Assembly: GCA_030627205.1 (NCBI GenBank) | Contig: DAOUSN010000003.1 | Location: forward strand, 34,343-98,342 | Length of the DNA: 64,000 nucleotides | Reading direction: 5' to 3' | Source of the DNA: Methylococcaceae bacterium | GTDB lineage: Bacteria; Pseudomonadota; Gammaproteobacteria; Methylococcales; Methylomonadaceae | In this document: in pieces, positions 1 to 64,000 of the stretch | How positions within the stretch are numbered: the stretch's first letter is position 1 | Layout: each line of letters starts with the position of its first letter | The notes under the pieces: generated by a model | What the model was told of the DNA's origin: nothing | The model's database searches: none | The model's input: only the letters and a program-made list of their open reading frames with translations | Translations under genes and position numbers: made by a program

Positions 1-1230
1 ACCAATTAATGTTTGCACTAAAGTGGATTTGCCACCACCACTTGCTCCAACAAGAGCTACTTTTTCACCTGCTTTGATATGTAAATTAATTCCTTTTAAA
101 ATAGGAGTATCTTGATAGCTAAAATGTAAATTCTTTAAACTAATAGAAACAGTTTTGTTATCCATAAATGGATCTTTTAGCGCGGGATAATTAGGTTCTT
201 GTTCTAACGCATTAAATTGATTAATCCTAACCAGTGCCGCTTTCGCACCATAAAAAGCATATTGAATATTTAAGATTTCTTGTACAGGTGCCATCATGTG
301 CCACAGATAGCCAAAGATAGCTAACATTTGACCAATGGTTAAATCAGAATAAACCACCATCATCATCGCTGTTGCCCGAAAAATATCAAAACCAAATAAA
401 AAAACCAAAAAACTTAAACGATTAACCGCATCACTTTTCCACGCGAAGGCATTTGCGTTAGTTTTAATTTTTTCCGCCGAGGTTATTAACCTTTGACAAT
501 AATGCTGTTCACGATTACTGGCACGAATCTGGTGAATGGCTTCCAATGTTTCTGTTAATGATTGTTGAAAAATACCATAAGCTGAGTTTTCCTTAGCTTT
601 TAATTCTTTAACATGTGAACCAATTATACGAGTAAAATAAATAACCAGTGGATTTAGACATAAAATAAATAAGCCTAATTGCCAGTGCATCCATAAAAGC
701 ACTATGGCTGTTCCTAGTACCGTTAAGAGTGCAATCAATAACTTACTAACTGTTGAGCCTATGAAATTGTCTAAGGTATCAAGATCAGTTACCATGTGAG
801 TAATGACCGCTCCTGTGCCTAGATTTTCATATTCAGACATTGAAATATGTTGTAAACGTTGAATTAAATTTGCTCTAATCCTAAAAATAACGTCTTTGGA
901 AATAGTAAAAAATTGCCGACTTTGAATAATATTAAAAAAAATCGCAATTAATCGTAAAATAAGACTGCTAGCTAAAACAATACCAATGTAAATAGATGGA
1001 TGTTGCCAGTCTGATGGAATAAAACGGTTAATGGTTGCAATGACAATACCGGGGTGGTCAAGTAAAACCTCATCAACCATCAAAGGCATTAACAAGGGGA
1101 TAGGAACACTAACAATGACAGCAAAAATAGCGACAAAATGAGCATTAAAAAGTTGTTTTCTATGGTTTAATGCTATCTGGAAAATGTAATTCCATGAATA
1201 GTGTAATGGTTTAGTAACTGAGCTTATCAC
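1..1230 (-). CDS. ABC exporter, fused permease/ATP-binding protein (MsbA-like), truncated at window edge
   Basis: Not in the ORF track. The minus strand reads from a GTG at 1230: VISSVTKPLHYSWNYIFQIALNHRKQLFNAHFVAIFAV...PLLMPLMVDEVLLDHPG..., and near the window start it reads VALVGASGGGKSTLVQTLIG (Walker A). Confidence 0.85.
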   Translation of the reverse strand, partial: MISSVTKPLHYSWNYIFQIALNHRKQLFNAHFVAIFAVIVSVPIPLLMPLMVDEVLLDHPGIVIATINRFIPSDWQHPSIYIGIVLASSLILRLIAIFFNIIQSRQFFTISKDVIFRIRANLIQRLQHISMSEYENLGTGAVITHMVTDLDTLDNFIGSTVSKLLIALLTVLGTAIVLLWMHWQLGLFILCLNPLVIYFTRIIGSHVKELKAKENSAYGIFQQSLTETLEAIHQIRASNREQHYCQRLITSAEKIKTNANAFAWKSDAVNRLSFLVFLFGFDIFRATAMMMVVYSDLTIGQMLAIFGYLWHMMAPVQEILNIQYAFYGAKAALVRINQFNALEQEPNYPALKDPFMDNKTVSISLKNLHFSYQDTPILKGINLHIKAGEKVALVGASGGGKSTLVQTLIG

Positions 1231-1319
1231 AAGAAATAGTTTGAAGAATTTAATCAATAGTGCTAATTATAACGGTCTTCAGTTCTGATTAGAAATAAAT
1301 AAACGTTTGTAGGTTTAAT

Positions 1320-3245
1320 ATGAAAAAAAATAATTTTTTAGTCTGTAGTTTTTTGCTAATTTATCTATTGTTAACTGTTTTTAGTGTCTCAGCAATGTCA
1401 TTAACAGAACAGCGAGACGCTTTTTTTAACGCCGAAAAATTATTAAAAAAAGGGGATGAAACTGGTCTGTTGGTGAAAATGAATATGTTGAAAGAGTATG
1501 CTTTATATCCTTATCTTCAATATCAATATTTAAAAACTAATTTAGATAAAGAAAAAGAAATTCAAGTATTTTTAACTACTTATAAAGATAGTAGGTATGC
1601 GAATTTGTTACGACGGTATTGGTTGGTTTCAATGGCAAAGAAAGAGCGATGGACTGATTTTATTAAATATTATCAGCCTTCTAAAAAACTATCTTTACAG
1701 TGTTATTACCATTTAGCTCAATATAAAACCGGGGAAACTCAAGTTGCATTAAAGGGTGCAAAAACCTTATGGATATATCCGCAATCATTACCTAAAGAAT
1801 GTAATGCTTTATTTGTGATTTTTAAAAAATCACCGCTTTATAATCAGGATTTAATCTGGAAACGCTTTAAAGCCGCGCTTAGGAAAGGCAAAAAAAGAAA
1901 TATCGCTTTAGGGCGTTATTTGGCTAAAAAAATGTCAGGTTCTGCACGAACATCAGCGCGATTATGGCTAAAAGTTTATAATAACCCTAAAATAATTACC
2001 CATTCAAAAAAATGGAATATTAACGATGAAAAAGCTGCTGAAATTTTTGCACAAGGAATTTATCGTTTATCACGTAAACATTTAAATTTAGCAATTAACA
2101 CTTGGGAAACAAATAAAAGAAAGTTTAAGATGGACGATGATACCTTGGATTATGTTGAAAAAAGATTAGGGTTAATTTCAGCTTATAGAGGAAAAACAGC
2201 ACAGGCTTACACCCATTTAAGTAACGTTATTCATCCAGATGAAGAAGCTAGAGATTGGCGTGTTAGAGTCGCATTACGCCAACAAAATTGGCAACAAGTC
2301 AGTGAGTCTTTAGGGCGTTTAACCGTAGAAGAAAAAACTCAAGAAAAATGGCGTTATTGGCTAGCAAGAACTTTAGAGCAAACATCGACTAAAACTGAGG
2401 CTGATTTAATTTATACTGAATTAGCTAAAGAACGTAGTTATTATGGCTTTGCTGCTGCTGACAAAATTCAAGTTCCCTATCAACTGAATGATAGACCGAT
2501 TATTTTAGCTGAAAACGCATTGAGAAATTTAGAGCAACAACCAGAATTTAGAATAATTAAAGAATTATTTGCACTCAAGCGAGATAAAGAAGCTAAATGG
2601 GATTGGTGGTTTAGTATTAAACAGCTAGATAATGAGGGTATTAAAACTGCTGCAAAATTAGCTCAAAAATGGGGGATGATACAAACTGCCATATTTACCT
2701 TGGCAAAAGCAAAATATTGGGATGATATGGATTTACGTTTTCCCATTATTTTTAGGGAAAAAATTAATCAACAGGCAAAAAATCAAAATTTAAAACCTGC
2801 AATGGTATTTGGGTTAATTCGTCAAGAAAGTGTCTTTAATGAACGAGCTGGATCTCATGTGGGCGCGCGCGGTTTAATGCAGATTATGCCAGCAACAGGA
2901 CGACAAATTGCACGAGAATTAGGGGTTAAATGGCGTTCAGCAAGCAGTCTTTATGACCTTGATACCAATCTTAAATTTGGTACTTATTATTATAAAAAGC
3001 AATTAGACAGATTTGATGGTCAAGTTGCTTTAGCAGCAGCAGGTTACAATGCTGGTCCTCATCGTGTTAAAAAATGGCGACCTAAAAAACCGATGGCAAT
3101 GGATATTTGGATTGAAACCATCCCGTTTGATGAAACTAGAAAATACGTTTCTATTGTTTTAATGAACATTATAATTTATCAACAACGTTTGCAAGAGCAT
3201 GGTTTAAAAATGCATGATTTTCTCTCTACGGTACACCCTCGTTAA
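1320..3245 (+). CDS. slt: Soluble lytic murein transglycosylase (Slt70 family)
   Basis: Signal peptide, alpha-helical superhelix region, and C-terminal SLT motifs GLIRQESVFNERAGSHVGARGLMQIMPATG and AAAGYNAGPHRVKKW. Confidence 0.9.
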   Translation: MKKNNFLVCSFLLIYLLLTVFSVSAMSLTEQRDAFFNAEKLLKKGDETGLLVKMNMLKEYALYPYLQYQYLKTNLDKEKEIQVFLTTYKDSRYANLLRRYWLVSMAKKERWTDFIKYYQPSKKLSLQCYYHLAQYKTGETQVALKGAKTLWIYPQSLPKECNALFVIFKKSPLYNQDLIWKRFKAALRKGKKRNIALGRYLAKKMSGSARTSARLWLKVYNNPKIITHSKKWNINDEKAAEIFAQGIYRLSRKHLNLAINTWETNKRKFKMDDDTLDYVEKRLGLISAYRGKTAQAYTHLSNVIHPDEEARDWRVRVALRQQNWQQVSESLGRLTVEEKTQEKWRYWLARTLEQTSTKTEADLIYTELAKERSYYGFAAADKIQVPYQLNDRPIILAENALRNLEQQPEFRIIKELFALKRDKEAKWDWWFSIKQLDNEGIKTAAKLAQKWGMIQTAIFTLAKAKYWDDMDLRFPIIFREKINQQAKNQNLKPAMVFGLIRQESVFNERAGSHVGARGLMQIMPATGRQIARELGVKWRSASSLYDLDTNLKFGTYYYKKQLDRFDGQVALAAAGYNAGPHRVKKWRPKKPMAMDIWIETIPFDETRKYVSIVLMNIIIYQQRLQEHGLKMHDFLSTVHPR

Positions 3246-3327
3246 AAATTTGAGCTGATTTTTTTTCCCTGATAGACGATAATAGAGGGTTACATTATAA
3301 CAATAATTAACTTAGGTATAGATTCAA

Positions 3328-3843
3328 ATGGAAAAACAGCATAGTTTTACACGTGACGAATTGCTAAAGTCAGGAAGAGGGGAGTTATACGGTCCTGAAA
3401 ATGCACAATTACCCTTGCCCAATATGCTGATGATGGATCGGATTGTTCATATTTCCGATAAAGACGGTACTTATGGCAAAGGTGAAATCATTGCCGAACT
3501 TGATATAAGCCCTGATTTATGGTTTTTTGATTGTCATTTTCAAGGCGACCCTGTAATGCCAGGTTGTTTAGGTCTTGATGCTATGTGGCAATTAGTGGGA
3601 TTTTATTTATGTTGGATGGGAGGGTCTGGAAAAGGCAGAGCCTTAGGTGTTGGTGAGGTTAAATTTAAAGGGCAAGTATTACCTACGGCTAAAAAAGTGG
3701 TTTATCGTTTGGATTTAAAGCGGGTTATTTTGCGTAAATTAGTGATGGGAATTGCGGATGCAACGATGGAAGTTGATGGTAAAGCTATCTATGAAGCAAC
3801 TGATTTAAGAGTGGGTTTATTTACTTCTACAGCAAGCTTCTAA
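3328..3843 (+). CDS. fabA: 3-hydroxydecanoyl-ACP dehydratase/isomerase FabA
   Basis: 171 aa; [27 protein letters not shown] is the FabA active-site signature. Confidence 0.95.
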
Positions 3844-3853
3844 GGAGAAAATA

Positions 3854-5074
3854 ATGAAAAGAGTAGTAGTGACAGGATTAGGAATTGTTTCAAGTATAGG
3901 TAATAATAAAAATGAAGTGATTTCTTCTTTAAAAGCAGGACGCTCAGGTATTTCTTTCGCTGATATTTATCAACAAATGGGGTTTAGAAGTCATGTGCAT
4001 GGTGCGATTAATATTGATCAAGATGCGTTTATTGATCGAAAAGTTAAACGGTTTATGGGCGACGGCGCAGCGTTTAATTATATTGCCATGCAGCAGGCCA
4101 TTATTGATTCTGGATTGAAAGAGACTGACGTTTCAAATTTTAAAACTGGCTTAGTAATGGGGTCTGGTGGCCCATCAACAGCGAATCTTGTTGAAGCGGC
4201 TGATTTACTCCGCAGTAAAGGTATTAAACGGGTAGGCCCTTATCGGGTTACTCGTACTATGTCGAGTACAAATACGGCGTGTTTAGCCACCCCCTTTAAA
4301 ATTAAAGGAGTTAATTACACCATTAGTTCTGCTTGTGCAACTAGCGCGCATTGTATTGGTCATGCAATGGAATTAATTCAGATGGGTAAACAAGATATTG
4401 TCTTTGCAGGCGGAGGTGAGGAAGTTCACTGGACAATGTCAATGTTATTTGATGGCATGGGAGCGTTATCCTCTAAATATAATGACAGTCCAGAAACAGC
4501 ATCAAGAGCTTATGATGCTACTCGTGATGGCTTTGTTATTTCAGGGGGTGGTGGGGTTTTAGTGATTGAAGAATTAGAACATGCAAAAATACGAGGTGCA
4601 AAAATTTATGCAGAATTAACTGGTTATGGAGCAACTTCAGACGGTTATGATATGGTTCAGCCTTCTGGCGAAGGCGCAGTTCGTTGTATGCGGCAAGCTA
4701 TGGCTACTGTTGAAGGAAAAATTGATTATATTAATGCCCATGGAACAAGTACTCCTGTAGGTGATAAACGAGAATTAGAAGCCTTGCGTGAAGTTTTTGG
4801 TGCAGATAATATCCCTGCATTGAGTTCAACCAAATCGTTAACAGGTCATGCTTTAGGGGCGGCAGGAGTTAATGAATCAATTTATTCACTATTAATGATG
4901 GAATCTAACTTTTTAAGTGCTTCGGCTAATATTAATGAGTTAGACCCTATAGCCGAAGGAATTCCTATTGTTCGTAAGTTTCAAGATAACGTGACTTTAA
5001 ATACGATTATGTCTAATAGTTTTGGGTTTGGTGGCACGAATGCGACTTTAATTTTTCAACGTTATAACGATTAA
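3854..5074 (+). CDS. fabB: Beta-ketoacyl-ACP synthase I FabB
   Basis: KAS motifs: [36 protein letters not shown]. Directly after fabA. Confidence 0.95.
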
Positions 5075-5095
5075 AAACTAGTAAATAGAATTTGA

Positions 5096-6022
5096 ATGAA
5101 AATTATTTTTGCAGGAACTCCCGACTTTGCACTACCAGCATTGCGAATGCTTATTGATTCTAAGCATGAAATTTGTGCTGTTTATACGCAACCAGATCGC
5201 CCTGCTGGACGAGGGCGAAAATTAACCGCATCCCCCATTAAAAAGCTTGCTTTAGAAGCAAGTCTCACTGTTTTTCAACCTGAAAACTTTAAATATAATG
5301 AGGACTTAAAACTATTAAAAAGCCTTAATGCCGATATAATGATTATCGTCGCCTATGGACTTATTTTACCGCAAACTGTATTGGATACACCTAAAAAAGG
5401 CTGTTTAAATATTCATGGTTCATTATTACCTCGCTGGCGTGGGGCTGCACCAATTCATCGGGCGTTGATGGCTGGAGATAAAGAAACCGGCATAACCATT
5501 ATGCAAGTGATTCAAAAACTAGATGGGGGGGATATGTTACATAAAGAATATCTCCCTATTGGTGAACAGGATACTACTAGTGATTTACATGATAAATTAT
5601 CAGAACTAGGGGCGCTGGGTTTAGCTAAAGTCTTGTTACAATTTGAACAAAGTTGTTTACAAGCTGAAACTCAAAATGAAAGCTTAGTGACGTATGCGAA
5701 GAAACTTCAAAAATCTGAAGCGTTATTAGATTGGACTCAAACTGCGGAAAAGTTAAATCGTAAAGTTAGAGGTTTAAATAGTTGGCCAGTCGCTCACACT
5801 CGTTATCAGGGACAAAATTTACGCATTTGGGTAGCTCAGAAGGTAGATAATATAGAGCAGAAGATAGAAGTCGGTTGTGTTTTTAGTGAAGGTAAGCAAA
5901 TGTTAGTTGGTACTGGTGATGGGATTTTAAGTTTATTAGAAGTACAATTACCTGGTGGAAAACGTGTGTCTATTCAGGACTTTTTAAATGCACATAATGT
6001 TAATGGTGTTAAATTAAGCTGA
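5096..6022 (+). CDS. fmt: Methionyl-tRNA formyltransferase
   Basis: MKIIFAGTPDFALPALRML, NIHGSLLPRWRGAAPIHRA motifs. Confidence 0.95.
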   Translation: MKIIFAGTPDFALPALRMLIDSKHEICAVYTQPDRPAGRGRKLTASPIKKLALEASLTVFQPENFKYNEDLKLLKSLNADIMIIVAYGLILPQTVLDTPKKGCLNIHGSLLPRWRGAAPIHRALMAGDKETGITIMQVIQKLDGGDMLHKEYLPIGEQDTTSDLHDKLSELGALGLAKVLLQFEQSCLQAETQNESLVTYAKKLQKSEALLDWTQTAEKLNRKVRGLNSWPVAHTRYQGQNLRIWVAQKVDNIEQKIEVGCVFSEGKQMLVGTGDGILSLLEVQLPGGKRVSIQDFLNAHNVNGVKLS

Positions 6023-7314
6023 TGAATCTAAGACACTTAGCAACACAAATTCTATTATTAGTCCTTAAAGATGGTCGTTCTTTGACGAACTCTCTTGATA
6101 AACAGTTAGAGAGTTCCAGTAATCCTAAAGATAAGGCTTTTATTCAAGCTTTATGTTATGGCGTATTACGGGATTATCATCGGTTGGAATTTTTATTAAC
6201 CTCGTTACTGGCTAAACCTTTACGGAATAAAGATACCGATATAAAAATTTTAATGCTAATAGGTTTATATCAATTACGAACAATGCGCGTTAAGCCTCAT
6301 GCGGCAGTTTCGGAAACAGTTGCTGCTGTAGGTAAAAAATCATGGGCAAAAGGGGTGATTAACGGGGTGCTACGGCAGTATTTACGGGAGCAGGAAAAAT
6401 TAGAATTACAAATTGATAATAATTTAGTTGCTAAGTATTCTCATCCTCAATGGATTATTGAGCAAATTGAAACAGATTGGGGGCAGCAAGCTCCTTGTAT
6501 TTTTGAAGCTAATAATCAACATCCGCCAATGGTGTTGCGAATCAATTTAAGACAAACCACTCAAGCAGATTATTGTCAATTATTAAATGAGAATAATATT
6601 GCGGCGGAAAGCGTTAATTTTAGTCAAACAGCGATCAAATTGACTCAGGCAATGACGGTTGAGCAATTGCCACATTTTAATAGCGGTTGGGTTTCAGTAC
6701 AAGATACAGCGGCACAATTTGCAGCTCCCTTATTACAACTTGAAAAGGGGCAGCGGGTTCTTGATTTATGTGCAGCTCCTGGAGGGAAAACAGCGGCGAT
6801 GCTAGAATTACAACCTTCCTTACAACTAACTGCCGTTGATATTGATGAAACCAGATTATTACGCATTAATGATAACTTACAACGTTTAAAATTATCTGCT
6901 AAAGTAATAACTGCTGATGCAATGCAGCCTGAAAAATGGTGGGATGGTATTCCTTTTGAACGAATTCTTTTGGATGCACCTTGTTCTGCGCTTGGAGTAA
7001 TACGCCGACATCCTGATATTAAGATTTTACGCCGTGTTAATGATATTGAAAATTTAGTTAGATTACAGTCGAAGATTTTAGAAGCCGCATGGAATCTATT
7101 GGCTGATGGTGGCATTTTACTTTATGCAACCTGCTCTGTGTTAAAACAAGAAAATGAACTACAAATATCAAATTTTTTAAGCAGTCATCCTGATAGTTTT
7201 GAAATTCCTATAAATGCAGATTGGGGGATAAAAGAAATTTTTGGACGGCAAATCATAGTAGGGGATAATGGGATGGATGGATTTTATTATGCACGTTTAA
7301 GTAAAAAAATCTAA
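6022..7314 (+). CDS. rsmB: 16S rRNA (cytosine-967-C5)-methyltransferase RsmB
   Basis: NusB-like N-terminus, VLDLCAAPGGKT, LLDAPCSALGVIRRHPDIK, LLYATCSV. Overlaps the fmt stop by 1 nt. Confidence 0.95.
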   Translation: MNLRHLATQILLLVLKDGRSLTNSLDKQLESSSNPKDKAFIQALCYGVLRDYHRLEFLLTSLLAKPLRNKDTDIKILMLIGLYQLRTMRVKPHAAVSETVAAVGKKSWAKGVINGVLRQYLREQEKLELQIDNNLVAKYSHPQWIIEQIETDWGQQAPCIFEANNQHPPMVLRINLRQTTQADYCQLLNENNIAAESVNFSQTAIKLTQAMTVEQLPHFNSGWVSVQDTAAQFAAPLLQLEKGQRVLDLCAAPGGKTAAMLELQPSLQLTAVDIDETRLLRINDNLQRLKLSAKVITADAMQPEKWWDGIPFERILLDAPCSALGVIRRHPDIKILRRVNDIENLVRLQSKILEAAWNLLADGGILLYATCSVLKQENELQISNFLSSHPDSFEIPINADWGIKEIFGRQIIVGDNGMDGFYYARLSKKI

Positions 7315-7315
7315 A

Positions 7316-7357
7316 TTCTCCCCATTTCTCAATATTATATTTATAAAATGAGGAGAA
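7316..7357. terminator. Candidate bidirectional terminator between convergent rsmB and rubredoxin genes
   Basis: TTCTCCCCATTT ... AAATGAGGAGAA inverted repeat (12 bp stem, 1 mismatch) in the convergent intergenic gap. Confidence 0.5.
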
Positions 7358-7372
7358 ATTAGATAACAGTTA

Positions 7373-7546
7373 CTAACTTAATAATTTTTTAAACATAATC
7401 TTGAGTGCACCGCATTTTGGGCAACCCCAGTCATCAGGGACATCAGCCCATAATGTTCCAGCTTTCAAACCATTTTTAGGATCACCTACAGCCTCATCAT
7501 AAATATGCCCACACGTTTTACATTTATATCTTTTAAAATCTGCCAT
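7373..7546 (-). CDS. Rubredoxin (57 aa)
   Basis: Missing from the ORF track because of its length. The minus strand reads MADFKRYKCKTCGHIYDEAVGDPKNGLKAGTLWADVPDDWGCPKCGALKIMFKKLLS*, with two CxxC rubredoxin knuckles. Confidence 0.95.
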   Translation of the reverse strand: MADFKRYKCKTCGHIYDEAVGDPKNGLKAGTLWADVPDDWGCPKCGALKIMFKKLLS

Positions 7547-7598
7547 TATTATTTCTCTTTGAATTATTATAGAACAGATAATATACCCTACTAATTAA

Positions 7599-8192
7599 AT
7601 GCAGACTAATAATTATTTTAAAATTAAATTAAAAAAATTATGGTTAATAACCATTAAGATGTTCTTATTACTCAGTTTATTTCCTCAAATTATTTATGCT
7701 AGTGAGTTTTCAACACACATTAAAACAGCAGAACTTAAGGTTCATGAAGATTGGTATCAACTTAAAGTAAATATTATTTACCACCTTAGCCCAATAGCTA
7801 TTAAAGCAATTCAAAGTAGTATTCCCTTATCGTGGTGTTTAAAAATTAAGTTAAAAAAAATACAGCCTCTTTGGAATAAAACGCTAGTTAGTAAAAAATA
7901 TTGTTATATAATTCGTTATCATGCATTATTAAATAGTTATAGTGTTAGTCATGAAAATATGGCTAAAAATAAACATTTTCATTCTTTAGAGGCAGCGTTA
8001 GCTAGGATGTCAAATATACGTCAATTAAACATTATCAAAGTCTCAAAAATTGAAAAAAATAATGCCTATCAGCTAGCCATAAAATTGCAACTTGATAGAG
8101 AAGCATTACCTTTACCATTGAGACCTGTTGCTTATCTTAATTCAAACTGGGATTTATCCAGTCATTGGTATATATGGAAACTACGACCATAA
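7599..8192 (+). CDS. DUF4390-type secreted/membrane-associated protein
   Basis: Signal-like N-terminus. Position directly before and overlapping an NtrY-like kinase, as in many gammaproteobacteria. Confidence 0.6.
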   Translation: MQTNNYFKIKLKKLWLITIKMFLLLSLFPQIIYASEFSTHIKTAELKVHEDWYQLKVNIIYHLSPIAIKAIQSSIPLSWCLKIKLKKIQPLWNKTLVSKKYCYIIRYHALLNSYSVSHENMAKNKHFHSLEAALARMSNIRQLNIIKVSKIEKNNAYQLAIKLQLDREALPLPLRPVAYLNSNWDLSSHWYIWKLRP

Positions 8193-10342
8193 GGCTTCCT
8201 ATTAGTCTTTTTATTTTAACGTTGTTTGGGCTTGTTTTATTGTCTTTGCAATTAATGAGTTCAGCGACTCAAGAAACCTCTCAATTAAGTGATATTTATT
8301 CATTATTATTATTAGTTAATACCTTAGGAACAGCCGCTTTATTAGCACTAGTTGGAATCAATGTTTATTCTTTAACGCGAGAATTAAAGAAAAAAGAAGC
8401 AGGATCACGGTTAACGATACGGATGGTTTCTTTATTTGTTTTATTAGCATTAGCCCCAGCTACGATTGTATTTTATTTTTCAGTGCAATTCTTACAACAA
8501 GCGATTAATAGTGGGTTTAATGTTGAAATAGATAAAGCCATGGAAGATGCGTTAGAACTTAGTCAAGCCTCTTTAGATCAACGTATGCGCTGGCATTTGA
8601 AGCAAACTCAACAATCAGCAACCAGCTTACAAAATAAATCTGAAACCTTATTAGCATTAGAATTAACAACGTTAAGAGAATCGCTTAACGCATTAGAAAT
8701 TACCCTGTTTTCTAAGCAAGGACGTATTATTGCCTTTAGTAGTATTAATCCTAGTGATATTTTACCTAAATTACCTGATGATTATGTTTGGTTACAATTA
8801 AGACAAAATAAGAATTATATTAATTTAAATACCGATGATGATAGCTTGAGTATTCAAGTAATGATTGTTATTAATGGTGATAAAACCCGTTATTTACAGG
8901 TCTTATACCCTGTCCCAGTTAGAATCTCTGATTTAGCTGATTCGATAGAGTTTGCTTTTGTTCGTTATCAGGAAATGAGTTTTTTACGTGACTCATTAAA
9001 GTTGAGTTTTTTTCTAGCATTATTGTTAGTCCTTTTATTAAGTTTATTAGCAGCAATTTGGGTTGCCTTTGTCAGTATTCGCCATATTGTTGCCCCCGTT
9101 AAAGAATTAGTCAAAGGAACAAAAGCAGTTGCCGCAGGTAATTATGAACAATTATTACCAGTGATGACACAAGATGATTTAGGGTTTTTAGTTGAGTCAT
9201 TTAATCAGATGACAAAACGTATTGCTCAGACAAGAGACATTGCGCGTATTGCTAGTTTAGAAGTTGAAGAGCAACGGGCTTATTTAGAATCTATTTTGGC
9301 AAATGTAAGTGCAGGGGTGATGAGTTTCGATGCTGATTTTTATATTCGCACTAGCAATCAAGCAGCTTATCGAATTTTGCATTGTGATAAAAATTGTTTT
9401 ATTGGGCAGTCATTAATAGTTATTATTAAAAAATTACCTGAAATAGCCGATTTTTTTAGTGCGGTTTTAACCTTAATCAAGAAAAATAATGATGTTTGGC
9501 AACAACGAATTGCTTTTTTAGGCGTGAGTGGTCGACAAGAATTATTATGTCGTGGTACACCGTTATTTTCACAAGAAGGTTTGCGTGTTGGAGCTGTGGT
9601 AGTTTTTGATGATTTAACTGATTTAATTCAAGCCCAAAAAAATGCAGCATGGGGAGAAGTTGCACGGCGATTAGCTCATGAAATTAAAAATCCATTAACG
9701 CCAATACAATTAGCGGCAGAACGATTACAACATAAGCTTGCACAAGAATTACAGCCACAATCAGCAGATATTTTAAGACGTTCAACTAATACAATTGTTC
9801 AACAAGTTGAAGCAATGAAACAAATGGTGGATGATTTTTCAGAATATGCCCGCCCCTCTAAAAAACAAGCGGAGGCAATTAATTTACCTGATTTCATACA
9901 GGAATTATTATTATTATATCGAACGCAAGGGCAAATTAATTTTAAGGTAGCAGCTGAGGCTAATGCGACAATGATTCATGCTGATCCGATTAATATACGT
10001 CAGGTATTACATAATTTATTAAAAAATGCCCAAGAAGCTATGGGTGATACGGGGATAATTGAGATAAAATTAACGCAAATACAGCGTAATAATACCAATT
10101 ATATTGAATTAGGAGTTTATGATCAAGGTTGTGGAATTAGTGCCGATAAAATTGAAACTATTTTTGAACCTTATGTGACCACAAAAGTGAAAGGGACGGG
10201 ATTAGGTTTAGCGATTGTTAAAAAAATTATTGAAGAACATGGCGGGATTATTTGGATAGATAACCACTATACACAAGGTGCAGGATTTATTATTCAACTT
10301 CCTTGTATTAAAAATCATCTAGTTGATTTTTCTCCAGAGTAA
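8165..10342 (+). CDS. ntrY: NtrY-like transmembrane sensor histidine kinase (HAMP, PAS, HisKA, HATPase)
   Basis: N-terminal TM segments, HAMP region, H-box RRLAHEIKNPLTPIQLAAERL, N-box HNLLKNAQEAM, G-box TTKVKGTGLGLAIVKKI. Confidence 0.85.
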   Translation: MVYMETTTIRLPISLFILTLFGLVLLSLQLMSSATQETSQLSDIYSLLLLVNTLGTAALLALVGINVYSLTRELKKKEAGSRLTIRMVSLFVLLALAPATIVFYFSVQFLQQAINSGFNVEIDKAMEDALELSQASLDQRMRWHLKQTQQSATSLQNKSETLLALELTTLRESLNALEITLFSKQGRIIAFSSINPSDILPKLPDDYVWLQLRQNKNYINLNTDDDSLSIQVMIVINGDKTRYLQVLYPVPVRISDLADSIEFAFVRYQEMSFLRDSLKLSFFLALLLVLLLSLLAAIWVAFVSIRHIVAPVKELVKGTKAVAAGNYEQLLPVMTQDDLGFLVESFNQMTKRIAQTRDIARIASLEVEEQRAYLESILANVSAGVMSFDADFYIRTSNQAAYRILHCDKNCFIGQSLIVIIKKLPEIADFFSAVLTLIKKNNDVWQQRIAFLGVSGRQELLCRGTPLFSQEGLRVGAVVVFDDLTDLIQAQKNAAWGEVARRLAHEIKNPLTPIQLAAERLQHKLAQELQPQSADILRRSTNTIVQQVEAMKQMVDDFSEYARPSKKQAEAINLPDFIQELLLLYRTQGQINFKVAAEANATMIHADPINIRQVLHNLLKNAQEAMGDTGIIEIKLTQIQRNNTNYIELGVYDQGCGISADKIETIFEPYVTTKVKGTGLGLAIVKKIIEEHGGIIWIDNHYTQGAGFIIQLPCIKNHLVDFSPE

Positions 10343-10343
10343 C

Positions 10344-10847
10344 ATGAACTATAAAATTGTTTTATTAAATCTATTAATAATAGCCATAGCTATAAGTGGT
10401 TGGGTCTGGTATAGACAAGCATTAACACCTGCTCCTGAGATAACTTTTACGACAATCACAGACAAAAAAATTGCGCTAAAAGATTTACTAGGAAAAACAA
10501 TACTGATTAATTTTTGGGCGACTGATTGTAAAAGCTGTATTGAAGAAGTACCACATTTAATTGAGTTATATGAGAATTATCATTTACGGGGATTAGAAAT
10601 TATTGCTGTTAATATGTATTATGATTTACCAAATCATGTAGTGGCAATGACCACAGCCCAACGTATTCCATATCATGTTGCCTTAGATTTACGTTCAGAA
10701 CATGCCGCTGCCTTTGGTGATGTTCAATTAACACCGACAACGTTTGTCATTAATCCACAAGGTAAAATTAGTTTTAAAAAAACTGGGATGTTTGATGTTC
10801 TCGCTATGAAAAAAAGAATTGAAACCTTAGTTTCCAATTCGTTATAA
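10344..10847 (+). CDS. TlpA/ResA-type membrane-anchored thioredoxin-like protein
   Basis: MNYKIVLLNLLIIAIAISGWVWY anchor; INFWATDCKSCIEEVPHLIELYENY. An ATG at 10344 is preferred over the track start at 10323. Confidence 0.8.
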   Translation: MNYKIVLLNLLIIAIAISGWVWYRQALTPAPEITFTTITDKKIALKDLLGKTILINFWATDCKSCIEEVPHLIELYENYHLRGLEIIAVNMYYDLPNHVVAMTTAQRIPYHVALDLRSEHAAAFGDVQLTPTTFVINPQGKISFKKTGMFDVLAMKKRIETLVSNSL

Positions 10848-10878
10848 TTAATTTTTTCCTTTAATAATATTTAAATGA

Positions 10879-10905
10879 GAGAAAAGAATAAACATAACTT
10901 TTCTC
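10879..10905. terminator. Candidate bidirectional terminator
   Basis: GAGAAAAG-N11-CTTTTCTC perfect inverted repeat followed by CCACTTTTT, between convergent genes. Confidence 0.55.
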
Positions 10906-10962
10906 CCACTTTTTAACACTTAATAAATCAATTATAAAAAGCTCTGATGTTCATTTAGAAGT

Positions 10963-12216
10963 TTATTCATAAACAGGAAACCTTGAGCAAAGTATGCTAA
11001 CTTTTTCTCGTACTGCTGAAATCACCTGTTCATCTTCAATATTCTCCATAACATCACACATTAAATTTACAATTTCTATCATTTGCTTTTCTTTAAATCC
11101 ACGTGAAGTCGGTGCAGGTGTGCCTACGCGAATACCACTAGTAATAAAAGGGGATTGTGGGTCATTAGGTACAGCATTTTTATTAACGGTAATATGTGCT
11201 TTATTTAACGCTTCATCAGCTTCTTTCCCAGTAATACCTTTAGAAATTAAAGAAACTAGCATTAAATGATTATCTGTTCCTCCTGAAACAACATCAAAGC
11301 CACGAAGTATAAATATTTTTGCCATAGCTTGTGCATTTTTAATCACTTGTTGCTGATAAATTTTAAACTCAGGTTCTAATGCTTCTTTAAATGCCACCGC
11401 TTTCGCAGCAATAACGTGCATTAAAGGCCCGCCTTGAATGCCAGGAAAAATATTGGAATTAAATTTTTTCTCCAATTCAGGATTACTTTTACATAAAATT
11501 AAACCGCCACGAGGGCCGCGTAATGATTTATGGGTGGTGCTAGTTACTACATCTGCAATCGGAACAGGATTAGGATAAAGTCCAGCGGCAACCAAACCTG
11601 CTACATGTGCCATATCAACAAATAAATACGCGCCTACTTTATCGGCTATATCACGAAAACGTTGCCAGTCCCAAATGCGTGAATAAGCCGAAAACCCTGC
11701 GATAATAATTTTTGGTTTATGTTTTAAAGCTAAGGTTTCAACTTGCTCATAATCAATGTCACCAGTATTAGGACTTAACCCATATTGTATTGAATTATAA
11801 ATTTTCCCAGAAAAATTAGGCTTTGCACCATGTGTTAAATGACCGCCATCAGCAAGACTTAATCCTAAAATAGTATCACCAGGCTTAATTAATGCCATAA
11901 AAACAGCCATGTTAGCTTGTGACCCTGAATGAGGTTGTACATTTGCATAATCAGCACCAAATAAATCTTTAGCACGGTTAATTGCAATCTGCTCTACTTT
12001 ATCTACAAACTCACAGCCACCATAATAACGCTTACCTGGATAACCTTCAGCATATTTATTAGTGAGTTGTGAGCCTTGAGCCTCTAAAATTCTTGGGCTA
12101 GTGTAATTTTCAGAAGCGATTAATTCAATATGGTCTTCTTGGCGTTGATGTTCTTCTGTTATCGCTTGAAACAATTCATCATCGAAACCTGCAATTGACA
12201 TGGACTTCTTAAACAT
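10963..12216 (-). CDS. glyA: Serine hydroxymethyltransferase
   Basis: [59 protein letters not shown] (PLP lysine). Confidence 0.97.
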
Positions 12217-12258
12217 TTATTTCTCCGTATGAGAGTCTAATGGGTTAAAGCTAATATT

Positions 12259-13116
12259 TTAGGCCATACTTTTTGCTAATTTAAAAATTAATTCAGCATC
12301 AAAGACCTGCCTATTATCTTCAAATAATTTTATAATACAGGCGCGATGCACAGCAAGCTTTAATGCACCAAAACCAAGAGATCCCCAAATAATTTTTCCG
12401 TGACGTTGCCTACCTTTATCTGTCATTTCTATGCCTCCAATCCCTAAAGGTGGAGTTGTATTGGCATCTGCTATTATTTTAATATTAGGGTTATTTTGCC
12501 AATGTTCAGGCTTTAATAATTCAATGCCTGATGCACCTGTTGCAAAAACAATTTCAGCATCTTCTACGGCTATAGCTCTTGCGTCACCATCTATAGCTTC
12601 AATAGCAGTTAATTCAATCTCAAAACGTTTATTCATTGCTAAACAGGATTTTTCTGCATAGACAATATTACGCGAAGTAATAGAGACATTTGCACCTTCT
12701 TTTGCCATCATGACTGCGGCTCTTTGACCAACAGGACCTGTTCCTGCCAAAATAACGACTTTTTTTCCTTTTAATTTTCCATGTGTTGCCAGTTTTGCAA
12801 CACCTGCGGCAGCTGTGGTATTACAGCCATTACAGTCTAGCATCACTGAAACTTGAAAACCTAAGAAAAAATGTTTTTGTACCGCTTTAAAAAGTGCTTC
12901 ACCCATTAATATATCACTCCCACCAATGAAAATAGCAGTATTTTTTTTATCTTTAGGTGCGCGAGTAAAAATTGTACCATCAATTAATGACGAAACATTT
13001 TCAGGTGTTAAACCACCGTAATTCATAACATGATCTGCGCCACCATCATAAGCGACAACAGTATCAAACGTTGATGGGTAGGGGTCGGTATCGAATTGGA
13101 ATAATAGTTTTTTCAT
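12259..13116 (-). CDS. mtdA: NAD(P)-dependent methylene-tetrahydromethanopterin/methylene-tetrahydrofolate dehydrogenase (MtdA type)
   Basis: MKKLLFQFDTDPYPSTFDTVVAYDGGADHV..., MLDCNGCNTTAAAGVA, GKKVVILAGTGPVGQRAA, PPLGIGGIE. The pattern fits MtdA better than MtdB. Confidence 0.85.
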   Translation of the reverse strand: MKKLLFQFDTDPYPSTFDTVVAYDGGADHVMNYGGLTPENVSSLIDGTIFTRAPKDKKNTAIFIGGSDILMGEALFKAVQKHFFLGFQVSVMLDCNGCNTTAAAGVAKLATHGKLKGKKVVILAGTGPVGQRAAVMMAKEGANVSITSRNIVYAEKSCLAMNKRFEIELTAIEAIDGDARAIAVEDAEIVFATGASGIELLKPEHWQNNPNIKIIADANTTPPLGIGGIEMTDKGRQRHGKIIWGSLGFGALKLAVHRACIIKLFEDNRQVFDAELIFKLAKSMA

Positions 13117-13218
13117 AACCTGAGGTGGTAATTTATTATGTATTATGAATGCTTAAATACAATTTAAAAATGGGTTATTGTAACGTATAAATTTAACTTT
13201 TCATGATTTTATCTTTTA

Positions 13219-14859
13219 CTAACCAAAATTGAGTTTGGCTTCTAAATCATTGCGTGAATCTGCATTTGCTAAGGCTTCGTCTAAACTTATTTTATCGGCT
13301 TTGAACAAATCAAATAAGGCGTCATCAAAAGTTTTCATCCCTTTAGTCCCACTGCTTGCCATAGCATCCTTAATTTCATTTAATTCACCTTTGAGAATAA
13401 GCGTGGAAATATGCGGGGTATTAATCATATTTTCAATAGCCGCACAACGTCCTCCTGTTTTTGTTTTTACCAAACGCTGAGAAACCACCGCATTTAAATT
13501 GCCTGCAATATCCATAAACAATTGTTTATGTCGGGATTGAGGAAACATATTGACGATTCGTTCCATAGCTTGATTGGCATTATTGGCGTGCATGGTTGAA
13601 ATACATAAATGCCCGGTATTCGCCAACTCTAATCCTGCTTCCATCGTTTCATCATCACGAATTTCACCAATCAAAATAACATCAGGAGCTTCACGTAGAG
13701 AAGCTTTTAACGCTTTCGCATACGATGCGGTATCAACCCCTACTTCCCGTTGATTCACAATCGACATTAAATTAGGATGTGAAAATTCAACAGGATCTTC
13801 AATGGTTAAAATATGACCTGGAGAATTAGCATTACGGTGATTAATCATCGCGGCTAAGGTGGTAGATTTTCCTGATCCTGTCCCACCGACCATTAATAAT
13901 AATCCCCGTTTTGCCATAATTAACTCCGTTAATATAGGGGGTAAATTTAATTGCTCTGCCGTTGGAATTTCTGAGGGGATGAGACGCATCACTAACCCGA
14001 CGGTTCGGCGTTGATAAAACGCATTCGCTCGAAAACGCGCACTCCCATCAGGCATAGCAATCGCAAAATCTAAATCCTTCGTTCGTTCAAACTCTTCGAT
14101 TTGCTTATCATTCATAATACCTAATGTTCCAGAACGGGTCATTTCTGGCGTTAATAAATAATTATCTAAAGGAATAGCTGTGCCTGATACTTTAGCTTTT
14201 ACCTTTGAATCTACGGTTAAAAATAAATCAGAGCCATCAATTTCAATCATTTTTTTAAGATAATCTAAAACGTCTAGTTTACCTTCAGGGGCTTTTCCTA
14301 AAACTTCGTAAGAAACTGTTTTTTCTACAGGTTTAGTCGGTTTTTTTTCTTCTTCCTCTTCTTCTGGTGTTGACATGCCTAAATTTAAAAAACCATCTTC
14401 ATCTTCCTCTTCTTCCTCTTTTTTTTCTTTAACCGCAGGCTCTTCAGGCTTAACTTCAGCTTTAACGTCAGGCTTAGGCTTAACTTCAGGCTTAACTTCA
14501 GCTTTAACGTCAGGCTTAGGCTTAACTTCAGGCTTAACTTCAGGTTTAGGCTTAACTTCAGGTTTAGGGGTAACAATCATTTCTAAAACTTTGCTTTTGA
14601 TTGTTATTTGAAGCTTAAAATCATGCCCCTCTTCCATAATATACGTTGATTCCAACGATTTGTTTTTAATTAAAACTTGTTTTTCATCCGCTGTAATTAA
14701 AGTGAAAATAAATTTTTGAAGCGTTTTATTATCTAGTAAGTTTTTACTAAGATTTTTATTTTGACTAGCAATCTTTAAAAGAGGCGGAGAATTTGTTTTA
14801 AAAGTTAAACTTTCTCCTTTTTTTTCTAGCAGTAATTTTAAATAAGTCGTTATATCCAT
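13219..14859 (-). CDS. PilT/PilU-family type IV pilus retraction ATPase with extra N-terminal domain and charged repeat linker
   Basis: Walker A MVGGTGSGKSTTLAAMINHRN, LIGEIRDDETME, TGHLCISTMHANNANQAMERI. N-terminal extension plus a KPEVKPEVKPKPDVKAEVKPEV linker. Confidence 0.9.
   Translation of the reverse strand: MDITTYLKLLLEKKGESLTFKTNSPPLLKIASQNKNLSKNLLDNKTLQKFIFTLITADEKQVLIKNKSLESTYIMEEGHDFKLQITIKSKVLEMIVTPKPEVKPKPEVKPEVKPKPDVKAEVKPEVKPKPDVKAEVKPEEPAVKEKKEEEEEDEDGFLNLGMSTPEEEEEEKKPTKPVEKTVSYEVLGKAPEGKLDVLDYLKKMIEIDGSDLFLTVDSKVKAKVSGTAIPLDNYLLTPEMTRSGTLGIMNDKQIEEFERTKDLDFAIAMPDGSARFRANAFYQRRTVGLVMRLIPSEIPTAEQLNLPPILTELIMAKRGLLLMVGGTGSGKSTTLAAMINHRNANSPGHILTIEDPVEFSHPNLMSIVNQREVGVDTASYAKALKASLREAPDVILIGEIRDDETMEAGLELANTGHLCISTMHANNANQAMERIVNMFPQSRHKQLFMDIAGNLNAVVSQRLVKTKTGGRCAAIENMINTPHISTLILKGELNEIKDAMASSGTKGMKTFDDALFDLFKADKISLDEALANADSRNDLEAKLNFG
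14449..14572. repeat. 42-bp tandem repeat (14-aa KPEVKPKPDVKAEV-type unit) in the linker of the PilU-like gene
   Basis: CTTAACTTCAGCTTTAACGTCAGGCTTAGGCTTAACTTCAGG occurs twice in tandem (14449-14490, 14491-14532), followed by partial degenerate copies. Confidence 0.9.
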
Positions 14860-14931
14860 ATTTTAGGGGATTAGGTTAAGAAAGAAAAAAATTTATAATA
14901 ATTTAGACAGTTAAGAGATTAAACTACGCCA

Positions 14932-16074
14932 TCATTTGCCCTCTTCCTCGTCTTCCTTGGATTCAAGTGAAAAGCCCCCTGTATTTAAATCTCCCCCTTC
15001 ATCTAGTTTTATTGATAATCTTAATTCATTGGCAGAATCTGCATTTTTTAAAGCCTCTTCTTCACTAATTTTTCCTGCTTTAAAGAGATCAAATAAAGCT
15101 AAATCAAAGGTTTGCATCCCTAGTTCTTTTGATTTAGCCATGATTGGTTTAATTCCTCCAATATCCCCTTTGGCAATTAAATCTTGAATTAAAGGGGTAT
15201 TTAATAAAATCTCAATAGCCGCACAACGTCCTCCATCTATGGTTTTAATAAGTCGCTGTGAAATAATGGCACGCAAGTTGATGGCTAAATCTTGCATCAG
15301 TTTTAATTGAGTTTCTGTGGAAAAAAAACCTAAAATTCGATCAACCGCTTGGTTAGCATTATTCGCGTGAAGGGTTGCCATCGCTAAATGCCCAGTTTGA
15401 GCAAATTCCATGCCAAAATTCATGATTTCGGCATCTCGAATTTCTCCCAGTAAAATAACATCAGGGGCTTGACGCAAGGTATTATGAAGCGCGGACTCCC
15501 AGCTTTCAGTATCAACGCCGACTTCTCGCTGCATAACCACACAATTTTTATGGGGGTGAACGTATTCAATCGGGTCTTCAATGGTAATAATATGACCATA
15601 ACTAGTTGCATTACGATGGTCGATTAATGCAGCCATTGTGGTTGATTTACCTGAGCCTGTCCCCCCTACCATCACAATGAGTCCATTTTTTGCCATAATA
15701 ACATCTTTTAAAATAGGGGGAAGCCCTAATTTATCAAAATTAGGGACTTCGGCGGCAATGACCCGCATCACAACACCTTGACAACCCTGCTGTACAAAAG
15801 CATTGACTCGGTAACGGCCTAATCCTGGGGGGGCAACGGCAAAATTACACTCCTGAGTTTCTTCAAATTGTTTTAATTGCTTATCATTCATAATACATTG
15901 AGTAAATGATTTAGCATCTTCAGCGGTTAAAGGTTGTTTAGTAACAGGGGTCATTCTACCTTTAATTTTCATTGCAGGGGGAAACCCTGCGGTAATAAAT
16001 AAATCTGAACCATCTTTTGTGTGCATAGCTTTAAGTAACTTAAGCATGATTGCCATTGCCTTATCTCTTTCCAT
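14932..16074 (-). CDS. pilU: PilU-type twitching motility ATPase
   Basis: KDGSDLFITAGFPPAMKIKGRMTPV, GGTGSGKSTTMAALIDHRNA, LLGEIRDAEIM. The ATG at 16074 (MERDKAM) is preferred over the track start at 16179, which would overlap the divergent gene. Confidence 0.85.
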   Translation of the reverse strand: MERDKAMAIMLKLLKAMHTKDGSDLFITAGFPPAMKIKGRMTPVTKQPLTAEDAKSFTQCIMNDKQLKQFEETQECNFAVAPPGLGRYRVNAFVQQGCQGVVMRVIAAEVPNFDKLGLPPILKDVIMAKNGLIVMVGGTGSGKSTTMAALIDHRNATSYGHIITIEDPIEYVHPHKNCVVMQREVGVDTESWESALHNTLRQAPDVILLGEIRDAEIMNFGMEFAQTGHLAMATLHANNANQAVDRILGFFSTETQLKLMQDLAINLRAIISQRLIKTIDGGRCAAIEILLNTPLIQDLIAKGDIGGIKPIMAKSKELGMQTFDLALFDLFKAGKISEEEALKNADSANELRLSIKLDEGGDLNTGGFSLESKEDEEEGK

Positions 16075-16167
16075 TTTTGCCTCTTTATTTTTTAAATGTT
16101 GACCTGATAGTTTTATTTGAACGCATATAAGTGTATATAATACGCTCTTTTTTAAGTTTAAATCCAA

Positions 16168-17211
16168 ATGAGTAAACAAATAAAAGCAGTCGCATTGATT
16201 TCAGGCGGCTTAGATTCTATGCTTGCTGCACAAACAGTGATAGAACAAGGGGTTCATGTAGAAGGTATAAATTTTTTTACAGGTTTTTGTGTAGAAGGTC
16301 ATACGCATGCTATCCGAAAAAAAGATAAAGCGAAACCTAAACGTAATAATTCATTATGGGTTGCCGAACAATTGGGAATGAAGCTCCATATTGTTGATAT
16401 TATTGAAGAATATAAAGATGTTCTTATTAACCCCAAATATGGTTATGGGGCAAATATGAATCCTTGCTTAGATTGTAAAATTTTTATGGTCAATAAAGCT
16501 AAACAATGGATTCAAGAAAATGATTTTGATTTTATTATTACAGGAGAAGTAATGGGGCAACGACCTATGTCTCAACGCAAAGAAACCATGCCTGTAGTAG
16601 CGAGAGAATCAGGGGCTGATGATTTGTTATTACGTCCTTTATGTGCTAAAAATTTACCGATAACAAAACCTGAACGAGAAGGGTGGGTTAATCGTGAGTT
16701 ACTTCATGATTTTAGTGGTCGTTCACGTAAACCACAAATGGCATTAGCGGATGAATTTGGTTTTGAAGATTATGCCCAACCTGCGGGTGGTTGTTGTTTT
16801 TTGACGGATAAATCTTATTCTAAAAAATTAGTCGATTTGTGGGAAACACGGGGAGATAAAGACTACGATTTAGATGATGTGATGCTATTAAAAGTAGGGC
16901 GACATATTCGTCCTAATCCTCGTTTTAAAATTATGGTGGCGCGTGAAGAAGGAGAAGCACGTTTTATGACAGGGTATAAAAAAACCTTTATTAATATGAA
17001 TTGTAGTACACATCGAGGCCCTTTAGCTCTGTTAGTCGGTGAACCTAATGAAGAAGATATAAAATTAGCCGCCAAAATTTTGGCACGTTATGGACAAGGG
17101 CGTGAAGCGCAAGAAGTGGGCGTGGAAGTTCGCTTATTAAATGGCGAAATACAGCAAATTAATATCAAACCTTTATTAGTCACTGAAATTCCACAGGCGT
17201 GGTTTATATGA
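16168..17211 (+). CDS. MnmA/ThiI-like PP-loop (adenine-nucleotide alpha hydrolase) protein, putative thiolation enzyme
   Basis: PP-loop ALISGGLDSMLAAQ, NPCLDCKIFM, AGGCCFLTD cysteine motifs. Not a canonical MnmA. Confidence 0.7.
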   Translation: MSKQIKAVALISGGLDSMLAAQTVIEQGVHVEGINFFTGFCVEGHTHAIRKKDKAKPKRNNSLWVAEQLGMKLHIVDIIEEYKDVLINPKYGYGANMNPCLDCKIFMVNKAKQWIQENDFDFIITGEVMGQRPMSQRKETMPVVARESGADDLLLRPLCAKNLPITKPEREGWVNRELLHDFSGRSRKPQMALADEFGFEDYAQPAGGCCFLTDKSYSKKLVDLWETRGDKDYDLDDVMLLKVGRHIRPNPRFKIMVAREEGEARFMTGYKKTFINMNCSTHRGPLALLVGEPNEEDIKLAAKILARYGQGREAQEVGVEVRLLNGEIQQINIKPLLVTEIPQAWFI

Positions 17212-17435
17212 GTTTATATACTTTGGATGCACGACGTTTATTATGCCCATTGCCTGTCATCCGTACTCAAGATAAAATCAAACAATTACAAGTTGGCGAT
17301 GAATTAGAGGTGACTTCAACCGATCCCGGGGTGATGCAAGATATTCCAACGTGGTGCAGTATTAATGGGCATAAAGTTTTAGAAACTCAACAGCAAAATA
17401 ATGATTATATTATTCGATTGCAAGTAGGTGAATAG
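17199..17435 (+). CDS. TusA/SirA-family sulfur carrier protein
   Basis: LDARRLLCPLPVIRTQDKIKQLQVGDELEVTSTDPGVMQDIPTWC: CPxP motif of the TusA family. Overlaps the upstream gene. Confidence 0.9.
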   Translation: MVYMSLYTLDARRLLCPLPVIRTQDKIKQLQVGDELEVTSTDPGVMQDIPTWCSINGHKVLETQQQNNDYIIRLQVGE

Positions 17436-18583
17436 TGGCAGAGCCATTTAATGCGGATGAAATTACAAAATTAAAAACACAGGTAACTTTTGTTGCAATG
17501 TGGATTAATGTTTTTTTAACACTCATAAAAATTAGTATGGGGATTATTGGACAATCAACGGCTTTAATTGCCGATGGAATTCATTCATTTTCAGATTTAG
17601 CCAGTGATTTATTAGTTTTAATTGCGATTAAATTAGGTTCTAGGGAAGCTGATTATGAGCATCCTTATGGGCATAAACGTTTTGAGACTTTAGCAACGGT
17701 AATTTTAGGGGGTGGACTCGTATTAATTGCCAGCGGTATAGCTTGGGACGGTGTTCAAAGGTTATTAGATCCTAAAAGCCTGTCCGTTCCAAATAGTGAT
17801 ACCTTGGGTATTGCCGCTATTTCAATATTAGCTAATGAATGGCTTTATCATTACACTAAACGGATAGGTATTTTAACACGGTCTAAATTATTGATGGCTA
17901 ATGCTTGGCATCATCGCAGTGATGCTATTTCCTCGGTTATTGTTTTATTAGGGATTGGGGCAGTATTACTGGGTTATCCTTTTGCTGATACAGTCGCTGC
18001 TATTTTTGTCGCCTTAATGGTGGGTAAAATTGGGCTACATTTAATTTTAGAAAGCATTAAAGAGTTGGTTGATACCTCATTATCAGAAGATATGGTTCAA
18101 GAAATTCGCCGTGAAATTAAAATGACCGATGGAGTACAGGGTATTCATTTATTACGAACACGGCAAATGGGCGAAGATGCTTATATTGATGCTCATATTG
18201 TGGTGGATGCTAGAATTAGTGTTTCTGAAGGTCATGTTATCGGTGATAAAGTGAGAAAAAATTTAACTGATAATTTTGATGATATTGTTGATGTTTTAGT
18301 GCATATTGATCCAGAAGATGATGAATTTGAGCATCATGCTAAAACGTTATTATCACGAAAAATTTTAACTGATTTAATAGCACAATCGTTAGGAGAGGAG
18401 TTATATAAATATGTTGAATCAATAAATATTCATTATTTGAATGAGAAAATTGAAATCGAAATTATTATTCCTCAAATGCTGTTATCTGACATTAAACAAA
18501 TTACTTATGTAAATAGACAATGTAATTCATTGGTAAAAGCTCATGAAAGTATTGCTAAAATTAATTTATTTTTAAAGGTATAA
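17435..18583 (+). CDS. Cation diffusion facilitator (FieF-like) transporter
   Basis: STALIADGIHSFSDLASDLLVLIAIKLGSREADYEHPYGHKRFET; NAWHHRSDAISSVIVLLG. Confidence 0.9.
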   Translation: MAEPFNADEITKLKTQVTFVAMWINVFLTLIKISMGIIGQSTALIADGIHSFSDLASDLLVLIAIKLGSREADYEHPYGHKRFETLATVILGGGLVLIASGIAWDGVQRLLDPKSLSVPNSDTLGIAAISILANEWLYHYTKRIGILTRSKLLMANAWHHRSDAISSVIVLLGIGAVLLGYPFADTVAAIFVALMVGKIGLHLILESIKELVDTSLSEDMVQEIRREIKMTDGVQGIHLLRTRQMGEDAYIDAHIVVDARISVSEGHVIGDKVRKNLTDNFDDIVDVLVHIDPEDDEFEHHAKTLLSRKILTDLIAQSLGEELYKYVESINIHYLNEKIEIEIIIPQMLLSDIKQITYVNRQCNSLVKAHESIAKINLFLKV

Positions 18584-18588
18584 ATAAA

Positions 18589-19803
18589 ATGGCTGTTAAT
18601 CAACCTCCGTTTCCAAAAATGAACCCTGTCGCTGGAATTTCTCTTGGCACGACTAATGCTGGGATTAAACAAACTGAACGTGATGATTTATTGATTATGG
18701 AAATGGTTGAAGGCGGAAGTTGTGCCGCTGTTTTTACTCAAAATGCCTTTTGTGCCGCTCCAGTTCATATTGCTAAATCCCATTTGGGAAAAAATCCTCG
18801 TTGGTTAGTGATTAATTCAGGGAATGCAAATGCAGGAACAGGGCAACAAGGAATGGATGATGCTTTAAAGAGTTGCATTAGCATTGCCCAACTTATGCAA
18901 GGAGAAAGTTCACAAGTTTTACCTTTTTCCACAGGAGTTATTGGAGAAAACTTGCCGATTCAAAAAATGACGGCGGTATTTCCTAATGCAATTGAAAAAT
19001 TAGATGAAACAAATTGGCAGCAAGCGGCTACGTCAATTATGACCACCGATACTTTTGCTAAAGGAGCCTCTAAAGTCATTGATTTAAAGGGAGAAAAAAT
19101 CACCATTACAGGGATTTCCAAAGGGGCTGGAATGATACACCCTAATATGGCAACGATGTTAGGTTTTATTGCAACAGATGCTAAAATCTCACAATCTTTA
19201 TTACAAAACTGTTTATTTCATGCGGTCGAACACTCGTTTAATCGGATTACTATTGATGGAGATACCTCAACCAATGATGCTTGTGTTTTAATGGCAAGTG
19301 GGTGTTCTAAAGTGGCTGAAATTACAGCGGATAGTAAGAGTTATTCAGTTTTTTCAAATGCAATAGAAAGTGTTTGTAAATCATTAGCTGAGGCAATTGT
19401 TAGCGATGGAGAGGGCGCGACTAAATTTATTCGTATCAAGATTGAGCAAGCATTCAATCAAGAGGAAGCTATTATGGTTGGTAAAACTATCGCCCATTCT
19501 CCCCTAGTAAAAACAGCTTTTTTCGCGAGTGATCCTAATTGGGGACGAATTTTAGCCGCTGTGGGTCGATCTGAGATTAAAAATCTTAATGTGGAAAAAA
19601 TTGAAATTTATTTAGATGAGGTTTGTATTGTTAAAAAAGGCTGTCGTGCAACAAGTTATAGTGAATCGGCAGGGCAAGTAGTGATGGATAAAAATGAAAT
19701 TACGGTGACGGTTAAATTAGGTCGAGGGGATGTTAAAGAAGAAATAATAACGTGTGATTTATCGTATGATTATGTGAAAATTAACGCAGAGTATAGAACT
19801 TAG
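18589..19803 (+). CDS. argJ: Bifunctional glutamate N-acetyltransferase/amino-acid acetyltransferase
   Basis: GKGAGMIHPNMATMLGF-type ArgJ cleavage region (ISKGAGMIHPNMATMLGFIATDA); SDPNWGRILAAVGRS. Confidence 0.95.
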   Translation: MAVNQPPFPKMNPVAGISLGTTNAGIKQTERDDLLIMEMVEGGSCAAVFTQNAFCAAPVHIAKSHLGKNPRWLVINSGNANAGTGQQGMDDALKSCISIAQLMQGESSQVLPFSTGVIGENLPIQKMTAVFPNAIEKLDETNWQQAATSIMTTDTFAKGASKVIDLKGEKITITGISKGAGMIHPNMATMLGFIATDAKISQSLLQNCLFHAVEHSFNRITIDGDTSTNDACVLMASGCSKVAEITADSKSYSVFSNAIESVCKSLAEAIVSDGEGATKFIRIKIEQAFNQEEAIMVGKTIAHSPLVKTAFFASDPNWGRILAAVGRSEIKNLNVEKIEIYLDEVCIVKKGCRATSYSESAGQVVMDKNEITVTVKLGRGDVKEEIITCDLSYDYVKINAEYRT

Positions 19804-20076
19804 CCATAGTAAATTAATAAAGTTGTAATTTTTATACCTAAGATTCAGTTAAAACAAAGAAGTTTACCGTAAGCACTTAAATCATTTAGCTCTATGTAAC
19901 CTGAATTCGGGATAATAAAAATAGGTAACCTTTTTTTAAAAATGCAAAAATATGATGTGTTAAATTATAGGATAAGTTGAGGTATAAGCGTATCTTTCAA
20001 GTGAGATAACATAAATGCTGCACCTTTGTGGGCTTGCTTTCAAATTAACTAACACCTTAATTAACAAGGATAAAAA

Positions 20077-20973
20077 ATGAGCTTAATGATAAAAGATAAA
20101 TACATCGACCCCTTTACCGATTTTGGATTTAAACATATTTTTGGAAAAGAAGAAAATAAACGCTTTCTAATTAGTTTCTTAAATGATTTATTAGAATTAA
20201 AGTATAAAATTGTCGATATTAGTTATCGAAACCTAGAAAAATTAGGTTTAAGTATTATTGATAGAAAAGCAATATTTGATGTGTATTGTACCGATGAAAA
20301 AAATAATAACTTTATTGTAGAATTACAACGTTCACAACAAAAGTATTTTAAAGATAGAAGTATTTATTACACCTCCTTTCCCATTCAAGAACAATCTAAA
20401 AAAGGCGCCTGGGATTATCGATTGACAAAAATATATTTCATAGGGATTCTTGAATTTACCTTTGATGACATGCGCCTCAAAAAAGATCAAAATAATGAAG
20501 ACTATTTAACCAAAGTACAATTACTTGATTGTAAAGATAAGTCCGTTTTTTACGATAAACTGACCTATTATTATTTAGAAATGCCTAAATTTAGAAAAAA
20601 AGAAGAAGACTTAGCGACCCATTTAGATTATTGGTTGTATTACTTAAATAATTTAGCCAGTACAACAGAAATTCCAGACGTATTAAAAAAAGATGAGTTA
20701 TTACAAGAAGCCTTTGAGGTTGTTGAATTTATAGCACTAGGTAAAGATGAGAAATTTTCTTATCAGCAAGATGTAAAAGCACGTTGGGATAATAAAGCCT
20801 GCTTAGATTTTGCAACTGAAACAGGCTTTGAAAAAGGAATAGAAAAAGGAATAGAAAAAGGGTTAAATAAAATTGTAAAAGCGATGATAAAAAAAGGGCT
20901 GGATTTAGCTTTAATTTCTGAAATAACAGGAACTTCTATGGAGAATTTACAAATGCTAATTACTAAATTATAG
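20077..20973 (+). CDS. Rpn-family PD-(D/E)XK nuclease / putative transposase-like protein
   Basis: IDPFTDFGFKHIFGKEENKRFLISFLNDLL; VELQRSQQKYFKDRSIYYTS; C-terminal GFEKGIEKGIEKGL repeats. Confidence 0.85.
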   Translation: MSLMIKDKYIDPFTDFGFKHIFGKEENKRFLISFLNDLLELKYKIVDISYRNLEKLGLSIIDRKAIFDVYCTDEKNNNFIVELQRSQQKYFKDRSIYYTSFPIQEQSKKGAWDYRLTKIYFIGILEFTFDDMRLKKDQNNEDYLTKVQLLDCKDKSVFYDKLTYYYLEMPKFRKKEEDLATHLDYWLYYLNNLASTTEIPDVLKKDELLQEAFEVVEFIALGKDEKFSYQQDVKARWDNKACLDFATETGFEKGIEKGIEKGLNKIVKAMIKKGLDLALISEITGTSMENLQMLITKL

Positions 20974-22711
20974 GTTGAGTTAATCCATCTGCCACTAACT
21001 CAGTGATATTATCACCTGTTAGCGCATTTAAAAAAGTCACTAATGCTTGTATTTCTGAGGCATTAAGATTTAAAGGTTGAATTAATGGCGACAAGGTTTC
21101 ATTTGCAATTCCACCTCGATTATAAAATTCAACCACTTGTTGTAACGTATTAAATTTACCATTGTGCATATAAGGTGCCGTTAAAGCGATATTACGTAAA
21201 CTGGGAGTTTTATATTGCCAACGATGTTTTGGATTTTGGGTGATTTCATATAAACCTAAATCATTAGCTTTTTTTTCAGCAACACTATTAATAATCTCAG
21301 TTTTTACTTTAATAAAAAAACCTTCAGCCATTTGAATAGAACGATAATTTGATATATTTACCATAGAATCCGCAAAACCGATCCCTGTATTATGCAATTT
21401 TTGATCAGTAAATAAAGCATCATGAGTATTGAATTGATGACAAACCGAACAGCCTGCTTTACCTTTAAATAACTCAAAACCTTGTTTTACCTGTGCGTTA
21501 ACCGCATCTTTCTGATGGCCATAATACCAACGGTCGAAAGCAGAGTTTGCCGAATTTAAAGTGCGCTCATAACTAGCAATTGCTTTGCCAATATTTTCCA
21601 TATTGATGGCGTTTGAAAATGCAGCTTCAAATAAACCTTGATAATCAGCTAAGGTTTTAATTTTCTCAAGTAACCAGCCTATTGAAGGATTACCCATTTC
21701 ATTAGTGGCTAATAATGGCGACCACACTTGTTGTTCTAAAGAAAATTCACGCCCATCATGAAACAGTCGTTTAAAATAGCCAACATTATAAAGTGTCTGA
21801 GCATTACGACGTACTGTTTGCCCTTCAATCCCTACCGCTGTTGCCATTTCATTACTACCAAAACCTTGATCTGGAATATGACACATGGCACAAGAAATCG
21901 TATTATTTAACGATAACCGTCGATCATAAAATAACTTTTTACCCAATTCAATTTTTTTCTTAGTTAGAGGATTATTTTTTGGAATAACTAAAGCAGGCAA
22001 ACCTAAAGGAATATTAACTGATAGAGTGGATTTATTATACTTTATCGGTATGGGTTTATTAACAGGATGTTCTAATAACAGGGTTTTAATATCGTTAATC
22101 AAGGTATCAGTATGTAAAAACGACACGCTGTAAATATTGCGAATTTGTCGGCGGTTATCAATTAAAAAGACGCGCAAAAGATGTGAAAATGTGCCTATAA
22201 ACTTTCCATTCTTATCAACTATTTTTTGTAAATTTTGTTGATAATGTTTTAAAATAGGCTGTAATTGCTCCTCAGATTCTGTCGTTAAAAATTGCCAATT
22301 AACTCCAGAAAAACTTCGCCCATATTCTGCCATCACCGCTGGTGTATCATGCTGTGGATTAAAGCTCATGGTTAATAGTTTAACTTTATTTTTCAACTCA
22401 GGCTGTGTTTTTAAACGTGATTTTAATTGGTGTAAAACCGATGTTGCTAATGGACACCCATTGATATCAGAGCAAGTTGAATAAATAAAACTGATGACTA
22501 TCACCTTATTATCAAATAAGTCATATAAGCTTTGAGTTTTAGCGTGAATATCTAAGACTTCTCCATCCTCAGCTAATCCCAATAGCGGCAACTCATAACT
22601 TCCCACTAAAGGTGCGTCAAATTTTAATGGGCTATAACCCATCGCTAATGTATCCGCTTGTACGGGTATTAAACCGCACCAGCAAAAGAGAATAATGACT
22701 AAATAGCCCAT
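20963..22711 (-). CDS. Fusion of SCO1/SenC-like domain with MauG/CcpA-like di-heme cytochrome c peroxidase
   Basis: N-terminal VISFIYSTCSDINGCPLATSVLHQL...; C-terminal two heme c motifs CAMCH and CSVCH, with TPSLRNIALTAPYMHNGKFNTLQQVVEFY. Confidence 0.9.
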   Translation of the reverse strand: MGYLVIILFCWCGLIPVQADTLAMGYSPLKFDAPLVGSYELPLLGLAEDGEVLDIHAKTQSLYDLFDNKVIVISFIYSTCSDINGCPLATSVLHQLKSRLKTQPELKNKVKLLTMSFNPQHDTPAVMAEYGRSFSGVNWQFLTTESEEQLQPILKHYQQNLQKIVDKNGKFIGTFSHLLRVFLIDNRRQIRNIYSVSFLHTDTLINDIKTLLLEHPVNKPIPIKYNKSTLSVNIPLGLPALVIPKNNPLTKKKIELGKKLFYDRRLSLNNTISCAMCHIPDQGFGSNEMATAVGIEGQTVRRNAQTLYNVGYFKRLFHDGREFSLEQQVWSPLLATNEMGNPSIGWLLEKIKTLADYQGLFEAAFSNAINMENIGKAIASYERTLNSANSAFDRWYYGHQKDAVNAQVKQGFELFKGKAGCSVCHQFNTHDALFTDQKLHNTGIGFADSMVNISNYRSIQMAEGFFIKVKTEIINSVAEKKANDLGLYEITQNPKHRWQYKTPSLRNIALTAPYMHNGKFNTLQQVVEFYNRGGIANETLSPLIQPLNLNASEIQALVTFLNALTGDNITELVADGLTQPII

Positions 22712-24030
22712 TATTTTTTAACTTTTTCCGAATATAAAGCATACGCACCAAAACGCATTTGATGCGCTCTACCTAATTTTTCTTTAATAAAATCAATGCT
22801 AAATTGAGGAGTTAACTTTTTACCATCCCAATGAAATAATTTCAAATATTGTTCATTGTCATTGGCTTTTTTATCCCAATTAGATAATAATGATGAGGTA
22901 TAATATAAACGTTTACCATCCCAGCTAGATGAGACCATATTAACTTGTTTTCCAATTACTTTTTCATAAACTTGCTTAGGCTTAAACGGATCTGAAATAT
23001 CAAAACCACGGGTTTTACCATCCATAAATGTATTCACCCATAACATCTGGTCATCACTCTGAATTGAAATATCAACAGGTAATGGAATTTTGCTTGGGTC
23101 GCCAATATTAGCTACGTCTTTTGCCTGCCACTCACCTGCTTTGTCTTGATGAATGAGCCAAATTTTTGAGGTTAATGCGGTAGTGGTAAAACAATATTCA
23201 TGTTCAGGTTTAATTGCACAACGAATTTCTAAAGGCGCACCAGTTACGTCTAACACTTTTTTCGGTTGACGCGTATGTAAGTTCCAAACAACCACAGTAT
23301 TACCAAATTGCTGCATTGCCTTGGAATCATTTAGCATTTTTCCAAAATCCATCATATAATTATTCCAGCCTGTAAATGAGGAGGTAAACAAAACATTTTT
23401 ACTGGGTAAAGCACGGACATCATAACCAAATCCATCGGCATATTTACCAGATTTTATTGCCCCTTGTAAATCTTTATCCGTAGGCATCCAATAGGTTTTA
23501 ATATACTCACCTGCATTGGTATATTCTACTAAAGCCGTGTTTCCACCGTGATTTTTATGATTGGATAACCCTGTAATTAACATTCGTCCTGGTAAAGCAT
23601 AAGTAGTATGAGGACCGACAACACCCCCACTTTTAGCGACAAAATCAGTAATGGTTTTATACAACACAGGTTTAGCAGGATCGGTATGTACATCAAAAAT
23701 AAAAATTTTATTGGTATCTAGTCCTCCTGCCCATAAATAATGGCGGTCATCAGTAAAACCTGAATGATGGGCTTCATTGCGACCTCCTACCGACAGTGAA
23801 TTAATAACTTTACCGTAATTTTTAGATTTTGGGTTAACCGCAACCGTGACGAGTTTATCTTGTTCATCTCCCAAACCTTTAATACCTAATGTCCATACAT
23901 AAACAAAATCTTCTTGCCCTTGAATTTTTACCATGTAAGGCGACATACAGGTTTCATCCGCTTGGACATTAGTTACAACTCCCACGCTTAATGCTAAAGA
24001 TATTGATAAAAATAGTGATTTTAATTTCAT
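22711..24030 (-). CDS. mtoX: Selenium-binding protein 56 family methanethiol oxidase (MtoX-like), exported
   Basis: Signal peptide; GGRNEAHHSGFTDDRHYLWAGGLDTNKIFIFDV; GPHTTYALPGRMLITGLSN; HAHQMRFG-like RAHQMRFGAYALYSEKV terminus. Confidence 0.85.
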   Translation of the reverse strand: MKLKSLFLSISLALSVGVVTNVQADETCMSPYMVKIQGQEDFVYVWTLGIKGLGDEQDKLVTVAVNPKSKNYGKVINSLSVGGRNEAHHSGFTDDRHYLWAGGLDTNKIFIFDVHTDPAKPVLYKTITDFVAKSGGVVGPHTTYALPGRMLITGLSNHKNHGGNTALVEYTNAGEYIKTYWMPTDKDLQGAIKSGKYADGFGYDVRALPSKNVLFTSSFTGWNNYMMDFGKMLNDSKAMQQFGNTVVVWNLHTRQPKKVLDVTGAPLEIRCAIKPEHEYCFTTTALTSKIWLIHQDKAGEWQAKDVANIGDPSKIPLPVDISIQSDDQMLWVNTFMDGKTRGFDISDPFKPKQVYEKVIGKQVNMVSSSWDGKRLYYTSSLLSNWDKKANDNEQYLKLFHWDGKKLTPQFSIDFIKEKLGRAHQMRFGAYALYSEKVKK

Positions 24031-24056
24031 GGTTTTCTTCCTCTGTTTTATTATTA

Positions 24057-24071
24057 GACTGGTCGTCTTTA
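24057..24071. promoter_or_regulatory. Candidate TetR operator upstream of mtoX
   Basis: GACTGGTCGTCTTTA, containing AGAC-N5-GTCT. Shares GAC(Y)(R)GTCGTCTTTA with the site at 24732, upstream of the tetR gene. Confidence 0.6.
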
Positions 24072-24128
24072 TTATATTTTTTGCTGTAAGTTATTATTTT
24101 ATTGCGTGGTTATAAATTTTTTATAAAT

Positions 24129-24719
24129 TCAAACACAAAAATAATCCCCTAGTAAATAGTTACAACATTCTTTTAAAGGCTGAACTGAACGCTCAATTTT
24201 CATGCGTAATAACGCACCTTGCCAAAGATTGACTAATAAATCAGCCATAAGAATGACACTTAAATCTTGGCGTATTGTGCCTTGTTGTTGAGCCGCTAAT
24301 AAACCCTGCTGTAAACAATCTCTATAATTACCAACAGCATCCACTAACGCTTTTCGGCATAAATCACTGCTATCCCCCATTTCTCCCATAAAATTACCCA
24401 ATAAACAACCATCTTGAAAATCATTAGCGGCTGACGCTTTAATTAAATGTTCAAAATAGTTTTGTAAGCTCATCAATGCATTTTCGGGGTTTTCCTGTAA
24501 ATATTGCTGTAATTGTTCAATAAATGGATGAATATAATGCAAAGTCACTTCGGCTGCAAAGGCTTCCTTACTGGAGAAATAATGGTAAAAAGATCCTTTG
24601 GGAATATTAACGGCCTCTAAAATTTCCTTTAACCCAGTACCATGATAACCTTTAGCCATAAACAACTCGACACCTTTATCAAGTAACTGCTGATGATTGT
24701 GTAAATTTTTTTGTACCAT
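24129..24719 (-). CDS. TetR/AcrR-family transcriptional regulator
   Basis: LLDKGVELFMAKGYHGTGLKEILEAVNIPKGSFYHYFSSKEAFAAEV N-terminal HTH. Confidence 0.9.
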   Translation of the reverse strand: MVQKNLHNHQQLLDKGVELFMAKGYHGTGLKEILEAVNIPKGSFYHYFSSKEAFAAEVTLHYIHPFIEQLQQYLQENPENALMSLQNYFEHLIKASAANDFQDGCLLGNFMGEMGDSSDLCRKALVDAVGNYRDCLQQGLLAAQQQGTIRQDLSVILMADLLVNLWQGALLRMKIERSVQPLKECCNYLLGDYFCV

Positions 24720-24731
24720 TACTTATTATCC

Positions 24732-24746
24732 GACCAGTCGTCTTTA
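24732..24746. promoter_or_regulatory. Candidate TetR autoregulatory operator
   Basis: GACCAGTCGTCTTTA (GAC-N5-GTC), 13 bp upstream of the tetR start. Near-copy of the site at 24057. Confidence 0.6.
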
Positions 24747-25012
24747 AAAGCAAGTATATAAAAATTTATCTTTCTAAATATTTTAAAGATTGTTATTATT
24801 TTATTAACTTATTGGCATTGATTCTGATTTTTTATTATTTACATTCCAATACCTTTTAGAACATATTTTTGTCATATTATAGTGGCATACTTTAATCTCT
24901 ATTAATCGTAACTGTACGCAATTTAATACCACTTTCAACCATCATAAGCTTATAATATTGCTTGTGGTCATAATTAATCTAATTTAGTGAAAAGAATAAA
25001 CTTGAAACGAAA

Positions 25013-25864
25013 ATGAATATACTACACATCTCAGATATGCACTTTGGTACTCGTCACTGGCTCGGAAAAAGTGAATTATTGTTAGAAAAACTAAACAGCT
25101 ATACAGCTGATATTGTCATCAACACTGGCGATAATACCACTGATGCTCTAGAAAATGAATTTGAAGCGGCTGGAAAATTTTTGAAGACAATTAATTGTCA
25201 ACACGTTGTTTCAATTCCTGGGAATCATGATAAACGAAATATGCGAAGTGCTGATTATTTTCGCCAATATATTGAAGACATCGAAGTTGTTCGCCCATTA
25301 AATCGTGATAAATGTAAAAAGAGGAATATCTTTCTTGATGGAAATACCAATGGCATAAAGGAACATTTTACTGACATCAATTTTCTTAAAAACATCACAA
25401 TCAATGGTGAATCCTTATTAATAGTGTGCTTAGATTCCAATTCACTCTATAAAGATAACGGTTTTGTAGATAATGAAATATTGAAAACACTTTCTCATGC
25501 GATTAACAAATCGAGTTACGATAAAATAATTTTGCTAACTCACCACTCTATTTTAGATACTGATTCAGATCCTCTTTTCAATTCCAGAATCGTTGTCGAG
25601 TTTGTCAAAGAACATAATATAGAACATGTTTTCTGTGGTCATACGCATCATTTATCAATAATGCGCTCAACCGACCTCTATCACAAACACTCCTTTACTC
25701 AATATAAGAATGGGTCACTATCAAGTGGCAATACACTCAACGATACAAATATGTTTCTGTTCTATAAAAACTTTGACACTAAAGCAATGGAAATCCACGT
25801 AGTTAGAGCTATTATTGAAAATAAATGCCTGAGATTTAAAGAGGAAATAATTACCATTTACTAA
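25013..25864 (+). CDS. Calcineurin-like metallophosphoesterase (CpdA-like)
   Basis: ILHISDMHFG, INTGDNTTD, SIPGNHDKR, LLTHHSILD, FCGHTHH metallophosphoesterase motifs. Confidence 0.9.
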   Translation: MNILHISDMHFGTRHWLGKSELLLEKLNSYTADIVINTGDNTTDALENEFEAAGKFLKTINCQHVVSIPGNHDKRNMRSADYFRQYIEDIEVVRPLNRDKCKKRNIFLDGNTNGIKEHFTDINFLKNITINGESLLIVCLDSNSLYKDNGFVDNEILKTLSHAINKSSYDKIILLTHHSILDTDSDPLFNSRIVVEFVKEHNIEHVFCGHTHHLSIMRSTDLYHKHSFTQYKNGSLSSGNTLNDTNMFLFYKNFDTKAMEIHVVRAIIENKCLRFKEEIITIY

Positions 25865-25885
25865 TAAAATCATTAAGGTAATAAA

Positions 25886-27226
25886 ATGCGTATTCAAAAA
25901 TTACAGCTTAAAAATTTTCGATGTTTTGAAACATTAGATATAACGTTTCCAAACTCTAATTTAGCAATTTTTATTGGTTTGAATGGATCTGGGAAAACGG
26001 CGATATTTAATGCTATTGAGTCAAGTTTTGCCAATTTTCCAGAAATTATTGTTCCAAGACTAACGTCCGACTTTGATGAAAAAAAATTTAAAGAATTAAC
26101 ACAAGAAGAAATTAATGAAACTAGACTTGGGGAAATTAAATTTAGTGCTGAGGATATTTCAATCAACGCCTCTGAAACTTCGATTGAAAGCTGTTTAAAA
26201 AATGAGGATAAAATGGTTTCATGGAAAACCGTTTATGCTAAAAATAATCCACAATCCTGTGCAATTTCAATCACTCATCAAAGTAACTTTACAGATAAAA
26301 ACCAAACTCATCTTTTTAACAGATTTATTTGTATTGCTTACGATGCTGTTAAAACAAAAGCCAACATTCATACAATAGATTGGAGGGGATCATATTATTC
26401 TACGTTTGATAAGTTTAAAGGCTGGTTTATAGAAGAAGAAAACATAGAAAATGAACTCATTAATGATAAAAAAGATTTTAGTTTTACCAATCCAAAATTA
26501 AATGTTATTAGAAAAGCAATGCATTTATTTTTAAACGAATTACTCAATGCTAATTTTCATGACCTTAAAGTTAAAAGAATTTATCATGCAACAGAAAGCA
26601 TGGGAACATACGAAGAAGAAATAAAAAAATATGAAAGCTTTTTAACCATTAAACATGATGATAAAGTATTAAAATTAACACAACTATCCGCAGGACAACG
26701 CATATTATTAGATTTAGTGGGAGATATATCCTATAGACTGGTTATTTCTAATCGTGACCTGAAAGAAAACCATGATTATTCTAATACCGTTTTAGTATCA
26801 ACGGGGATTGTTTTAATTGATGAAATAGATTTACATTTACATCCTCAATGGCAAAGAGAGGTATTACCAGCTTTACAAAAAACCTTTCCGAATATTCAAT
26901 TTATTGTTACCACTCACTCTCCCTTAGTATTAAGTAAAATAGATAAAGATAATATATTTATATTGAAAAATAATAAATTATATCAACCTTCTAGTAATTC
27001 TATTGGACGTGATTCTAGTGATATTCTTGAAGAAATTATGGATATATCGCCACGTCCCAAAGAGATTGAAGATTTATCAAAAAGTTACTTTTCTTTAATT
27101 AATAAAAACTTATTTGATGAGGCTAATAAAGTTCGTCAACAACTTTCAGAAAAATTAGATCCTCAAGATCCCATTTTCATTAGAGCAGATGCAGTAATAA
27201 CACGTAAAAAGTTATTAAGACAATGA
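25886..27226 (+). CDS. OLD/RecF-like AAA ATPase, PtuA-like (Septu defence)
   Basis: MRIQKLQLKNFRCFETLDITFPNSNLAIFIGLNGSGKTAIFNAI; LSAGQRILLDLVGD; GIVLIDEIDLHLHPQWQREVLPALQKTFPNIQFIVTTHSPLVLS. Confidence 0.8.
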   Translation: MRIQKLQLKNFRCFETLDITFPNSNLAIFIGLNGSGKTAIFNAIESSFANFPEIIVPRLTSDFDEKKFKELTQEEINETRLGEIKFSAEDISINASETSIESCLKNEDKMVSWKTVYAKNNPQSCAISITHQSNFTDKNQTHLFNRFICIAYDAVKTKANIHTIDWRGSYYSTFDKFKGWFIEEENIENELINDKKDFSFTNPKLNVIRKAMHLFLNELLNANFHDLKVKRIYHATESMGTYEEEIKKYESFLTIKHDDKVLKLTQLSAGQRILLDLVGDISYRLVISNRDLKENHDYSNTVLVSTGIVLIDEIDLHLHPQWQREVLPALQKTFPNIQFIVTTHSPLVLSKIDKDNIFILKNNKLYQPSSNSIGRDSSDILEEIMDISPRPKEIEDLSKSYFSLINKNLFDEANKVRQQLSEKLDPQDPIFIRADAVITRKKLLRQ

Positions 27227-27927
27227 AGTATATTAACAAAAAGTCTTCACCACCAAAATTTGAACAATGGAAAAAAGAATATCAACTTACAGAAACTCAT
27301 TTATCAGCAATAACATCGTTAGAAAATGAAAAAAATAAAATTTGGGGGAAATTTTCAGGCGAAATAAAAACGAAGGTCAAAGAGTTGTTACTGAATGAGC
27401 AAAGCTTTATTTGTTGTTATTGTCAACAGCGTATTAAAGCAGATAAACAAACGACTATTGAACATTTTATTGCTAGAGATGTTGATCCAACAAAGATGTT
27501 TGATTATGATAATATTTTTGTTTAAAGAAAAAACCTACCTAAAGCAGAACGAATACCCTTACATTGTGACCGAAAAAAAGGAAATACTTCGCTTCCAATC
27601 AACCCATTAGATAAGTTATGTGAATCACATTTCAGCTATTCTTTTAATTTTGACTCAAAGAAACCTAAAATATTGATAGAGTATCAAACACCAAAAGGTA
27701 GTAATGCCATCCAAATATTAAATTTAAATATTCCTCATCTTGCTACATTACGTGGAGCAGAAATAGCAGGGTTTATTTTTGATGAAAATGACGATTTATT
27801 ACCCACTGAAGATATAGAAAAATTACTTTCAATTATAAAGCAAAAACAAAATGATAAATTTCACCCCTTTTGTGTGGTTTTAGAATGTATTTTAAAAAAA
27901 TTTTTATTAAATGAGTTTCCATCATGA
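27223..27927 (+). pseudogene. HNH endonuclease, PtuB-like (TIGR02646/Septu type), interrupted by an in-frame TAA at 27523-27525
   Basis: ORFs 27223-27525 and 27673-27927 are in the same frame. Reading through the TAA gives ...FICCYCQQRIKADKQTTIEHF...FDYDNIFV*RKNLPKAERIPLHCDRKKGNTSLPINPLDKLCESHFSYSFNFDSKKPKILIEYQTPKGSN.... ATGA overlap with the ATPase gene. Confidence 0.75.
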
Positions 27928-28700
27928 GTCAAACCATTCACCCAACCGCAGTTATTGAAGACAATGTGATTTTAGGCAAAAATATTATTATTGAGGCATT
28001 TGCTGTCATAAAATCAAATGTAAAAATCGGCGATGATTGTAAAATTCGCACTCATGCGGTCATAGAATCGTTTGTAGAAATGGGGCAAGGAAATGAAGCA
28101 CACCCTCATGTTGTTCTTGGAGCAGTGCCTCAAGATACCAGTTTCGATGCTGATACTATTTCTTGGTTAATTATCGGTGATAATAATAATTTCCGTGAAG
28201 GCTTTACTGCTCATAGAGCTACCATAGAAAATGGTAAAACCATAATTGGCTCAAACTGTTATTTTATGAATAATAGTCATGTTGCTCATGATTGTAAAGT
28301 TGGTGATAAAACTATTTTTGCAAATAATGTTGCAATAGGTGGCTTTGTCGAAGTTGGAGACCATGTATTTATGGGAGGTGCAGCAATCGTACATCAGTTT
28401 TGTCGCATTGGTTCGTATGCGATTGTTCAAGGAACAACTGGATTAAATAAGGATGTAATCCCCTTTATGCTCATTGCCGGTTACCCAGCTAAACATTATC
28501 GTTTAAATACCATCGGTTTAAAACGTGCAGGAATAAAAGGTGATGACTATAAAGTTTTATCATCAGCTTTTCGGTTATTAAAAAATAAACAATCGTTAGC
28601 TGAGTTAAATGAAACCAAAGAACTACGTTACCTAAAAGAGTGGTTGGCAGTAAAATCCAAACGCGGTGTTCATGGTTTTATTTCAGTAGATAAACATTAG
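27924..28700 (+). CDS. lpxA: Acyl-ACP--UDP-N-acetylglucosamine O-acyltransferase LpxA
   Basis: Left-handed beta-helix hexapeptides; HVAHDCKVGD catalytic His region; GAVPQD; C-terminal helical domain. ATGA overlap with the preceding gene. Confidence 0.88.
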   Translation: MSQTIHPTAVIEDNVILGKNIIIEAFAVIKSNVKIGDDCKIRTHAVIESFVEMGQGNEAHPHVVLGAVPQDTSFDADTISWLIIGDNNNFREGFTAHRATIENGKTIIGSNCYFMNNSHVAHDCKVGDKTIFANNVAIGGFVEVGDHVFMGGAAIVHQFCRIGSYAIVQGTTGLNKDVIPFMLIAGYPAKHYRLNTIGLKRAGIKGDDYKVLSSAFRLLKNKQSLAELNETKELRYLKEWLAVKSKRGVHGFISVDKH

Positions 28701-29512
28701 TTTTGACATTGTGGACAAAAATAACTTGCACGTTGAGCAAGAGTTATTTTCTCAATAGGGGTTTTACATTGATAACACTGTTGCCCATTTCGACCATAAA
28801 CCTGTAACGATTGACTAAAATAACCCGGCTTACCTTGTTCATTAACAAAATCTTTTAAAGTTGTTCCTCCTTGCTCAATTGCCTGTTGTAAAACTGTTTT
28901 AATCGTTAATGCAAGCGTTTGATATTCAGTCAAAGAGACGTTTCCTGCGGCTCTTTCTGGATGAATTCCAGCATTAAATAACGATTCACTGGCATAAATA
29001 TTCCCCACGCCAACGACAATATGCCCATCCATAATGAAACTTTTAATGGCTTTTCGTCGTTTAGTAGCCCGTTGATACAGATATTCACCATCAAAATCAG
29101 TGGTTAATGGTTCGGGACCTAAAGTTTTTAATAAACGATGATTATAAACATCTCCTTCTCCCCATAAAACTGCTCCAAATTTACGCGGGTCATTGAAACG
29201 TAAAATAGTGTTATCAGCAAAAATAAAATCAACATGGTCATGCGAAGTAATTACTGTATCGCTATTAACAATGCGTAAACTTCCTGACATACCTAAATGT
29301 AAAATAATGCTTCCTGATGTCGTAGTTAACAAACAATATTTACCCCGTCGAGTAACATTATCAATTTTTAAACCAATGATTGATGATGGAAAGTCATCAG
29401 GGATTTTCCAACGTAATTGTGACTCTCGAACCACAACATCATCAATTATTTTATTTTGTATGTGTGGACGAATCCCATTACAGATGGTTTCTACTTCAGG
29501 TAATTCAGGCAT
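28697..29512 (-). CDS. mutM: Formamidopyrimidine-DNA glycosylase
   Basis: MPELPEVETICNGI start; zinc finger CYQCKTPIEKITLAQRASYFCPQCQ. Confidence 0.97.
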   Translation of the reverse strand: MPELPEVETICNGIRPHIQNKIIDDVVVRESQLRWKIPDDFPSSIIGLKIDNVTRRGKYCLLTTTSGSIILHLGMSGSLRIVNSDTVITSHDHVDFIFADNTILRFNDPRKFGAVLWGEGDVYNHRLLKTLGPEPLTTDFDGEYLYQRATKRRKAIKSFIMDGHIVVGVGNIYASESLFNAGIHPERAAGNVSLTEYQTLALTIKTVLQQAIEQGGTTLKDFVNEQGKPGYFSQSLQVYGRNGQQCYQCKTPIEKITLAQRASYFCPQCQN

Positions 29513-29685
29513 TTTATATATGAGTAGGATTTAAAGGACATCTTCTATTGTACCTACTTTAAGTTTTAGAGCAATATTAGCCCACAGTTTTAGTGATTAT
29601 TTGAAAAAATCATCTTTATTTTCACTAATTTTAATAGAAATAACGATATAATAATTATTTATTTTTTCTACCTTACTTCTTTCTT

Positions 29686-30417
29686 ATGGATGAGACTACA
29701 CGTTTACACTATCTTAAGACCATGGGAATCGAAAGCTGGTGTTCTAAGATAGCTATTATTACCAACCCTACAACTAAACAAACTAAACAAACTTTACCGA
29801 TTATTAAAACTAACAAAAAAATACTTACTCCAGAAATTAAAGCTCCACTAGAAAAACCGCAAGTAAATGACAGTTGGGAACAATTAACACAAGAGATCAG
29901 CAGTTGTCAAAAATGTGAGCTTTACAAAACCCGTACTAAAATTGTTTTCGGTACAGGAAATATTGATGCTGATTGGTTTTTTATTGGTGAATCAACTGGA
30001 GAAGTCAAAGGTTTACAAGGAAAATCTTTTATTGGTAACACAGGATTCTTGTTAACTGAAATGATACGAGCTTTGGGTTTAAAAAGAGAAAATGTCTTTA
30101 TCACCACTCTGTTAAAATGTCCTCCCCCAGATAATCAAGACCCTAGTGCTGATGAAATAACAACTTGTCATGATTATTTGAGGCGGCAACAAGCGTTAAT
30201 AAAACCTAAAATTATTATTGCTGTTGGGAGGGTTGCGGCTCAAAAATTACTCAAAACTACCAAGCCATTAAAAGAACTCCGAGGTGTCGTACACAGAATA
30301 GAAAAGATACCTTTAGTTGTGATTTATCACCCTGCTTATTTATTACGCTCGCTGACTCAAAAAAGTGCTGTTTGGCAGGATTTACAACTCGCTTTAAAAA
30401 CTTACCAACAATTATAA
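29686..30417 (+). CDS. Family 4 uracil-DNA glycosylase
   Basis: CQKCELYKTRTKIVFGTGNIDADWFFIGESTGEVKGLQGKSFIGNTG; TTLLKCPPPDNQDP; VVIYHPAYLLR. Confidence 0.9.
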   Translation: MDETTRLHYLKTMGIESWCSKIAIITNPTTKQTKQTLPIIKTNKKILTPEIKAPLEKPQVNDSWEQLTQEISSCQKCELYKTRTKIVFGTGNIDADWFFIGESTGEVKGLQGKSFIGNTGFLLTEMIRALGLKRENVFITTLLKCPPPDNQDPSADEITTCHDYLRRQQALIKPKIIIAVGRVAAQKLLKTTKPLKELRGVVHRIEKIPLVVIYHPAYLLRSLTQKSAVWQDLQLALKTYQQL

Positions 30418-30423
30418 AAAATA

Positions 30424-30975
30424 ATGAATGTATTTAACCTAATTAAAAATTTTGTCTGTTACGATGCCGATAGAGAGTTTTACGCTAAAGTTTTCCCTAA
30501 CTCCGTGAAAAGTGTGGATTTAATACGGTTAAGAAAAATGCACAAGGATGATCTTCCTAGTGTTTTAAAAATTGAAGCTAAAAATTATCAGTATCCGTGG
30601 AATGAAAATATTTTTAACGATTGTTTTATTGCCACTAGTTACAGTTGCTGGGTTTGTGAAGATGAAAATGACGAAATTATTGCTTATGCTATTTTATCAG
30701 TAGCTGTAGGTGAGTCACATATTATCAATATTTCCGTAGCTCCTAAGATGCAAGGCATAGGAATCGGTCAAAAGATAATGACCCATTTAATTAAAATTGC
30801 CACTAAAAAGGCGGAAACCCTCTTTTTAGAAGTTCGTCCATCAAATATAGGGGCAATTAAGTTATATAATAAATTAGGTTTTAATGAAGTAGGTCGAAGA
30901 AAAGACTATTATCCCGCAAAAAAAGGACGCGAAGATGCGGTTATTTTAGCCTTGGAATTAGTTAGTTTATTTTGA
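30424..30975 (+). CDS. rimI: Ribosomal protein bS18 (RimI-like) N-acetyltransferase
   Basis: GNAT motif [22 protein letters not shown]...[30 protein letters not shown]. Confidence 0.85.
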
Positions 30976-33090
30976 AAAAATCTGTTTAGTTCTAAATCGT
31001 TTTGATTTCATAGTCTTTAATTTTAAGGGGCTATGCTTTTTAAATCCTTTTTTTAATGCTCCTTTAGGCTGAAAAGATGGAACTAAATGTCGTTTACCAT
31101 TACCAATTAAATTTGCTCTGCCCATAGATTTTAATGCGTCACGCAATAGTGGCCAATTTTCAGGATCATGATAACGTAAAAAAGCTTTATGTAAACGTCG
31201 TTGTTTAATACCTTTGGGAATATTTATATCACCATGCCTACGGTTAATCTTTTTTAATGTATCTTTACCTGAATGATACATAGCGGTAGCGATTGACATT
31301 GGAGACGGTAAAAAGGCTTGCACTTGATCGGCTTTAAATCCATTAGTTTTTAACCATAAGGCTAAATTCATCATATCTTTATCAGTTGTCCCAGGATGTG
31401 CAGCAATAAAATAGGGAATTAAATATTGTTCCTTTCCTGCTTCTTTAGAAAATTGATCAAACATCTGTTTAAATCTATCATAAGTTCCCATCCCTGGTTT
31501 CATCATTTTTGATAATGGCTCAGATTCTGTATGCTCTGGAGCAATTTTTAAATAACCCCCGACATGATGAGTCACTAATTCTTTCACATATTCAGGTGAT
31601 TCAACTGCTAAATCATAACGTAATCCTGAGGCAATAAATATTTTTTTAACTCCTTTAAGTTTTCGAGCGCGTTGATAAAGTTTAATTAAGGGGGCATGAT
31701 TAGTATTTAAATTTGAACAAATACTAGGGTAAACACAAGAAGGCTTTCTACAGGCGGCCTCGATTTTAGAGTCTTTACAAGCTAAACGATACATGTTAGC
31801 TGTAGGCCCGCCTAAATCAGAAATATATCCTGTAAATTTTGGTGAGGTGTCACGAATGGCTTCAATTTCTTTAATAATCGAATCTTCAGAGCGGCTTTGA
31901 ATAATACGTCCTTCGTGTTCAGTGATAGAACAAAATGTACAGCCACCAAAACAACCGCGCATAATATTGACTGAATGCTGAATCATCTCAAAAGCTGGAA
32001 TATTTGCCTGCCCATAACTCGTATGAGGTAAACGTGAATAAGGCAAATCGAAAACCCCGTCCATTTCTGCCGTTGATAAAGGAATAGGAGGGGGATTAAC
32101 CCAAAGTTGCCGTGAACCGTGTTGTTGAATTAATGGTCGTGCATTACCAGGGTTAGTTTCTCCGTGCATGACTCGTGACGCATGAGCATACAAAACAGGA
32201 TCATCTTTTAAAGATTCATAAGCTGGTAAACGAATAACTGTTGTATCTCGAATAGCGTGATTAATAGTTTTGGAAAAGTGAATAACCTTTTCATTATTAG
32301 GGTTATTAGTTGATTTTATCTCACAGCCAGACTGTTGCTGATAAGGATTTTCTGGTAAATTTATTATTGCAGGTTTATCTAATTCAGTAGACTCTTTAAC
32401 TGCCCATCCCATTGGAATTTGTTTAACAAAATGTACCGTTCCCCGGATAGCTTTTAAATCGCTAATTTTTTCACCATTCGCTAAACGATGAGCAATCTCA
32501 ACAATTTGACGTTCAGCATTTCCATAAACTAATAAATCAGCTTTAGAATCCATTAATACTGATTTACGGACTTTATCTGACCAATAATCATAATGAGCAA
32601 TGCGGCGTAAACTAGCTTCAATACCACCAATAATAATAGGCACATCTTTATAAGCTTCTCGACAACGATGTGCGTAAACATTAACCGCACGATCTGGGCG
32701 TTTTCCCCCTTCACCATTTTGAGTATAGGCATCATTAGTACGAATTTTTTTATCAGCGGTATAACGATTCACCATTGAATCCATATTACCACCTGTTACT
32801 CCAAAAAATAAATTGGGTCGTCCCAGTTGGGAGAAGTCTTCAGCATTGAGCCAATTAGGTTGAGAAATAATGCCGACTCTAAATCCTTGTGCTTCTAATA
32901 ATCGTCCGATTAATGCCATGCCAAAACTAGGATGATCTATATAAGCATCTCCTGTGACTAAAATAATATCGCAAACATCCCAGCCTAATTGATCCATTTC
33001 TTCACGACTCATCGGTAATTCAGCAGTAATACCAAAGCGTTTTGCCCAGTATTGTCGATAAGTAAAGATATTTTTAGCGTCTGGCATCAT
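30967..33090 (-). CDS. ygiQ: YgiQ-family radical SAM protein
   Basis: [30 protein letters not shown]; radical [20 protein letters not shown]-terminal YgiQ domain. Confidence 0.93.
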
Positions 33091-33110
33091 AAATAATGAC
33101 CTATTTAAAA

Positions 33111-33641
33111 TTAATGGGTAAGTTTTTTAATGGATAATAAAGGTTGAATTATCTTTAAAATATCAGTTTTACTAAATTCACCCATTTGCCGATGAATAAT
33201 TTCACCTTTTGGGTTTAATATCACCGTAAAAGGAATAGTATTAACGATATTACCCCATGAATGAGAAATTTTTGCACCAGAATTAGGGGCAATTAAAATG
33301 GGGTAATTAATCTTAACCTCACTATTATAAGCCGCAACTGCTTCTAAATCCTCTAAAGCAATACCAATAAACTGCACATTTTTATCCGCATATTCAGTTT
33401 GTAATTCCATAAAATCAGGAATTTCTTTTAGACATGGAGGGCACCAGCTTGCCCAAAAATTGATAATTAAAATCTTTCCTTCCCATGTTGATAAGGATTG
33501 TTGCTGTCCGTTCAAATCAGGAAGCGATATTGCTGATAACAACACAGTCTGAATTTTAGGTGATTTATTAAAACTTTGTACCGTAACTCCTGTGACTAAC
33601 GCAAATATTGCGACAATGATAATTATGACTGTTTGTTTCAT
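33111..33641 (-). CDS. TlpA-like thiol-disulfide oxidoreductase
   Basis: [25 protein letters not shown]. Adjacent to dsbD. Confidence 0.9.
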
Positions 33642-33643
33642 GA

Positions 33644-35869
33644 TTAAATTCCAACCGCTTGAATACTCGTTAAAAAAGTCTTAGTATCTTGATAACCAAT
33701 AACCCTATAATTTAACAGTTCTTGTTTATGAGTATTAAAAAATAAAATAGCTGGGGGGCCGATTAAATTAAACCGTTTAAGAAAAGCTTTATCCGCCTCT
33801 GAATTTTTAGTGACATCCACTTGTAATCGTACCAAATTAGCCAGACGTTGTTGAACAGCCGCATCAGTGAAGGTATAAGCTTCCATCTCTTTACAAGAAA
33901 TACACCAATCGGCATAAAAATCTAACATCAACCATTGACCGTTAGCACTAGCTTCTTCAAGTCTTAGTTCTAGTTCTGCTAATGATGAAATTCGTTCAAA
34001 TTCAAGGCCTTTTTTTGTTGATTCAGTTGTTCCTGTGCTTAACCCTTGTAATGGTGTTAATGGATTTCCATTGCCAGTACTCATACCGATGAGGAGTAAA
34101 ATCCCATAAATTAACATGAATACGCCAAAACCTTTCCAGAGTTTAGACCAACCACTACAGTTTAATGGTAATGCCTCAAGCGCGTGTAAATACACTGCAG
34201 AAATAATAAATAATAGTGACCATAGTAACATGGTAATACTAGCTGATAAAACACGCTCTAGCATCCATAAAGCCATCGCTAACATAATCACCCCAAATAC
34301 GGCTTTAGTTGAATTTAACCAATGCCCCGCAGCAGGCAATAATTTACCAGCAGATGCCCCTATAATTAATAAAGGCAATCCCATACCAATACCCATCATA
34401 AATAATGCTAATCCACCTAAAATAGCATCGCCTGTTTGACCAATATAAATTAACGCACCAGCCAAAGGAGCAGCAACACAAGGGCCGACAATTAAAGATG
34501 ATAACGCCCCCATAATTGCCGCGCCAAAATAAGAGCCATCACGATGATTGTTACTAGAATCATGTAATTTTGCTTGTAAGGGTTTAGGTAATTCTAAATG
34601 ATAAAACCCAAACATAGAGAATGATAATAAAATGAAAATACTACTAAAAAATACAATAATCCATGGTTGTTGAAACAACATTTGTAAATTGCTGCCAAAT
34701 AAAGCCGCTAAGATACCAAATACAGTATAAGTTAAGGCAGAGGCAAACACATAAGCAAGTGAAAGAAAAAAAGCTTTTGAGGTGCTAATATTTTTACCTT
34801 GACCTACGATAAGACTTGATAAAATTGGAATCATCGGGAAAATACATGGAGTAAAGGCGAGCAATAATCCAAATCCTAAAAAGCTTAATAAAGTTAGCCA
34901 TAAGGTATCTTGCTGCAAGGCATTAGCAATCTTATTTTGTTCAGAAAGTATGGGCGCTGTAATATTACTCTTAAGCGTTGCCGTTGTTTGAGTCGCAATC
35001 GGTAACTGAAGCGGTATTTTCTTACTCATTGGTGGATAGCAAACCCCCAAGTCTGCACACCCTTGAAAATCAACTTCTAAAATAATAGATTCAGTAGTTT
35101 TGGTTTTGCGTAATAACTTCAAATCAAATTTTAATTGCTGATGAAAAATTTCAACATCACCAAACGCATTATCATACATGGGTTTACCATGAGGAATTTC
35201 ATAACTTCCTAAAGTCACCTTTTTATCATCTAATAAGCGTAATTTTATTTTATCTCGGTATAAATAATAACCATCTGCAATCAGCCAATTTAAAGACAGT
35301 GTTTTTTCATCTTTGACCTCAACAAAAACCTGAAAAGCTTTATCTGCAACTAATAATTCATCTTGAAATAATTCAGCAGTTAAGCCTTTAAAACCTGCAA
35401 CTAATTGTTTAATCGGGTCAAGGTTTAACCTCGCGGATGTTGAAACTAAATTTAAATTAATTATTTTTTTTTCAGGTGGGTAACAAACCCCTATATCAGC
35501 ACAGCCTTGGTAGTTAATTTCTAATATTAATTCAGTTTCATTCTGAGTATTTTTTATCGGAATCGACAATATAACCTGATTATAATAGGTAATAACTTCA
35601 CCAAAATTTTCATCATGTTTAACTTGACCTTGTGGAAAAATAATTTGCCCTAATGTTACCGTTGACGTTTGTGATTTTACCAAAAAACGATGTTGATAAA
35701 GATAATAACCCTGAGCAATTTGAAATGATAATTCAATATTTTTGTTAATAATTTTTGCTGAAACTTTAAATGCATCGTTGGATGGTAATAATTCAGGCGT
35801 ATTAGCAGTACTAATTAAAGGTGTTAATATTAAGAAAATATAAAAAAAACTTAATCGAATAAAAGGCAT
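33644..35869 (-). CDS. dsbD: Thiol:disulfide interchange protein DsbD with duplicated N-terminal periplasmic domain
   Basis: Polytopic core GFGLLLAFTPCIFPMIPILSSLI; C-terminal FYADWCISCKEME; two N-terminal copies ending YQGCADIGVCYPP and FQGCADLGVCYPP. Confidence 0.93.
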   Translation of the reverse strand: MPFIRLSFFYIFLILTPLISTANTPELLPSNDAFKVSAKIINKNIELSFQIAQGYYLYQHRFLVKSQTSTVTLGQIIFPQGQVKHDENFGEVITYYNQVILSIPIKNTQNETELILEINYQGCADIGVCYPPEKKIINLNLVSTSARLNLDPIKQLVAGFKGLTAELFQDELLVADKAFQVFVEVKDEKTLSLNWLIADGYYLYRDKIKLRLLDDKKVTLGSYEIPHGKPMYDNAFGDVEIFHQQLKFDLKLLRKTKTTESIILEVDFQGCADLGVCYPPMSKKIPLQLPIATQTTATLKSNITAPILSEQNKIANALQQDTLWLTLLSFLGFGLLLAFTPCIFPMIPILSSLIVGQGKNISTSKAFFLSLAYVFASALTYTVFGILAALFGSNLQMLFQQPWIIVFFSSIFILLSFSMFGFYHLELPKPLQAKLHDSSNNHRDGSYFGAAIMGALSSLIVGPCVAAPLAGALIYIGQTGDAILGGLALFMMGIGMGLPLLIIGASAGKLLPAAGHWLNSTKAVFGVIMLAMALWMLERVLSASITMLLWSLLFIISAVYLHALEALPLNCSGWSKLWKGFGVFMLIYGILLLIGMSTGNGNPLTPLQGLSTGTTESTKKGLEFERISSLAELELRLEEASANGQWLMLDFYADWCISCKEMEAYTFTDAAVQQRLANLVRLQVDVTKNSEADKAFLKRFNLIGPPAILFFNTHKQELLNYRVIGYQDTKTFLTSIQAVGI

Positions 35870-36051
35870 GAATCAATCCATTTAATATAGGTTTAATGAG
35901 ATAGAGTTATAAAAACTATTATTATTTCTAGAGGTTTATATCATAAATTAAGTCCCCTCTTCTTAATTTATGGCTTGACGAAAGTCTACATCAATTTATA
36001 ATGCTAGGGTTAAACTTCACTAATTAGTCGTTTTTGGAATCTAAATAAGCC

Positions 36052-36366
36052 ATGGAAAATAATGAAAAGAAAGCGTCTATTGATGATGCAGATATTACTC
36101 GTGCTGCTCGTTGTCTAAAAGCAATGTCTCACCCTTTACGACTAAAAATACTTTGCGTACTGGGCAATGATTCTATCAGTGTACAAGATATTGTTGAACA
36201 AGTAGGGACTAGCCAAAGTAATGTTTCCCAGCATTTAGCTATTTTGAGAGAAAAAGATTTATTAGGATTCAAAAAAGAGGCAAATCGCGTTTATTATTTT
36301 ATTGATGATGAACGAATGCTTAAATTAATCAGTATGATGCGTGAGATTTTTTGTAGCCGTCATTAA
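36052..36366 (+). CDS. ArsR-family transcriptional regulator
   Basis: KAMSHPLRLKILCVLGNDSISVQDIVEQVGTSQSNVSQHLAILREKDLL. Confidence 0.9.
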   Translation: MENNEKKASIDDADITRAARCLKAMSHPLRLKILCVLGNDSISVQDIVEQVGTSQSNVSQHLAILREKDLLGFKKEANRVYYFIDDERMLKLISMMREIFCSRH

Positions 36367-36411
36367 TCACTTTAATCACTTTAACGCTTTATATAATAAC
36401 AAAAATATCTT

Positions 36412-36849
36412 ATGGATCAATATTTAGACTTTATTACTAACCATTATTTACTTTCCTTTGCTTTTGTCGTTGTTTCTTATTTACTCATTCAAGAATTAGT
36501 TGAGAGTGCATTCAGTAGCTCGGAAAGCCTATCAGCGTTATTAGCGGTTACGAGAATGAATAGCACCGAAGTATTTGTTGTTGATGTTAGAGAGGATCAT
36601 GATTTTCTGAAAGGGCATATAGAAGGTGCTGAAAATATTCCATTAGCCAACCTTGACGAACAATTATCCTCATTAGAGGCTTATAAAAATACTGAATTAT
36701 TAGTGGTTTGTCAAACAGGTACACGTACAACGGTTGCCTGTAAAACTTTAAAGAAAGTAGGTTTTGAAAAATTGTTGAGTCTTAAAGGCGGAATGCAATC
36801 CTGGGAGGATAATAAATTACCTGTTAAAGTTAGCAGTAAAAATAAATAA
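36412..36849 (+). CDS. Membrane-anchored rhodanese-like protein
   Basis: VVDVREDHDFLKGHIEGAENIPL; LLVVCQTGTRTTVACKTLKKVGFEKLLSLKGGMQSW. Confidence 0.9.
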   Translation: MDQYLDFITNHYLLSFAFVVVSYLLIQELVESAFSSSESLSALLAVTRMNSTEVFVVDVREDHDFLKGHIEGAENIPLANLDEQLSSLEAYKNTELLVVCQTGTRTTVACKTLKKVGFEKLLSLKGGMQSWEDNKLPVKVSSKNK

Positions 36850-36902
36850 CTTAAAGTATACTTATTATTAATATTAACCTTAAATTATAAACTTTATAAA
36901 TC

Positions 36903-37394
36903 ATGGCAGAAGAAAACAATACGCAAGAAAATGAAAAATCTGAAGAAAAAAACTTTTCTATTCAAAAAATTTATACTAAAGATATTTCATTTGAAACTCC
37001 TAATTCTCCCCAAATTTTTATTGATAAATGGGAGCCTCATGTTGATTTCAATTTAGGAACAAATGTAAACCCTTTAGAAAATAATTTATATGATGTTGCC
37101 TTATCAGTTACTGTTACCGTTAAATGCGGTGAAAAAACCGCTTATTTAGTCGAAGTTACTCAAGCTGGTGTGTTCACTTTAATTGGATTTAGCGATGAAG
37201 AAATGGGGCCGATGATGGGCAGTTTTTGTCCTAATATTTTATTTCCTTATGCAAGAGAAGTGATTTCTGACCTAGTAAGTAAAGGTGGTTTTCCACAATT
37301 ATTATTAGCCCCAGTTAATTTTGAGGCTCTTTACACGCAACATCTACAACAAGCTCAAGCAAAACAAGCTCCTGGCTCTGATAGCATTAATTAA
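36903..37394 (+). CDS. secB: Protein-export chaperone SecB
   Basis: IQKIYTKDISFETPNSP; LFPYAREVISDLVSKGGFPQLLLAPVNFEALY. Confidence 0.95.
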   Translation: MAEENNTQENEKSEEKNFSIQKIYTKDISFETPNSPQIFIDKWEPHVDFNLGTNVNPLENNLYDVALSVTVTVKCGEKTAYLVEVTQAGVFTLIGFSDEEMGPMMGSFCPNILFPYAREVISDLVSKGGFPQLLLAPVNFEALYTQHLQQAQAKQAPGSDSIN

Positions 37395-37398
37395 CAAA

Positions 37399-38400
37399 AT
37401 GACCGCTAAAATTAGTGTCTTAGGTGCAGGTTCTTGGGGAACAGCTTTAGCGATACTGGTAGCCAGAAATGGTTGCCAGACTCTATTGTGGGGTCATAAT
37501 TCTCAGCATATTGAAACCCTTAAACACGATAGAGAAAATAAACATTATTTACCAGATTTCGCTTTTCCTGCATCATTACAGGTTACCTCTAATCTAAAAG
37601 ATGTCGCAAAATTTAGTGATTTACTCTTAATTTCAGTTCCAAGTCATGCGTTTAAAAGCACACTATGCCAATTAAAGCCTTTTATTACTTCTCAATCTCA
37701 AATTGCTTGGGCAACTAAAGGTTTTTGTGTAGAAACAGGTGGGTTACTTAATTCAGTTGTTACAGAGACTTTATTTGAGACAACCCCAACAGCGGTATTA
37801 TCAGGGCCGACATTTGCCGTTGAAGTTGCTGCAAATTTACCCACAGCGATTACCATTGCATCGGCAGATTTAGCACTTGCTAATAAACTCGCCTCATTAG
37901 TGCATAACCCTCGTTTCCGAGCCTATACTAGTACTGATATTATTGGTGTACAAGTAGGTGGAGCGATTAAAAATGTATTAGCAATTGCCGCAGGTATTGT
38001 TGATGGCTTAGGTTTTGGAGCGAATACCCGTGCGGCATTAATTACTCGAGGCCTACACGAAAGTATTTGTTTAGGAATGCAGCTTGGCGCTCAACAAGAA
38101 ACCTTAATGGGGTTGGCAGGTCTAGGAGATTTGGTGCTAACGTGTACTGATAATAAATCCCGTAATCGACGTTTTGGTTTAGCTTTAGGGCAAGGAAAGA
38201 ATCAATTGGAAGCAATAACAGCTATTGGTCAGGAAGTTGAAGGAATTTGTGCGGCTAAAGAAGCTTATTTTTTATCAAAAAAACATCAGATTGAAATGCC
38301 AATTATTGAACAAACCTATAAAGTTCTTTATGAAAATTTAGATCCTCGGTTGGCAGTGCAAAACTTATTAGCACGAGAACAAAAAGCTGAGGTCAGATAA
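37399..38400 (+). CDS. gpsA: Glycerol-3-phosphate dehydrogenase [NAD(P)+]
   Basis: MTAKISVLGAGSWGTALAILVARNG; GAIKNVLAIAAGIVDGLGFGANTRAALITRG. The ATG at 37399 is preferred over the track start, which overlaps secB. Confidence 0.95.
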   Translation: MTAKISVLGAGSWGTALAILVARNGCQTLLWGHNSQHIETLKHDRENKHYLPDFAFPASLQVTSNLKDVAKFSDLLLISVPSHAFKSTLCQLKPFITSQSQIAWATKGFCVETGGLLNSVVTETLFETTPTAVLSGPTFAVEVAANLPTAITIASADLALANKLASLVHNPRFRAYTSTDIIGVQVGGAIKNVLAIAAGIVDGLGFGANTRAALITRGLHESICLGMQLGAQQETLMGLAGLGDLVLTCTDNKSRNRRFGLALGQGKNQLEAITAIGQEVEGICAAKEAYFLSKKHQIEMPIIEQTYKVLYENLDPRLAVQNLLAREQKAEVR

Positions 38401-38441
38401 CAATATTATATCAAGGTTATAAATTTCAAGAAGAGGCGAGT

Positions 38442-39032
38442 ATGGTTGCGAATTTAGCAACACAATATCATTTAAGCGAAGTTGAATATTTGGAAGCTGA
38501 AAAAACCAGTAAATTTAAACATGAATATAGTGAAGGTGAAGTTTATGCGATGGCAGGTGCAAGTCGTAATCATGAGAGAATTTCAGGCAATCTCTTAGCT
38601 AAATTTATTCAGCATTTAGAAAATACCCCTTGCGAACCTTTTTCATCCGATTTAAAAGTTAAAGCTAATCATTCATTTTATTATCCTGATGTACTTGTCG
38701 TTTGTAACGATGATAAAGGGGATGATTATTATACTGAATTCCCCGTTATTATTATTGAGGTTTTATCAGACTCAACCAGAGGTCGTGATAAAGTAACCAA
38801 AATGAATGCTTATCGTACCATTCCAACGTTAAAAGAATATGTTCTTATTGAGCAAAATTTTATTGATATTGAAATTTGTCGCAGGGCTTCTAATTGGCAA
38901 TCAGAGCATTATTTTTTAGGCGATAAGGTGACGTTTGAATCATTAGATTTAACCTTACCTGTTGAGTCTATTTATCAACGGGTGAATAATGAAGAAATGC
39001 TTGAATTACAACATAAATCTATTAAAACATGA
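38442..39032 (+). CDS. Uma2-family (DUF820) PD-(D/E)XK endonuclease-like protein
   Basis: LSEVEYLEAEKTSKFKHEYSEGEVYAMAGASRNHERISGNL; YYPDVLVVC; PVIIIEVLSDSTRGRDKVTK. Confidence 0.9.
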   Translation: MVANLATQYHLSEVEYLEAEKTSKFKHEYSEGEVYAMAGASRNHERISGNLLAKFIQHLENTPCEPFSSDLKVKANHSFYYPDVLVVCNDDKGDDYYTEFPVIIIEVLSDSTRGRDKVTKMNAYRTIPTLKEYVLIEQNFIDIEICRRASNWQSEHYFLGDKVTFESLDLTLPVESIYQRVNNEEMLELQHKSIKT

Positions 39033-39500
39033 GTGTGTATTATGTTAGATGTCAATTTTCCTGTGGAAAAGGAGGCTATTGAAATGCCATCTTTAAATCA
39101 TAGCTATATTTGTTCTCAAATATTACGTCAACTTTTTAGTGATGAAAAAATAGAGTCTTTTACGGAATTAACCCTAGATATTGATAAGGGGCTAACTCCT
39201 GATATTTGTGTTTATCCAGCTGAGATTATTACCCCCAATTTTTTACGTGATGTCAATAAACTAGCTCAAATGCCAGTGTTAGCCATTGAGGTAATTTCTT
39301 CAAGTCAATCTATTCAGCTATTATTAGAAAAAGCCGAACGTTTAATTGAGGCTGGAATTAAAGTAGTATGGACGATTGAACCTTTTACACAAACTATTTT
39401 TGTGACGACTAAAGAAAAAGAAGTTAGATTTTACAATACGATGGTTGAAGCTGAATTAATTAAAGTCGATTTTGAAAAGATATTCGGTTTCAATAAATAA
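39033..39500 (+). CDS. Second Uma2-family endonuclease-like protein
   Basis: MPSLNHSYICSQILRQL; LTPDICVYP; MPVLAIEVISSSQSIQLLLEKAERLIEAGIKVVWTIEP. Confidence 0.8.
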   Translation: MCIMLDVNFPVEKEAIEMPSLNHSYICSQILRQLFSDEKIESFTELTLDIDKGLTPDICVYPAEIITPNFLRDVNKLAQMPVLAIEVISSSQSIQLLLEKAERLIEAGIKVVWTIEPFTQTIFVTTKEKEVRFYNTMVEAELIKVDFEKIFGFNK

Positions 39501-39564
39501 TGACCTTTGTAGTAAAAATACAGAGTGTTATATTTCAGTTCTTTTTACCAAACTTTCTTTTATT

Positions 39565-40188
39565 ATGCTAATCAAACCCATCTTAAGCAGTGCTTTAGAA
39601 ACCGCACTCAATCAATACCTCGCCTTAGATAATAACGTGCATTTATGTTTAAGCCCTTTATCTGGTAAAGTCATTGCCATTACCATTGAGCCTTTCAATG
39701 AAACCTTATATTTATGCCCAACTGAAACAAACATTCAATGCTTAGAAAATTTTGTAGGCGAAGTCGATACTACGTTATCGGGTTCAATATCAGCTTTTGG
39801 AATAATGGGGCTTTCAAAAACACCTGCACGTTCTTTATTTTCAGACGAAGTTAAAATTACAGGTGATACATGCTTAGGACAAAAATTCCAACAGCTTTTT
39901 GAACAATTAGATGTTGACTGGGAAGCACAACTTTCACATTTTACGGGGGATAAAGTCGCGAATACTATGGCTAATTTATTCCGCTCTAGTCATAATTGGA
40001 CACAAGAAAGTATTGAAACCTTTAAACTCAATGCAACTGAATTTTTACAAGAAGAAACGCGCGACTTACCTGCAAAAGCTGAAGCTGATATTTTCTATCA
40101 GCAGATTGATACGTTACAGATGGATTTTGACCGCCTTCTCGCCCATATAAACCGTTTACAAATACTTAGCACTCACAAGGACTCTTAA
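39565..40188 (+). CDS. ubiJ: Ubiquinone biosynthesis accessory factor UbiJ (SCP2 domain)
   Basis: MLIKPILSSALETALNQYLALD; SCP2-like domain; immediately upstream of ubiB. The ATG at 39565 is preferred to 39472. Confidence 0.8.
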   Translation: MLIKPILSSALETALNQYLALDNNVHLCLSPLSGKVIAITIEPFNETLYLCPTETNIQCLENFVGEVDTTLSGSISAFGIMGLSKTPARSLFSDEVKITGDTCLGQKFQQLFEQLDVDWEAQLSHFTGDKVANTMANLFRSSHNWTQESIETFKLNATEFLQEETRDLPAKAEADIFYQQIDTLQMDFDRLLAHINRLQILSTHKDS

Positions 40189-41736
40189 GTGATACACCCT
40201 AAAGTTTTAATACGTCTTATCCATATCAATTGGGTGATGATGTTTCATGGTTTAGATGAGTTTGTTTTAAAAACCCATTTATTTCGTCCTATTCGTTATC
40301 TGGTTTATTTATCCCCGCATTATTGGTTTAAAAAGGAAAAAGAAAACCGAGGGGTCAGAATTCGCCGTACATTAGAAGATTTAGGGCCTATTTATGTTAA
40401 ATTTGGACAAGCACTTTCAACTCGCAAAGATTTATTACCTGAAGATATAGCCAATGAATTGGTTAAGCTTCAAGATAAAGTCCCCCCTTTTGATAGTGAT
40501 GTCGCTATTGAAATTATTGAACAATCATTAGCCATGTCAGTTGATGAAGCCTTTGCTGAATTTAACCCTACCCCCCTAGCGTCTGCTTCTGTGGCTCAAG
40601 TTCATGCTGCTGTCTTACATAGTGGGGAAAACGTAGTGGTTAAGGTTTTACGCCCTGAAATGGAAGCTCGTATTCAAGCTGATGTTAATTTAATGTATGA
40701 AGTGGCAAAATTTGCTGAACGTTTTTGGGATGATGCCAGACGCTTACGAGCAGTTGAGGTCGTAGCTGAATTTGAAAAAACTACCTTAGATGAATTAGAT
40801 TTAGTTCGTGAAGCGTCAAATGCTGCTAAATTACGCCGAAATTTTAAAGACTCAGATTCCTTATATATCCCTGATATTCATTGGAATTATACTCGTAAAA
40901 AAATCATGGTGATGGAACGCATTCATGGTATTCCTATTGGGGATATTCCAATGTTACGCGAACAAGGTGCAAATTTTAAAAGCCTTGCAGAACGGGGTGT
41001 ACAAATATTTTTCACGCAAGTTTTTAGAGACAATTTTTTTCATGCTGATATGCACCCTGGTAATATTTTTGTTGAAATTCCAGATAAATATATCGCAGTT
41101 GACTTTGGAATAATGGGATCGCTGTCATTAACCGATCAACGTTATTTAGCTGAAAATTTTCTCGCCTTTTTTAATCGTGATTATAATCGTGTCGCTCAAA
41201 TGCACATTGAATCAGGTTGGGTTCCTCATACAACACGAATAGAAGATTTTGAAATAGCGATTAGAAGTGTTTGTGAACCTATTTTTGAAAAACCGTTAAA
41301 AGATATTTCCTTTGGTTTATTACTGCTAAGGCTTTTTCAAACTGCCCGCCGTTTTGATATGGTGGTACAGCCGCAATTAGTTTTATTGCAAAAAACATTA
41401 TTAAATATTGAAGGGCTAGGACGAGATTTATACCCTGAATTAGATTTATGGAAAACTGCAAAGCCTTTTTTGGAAGACTGGTTTCATCAACGTTTAGGCC
41501 CTAAAGCAAAAATCAAGGAAGCTTTAAAGAAATTTCCAGAAGTAGCAGAGCATTTTCCAGAAATTCCTAATTTATTATTTCAAGCTTTAGATAGCGCAGC
41601 TAATGCAAATCGTCAATTATCCGCACATAACGAAGAGATGGAGCTGATTAGAAAACAATTAGAAAAAAATTATAAGGGTACTATTATGGCGATTATAATT
41701 AGTGCTACGCTACTTGGTTTAACAATACTTTTTTAG
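40189..41736 (+). CDS. ubiB: Ubiquinone biosynthesis kinase-like protein UbiB
   Basis: KFGQALSTRKDLLPEDIANELVKLQDKVPPF; FFHADMHPGNIFV; C-terminal TM. Confidence 0.95.
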   Translation: MIHPKVLIRLIHINWVMMFHGLDEFVLKTHLFRPIRYLVYLSPHYWFKKEKENRGVRIRRTLEDLGPIYVKFGQALSTRKDLLPEDIANELVKLQDKVPPFDSDVAIEIIEQSLAMSVDEAFAEFNPTPLASASVAQVHAAVLHSGENVVVKVLRPEMEARIQADVNLMYEVAKFAERFWDDARRLRAVEVVAEFEKTTLDELDLVREASNAAKLRRNFKDSDSLYIPDIHWNYTRKKIMVMERIHGIPIGDIPMLREQGANFKSLAERGVQIFFTQVFRDNFFHADMHPGNIFVEIPDKYIAVDFGIMGSLSLTDQRYLAENFLAFFNRDYNRVAQMHIESGWVPHTTRIEDFEIAIRSVCEPIFEKPLKDISFGLLLLRLFQTARRFDMVVQPQLVLLQKTLLNIEGLGRDLYPELDLWKTAKPFLEDWFHQRLGPKAKIKEALKKFPEVAEHFPEIPNLLFQALDSAANANRQLSAHNEEMELIRKQLEKNYKGTIMAIIISATLLGLTILF

Positions 41737-41780
41737 TGCCGTAGGGTATATAAGCGATAACATTAGATAGCCTATCATGC

Positions 41781-42047
<267 letters not shown>

Positions 42048-42527
42048 TTAAGTAAATTTTTCAATTAAAGATTGTTCAACAATCGGGGGAACAAAACTTG
42101 AAATATCCCCCTTAAGCCTTGCTATTTCTCGTGTCATCGTAGAAGAAATAAACTCATCATACTCAGCTGGCATTAAAAAAATAGTTTCTAATTTTGATGA
42201 TAAACGTCTATTGACTCTTGCAAGTTGAAATTCATATTCAAAATCAGATACGGTACGCAGGCCTCTTAAAATAACTTTTGCTTGATGTTCTTGGGCAAAT
42301 TCGACCAATAAGTTATTAAATCCCATGACTTCCGTATTAGGGTAATCACCAATCACAGACTCAATTAGAGCAATACGTTCTTCTAATGTAAACAAAGGGT
42401 TTTTTTTGATGTTAACTGCCACTCCGACAATTAGTCGCCCATAAAGTTTAGATGCTCTAGCAATTAAATCTAAATGACCATTAGTGACAGGATCAAATGT
42501 TCCTGGGTAGATTGCAGTTATTTGCAT
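42048..42527 (-). CDS. coaD: Phosphopantetheine adenylyltransferase
   Basis: AIYPGTFDPVTNGHLDLIARA; RGLRTVSDFEYEFQLARVNR. Confidence 0.97.
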   Translation of the reverse strand: MQITAIYPGTFDPVTNGHLDLIARASKLYGRLIVGVAVNIKKNPLFTLEERIALIESVIGDYPNTEVMGFNNLLVEFAQEHQAKVILRGLRTVSDFEYEFQLARVNRRLSSKLETIFLMPAEYDEFISSTMTREIARLKGDISSFVPPIVEQSLIEKFT

Positions 42528-42672
42528 TTTTAATAAAAAAAAGGAAGGATTTTATACTAAAATGTATAGTTAATGTTAATTATCCTTTTTAAATTGTTTA
42601 ATTATTTCCACGTACAATCTTGATAAAAAGCAGAGCTTACAAAATTAGAGTCCATATAAATTATAATCATTT

Positions 42673-44265
42673 ATGAAAAATAACAAAACACGTATTGTAT
42701 TTTTTGCCGCTAACCCTAGTGATACCGATAGATTAGCTATAAATAAAGAATTTAGTGAAATAAAAAAATTACTTAGCCAATCAAAGCAACGTGATGAGTT
42801 TATTTTAGACTATAGTCCTGCGACTAATGATGATGACTTACAGCAACAAATTCTTAGCTTTTCACCTGATATTGTACATTTTAGCGGTCATGGTGAACTC
42901 AACGGGTTATATTTTCAAAATGATAATAATCAAAAACTTTTTATTCATCAGGATTCATTAGCTGATTTTTTTAAATTGTTTGAAAACCGGATTCATTGTT
43001 TATTATTAAATGCCTGTAATAGTGAGCCTCAAGCACAGATAATTTCCCAACATATTGATTATGTTATTGGTATGAACGCGCCTATTGGGGACAAGGCGGC
43101 GATTATTTTTGCAAAAGGTTTTTACCGGGCTTTGTTTAATGGTGAATCTATTGACAAAGCTTATCAATTTGGATGTAGTGCTATTGATTTAGCAGGAATT
43201 AATGAATACCGAACCCCTGTTTTAGTCCAAAAATCAAAATCACATCCTAAAATTAATATTACTGATATAGAAGAACCAGAAGGTCAAGTTCCTATTAGTT
43301 CTGCATTTTATATTGAACGTCCACCGGTAGAAAAAGATTGTTATACGGCTATTGAAAACCCTTATACACTGATTAGGATTAAAGCTCCGAGACAAATGGG
43401 AAAAACCTCGTTACTATCTAGAGTTTTAAATCATGCTGAGGTTATTGGGCAACAAACAGCTATTTTATCCTTTCAAGAAGCAGACAGTGATATTTTTTTA
43501 AGCCTTGAATCATTATTGCAGTGGTTTTGCGCGGCTACCGCAGATCAATTAGGGTTGGATGAAAATCTTGATCCTTATTGGAGAGGTGTGTTAGGTGCAA
43601 AAAGTAAAACCAGTAATTATTTTCAAAAATATTTATTAAAAGAGAGGCTATTAACTTTAGGGTTAGATGAAGTCGACGAGGTGTTTAAGCACACCGATGT
43701 GGCAGGTGATTTTTTTGGTTTATTACGTGCGTGGCATGAAAAAAGTAAAAATAATGCTATTTGGAAGAATTTACGTTTGGTAATTACTCATTCTAAGGAA
43801 GTTTATATTCCATTACACCTTAATCAATCTCCGTTTAATGTAGGTTTACCCATTGAATTACCTGAATTTAACCATGAACAAATAATAGAATTAATGCAGC
43901 GTCATGGTTTAAATTTATCAAGGCAACAATTAAATCAATTTATACAAATGGTTGATGGTCACCCTTATCTTGTTCGTTTAGGGCTTTATCAAATTGCAAG
44001 ACAACGCTTGACTTTGGAAAAATTTTTACAGCTTGCTCCAACAGAAGAAGGCTTATATGGTAATCATTTACGACGACATTTACTTAATATTCAGGAGGCA
44101 GGTTTAGAAAAAATAACCTCTGAAGTAATGCATGCTAAAGAGCCGATATTAATTGATAGTAGTGATGCATTTAAATTAAAAAGTCTAGGGATTGTTCGTC
44201 GTCAAGGTAATAAAATTGAAGTTTTATGTGATTTATATCGGCTTTATTTTCAAAATCGTTTGTAA
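42673..44265 (+). CDS. CHAT-domain (caspase-like) protease fused to AAA-like (AAA_35-type) NTPase
   Basis: CHAT dyad candidates IVHFSGHGE (His) and LLLNACNS (Cys); AAA-like P-loop IKAPRQMGKTSLLSRVL after FYIERPPVEKDCYTAI. Confidence 0.8.
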   Translation: MKNNKTRIVFFAANPSDTDRLAINKEFSEIKKLLSQSKQRDEFILDYSPATNDDDLQQQILSFSPDIVHFSGHGELNGLYFQNDNNQKLFIHQDSLADFFKLFENRIHCLLLNACNSEPQAQIISQHIDYVIGMNAPIGDKAAIIFAKGFYRALFNGESIDKAYQFGCSAIDLAGINEYRTPVLVQKSKSHPKINITDIEEPEGQVPISSAFYIERPPVEKDCYTAIENPYTLIRIKAPRQMGKTSLLSRVLNHAEVIGQQTAILSFQEADSDIFLSLESLLQWFCAATADQLGLDENLDPYWRGVLGAKSKTSNYFQKYLLKERLLTLGLDEVDEVFKHTDVAGDFFGLLRAWHEKSKNNAIWKNLRLVITHSKEVYIPLHLNQSPFNVGLPIELPEFNHEQIIELMQRHGLNLSRQQLNQFIQMVDGHPYLVRLGLYQIARQRLTLEKFLQLAPTEEGLYGNHLRRHLLNIQEAGLEKITSEVMHAKEPILIDSSDAFKLKSLGIVRRQGNKIEVLCDLYRLYFQNRL

Positions 44266-44310
44266 TTTTTAATATATACTTCCCTTAAATTAATAAAAGG
44301 ATTATTTTTA

Positions 44311-45642
44311 GTGAATTTTTTACAATTTTTTGGAAAAAAAACCTTTTCTCATGGGATTCATCCCCCTGAATATAAAGAAACACATCATCAAGAAACTCGG
44401 CGTTTACCCTTTCCCACTCAGGTGATTTTATTATTAGGGCAAAGTATTGGTAAGCCCGCTACGCCCATTGTGCATAAAGGTCAACAAGTTGAACGCGGTG
44501 AACTCATTGCTAAAGCTGATGGTTTTGTTTCTGTGCCTTTATATGCCTCAGTGACCGGAATTATTAAGGGTATTGAGTTAGTATTAACCGCACGAGGAAC
44601 ACGAGAATCTGCCATTATTATTGAAACTGCATTAAGTTCTGGGCAACGTCAATTAGCAGGTCATCAATGTGATATTGAAAACTTATCACGTCAAGATTTA
44701 ATTAAAGCTGTTTGGGATATGGGAATGGTTGGATTAGGGGGGGCAGCTTTTCCTACGCATGTAAAAATGAGTATCCCTAAAGACTGTAAAATTCATACGG
44801 TGCTGGTTAATGGCTGTGAATGTGAACCTTTTTTAACCACCGATCATCGGGTGATGCTAGAGCAAATTAATCATTTAATCCGTGGTATTACCATCGCTTT
44901 AAAATGTGTCGATGCACCCAAAGCCATTATTGGGATTGAAAGTAATAAACGGGATGTTTTAGAGGCGATTAAACCGCATTTACCTAATGATAGCTCTATA
45001 ACCATTGAAATGGTTGAAACTAAATATCCACAAGGGGCAGAAAAAATGTTGGCAACCGCACTCTTAGGGGTTGAAATACCGTCTAAAAGTTTACCCTCAG
45101 CCATTGGGTTAGCTATTTTTAATGTTACTACGTTAGCTGAAATTGGACGTTTATTACCTCAAGGTCAAGCGTTAATCGAACGGATTGTAACGGTGACGGG
45201 AGATGATTTAGAAAAACCTGGAAATTATCAAGTTCCCTTAGGAACGCCTTTAGGTCATATTCTTGATTATGCAGGATTTACAGGGAATGAGGCTGAATTA
45301 ATTTTAGGGGGGCCGATGATGGGAATGTCAGCCGCTTCTTTAGATGTTCCTACGACTAAGGGAACAGGCGGGGTCTTAGTCTTAGATAAACGCGCAACCA
45401 AAGGGGATGATATTATGCCCTGTATTAAATGCTCTCAGTGTTTGCAAGTCTGTCCCATTAATCTAAATCCTGCTGAATTAGGTCAATTAGCTGCCAAACG
45501 TCAATATGATGTTATGGAAGAAAAATATAATTTAAATGATTGTTTTGATTGTGGTTGTTGTAGTTATGTTTGCCCTTCAAATATTCCTTTAGTCCAATAT
45601 TTTAAAATCGCAAAAACACTTAACAGACAAAGGCATCAATAG
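44311..45642 (+). CDS. rnfC: Electron transport complex subunit RnfC
   Basis: FSHGIHPPEYKE; VLVNGCECEPFLTTDHR; two 4Fe-4S motifs CIKCSQCLQVCP and CFDCGCCSYVCP. GTG start. Confidence 0.95.
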   Translation: MNFLQFFGKKTFSHGIHPPEYKETHHQETRRLPFPTQVILLLGQSIGKPATPIVHKGQQVERGELIAKADGFVSVPLYASVTGIIKGIELVLTARGTRESAIIIETALSSGQRQLAGHQCDIENLSRQDLIKAVWDMGMVGLGGAAFPTHVKMSIPKDCKIHTVLVNGCECEPFLTTDHRVMLEQINHLIRGITIALKCVDAPKAIIGIESNKRDVLEAIKPHLPNDSSITIEMVETKYPQGAEKMLATALLGVEIPSKSLPSAIGLAIFNVTTLAEIGRLLPQGQALIERIVTVTGDDLEKPGNYQVPLGTPLGHILDYAGFTGNEAELILGGPMMGMSAASLDVPTTKGTGGVLVLDKRATKGDDIMPCIKCSQCLQVCPINLNPAELGQLAAKRQYDVMEEKYNLNDCFDCGCCSYVCPSNIPLVQYFKIAKTLNRQRHQ

Positions 45643-45643
45643 T

Positions 45644-46684
45644 ATGGCGATAAAAACTCCTAAAATAGATTTGCGTACCTCGCCTTATATTCGGCGTTCC
45701 CCTTCTGTTCCACAAATTATGCGGAATGTAGTTTATGCCTTAATCCCGTTGGTTATATTTTCAATGGTGCATTTTGGAATAAGTGCTTTAGCGTTAATTG
45801 TCGTGACGACTTTTTCTTGTATTGCCACGGAACATTTATTTTGTAAATGGGCTGCAAAAAAAACCACTATTACTGATTTCAGCGCGGTGATTACAGGGCT
45901 TTTATTAGCGATGACTTTACCGCCAGGTTTTCCATTATGGATGGGGGCTGTGGGAGGTTTTGTGGCTATTGCTATGGGTAAAACTCTTTTTGGGGGAATT
46001 GGTTTTAACGTTTTTAACCCTGCTTTAGTGGGACGTGCTTTTTTACAAGCGGCTTTTCCTGTTTCAATCACTACATGGACACCTACCCATGTTGCAGAAC
46101 GTTTTATTGAGTTTATTCCCTCAACATTAGCGTTACCTTTTATGCGTCCAGAGGAAACGGCACAATGGACTGCTCAAGTAGCCACCGATGGCTTTACAGG
46201 CGCAACGCCGCTAGCATTAATGAAGTTTCAACAGATTATTAGTGATAATACCGCTTTATTTTTCGGCACAGTAACAGGGTCTGTGGGTGAAACCTCGACT
46301 TTATTAATTTTATTATGTGGGGGATATTTAATATTCAGAAAGATGCTAGATTGGCGAATTCCTGCGGCTGTTATTTTTGGGACAGCAATTTCAGCAGAAT
46401 TTTTTCACTTAATAGACCCAGAAGCTCCCCGTGCTTTATTCATGATTTTATCAGGAGGATTAATGTTTGCGGCGGTTTTTATGGCAAGTGACATGGTTGC
46501 CTCTCCCATTACGCCGTTAGGTATTTTTGTATTTGGGGTTTTAGTCGGTTTTTTAACGGTTTTGATTCGTTTATATGGCGCAATGACCGAAGCAGTAATG
46601 TATGCGATTCTATTTGGGAATGCCGCAACGCCTTTAATTGAATCCTTTACGCAACCTAAAATTTATGGCGCGCGTAAAAAGTAA
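45644..46684 (+). CDS. rnfD: Electron transport complex subunit RnfD
   Basis: SPYIRRSPSVPQIMRNVVYALIPL; FNVFNPALVGRAFLQAAFP; TDGFTGATPLALMK flavinylation-type motif. Confidence 0.95.
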   Translation: MAIKTPKIDLRTSPYIRRSPSVPQIMRNVVYALIPLVIFSMVHFGISALALIVVTTFSCIATEHLFCKWAAKKTTITDFSAVITGLLLAMTLPPGFPLWMGAVGGFVAIAMGKTLFGGIGFNVFNPALVGRAFLQAAFPVSITTWTPTHVAERFIEFIPSTLALPFMRPEETAQWTAQVATDGFTGATPLALMKFQQIISDNTALFFGTVTGSVGETSTLLILLCGGYLIFRKMLDWRIPAAVIFGTAISAEFFHLIDPEAPRALFMILSGGLMFAAVFMASDMVASPITPLGIFVFGVLVGFLTVLIRLYGAMTEAVMYAILFGNAATPLIESFTQPKIYGARKK

Positions 46685-46699
46685 TGTAATGAAAGCTAA

Positions 46700-49600
46700 G
46701 TGATGACTATTTATCATGTTGGCGGTACATTACCACCTGACTCTCCATCTTATGTTTATCGTCCTGCTGATGAAAAACTATATCAGGAGTTAAAAGCTGG
46801 TGAATTTTGTTATATATTAAATTCACGGCAAATGGGAAAGTCTAGTCTCAGAGTTAAGACGATGCAGCGAATGCAGGCAGAAGGGTTTATTTGTTTAGGG
46901 ATAGATATTACCGAAATTGGTAGCGTTAATATTAGTGATGAAGAATGGTATGCCGGTTTACTTGACAGCTTAATCAATGACTTGGAATCTGGTGGTATTT
47001 TCTTACAGCAACAAGAGTTTGATTTAAACGATTGGTGGGAACAACATCATTTATTATCTCCATTACAACGATTTGGTAAATTCATTGAAACCTTACTATT
47101 ACCATTAAATAAACCATTAATTATTTTTATTGATGAAATTGATAGCATTTTACCACTTGCCTTTAAAGAAGATTTTTTTGCCCTTATTCGGGCTTGTTTT
47201 AATAATAGACAGGAAAAACCTGCTTATAAACAAATTACCTTTGCAATTTTTGGGGTCGCAACGCCCTCAGATTTAATTGGTGATAAAGGTCGAACGCCTT
47301 TTAATATAGGAAAAGCGATTGAATTAACTGGTTTTGAGCTACCAGCAGCTTTACCATTAGGTAAAAATTTTACCATTAATCAAACGGCTGTTAAGAATTT
47401 ATTAGCGGAAATATTAATTTGGACAGGAGGACAACCATTTTTAACCCAAAAACTGTGTAAATTAATTGCCGATTCAAATGTTCACGAACCTAAAGCGATT
47501 CAAGATTTAATTCAAACCCATATTATTAATAATTGGGAGTCTCAAGATATTCCCCAGCATTTTAAAACCATTAGTGATCGTATTAAAGCCAATGAGAAAG
47601 TTGCTGCTGAATTATTAGGGGTTTATCAACAAATTGTGATTCATGGGCAGATAAAAGCTAATGATAGTCATCCGCAAATGATATTGCGTTTAACAGGTAT
47701 CGTAGTTAAACAACAAGGACAACTAAGAGTTTATAACCGATTATATTCTCATATTTTTAATCTTAAATGGGTCGAAAGAGAACTTGCAATCTTAAGACCT
47801 TATTCACAGGCGATGATGAATTGGGAGTCATCAGCACGCAAGGATGATTCGCGTTTACTAGTTGGCAAAGCCTTAGGTGATGCCTTAGAATGGGCGCAAA
47901 ATAAAAACCTTACTCCCTCAGATTATCAGTTTTTAGATTACTGTAGAGAAGCAGTTATTCAAAAACAACAAAAACAAACCCAACGTTTTAAAGTTTTTTC
48001 AACCATTAGTTCATTACTATTTATTATCGCACTACTTAGTACTGGATTTGGTTTTATGCAATGGCAACAATCTAAAAAAAGCACTCAAAAAGGATTAAAA
48101 ACGCAATCATTATTTTTAGCTGATTTAGCAAAGCAACAAATAAAAAAAGGCGATGAAGTCACGGCAATGTTATTAGCCTTAAAAGCCTTACCAAAAAACA
48201 TAAATCATCCTGACCGTCCTTATGTTCATCAGGCTTACAGCGCACTTTATAACGCAACATCACGTAAAAAAGAACGTTTACATTTACAATTTAATGATGC
48301 GGTTACCACAGCATCTTATGCGCCTGATGGAGAAATATTCGCGATTGCATTAGCTAATGGTAGTGTTTATTTAGTTGATCAACAAAATGGAGAAATATTA
48401 TTTTTTTTTAAGGCTCATAATGGGGCTATTAGCAGCATTATTTTTAGTCCTGATGGGGATAATATTTTAACCTCCTCTGATGATAATACCGCAAGGTTAT
48501 GGACATTATCAGGGCAACAACTAGCGGTTTTTAAAGGGCATCAAGCGGTGGTTATTAGTGCGATATTTAACCCTTTAGGTGATAGAATTTTAACCGCATC
48601 TGATGACCATACTGCAAAATTATGGGATTTAACAGGTAAAGAGCTTATTAATTTTAAAGGGCATCATGGTTGGGTTAAAAGTGCAATTTTTAACCCACGT
48701 GGCGATCAAGTCTTGACTGCTTCAAGTGATAGAACAGCAATATTATGGGATTTAACAGGTCAAAAAATAGCAACGTTTATAGGACATAAAAAGACAGTTG
48801 CAAGTGCAATATTTAATTATCAAGGTAGTAAAATCCTTACCGCTTCATGGGATAAAACCGCAATATTATGGGATTTAAACGCTAAGAAACTGGCTCAATT
48901 TAAAGGTCATAAAAATAAAGTTAGAAAAGCCATTTTCAACCATTCTAGTGATAGAATTCTTACCGCATCTGATGATGAAACTACAAAATTATGGAATATA
49001 AAAGGTAAAGAATTAACTAGTTTTAAAGGTCATCGAGGGCGAATTTTAAATATCACCTTTAATACTACTGACGATAAAGTATTGACTTCATCAAATGATG
49101 GTACGGTTAAACTATGGGGTTTAACAGGTCAAGAACTAGCTAGCTTTAGAAGCCACCAAGATGTTATTTCTAGCGCTATGTTTAATCCTACAGGTGATAA
49201 AATTTTGACAACTTCTATTGATAAAACCGCAAAATTATGGAATTTAAATAATAGTAAATTGATTAACTTTAAAGGACATCAACAACCTGTTTTCATGGCT
49301 GTTTTTAATCCTCAAAATAATAGGATTTTAACTGCATCAGCAGATTCTACTGCTAAATTATGGAGCTTATTTGGTAAGCAACTGGTTAGTTTTAATGATC
49401 ATAAATATGATGTTATCAGTGCGGTATTTAATCCATCAGGTGATAAAGTTTTAACAGCATCAAAGGATAACACCGCAAAATTATGGGATTTAAAGGGTAA
49501 TTTACTTGTCACATTTAAAGGTCATAAAGGCTGGTTGAGAGGTGCGATATTTAATCCTACAGGTAATAGAATCCTTACTTACTCTGATGATAACACCGCA

Positions 49601-50341
49601 AAGTTATGGAGTTTAACAGGTGAAAACTTAGTTAGTTTTGTTGGGCATCAAGGAACAATTATCAGCGCGCTATTTAACCATTCAGGTAATAAAATTATCA
49701 CCACCTCAAGTGATAACACTGCAAAACTTTGGGATTTAACAGGACGAGAACTTATAACATTTCAAGGGCATAATAAGCCTGTGGTGTCAGCGGTTTTTAA
49801 CCCTACCGATGATAAAATTATCACGGCTTCCGATGATAAAACAGCCAGACTATGGGATATAACAGGGCTTGAAATAGCCTTATTAGAAGGGCATCAAGAC
49901 TGGGTTTTCACCGCAATTTTCAATCCAACTGGCAATAAAATACTTACTGCCTCAAAAGATAAAACACTAAAGTTATGGGATTTAACTGGTGATGAACTGG
50001 TTAATTTTAAAGGTCATCAAGGTGGTGTTAGATTAGCAATATTTAATCCTACAGGGGATAGAATACTCTCTGCATCTGCTGATAATAATGCGAAATTATG
50101 GAATTTACAAGGACAAGAGATTGCAAGTCTTGAAGCCCATAAAAAACCTATTTTTTTAGCCATATTTAATTCTTTAGGCGATAAAATTCTTACAGCTTCA
50201 GAAGATACAACCATTAAATTATGGGAATACCCATTTAATCCTCAAAATTTAATTGACTTTGCTAATGAAACGGTCACGCGGCAGTTTACTGAAATACAAA
50301 AAAGGCAATTTTTTTTAAATGCGGGAATAAATGATAAATAG
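46700..50341 (+). CDS. AAA-like (AAA_35-type) NTPase with TM segment and 16 WD40 repeats
   Basis: P-loop [32 protein letters not shown] Walker B; TM [24 protein letters not shown]; about 16 tandem repeats of the form [35 protein letters not shown]. Confidence 0.93.
   Translation: [1213 protein letters not shown]
48278..50230 (+). repeat. Array of about 16 WD40-encoding repeats, mostly 123-bp (41 aa) period
   Basis: Manual alignment of the translated protein gives 16 units, nearly all exactly 41 aa without gaps. Confidence 0.9.
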
Positions 50342-50487
50342 GAAAATAAAAATATCTTACATAAAACTTAAGTAAAATTAATCTAGTAGATCTTTCCAAT
50401 ATTTCCTTCTAAACTAACAGAATAACTCAATAGAATTCATGCGGGAATGGCGTGATTTTTGGCGAATGTATTGATAACGTAGGTTCT

Positions 50488-51438
50488 TTATAAAAAGATT
50501 ATTAGTAGACTAAGCCATAAAATTAAAGTCTGATTAATTAGCTTGTTAGCTCTATAAATATCGCTATTTTCAGGTAACTTATCTCCACCAAAAAAAGGTT
50601 TGTCTTTATATAAACCATGATAAAACGCAGCACCACCTAATTTTAAATTTAAACTTCCAGCTCCAGATGTCATTACAACACCTGCATTCGGACTATCTAA
50701 TAATTTAGCCTGTAAACGCCAACATCGCCAACCTAATTTTGTATTTCCAAGTAAAAGATAACTTAATGCTGTTAATCTAGCAGGGATAAAATTTAACAAA
50801 TCATCTAATCTCGCACTCGCCCAGCCAAAATGTAAATAACGTTGATTTTTATAACCCCACATTGCATCTAAAGTATTACATACACGATATAATACCACCC
50901 CCATAGACCCCCCAATTATAAACCAAAATAATGGCGCGAAAACAGCATCTGCACCATTTTCTAGTACTGATTCTAATGTTGCCCTCCGAATATCTAAGGC
51001 ATTCATATTGGTACAATTTCGACTAACTATCATCGCTACTTTTTTTCTAGCTAAGGTTAAATCATTTTTTTCTAAAGCATAAATAACATTAATAGCATGT
51101 TGCTTTAAACTATTTGCCGCAATACAAAAATATAAAATAACTGGAGAAATAATCCAATTAAACCAAAGAAAATGTTGTAAATAATAAAGAGGTATCATAA
51201 AAATAATCACTATAAAACTTAATACTAAAAAGCCAATTATTTTTTGTAAATAAGCTGATAGCTGAGTTTGAAAACAAATATTCTCAATAAATACTGCAAA
51301 ATTTCCAAAGATCACTAAAGGATGCCATTTTTTAGGTTCTCCAAAATATAAATCTAATAACACCGCAATAAAAATACTGATAATGAATTCCATATAAACC
51401 CTAGTTGTTATAATTGTGAGCTTTATCGTGTTAATCAA
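50488..51438 (-). CDS. cbiB: Adenosylcobinamide-phosphate synthase CbiB/CobD
   Basis: LLDLYFGEPKKWHPLVIFG; IVSRNCTNMNALDIRRATLESVLENGADAVFAPLFWF; NAGVVMTSGAGSLNLKLGG. Start likely at the internal MEFIISIF. Confidence 0.9.
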   Translation of the reverse strand: MINTIKLTIITTRVYMEFIISIFIAVLLDLYFGEPKKWHPLVIFGNFAVFIENICFQTQLSAYLQKIIGFLVLSFIVIIFMIPLYYLQHFLWFNWIISPVILYFCIAANSLKQHAINVIYALEKNDLTLARKKVAMIVSRNCTNMNALDIRRATLESVLENGADAVFAPLFWFIIGGSMGVVLYRVCNTLDAMWGYKNQRYLHFGWASARLDDLLNFIPARLTALSYLLLGNTKLGWRCWRLQAKLLDSPNAGVVMTSGAGSLNLKLGGAAFYHGLYKDKPFFGGDKLPENSDIYRANKLINQTLILWLSLLIIFL

Positions 51439-51762
51439 TAACTGTTACTATAAAGCCTTTATTGATAATAATACCTAGAAGTTGCATAATGAGTGATTAT
51501 CGACCTAGCTATTATTGCTTTTCAAATAAAACAAAAGAAATAACTAAAGCAGAGGTTGAAAGCTATTTTTCATCATTAGTATAGGGATTATGTTTTCAAG
51601 AATAATATCTGACTTAATCTAAAAATACCATTTTAATTTATAATTATTTTCTTTTAACTTAATGGTAGTGAGTCTACAAATAAACAACCATTAATCATGG
51701 TGATAAAATTTTATTTATGAGATAATTCAAAAGTACTCACTATATTATTTAATAATCATTTA

Positions 51763-52125
51763 ATGTTTAAATTTTTCAGTTGTTTTATTCTTATTTTTAT
51801 CATGGTAACGATGCCTGTTATGGCAACGTTTAATCCGTGTACAAATAAAAATTTAAACACTGAAAAGCAATTAATGTCCATGACGACTTCTGTTGACTCG
51901 AATCAACAAGATAGTTCACTATTGCAAAAACACTTAAATAATAAGATGCAACATTGTCATGCTCATGCTATGACTCATTGTAGTTTTCATTTCTCTAGTC
52001 TTCATTATTATTCGAGTCATCTCCCCATTTATTCTATAAAGATTAGCTCTATTTATGCTCATTCTGAGAATACTTTATTAAGCTCTTTTTCTCATTCACC
52101 TGAGCTTAGACCTCCCATTAGCTAA
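51763..52125 (+). CDS. Small exported His/Met/Cys-rich protein, putative metal-binding
   Basis: Signal peptide MFKFFSCFILIFIMVTMPVMA; cluster NKMQHCHAHAMTHCSFHFSSLHYYSSH; directly upstream of the cus operon. Confidence 0.55.
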   Translation: MFKFFSCFILIFIMVTMPVMATFNPCTNKNLNTEKQLMSMTTSVDSNQQDSSLLQKHLNNKMQHCHAHAMTHCSFHFSSLHYYSSHLPIYSIKISSIYAHSENTLLSSFSHSPELRPPIS

Positions 52126-52278
52126 CATCCTGTTTAAACTGGCTTAACTTAAATGTCAGTTCCATAGGAGAAGTACGTTCAAAATGGCTGTGAGCTATGT
52201 CATGCCGCCTCTAAACGTGCCTACCTTTCATTTTAAAATACTAGAAATGACTTATTTCTGGTAAATAGGTGAAACATT

Positions 52279-53553
52279 ATGTTAGTTCTGTATAGATACG
52301 CTCTATTGAGTGTCTGTTTTTATTTTATGCACCCGCTTAAAGCAGAAACTTTGCTGACTTTAGAATCAGCATCCCAAATCGCATTAAGCGATAACCCCAA
52401 TCTAGCTCAAATCAACGCTCGTTTACAGGTGATGCAAGCGATTATTCCGCAACGCGGGGCTTTACCAGACCCCGAAATAAGTTTTAATGCCTTAAATTTA
52501 CCGGTCAATAGTTTTGATTTAGGTCAAGAAAACATGACACAAATGCAATTTGGATTTAGTCAAAAAATTCCTTTTCCCACTAAATTAGCCTTACGAGAAC
52601 AAGTTGCAACAAATGAGCGTAATGTGGTTGTGGAGAATTTACAAGAAGCACGGTTGCAATTAGTCAGTGATGTTAAGCAACAATGGTGGTTAATTTTTTA
52701 TATTGACCGTGTACTCACTATTATTGATAGCACTCAAGCACTCTTACGTCAGTTTGTCGAGGTTGCCCGAATCAAATATGAAGTCGGTCAAGGTCTGCAA
52801 CAAGATGTGTTATTGGCACAATTGGAATTATCTAAATTGTTAGACCAAAAACTAATATGGCAAGGGCAACGTAAAAATACCGTGGCAGCATTAAATTCCT
52901 TATTAAATCAAGCGGCAAATCAAACAATAATCTTACCTAAAATAGTCGTTGCTGAATTTAAAAAACTCTTGTCTGAAGATACTCTTTATCAACAAGCCCA
53001 AAAGTTTCGAGCCGCATTAGCCGCAGGTCAGCAACAAATTCAAGTGGCAAAATCGCGTTTAGACTTAGCTGAAGAAGATCTTTATCCTGACTTTAAAATC
53101 GGTGCTTTCTATGGTGGACGTGATGATACCTTAGCAAGTCAACGGCGAGATGATTTTTTTAGTATGAAACTCAGTGTCACTGTCCCTATTTTTGCACAAA
53201 GCAAGCAAAACAAGGCTATACAGCAACGTAAAGTCGAAGTGAGACAGAGCGTGTATGCTTTACAAAATTTATGGAATCAAGTCCGAAAACAAATTTCAAT
53301 CGCTTATAGTGATTATCAACGTAGCACTCAGCAAATCAGCTTGTTTGAAACAGGAATTATTCCGCAAGCACGGCAAACGGTGGCTTCTATGCTCTCAGGT
53401 TATCAGGTAAATAAAGTCGATTTTTTAAACTTAATTCGCAGTGAAATCACTTTATTTAATTATGAAATGCAATATTGGCATAGTTTTATAGAAGCTAATC
53501 AAGCGTTAGCTCGATTAAATGCCGTGGTTGGACAGGAGAATCTTTATGAATAA
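52279..53553 (+). CDS. cusC: Outer-membrane efflux protein (TolC/CusC-like)
   Basis: LTLESASQIALSDNPNLAQINARLQVMQA; tandem OEP repeats; next to CusB/CusA-like genes. Confidence 0.85.
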   Translation: MLVLYRYALLSVCFYFMHPLKAETLLTLESASQIALSDNPNLAQINARLQVMQAIIPQRGALPDPEISFNALNLPVNSFDLGQENMTQMQFGFSQKIPFPTKLALREQVATNERNVVVENLQEARLQLVSDVKQQWWLIFYIDRVLTIIDSTQALLRQFVEVARIKYEVGQGLQQDVLLAQLELSKLLDQKLIWQGQRKNTVAALNSLLNQAANQTIILPKIVVAEFKKLLSEDTLYQQAQKFRAALAAGQQQIQVAKSRLDLAEEDLYPDFKIGAFYGGRDDTLASQRRDDFFSMKLSVTVPIFAQSKQNKAIQQRKVEVRQSVYALQNLWNQVRKQISIAYSDYQRSTQQISLFETGIIPQARQTVASMLSGYQVNKVDFLNLIRSEITLFNYEMQYWHSFIEANQALARLNAVVGQENLYE

Positions 53554-54844
53554 GTTAATTTTCATTAGTGTAATAACGCTTTTTATTGGTTTGGGTGCAG
53601 GTTTTGGACTGTCATATTTTTGGCAAGTAGAAAGGGTTCTAAAACCACAAAATCCCGAAGTAGTTAAAAAACCGTTATTTTATCGTCACCCTATGAACCC
53701 AGAGGTTAGTTCTCCCGTACCCGCTAAAGATTCAATGGGGATGGACTATGTTCCTGTTTATGCAGAAGCTGATAAACCCCAAGAAAAAATGGGAACAGTC
53801 ACCATAGATGCGGTGGTTGAACAAAATATCGGTGTACGCACTGGAAAAGTTATTCGTGAAAATTTAACCCGTCATGTACGGGCGGTTGGGCGCATTGATT
53901 ATAACGAAGAACAGATGGTGCATTTACATCCTAAAACCGAAGGGTGGATAGAGAAAATGTATGTGGACAAAACAGGACAACAGGTTGCAAAAAATTCACG
54001 CCTACTCAGTATTTATTCACCGCAATTAGTCACCAGTCAGCAAGAATATATTTTAGCCCTCAATAATTTACAAATCTTGCAAAATAGCCCAATTGCTGAA
54101 ATTCGTCAAGGAGCTGAGGCTTTAGTCGAAAGTTCTAAACAGCGTTTAAAGTTATTGGATGTTCCACCGCATCAATTACGTCAACTTGAACACAGTCAAA
54201 AAATTAAAAAAAGCCTGCATATTCATAGTCCAGAAAAAGGAATTGTGATGAAAATTGGCGCAAGAGAAGGGCAATATGTCACCCCTGCGACTGAAATTTA
54301 TATGATTGCCGATTTAAGTACCGTTTGGGTTTATGCCGATATTTATGAATATGAATTGCCGTGGGTTAAACAAGGGGATGTAGTGGAAATGCAACTCGTA
54401 GGTATTCCAGGGCGAATATTTACAGGGAAGCTGACTTATATTTATCCGTATGCGAATGCAAAAACCCGCACGATTAAAGTTCGTTTGGCTTTTGATAATC
54501 CTGATTTATTGTTAAAGCCGAATATGTTTGCTGAATTAACGATTAAAGCCGACAAACGCTTAAATAGTTTGGTGATTCCTGCCGAAGCGGTGATTCGTTC
54601 GGGAACGCGCAATCAAGTTTTTGTGGTCAGAGCTAAAGGTAAATTTGAACCGCGTCTAGTGGTGTTAGGTTTATCTTCGGGTGATAAGGTTGAAGTATTA
54701 AAAGGTTTGAAACTTGGAGAAAAAGTGGTGACTTCCGCACAGTTTTTAATTGATTCTGAATCTAAATTGCGTGAAGCCACGGCTAAAATGCTGGAAGCTC
54801 AAACCCTAAAGCCTAAACCGAGTGAACAAGAAATGAATCATTAG
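53546..54844 (+). CDS. cusB: RND efflux periplasmic adaptor (CusB-like) with N-terminal heavy-metal-binding motif
   Basis: YRHPMNPEVSSPVPAKDSMGMDYVPVY; membrane fusion protein fold; start MNKLIFISV at 53546. Confidence 0.9.
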   Translation: MNKLIFISVITLFIGLGAGFGLSYFWQVERVLKPQNPEVVKKPLFYRHPMNPEVSSPVPAKDSMGMDYVPVYAEADKPQEKMGTVTIDAVVEQNIGVRTGKVIRENLTRHVRAVGRIDYNEEQMVHLHPKTEGWIEKMYVDKTGQQVAKNSRLLSIYSPQLVTSQQEYILALNNLQILQNSPIAEIRQGAEALVESSKQRLKLLDVPPHQLRQLEHSQKIKKSLHIHSPEKGIVMKIGAREGQYVTPATEIYMIADLSTVWVYADIYEYELPWVKQGDVVEMQLVGIPGRIFTGKLTYIYPYANAKTRTIKVRLAFDNPDLLLKPNMFAELTIKADKRLNSLVIPAEAVIRSGTRNQVFVVRAKGKFEPRLVVLGLSSGDKVEVLKGLKLGEKVVTSAQFLIDSESKLREATAKMLEAQTLKPKPSEQEMNH

Positions 54845-54858
54845 CATGAACTGTAAAA

Positions 54859-54886
54859 ATAACTTCAATCCCCCTTATGAAGTTAT
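54859..54886. promoter_or_regulatory. Perfect 9-bp inverted repeat between cusB and mazE (operator or terminator-like hairpin)
   Basis: ATAACTTCA-ATCCCCCTTA-TGAAGTTAT. Confidence 0.5.
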
Positions 54887-54925
54887 ACAATAGTAAAACT
54901 TTTTGAATTTAATTAGGAGATTATA

Positions 54926-55183
54926 ATGACTCAAGTCGCAATTAGACAATCAGGGGGCGCAAATATTATTAGTTTGCCCAAAGTTATTTTAAATACACTG
55001 CATTTGCAAGTCGGCTCAAATCTTGAGCTGACATTAGAAGATAATAAAATTATTTTACGACCTATTATTAAAAAATTCACTTTAGAAGAGCTATTAGCAG
55101 GTAGCCCTAAACAGGCTTTAGCCTTAACAGAAGAAGATAAGCAATGGCTGGATGCACCAGCAGTGGGCAAGGAAAACCAATGA
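54926..55183 (+). CDS. AbrB/MazE-family antitoxin
   Basis: MTQVAIRQSGGANIISLPKVILNTLHLQVGSNLELTLEDNKIILRPI. Confidence 0.88.
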   Translation: MTQVAIRQSGGANIISLPKVILNTLHLQVGSNLELTLEDNKIILRPIIKKFTLEELLAGSPKQALALTEEDKQWLDAPAVGKENQ

Positions 55184-55512
55184 GTTATATTCCAGAACAA
55201 GGAGATATTATCTGGCTAAGTTTTGACCCAAGCAGTGGCAAAGAAATCATTAAACGCCGTCCTGCTTATGTTATTTCCAGAAAAATATTCAATGAACATA
55301 CAGGTTTAACTTTAGTTGCGCCAATCAGTAGTCGTATTCGCAACATTATGCTGGAGGTTGTTTTAGAAGAACAACTTGAGACTAAAGGAGCAATTTTAAT
55401 TCATCAACTTAAGTCATTGGACTTTTTAGAACGTGAAGCCGAATTTATTGAACACGTTTCACAAATCAGTATTGATAAAGTGAAAGCCTTGATTAAAGTG
55501 ATTACAGATTAA
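55180..55512 (+). CDS. MazF/PemK-family toxin (endoribonuclease)
   Basis: MSYIPEQGDIIWLSFDPSSGKEIIKRRPAYVISRKIFNEHTGLTLVAPIS; ATGA overlap with the antitoxin. Start corrected from 55144 to 55180. Confidence 0.9.
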   Translation: MSYIPEQGDIIWLSFDPSSGKEIIKRRPAYVISRKIFNEHTGLTLVAPISSRIRNIMLEVVLEEQLETKGAILIHQLKSLDFLEREAEFIEHVSQISIDKVKALIKVITD

Positions 55513-55524
55513 TTGTGAGAAAAA

Positions 55525-58500
55525 ATGATTAATTCTATTATTAATAACGCTATTAAAAACCGTTTTATAGTCTTACTTGCCGCCTTATTACTCGGATTAG
55601 GCGGCTTATGGTCTTTTAAAAATATGCCTTTAGATGCTATTCCCGATTTATCCGATGTACAGGTGATTATATTTACCAAATACGCTGGACAAGCACCACA
55701 AGTGATTGAAGACCAAATTACTTATCCTTTAACCACGGCGATGTTATCTGTTCCTAAAGCTAAAACAGTACGCGGTTATTCCTTTTTTGGTTTCTCTTTT
55801 GTCTATATTATTTTTGAAGATGATACCGATATGTATTGGGCGCGTTCGCGGGTTTTAGAATCATTAAATTATGTCAGTGATCGACTGCCAGATGGGATTA
55901 CTCCTACTTTAGGCCCAGATGCGACAGGGGTGGGTTGGGTTTATCAATATGCCTTAATTGATAAAACGGGACAACATGATTTAGCCCAATTACGTTCTTT
56001 ACAAGATTGGTATTTGCGTTATCCCTTACAAACCGTCAACGGAGTCGCAGAAGTGGCTTCAATTGGCGGTTATGTCAAGCAATATCAAGTCGAAGTTGAC
56101 CCTAATGCGTTGTTGGCATTTAATATTCCGTTATCAAAAGTTAAGCGTGCTATTCAACGCTCAAATAACGATGTCGGTGGACGCTTAATTGAAATGGCAG
56201 AAACCGAATACATGGTGCGTGGACTAGGTTATATTAAATCGTTAGATGATTTGAAAAATATCCCTTTAGCGGTGAATGAAAATGGCACGCCGATACGCTT
56301 GCAAGATGTCGCTCATGTTCATTTAGGCGGAGAATTACGTCGAGGAATTGCTGAATTAGACGGCAAAGGTGAAGTAGTTGGCGGTATTATCATTATGCGT
56401 TTTGGTGAAAATGCCCAAGCAACCATTAATGCCGTTAAAGAAAAATTAGAAGAATTAAAACGGGGATTACCTAAAGGGGTTGAAATCATTCCTGTTTATG
56501 ATCGAGGAAACTTAATTACTCGCGCAGTCAATACCTTAAATACCGCCTTAGTACAAGAGCTAGTTATTGTTAGTATTATTGTCGCGTTATTTTTATTACA
56601 TATACGCTCTTCATTAGTGATTGTTATTAGCCTCCCTTTAGGTATTTTAATCGCCTTTATTTTAATGCGTTGGCAAGGTTTAAATGCCAACATTATGTCT
56701 TTAGGCGGTATTGCGATTGCGATTGGTGATATGGTTGATGGGGCGATTGTCATGGTTGAAAATGCTCATAAACATTTAGCCGAAGCCGTTGAAAAGAAAA
56801 AAGCAGAATTAACCTCAGATGAACGCTGGGAAGTCATTCGTAAATCCTCACAAGAAGTTGGCCCTGCGTTATTTTTCTCCTTATTAATTATTACCGTTTC
56901 TTTTGTGCCTATTTTTACCATGCAGGCACAAGAAGGGCGATTGTTTAGTCCCCTTGCGTTTACAAAATCTTATGCAATGGGTGCAGCTGCTATTTTAACC
57001 GTGACCTTAGTACCCGTCTTAATGGGGTATTTTATTCGTGGTAAAATCATTCCAGAACATAAAAATCCAGCTAATCGCTTATTACATTCTTTACACAGTC
57101 CTATTTTAAACTATGCGATGCGCTTTCGTAGCGTGACTTTATTGCTTGCACTTTTATTATTAGCATCAAGCTATTACCCTTTATCTAAAGTCGGCAGTGA
57201 ATTTATGCCCCCCTTAGATGAAGGTGATATTTTATATATGCCGAGTTCATTTCCAGGAATTTCGATTACTAAAGCCAAAGAATTATTACAGCAAACCGAT
57301 AAAATTTTAAAAACCTTTCCTGAAGTTAAACGAGTATTTGGAAAAATAGGACGCGCAGAAACTGCCACTGATCCTGCACCACTAGCGATGATGGAAACCA
57401 CACTATCCTTAAAGTCGCGTGATTTATGGCCAAATCCTGAAAAAACCATGAAGCAATTAATGAGTGAAATGGATAAGGCGACCCAATTACCTGGATTAAC
57501 TAATGCGTGGACGATGCCGATTAAAAACCGCTTGGATATGTTATCAACAGGGATTAAAACGCCCGTGGGTATTAAAGTTGGCGGAGCAGATTTGAAAGTT
57601 TTAGAATCACTGGCTAAAGAAATTGAACAAGTAATGAAAACTATGCCTGAAACCCTATCCGCTTTTGCTGACAGAGCAATGGGGGGCTATTTTCTTGATT
57701 TTGATATAGACCGTGAAAAAGCATCCCGTTATGGATTGACCGTAGGCGATATTCAAGATGTCATTCAAACTGCGATTGGGGGTATGAATATCACTGAAAC
57801 CGTCGAAGGCTTAGAGCGTTATCCCGTTAATCTACGTTATCCACGAGAGTTGCGTGATAATCTTGAACAGTTGAAACGGGTGTTGATTTCTACGCCAAAC
57901 GGCAGTCAAATTCCGATGGCATTAGTGGCTGAATTAAAACTAACACGCGGCGCACCGTCGATAAAAAGTGAAGATTCCAGACCCAATGCGTGGATTTATG
58001 TGGATATTACAACCTCGGACATAGGCGGATTTGTAAAAAAAGCCAGACAATTAGTCAAAGAAAAAATCAAACTGCCCGCAGGTTATACGATTAATTGGTC
58101 AGGGCAATTTGAATACATGGAACGCGCAGCAGCTCGCTTAAAAATCGTCGTACCAATCACTTTGTTAGCGATTTTTTTATTACTCTATTTTACCTTTCAC
58201 AATGTAACTGAGCCTTTGATTGTGATGCTGACCGTGCCATTTGGACTTATTGGCGGTATTTGGATCACTTACGCTTACGACTTTAATTTATCCGTCGCAG
58301 TTTATGTCGGTTTTATTGCCTTAGCAGGGACAGCGGCAGAAACGGGCGTGATGGTATTAAATTTTATTGATATAGAAATTGCTACCTTACGCCGACAAAA
58401 ACAACAGAGTTTATCAGCCGATGAAATTAGTCAAGCTGTGGAAACAGCAACCGCGTTAAGAGTGCGTCCCGTAGTCATTACTGCTGTTTCAACTATGGCA

Positions 58501-58668
58501 GGATTAATTCCTATTATGTTGAGTACGGGAACAGGGGCAGATGTAGCCCAACGTATTGCCGCACCTGTTCTAGGCGGAATGGTTAGCGTATTATTACTGA
58601 GTTTATTGGTGTTTCCTGTTATTTATAGCTTTGTTTTGCAACAACAGGAAAAAGCTTTGCCAGAATAA
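55525..58668 (+). CDS. cusA: Heavy-metal efflux RND transporter CusA/CzcA family
   Basis: MPLDAIPDLSDVQVIIFTKYAGQAPQVIEDQITYPL; GDMVDGAIVMVENAHKHL; MPPLDEGDILYMPSSFPGIS. Confidence 0.93.
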   Translation: MINSIINNAIKNRFIVLLAALLLGLGGLWSFKNMPLDAIPDLSDVQVIIFTKYAGQAPQVIEDQITYPLTTAMLSVPKAKTVRGYSFFGFSFVYIIFEDDTDMYWARSRVLESLNYVSDRLPDGITPTLGPDATGVGWVYQYALIDKTGQHDLAQLRSLQDWYLRYPLQTVNGVAEVASIGGYVKQYQVEVDPNALLAFNIPLSKVKRAIQRSNNDVGGRLIEMAETEYMVRGLGYIKSLDDLKNIPLAVNENGTPIRLQDVAHVHLGGELRRGIAELDGKGEVVGGIIIMRFGENAQATINAVKEKLEELKRGLPKGVEIIPVYDRGNLITRAVNTLNTALVQELVIVSIIVALFLLHIRSSLVIVISLPLGILIAFILMRWQGLNANIMSLGGIAIAIGDMVDGAIVMVENAHKHLAEAVEKKKAELTSDERWEVIRKSSQEVGPALFFSLLIITVSFVPIFTMQAQEGRLFSPLAFTKSYAMGAAAILTVTLVPVLMGYFIRGKIIPEHKNPANRLLHSLHSPILNYAMRFRSVTLLLALLLLASSYYPLSKVGSEFMPPLDEGDILYMPSSFPGISITKAKELLQQTDKILKTFPEVKRVFGKIGRAETATDPAPLAMMETTLSLKSRDLWPNPEKTMKQLMSEMDKATQLPGLTNAWTMPIKNRLDMLSTGIKTPVGIKVGGADLKVLESLAKEIEQVMKTMPETLSAFADRAMGGYFLDFDIDREKASRYGLTVGDIQDVIQTAIGGMNITETVEGLERYPVNLRYPRELRDNLEQLKRVLISTPNGSQIPMALVAELKLTRGAPSIKSEDSRPNAWIYVDITTSDIGGFVKKARQLVKEKIKLPAGYTINWSGQFEYMERAAARLKIVVPITLLAIFLLLYFTFHNVTEPLIVMLTVPFGLIGGIWITYAYDFNLSVAVYVGFIALAGTAAETGVMVLNFIDIEIATLRRQKQQSLSADEISQAVETATALRVRPVVITAVSTMAGLIPIMLSTGTGADVAQRIAAPVLGGMVSVLLLSLLVFPVIYSFVLQQQEKALPE

Positions 58669-58697
58669 CCTTATTATTCCGCCAATTTTCCAATAAA

Positions 58698-59186
58698 CTA
58701 ATTACTTAATTTTTTCTGGCAATTACGACAAGAACCCTGTAATTCAAAAATAATATTTTGAGGGGTGAAAGCATTTTGTACTGCCAATTGAAAAATACGC
58801 TCGTAAATCTGTGGGGCTTCCACTTCATCGGTTTGATGACAATGATTGCAAATTAATAAGATTGAATGATGTGCTGTTTCAGGTTTTAAACAACCGATAA
58901 AGGCATTTAAAGACTCTATTTTATGCACTAAACCTGCCTTTAAAAGAAAATCCAGAGCGCGATAAACTGTCACGGGCTTGGCTTTGGGATCGTCTAAATG
59001 TAACGTTTCTAGTAAGTCATAAGCTCCTACGGCTTTATGATTAGACCAAACTAATTTAAAAATACGTTTACGTAGGGGCGTTAAGCGAAGTCCTTTTTGT
59101 TGACAAATTTTTTCAGCGGATTTTAACGCTTGATTAATACAGCTTTGGTGATTATGATTTTGTTGTTCAAATAATACATCTGGCAT
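58698..59186 (-). CDS. zur: Fur-family regulator, Zur-like
   Basis: KGLRLTPLRKRIFKLVWSNHKAVGAYDLLETL; PVTVYRALDFLLKAGLVHKIESLNAFIGC; C-terminal CxxC pairs; Zur-type box upstream of the operon. Confidence 0.85.
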   Translation of the reverse strand: MPDVLFEQQNHNHQSCINQALKSAEKICQQKGLRLTPLRKRIFKLVWSNHKAVGAYDLLETLHLDDPKAKPVTVYRALDFLLKAGLVHKIESLNAFIGCLKPETAHHSILLICNHCHQTDEVEAPQIYERIFQLAVQNAFTPQNIIFELQGSCRNCQKKLSN

Positions 59187-59207
59187 AAAAAATAGATTTA
59201 TTAAGGA

Positions 59208-61259
59208 TTAAAAGCTTATTCTAAGCCCTAACTCTGCTCCCCGTCCTGCTTCGGGTGCAAAATTTCTTAAATGTGAACTCGCATTACGGATGTTTTTATT
59301 CAATAAATTATTGCCTTTTACAAATAAGAGTAATTTACTGTCCTTATTTAATTTTAATTGATAACTTACTGCTGTCGATAGTAAAAAATATCCTGATGTC
59401 GTGGATTCATTATCACCTGCATGATGTTGCGCTTCGACACGGGTAAAGCGTAGATTAGCTGATAACTCATCATTATTTGCATAATCTAATTGCATCCCGT
59501 AACGTAAGGGCGGCAAACGGGGAACATCTCCCCCCTGATTAAAACTTCCACGAACATAATCACCAAACAAAGTTAAATCGACATTAGAAAAACTAGACTC
59601 CCAGACAGGAAAAAGAATTTTGGATTCAAACCCATAAAAACGCGCATCGTTTTGACGAGTAGCTAACACGGCTAAACAGCTTTCATTGTTGGTACATTGA
59701 CTCACAAAAGCTTCACTCTCTAAGTTATAAAGCTGACCATTATGATATTGATTAATATAATCTTTATTCCAACTATGAAATAAATTTATTTCCGTATTCG
59801 CCCATTGGTAATCGCCTTTAAAACTTAATTCTAAATTATAAGTCGTTTCCACCCCTAAATCACTTTGACCTTGCTCATAACTGTTCGTGGCAAAATGCAC
59901 CCCATCAGCAAATAATTCTTGTGCTTCAGGCGCACGTTGGGCATAACTAAAACTTAATCCCAAAGTATTTTCTTCATTAAAATCCCATAAAGCTGACGCT
60001 GACGCACTAACTGGGGTATGAGTCTTTTTTTGAAAACCTTCTGCATCAATTGTTTGATGCTCTATACGCAGACCCATTTCATACGTCCAATCGCCTAGAA
60101 AAACATTTTCTACCATAAATATGCCATAAGATTTAATATCTGAGAGAGGCACAAACGCTTCCTCACCGATGGCTGAAAATTGTTTTGAATCTATTTGAAA
60201 ACCAACCACACCTTGGTCAATAAATCCTATATTATCATGTAAAACTTCAACGCGCCCTTCAACGGCATCATTTAAAAATTTTGTTCCCACTTCACCTGTT
60301 TCTTCAATTTCACTATGTTCGTAATCATTAACCCCTAACCGTAATTTTACCATTTTTATGCCTTCAAATGGACGCTTAATTTCAGCTTTCATATCGTAGC
60401 GTGTTTGTTTTAAGGCAATACGAACTTTTTCATCAGCGATTGGAATCCCGTAATTATTATCCAAGTAATTGACAGAAAACCCAATAAATCCCCAATCATC
60501 TATCCATGATCCGCCTAAGGTTGCACTCCAGCTTTCAGCATCCGTATTGTCGATAAAACCGTGGGTATTATTCTCAAAATTTTCATTATTTCCATTATTT
60601 CCATTCATCGCATTACCTGCGATACCCACGTTATTACGTTGACGATAAAAACCATCCAGATGCCAAGCGAATTTCTTATATTGTCCATCGTGACTTAATA
60701 CGCTACTAGTTTCATCGGAAACCGAATTAAAGCGTTGTTCTAAGGCGGTATGAAATGAGTTTTCTAGCAAGGTTTCAGGAATACGATTATCTAAAACATT
60801 AATAATACCGCCAATCGCACCACTCCCATAAAGTAAGGTAGCTGGCCCTCTGATAACTTCAATTCTACGCGCTAATAAGGGTTCGGTACTATTAGCATGG
60901 TCAGGACTTAAACTGGACGCATCTAAACTATCAAGACTGTTTTGTAACACTTTAACCCGCGAACCTGTTTGCCCACGAATCACGGGTTGACCTACGCCTG
61001 CTCCGAAAGAAGCATTATGAATACCCAATTCGTGTTTCAGTGTTTCACCAATGCTATTCGCGGTTTTCATTTCTAATTCCTTCCCCTCTAATATATTAAC
61101 AGGCAATACGGTTGCTGCTTTTGTATTAGCTAAGGGAGAAGAAACTAATACATCCTCTAGTTTTATAACGTTATCAGCCGCAAATGAAACTAATGGAATT
61201 AATGACATTAATGACATTAATGAAACTAAAAAAATGAATAAAATAGAAATTTGTCTCAT
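59208..61259 (-). CDS. znuD: TonB-dependent outer-membrane receptor, ZnuD-like
   Basis: IGETLKHELGIHNASFGAGVGQPVIRGQTGSRVKVLQNSLDSLDASSLSPDHANSTEPLLARRIEVIRGPATLLYGSGAIGGIINVLDNRIPE; C-terminal beta-barrel ending in F. Confidence 0.8.
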   Translation of the reverse strand: MRQISILFIFLVSLMSLMSLIPLVSFAADNVIKLEDVLVSSPLANTKAATVLPVNILEGKELEMKTANSIGETLKHELGIHNASFGAGVGQPVIRGQTGSRVKVLQNSLDSLDASSLSPDHANSTEPLLARRIEVIRGPATLLYGSGAIGGIINVLDNRIPETLLENSFHTALEQRFNSVSDETSSVLSHDGQYKKFAWHLDGFYRQRNNVGIAGNAMNGNNGNNENFENNTHGFIDNTDAESWSATLGGSWIDDWGFIGFSVNYLDNNYGIPIADEKVRIALKQTRYDMKAEIKRPFEGIKMVKLRLGVNDYEHSEIEETGEVGTKFLNDAVEGRVEVLHDNIGFIDQGVVGFQIDSKQFSAIGEEAFVPLSDIKSYGIFMVENVFLGDWTYEMGLRIEHQTIDAEGFQKKTHTPVSASASALWDFNEENTLGLSFSYAQRAPEAQELFADGVHFATNSYEQGQSDLGVETTYNLELSFKGDYQWANTEINLFHSWNKDYINQYHNGQLYNLESEAFVSQCTNNESCLAVLATRQNDARFYGFESKILFPVWESSFSNVDLTLFGDYVRGSFNQGGDVPRLPPLRYGMQLDYANNDELSANLRFTRVEAQHHAGDNESTTSGYFLLSTAVSYQLKLNKDSKLLLFVKGNNLLNKNIRNASSHLRNFAPEAGRGAELGLRISF

Positions 61260-61283
61260 GGAGGAACACTCTAAAAGTAAATG

Positions 61284-61304
61284 TAATGTTATATTATTAC
61301 ATTA
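61284..61304. promoter_or_regulatory. Zur box upstream of znuD-zur
   Basis: TAATGTTATATTATTACATTA, a 21-bp near-palindrome closely matching the enterobacterial Zur consensus GAAATGTTATANTATAACATTTC; 25 bp upstream of the start. Confidence 0.8.
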
Positions 61305-61380
61305 ATTTTCAATCCAAACCAATTTTTCACTTAAATAAAGAAACCCATTATCTTAGGTTACCGACTTAGGATTTTAAAAA

Positions 61381-61755
61381 TTAGCTACGCAAAAAACCTA
61401 ATTCAAATACTTGCGGTTTAAGTTTTTCGGTGAGGGTTTTATAAACGGTTTCAAAGGGGGTAAAATCGGTAGGAATGGCATCACTACTTGCATTACGTTT
61501 TTTGAGAGCATTGCGGATTTGATACCAGCCAACATCGGGGCGGTTTAGTTTTAATTCTTCGCGGACAGTATAGACATCAGTTTCAGAAAAATAAGCTTGC
61601 CATAATTCGCGTCCTGCATTTAAGACGGCTTTGGCTTGTTTGGAGAGTTTATTTTTCTGTAGATATTCCACCATAAAATCAGATTCAAAACGGTCGGGGG
61701 CGTTTACTTCGTTAAGTATTTTGCCGTTGTAAACATCCAGTACAAAGAAGTCTAC
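61381..61755 (-). pseudogene. Remnant (C-terminal part) of a larger gene, possibly a large restriction/N6-methylase protein
   Basis: The frame extends upstream of the track ATG at 61674: ...ILQASSRVDFFVLDVYNGKILNEVNAPDRFESDFMVEYLQKNKLSKQAKAVLNAGRELWQAYFSE...ELKLNRPDVGWYQIRNALKKR...LKPQVFELGFLRS*. No plausible ATG in the extension; it runs into the 3' end of the methyltransferase gene. Confidence 0.6.
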
Positions 61756-62807
61756 GCGACTACTTGCTTGCAGTATTGGTGAATTGCATCTGCTCTATTT
61801 AAATTATTAAGTAAATAAATCAAACTATTACCCACTGCATGAGCTAAATTCACAGGTACCGCATTACCAATTTGTTTATATTGCGCTGACATTGACCCCA
61901 TGAACTGCCAGTCATCAGGGAAAGTTTGTATGCGTGCATACTCACGCACGGTTAAAGGACGCGTTTCATCAGGATGACAGCGTTCGGTTTGATTTTGAGC
62001 GGGTGAGCAGGTCAGTGTTAAACTTGCTTCATTCCATGACAAACGTCGCGCCATGCCTGTTTTTCCACCGCCTAGAAAATAACTTTTTTTCATGTATTCC
62101 CGCTGAATATCTTCGGGTAAATGTCGCCAACAACCACCCGCTGGTACTAAATCTAATACAGCCTTCTTTTTCGGTGGATACAGTTGCCCAAGGGATTCTG
62201 GTACATCACAATCATATAATTCACCTGCTTTTAAGCCATCTCGCAAGGTCATTACGCGTTCATGCTCTTTAGGAAAACTAAAGGCGGCTTTATTCGCCAA
62301 ATCATTACGCACGCCCACCAAAAACAAGCGTTCACGTTTTTGTGGTACGCGGTAGTGCATCGCTTTTAAAACCGAAGAAGCCACTAAGGTGTATCCTAAA
62401 TCGACAATCACATTTTTAATGATTTCCAAGGTACGTCCGCCATCGTGACTTAATAAGCCGCGAACATTTTCCGCTAAAAACACTGCTGGCTGAATTTCCC
62501 CAATCGCTCGGGAAAATTCAAAAAACAACGTACCACGTACATCATCAAAACCGCCCCGTTTACCTGCATACGAAAATGATTGGCACGGAAAACCGCCTGA
62601 GACAAAATCAACATTGTAGCGATACGGCATAAAGTCTATATTCGCAATATTGTCCTCCATAATGTTCCACTGTGGGCGATTATGGCGCAACGTGGCACAG
62701 GCGTGTTTATCAAGTTCGTTGAGTAACACCGCGTTAAAGCCTGCTTTTTCCAAGCCCAGTGCTAAACCACCCGCGCCTGCAAATAATTCAATGGATTTAA
62801 AACTCAT
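61752..62807 (-). CDS. DNA (cytosine-5-)-methyltransferase of a type II R-M system
   Basis: FKSIELFAGAGGLALGLEKAGF; VSGGFPCQSFSYAGKRGGFDD; VFLAENVRGLLSHDGG; RLSWNEASLTLTCSP; QIGNAVPVNLA. Confidence 0.96.
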   Translation of the reverse strand: MSFKSIELFAGAGGLALGLEKAGFNAVLLNELDKHACATLRHNRPQWNIMEDNIANIDFMPYRYNVDFVSGGFPCQSFSYAGKRGGFDDVRGTLFFEFSRAIGEIQPAVFLAENVRGLLSHDGGRTLEIIKNVIVDLGYTLVASSVLKAMHYRVPQKRERLFLVGVRNDLANKAAFSFPKEHERVMTLRDGLKAGELYDCDVPESLGQLYPPKKKAVLDLVPAGGCWRHLPEDIQREYMKKSYFLGGGKTGMARRLSWNEASLTLTCSPAQNQTERCHPDETRPLTVREYARIQTFPDDWQFMGSMSAQYKQIGNAVPVNLAHAVGNSLIYLLNNLNRADAIHQYCKQVVA

Positions 62808-63541
62808 AAGTCAAACTGCTCAAAGCCTTGGTATTTTTTAAAAGCGAGCAAATACAGACTTTTTGGTAAATTAGGGGATATTTTTTTCAGTTCATCAAAA
62901 ACGGTGTTTACACTGCTTCTTTGTGACAGTGAGTTAACCACTTCTTCAATCACAGCGGGTAGTTTTTCACACAACTGTTTAAAAGCAGTGGGTTCGCCTG
63001 TGACTATTTCGTAAAATTTATCAATGGAAACTCGACGAATTTTCTCATGAAAAATTTTGTTTTTATTGATACTCGCTACCCATTTCACATTTTGGCTTTT
63101 AGTGGCAATGACCTCAACCAGCATACAGATTGCATCAGGTTCTTTAAGTAGCCTATCTTGCATTCCAATATAGGTTTTTTGTGCAGAGGATGAATTCATG
63201 GTGTTGTGCTTATTTTTCATTTCAACATAAATTTTTTGCGTATCATTCACTACATCAAAACCCTCGTCAGGTACTCGCCAACCCTCACCGATATATTTGA
63301 AAATATTTTGATGAAAATAACCGATATGATTAGTATTGGATTTATCTAATTGTCTTAAAATTTCAGATTCAACCACTTCTTCAATACTTTTATCATAAAC
63401 TTTTGCATCAAATGTTAGTTTGACAGGGTCAATAATATTCTTATTGAATTCAGATAAATTAATGGTAAAGCGATATTTTTCAACCGTTTGTTGGACGTGA
63501 TTGAACAAATCTATATTGCTAATAAATGATAAGTTATTCAT
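62804..63541 (-). CDS. Eco47II/Sau96I-like type II restriction endonuclease
   Basis: NNLSFISNIDLFNHVQQTVEKYRFTINLSEFNKNIIDPVKLTFDAKVY...NHIGYFHQNIFKYIGEGWRVPDEGFDVVNDTQKIYVEMKNKHNTMNSSSAQKTYIGMQDRLL. ATGA-coupled to the m5C methyltransferase. Confidence 0.8.
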   Translation of the reverse strand: MNNLSFISNIDLFNHVQQTVEKYRFTINLSEFNKNIIDPVKLTFDAKVYDKSIEEVVESEILRQLDKSNTNHIGYFHQNIFKYIGEGWRVPDEGFDVVNDTQKIYVEMKNKHNTMNSSSAQKTYIGMQDRLLKEPDAICMLVEVIATKSQNVKWVASINKNKIFHEKIRRVSIDKFYEIVTGEPTAFKQLCEKLPAVIEEVVNSLSQRSSVNTVFDELKKISPNLPKSLYLLAFKKYQGFEQFDL

Positions 63542-63621
63542 TAAAATGTTACTCTTCGTTTTTGATTCTACTTATTGACTAAATTATGATTATAGCCTCT
63601 ATCTATCCAATAATCATAACA

Positions 63622-64000
63622 TCAATATAAACTATTCATTACAGTCGCATACGATGTCGGCAAAAAATAACAGCGCATAATCTGAGTCCCAATATGGGCG
63701 GAAACTTCATCTAACGCCTCTTTAGGGTATTGACTCGCCGACTTGCCCCACTTCACCGTCTTTTTTTTCAAAAATGGCAACACATCCGAAGTTTTCATTA
63801 ACGCGGCTTTTTCAGTATCAATTACCGCTAAAAAAGGCGGAATCGTTTCCCCTTTATTAAGCCCATCTTGCACATAATGCAATAATTGGGTAAACATCGC
63901 ATAACTAGAATGCTTGCCCGTATCTTTCGCTTCAAACCAAATTTCATCGGTACGAATATCAACTAAACCTTTGGTGTAACTTTTAAGTCCTAAGGCTTTA
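63622..64000 (-). pseudogene. 5' (N-terminal) part of a large gene, open to the window edge, possibly the other half of the 61.4-61.7 kb remnant
   Basis: Minus strand from the edge: KALGLKSYTKGLVDIRTDEIWFEAKDTGKHSSYAMFTQLLHYVQDGLNKGETIPPFLAVIDTEKAALMKTSDVLPFLKKKTVKWGKSASQYPKEALDEVSAHIGTQ, then a short tail IMRCYFLPTSYATVMNSLY*. The frame has no start inside the window. Confidence 0.6.

Follow-up and report, generated by a model that had tools for sequence, protein, structure and literature searches.

We analysed a window of 64,000 nt from a methane-oxidising bacterium (G000:C42:34343-98342), which is the whole stretch presented above and the right edge of which is the end of contig C42. Downwards from position 64000, the minus strand carries first a 5′ gene part, then a restriction–modification (R-M) unit and a 3′ gene part, and after these the genes of a TonB-dependent receptor and of a Fur/Zur-type regulator. 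The two gene parts are the remnants of one single-chain R-M gene of about 800 aa and are called arms in the following (Table 1).

Table 1. Features of the R-M locus and its neighbours; positions are those of the window, except in the last line, where they refer to locus L168 (contig C32 of genome G607)
Feature	Position	Strand	Evidence
5′ arm, residues 25-132 of the ~800-aa single-chain R-M gene	63683-64000	minus	90.9% nt identity, no gaps, to G001 nt 72-389
Gene scrap, out of frame: nt 475-484 (ACTCAGATTA) and nt 563-595 (ATTATGCGCTGTTATTTTTTGCCGACAT..TATGC)	63646-63682	minus	exact blocks in G005, p<0.005 (shuffling)
Leader of the R-M pair, common only to the G622 chimera	63542-63645	minus	75% identity, 110 nt, E 3.6e-15
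Eco47II-family Type II REase, intact	62804-63541	minus	245 aa; PF09553 5.9e-87, profile 1-201/202
Cognate m5C DNA methyltransferase, intact	61752-62807	minus	351 aa; PF00145 2.4e-82, full-length; TIGR00675 above cutoff
3′ junction, scrambled	61713-61751	minus	13-nt block weakly resembles a later stretch of the displaced gene (p about 0.005)
3′ arm, residues 695-804 and stop of the single-chain R-M gene	61381-61712	minus	61390-61712 against G001 nt 2084-2406, 88.9% nt identity, no gaps
TonB-dependent receptor, neighbour outside the R-M locus	59208-61259	minus	receptor–regulator pair conserved in G001, G003, G005
Fur/Zur-type regulator, neighbour outside the R-M locus	58698-59186		beside the receptor
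HindVP-type pair between residues 1-28 and ~742-802 of the gene, third genus (G607:C32, L168)	3899-6127		PF09519 1.2e-137; m5C MTase

The R-M pair and the gene remnants on its two sides

An earlier note on this DNA had described a coupled Eco47II-like endonuclease and m5C methyltransferase, and profile searches confirmed both. The endonuclease is full-length, as expected of an Eco47II-type pair, and overlaps by 4 nt with the adjoining methyltransferase gene, in which the motifs GGFPCQSF, ENVRGLL and QIGNAVP are intact; the pair spans window positions 61752-63541. The ratio dN/dS was 0.11 for the endonuclease (compared with G030) and 0.09-0.11 for the methyltransferase. The pair is presumably expressed and restricts DNA, and judged by its family it probably cuts GGNCC. 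Its leader was absent upstream of the Eco47II homologues in G030 and G003. A perfect 10-bp inverted repeat lies in this leader (63610-63619 / 63584-63593, TTATGATTAT/ATAATCATAA, with a 16-nt loop); the segment 63584-63619 is possibly a candidate operator, and the repeat is not exactly conserved in the leader of the G622 chimera.

The fragments that flank the pair match the plasmid protein WP_233945584 at its opposite ends (aa 22-129 and 689-797), and ~798-aa proteins on Acinetobacter and Fluviibacter plasmids likewise match them at their two ends. An intact homologue of 804 aa is present in the same genus (G001); the 5′ arm matches its residues 25-132 with 95% amino acid identity, and the 3′ arm its residues 695-803 with 90%. 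The 5′ arm moreover shows 92% identity to G000:C33:48948-49265, and it includes the putative nuclease motif D-x(8)-E-x-K (VDIRTDEIWFEAK). Searched alone, neither fragment had a match in Pfam. The suggestion of the earlier note that the fragments are the start and the end of one long N6-methylase/restriction protein is thus upheld by the matches to G001 and WP_233945584 together with the N6-methyltransferase and D..ExK motifs, and the case in which the fragments belong to different proteins was not encountered. Between the arms ~1,490 nt of the displaced gene are missing, corresponding to residues ~199-694 (the methyltransferase and target-recognition region), and 1,934 nt including the R-M pair occupy the place of this lost core. 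With fragments of the displaced gene on both sides and an intact allele in relatives, the locus belongs to the R-M substitution loci.

The two borders differ in detail. The 5′ piece extends to approximately residue 199, interrupted by two internal deletions and a frameshift, and the odd tail that had been noticed after SAHIGTQ is real: two scraps of the displaced gene (nt 475-484 and nt 563-595) follow there after two small deletions, the second scrap carries one 2-nt slip, and the shifted frame stops at 63622. The upstream frame (63622-64000) is also real, except that it had been taken to be cut by the window edge and actually stops at the end of contig C42; the first 71 nt of the gene fall beyond this contig end and are not joined to the window. 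The downstream frame (61381-61755) had been read as continuous from the 3′ end of the methyltransferase. It is derived from the gene up to 61712, and the 42 nt up to the methyltransferase stop are scrambled or unassigned; nor is it a complete small gene, being the C-terminus of an ~800-aa protein that is found in 333 GTDB contigs. Between the two junctions of the window no direct repeat was found beyond chance, neither the short repeats anticipated by the earlier note nor a target duplication.

Positions 63899-64000, at the end of C42, are identical over 102 nt to G000:C33:48948-49049, followed by 12% divergence, as in an assembly repeat node. G000 is a fragmented genome, and C33 holds a second start of the displaced gene; the gene starts on C33 and C42 represent either two loci or the alleles of two strains.

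The receptor–regulator pair next to the R-M locus had no R-M remnant beside it in G001, G003 and G005, where the upstream neighbours are pnp, trpD or thrS. The idea of a defence hotspot as a fixed chromosomal site was rejected on these grounds, since the receptor has other upstream neighbours and the R-M gene lies elsewhere in sister genomes. A strictly orthologous allele from before the substitution was not found in the sister genomes, in which the intact gene sits elsewhere. It is the gene family that forms the hotspot, not a place on the chromosome. Copies of the gene end at contig ends in G000, G003, G005, G490, G600, G614 and G616. Such breaks were considered as a sign of variation within populations and discarded, as ~15 were seen against ~10 expected in a rough estimate from contig number.

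The displaced gene family, probably of single-chain R-M enzymes

The displaced gene is, because of its motifs, most likely a single-chain, Type IIG-like R-M enzyme. In the family, D38, E47 and K49 of the N-terminal D-x(8)-E-x-K motif are fully or almost fully invariant; DMCCGVGNLE and NPPY, motifs of N6-methyltransferases, are conserved, and a variable core (~380-420 and 500-620) is framed by conserved ends. Nuclease, N6-methyltransferase and specificity region are therefore present in one chain, as in Type IIG/IIL enzymes. The order of an N-terminal D..ExK, N6-methyltransferase motifs and a C-terminal variable specificity region is that of DrdV/MmeI-type enzymes, and the best fold match of a moderate-confidence model was DrdV (E 2.4e-9, with a low TM-score of 0.26 and a model mean pLDDT of 65). 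The displaced gene differs from these enzymes in its length (~800 compared with ~1000 aa) and in that it matched neither the MmeI domain in Pfam nor, by sequence, any solved structure in the PDB.

One scan of GTDB recovered the ~800-aa family in Proteobacteria, Bacteroidota and Campylobacterota, and among the 80 best of the 333 contigs the frame was unbroken in 74. In the taxonomic family of the window genome, the gene occurs, whole or in part, in 25 of the 237 genomes. The gene was not found in 50,697 GenBank phage records. Six IMG/VR contigs (L229-L234) encode the intact single-chain gene, which may travel on proviruses. In Chromatium okenii (L055, 5899-11294), a full gene is followed by two further copies in tandem, each of which lacks the nuclease region and has its own start; their flanks are 95-100% identical and their cores 50-70%. 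This array looks like a set of specificity cassettes or of extra methyltransferases. Another copy, at L211 (G639:C249, 1875-6650), contains a stretch of Ns within its variable core. After it come a probable methyltransferase (weak MmeI_Mtase match) and a 222-aa gene that matched nothing in Pfam, likely another R-M pair beside this copy.

Chimeras in other genera and the separate histories of arms and cassette

Two further genomes among the 237, G622 and G607, carry Type II R-M pairs between remnants of the gene. In G622:C15, from a second genus, an Eco47II chimera has the same arrangement and is homologous to window positions 63651-61388; its endonuclease is frameshifted, its 3′ arm begins at residue ~678 directly after the methyltransferase stop, and upstream of the pair it keeps the same gene scrap as the window, including a 28-nt piece. 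The two chimeras have the R-M unit, the leader and the junction positions in common. The Eco47II pairs of G030 (beside ligA) and G003 have no gene arms. The third genus contributes an unrelated pair of HindVP type, in which the stop codon of the methyltransferase sits in sequence of the displaced gene read in another frame. At least two independent captures are hence on record, all in the orientation of the displaced gene. The repeated layout in G622 and the unrelated pair in G607 demonstrate replacement and support the view, already taken in the earlier note, that one R-M module displaced the core of another.

Other arrangements were seen as leads, and they were counted in a search that was not built as a test. 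An intact gene is followed by a cassette and then by a duplicated 3′ end of the gene in L112 (5974-9661; RhuM, repeat of 98 bp, 89%), in L101 (6001-9086; BrnT/BrnA, 117 bp, 86%) and in L208 of G640 (3846-8863; ABC-3C with SMEK and DUF2326, 497 bp, 77%). Orphan 3′ ends of the gene, which are leads of the same standing, occur in G022, G500, G504 and G631. In L167 (G610:C10, 5214-6050), residues 1-147 and 685-803 are fused in frame into a 278-aa frame next to a PDDEXK_2 (Rpn-type) gene. This fusion was considered as an empty site that preceded R-M capture and was rejected; its borders at 147 and 685 differ from those of both captures, which indicates an independent deletion of the core.

Arms and cassette have different relatives. 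In a tree of the 3′ arm, the window joins the intact alleles from its own genus (100/99); the chimera of G622 joins the other copies of G622 and relatives (100/100). A joint clade of the two Eco47II chimeras was rejected (delta lnL 74, p-AU 1.7e-62), in a test of lineage specificity that used the 323 nt of the 3′ arm alone, the 5′ arm of G622 being decayed. In the tree of the R-M core, by comparison, the window groups weakly with G622 (72/74), and the cores of G622 and G030 are about equally close to it. The arms of the window differ from intact alleles almost solely at synonymous sites, with dN/dS of 0.01-0.04 for the 5′ arm and 0.13-0.18 for the 3′ arm. From these low ratios and from the grouping with its own genus it follows that the arms were parts of functional genes in this genus until not long ago. 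The cassette, with a methyltransferase dS of 0.82 between the window and G622, is by this measure older than the arms in this position.

Origin of the arrangement and its meaning

We consider it probable that the Eco47II pair displaced the core (~199-694) of a Type IIG-like gene, and that the old ends of this gene now act as non-coding homology arms through which cassettes are exchanged. The first capture would have occurred by illegitimate joining, as suggested by the scrambled junctions and the lack of a repeat. Afterwards, the conserved gene ends would serve as homology arms, and the cassette between them would be exchanged, like an allele, into the intact copy of a recipient; the old gene would be dead at the copy in the window. 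The layout of the family suits such exchange, with conserved ends around a variable core and with partial copies in Chromatium okenii that have near-identical flanks and divergent cores. Exchange via homologous gene ends is, as far as sequence comparison can tell, the likeliest route. In the simplest reading, cassettes between the arms enter intact resident copies by recombination, or else the arms are repeatedly converted by such copies. A second copy (that on C33 in G000, or the other copy in G622) would yield the same arm pattern through gene conversion, and both routes use the gene ends as homology arms.

A distinctly less probable history starts from one old illegitimate insertion–deletion, after which the chimera was inherited or moved as a block; its arms became genus-specific by gene conversion, and its ends played no role in spread. 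Scrambled junctions without long repeats fit this history, and both genomes with the Eco47II chimera hold another copy of the family, in each case on a contig C33 (G000:C33 and G622:C33). However, it requires that arms were converted in both genera while the core was spared, and the capture of another R-M type by the gene family in G607 makes a one-off event less likely.

Rather improbable is an insertion of the R-M pair next to the gene that created a long target duplication, of the Nobusato/Kobayashi type, followed by a deletion between the copies that removed the middle. Insertion of R-M genes with long, variable target duplication was described by Nobusato 2000 and Furuta 2010, as cited in PMC3031569 and PMC3077401. 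The intact gene, defence cassette and duplicated 3′ end in L112, L101 and G640 resemble the insertions that these sources describe, whereas in the window and in G607 duplication is absent, the arms are single copy and the middle of the target is lost.

We give very little credence to an assembly artefact, in which reads of two strains or of two gene copies were misjoined around the R-M pair. The contig does end inside the gene, at 102 nt that are identical in C33 in the manner of a repeat node; however, the pair and both arms lie within one contig, only the last 102 nt are ambiguous, and the independent genome G622 has the same arrangement. Least credible of all is that the fragments are separate small working genes, such as a nuclease domain on its own and a short protein made from the C-terminus. 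Both frames are open and the low dN/dS of the arms could point that way, but this value is explained by recent disruption. Moreover, the 5′ frame runs out into a frameshifted tail, a start codon is lacking at the beginning of the 3′ frame, and the homologues are single ~800-aa proteins.

R-M replacement is already known as a class from Helicobacter and from enteric bacteria (PMC4615327, PMC12707154, PMC3077401). Replacement at one locus has been described for PabI/hrgC in Helicobacter, and for the PabI family replacing a Type II R gene in Campylobacter (PMC4615327). In those cases, as here, an R-M gene gives way to a new module and survives as fragments; in contrast, the displaced gene in our case encodes a single chain, the recipient position is not one constant locus but a gene family, and no fewer than two unrelated Type II pairs were captured. 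Alternative R-M cassettes at one locus, such as DpnI/DpnII/DpnIII and those of the enteric immigration control region, also place alternative restriction modules between homologous flanks; there these flanks are housekeeping genes (reviewed in PMC12707154), whereas here they are the displaced R-M gene's own ends and lie at different chromosomal places. The novelty lies in the repeated capture of unrelated R-M pairs by one gene family and in the split history of arms and cassette.

If the exchange through gene ends that we prefer is extended to the whole family, its ends would form a general dock, at which homologous recombination swaps specificity cores and unrelated defence modules between genomes without integrase or transposase. 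We put this extension forward tentatively and regard it as somewhat unlikely; it takes in the Eco47II and HindVP R-M pairs, as well as RhuM, BrnT/BrnA and ABC-3C beside duplicated ends.

The turnover of defence genes that have no integrase or transposase of their own calls for an explanation. If the ends of a common R-M gene do serve as homology arms for unrelated modules, this turnover would require ordinary recombination only, and the orphan gene ends in defence islands would be explained. New defence cassettes would then be predicted between residues ~1-200 and ~680-804 of the family, and the family would offer a clean test system, because tree tests can separate the histories of arms and core.
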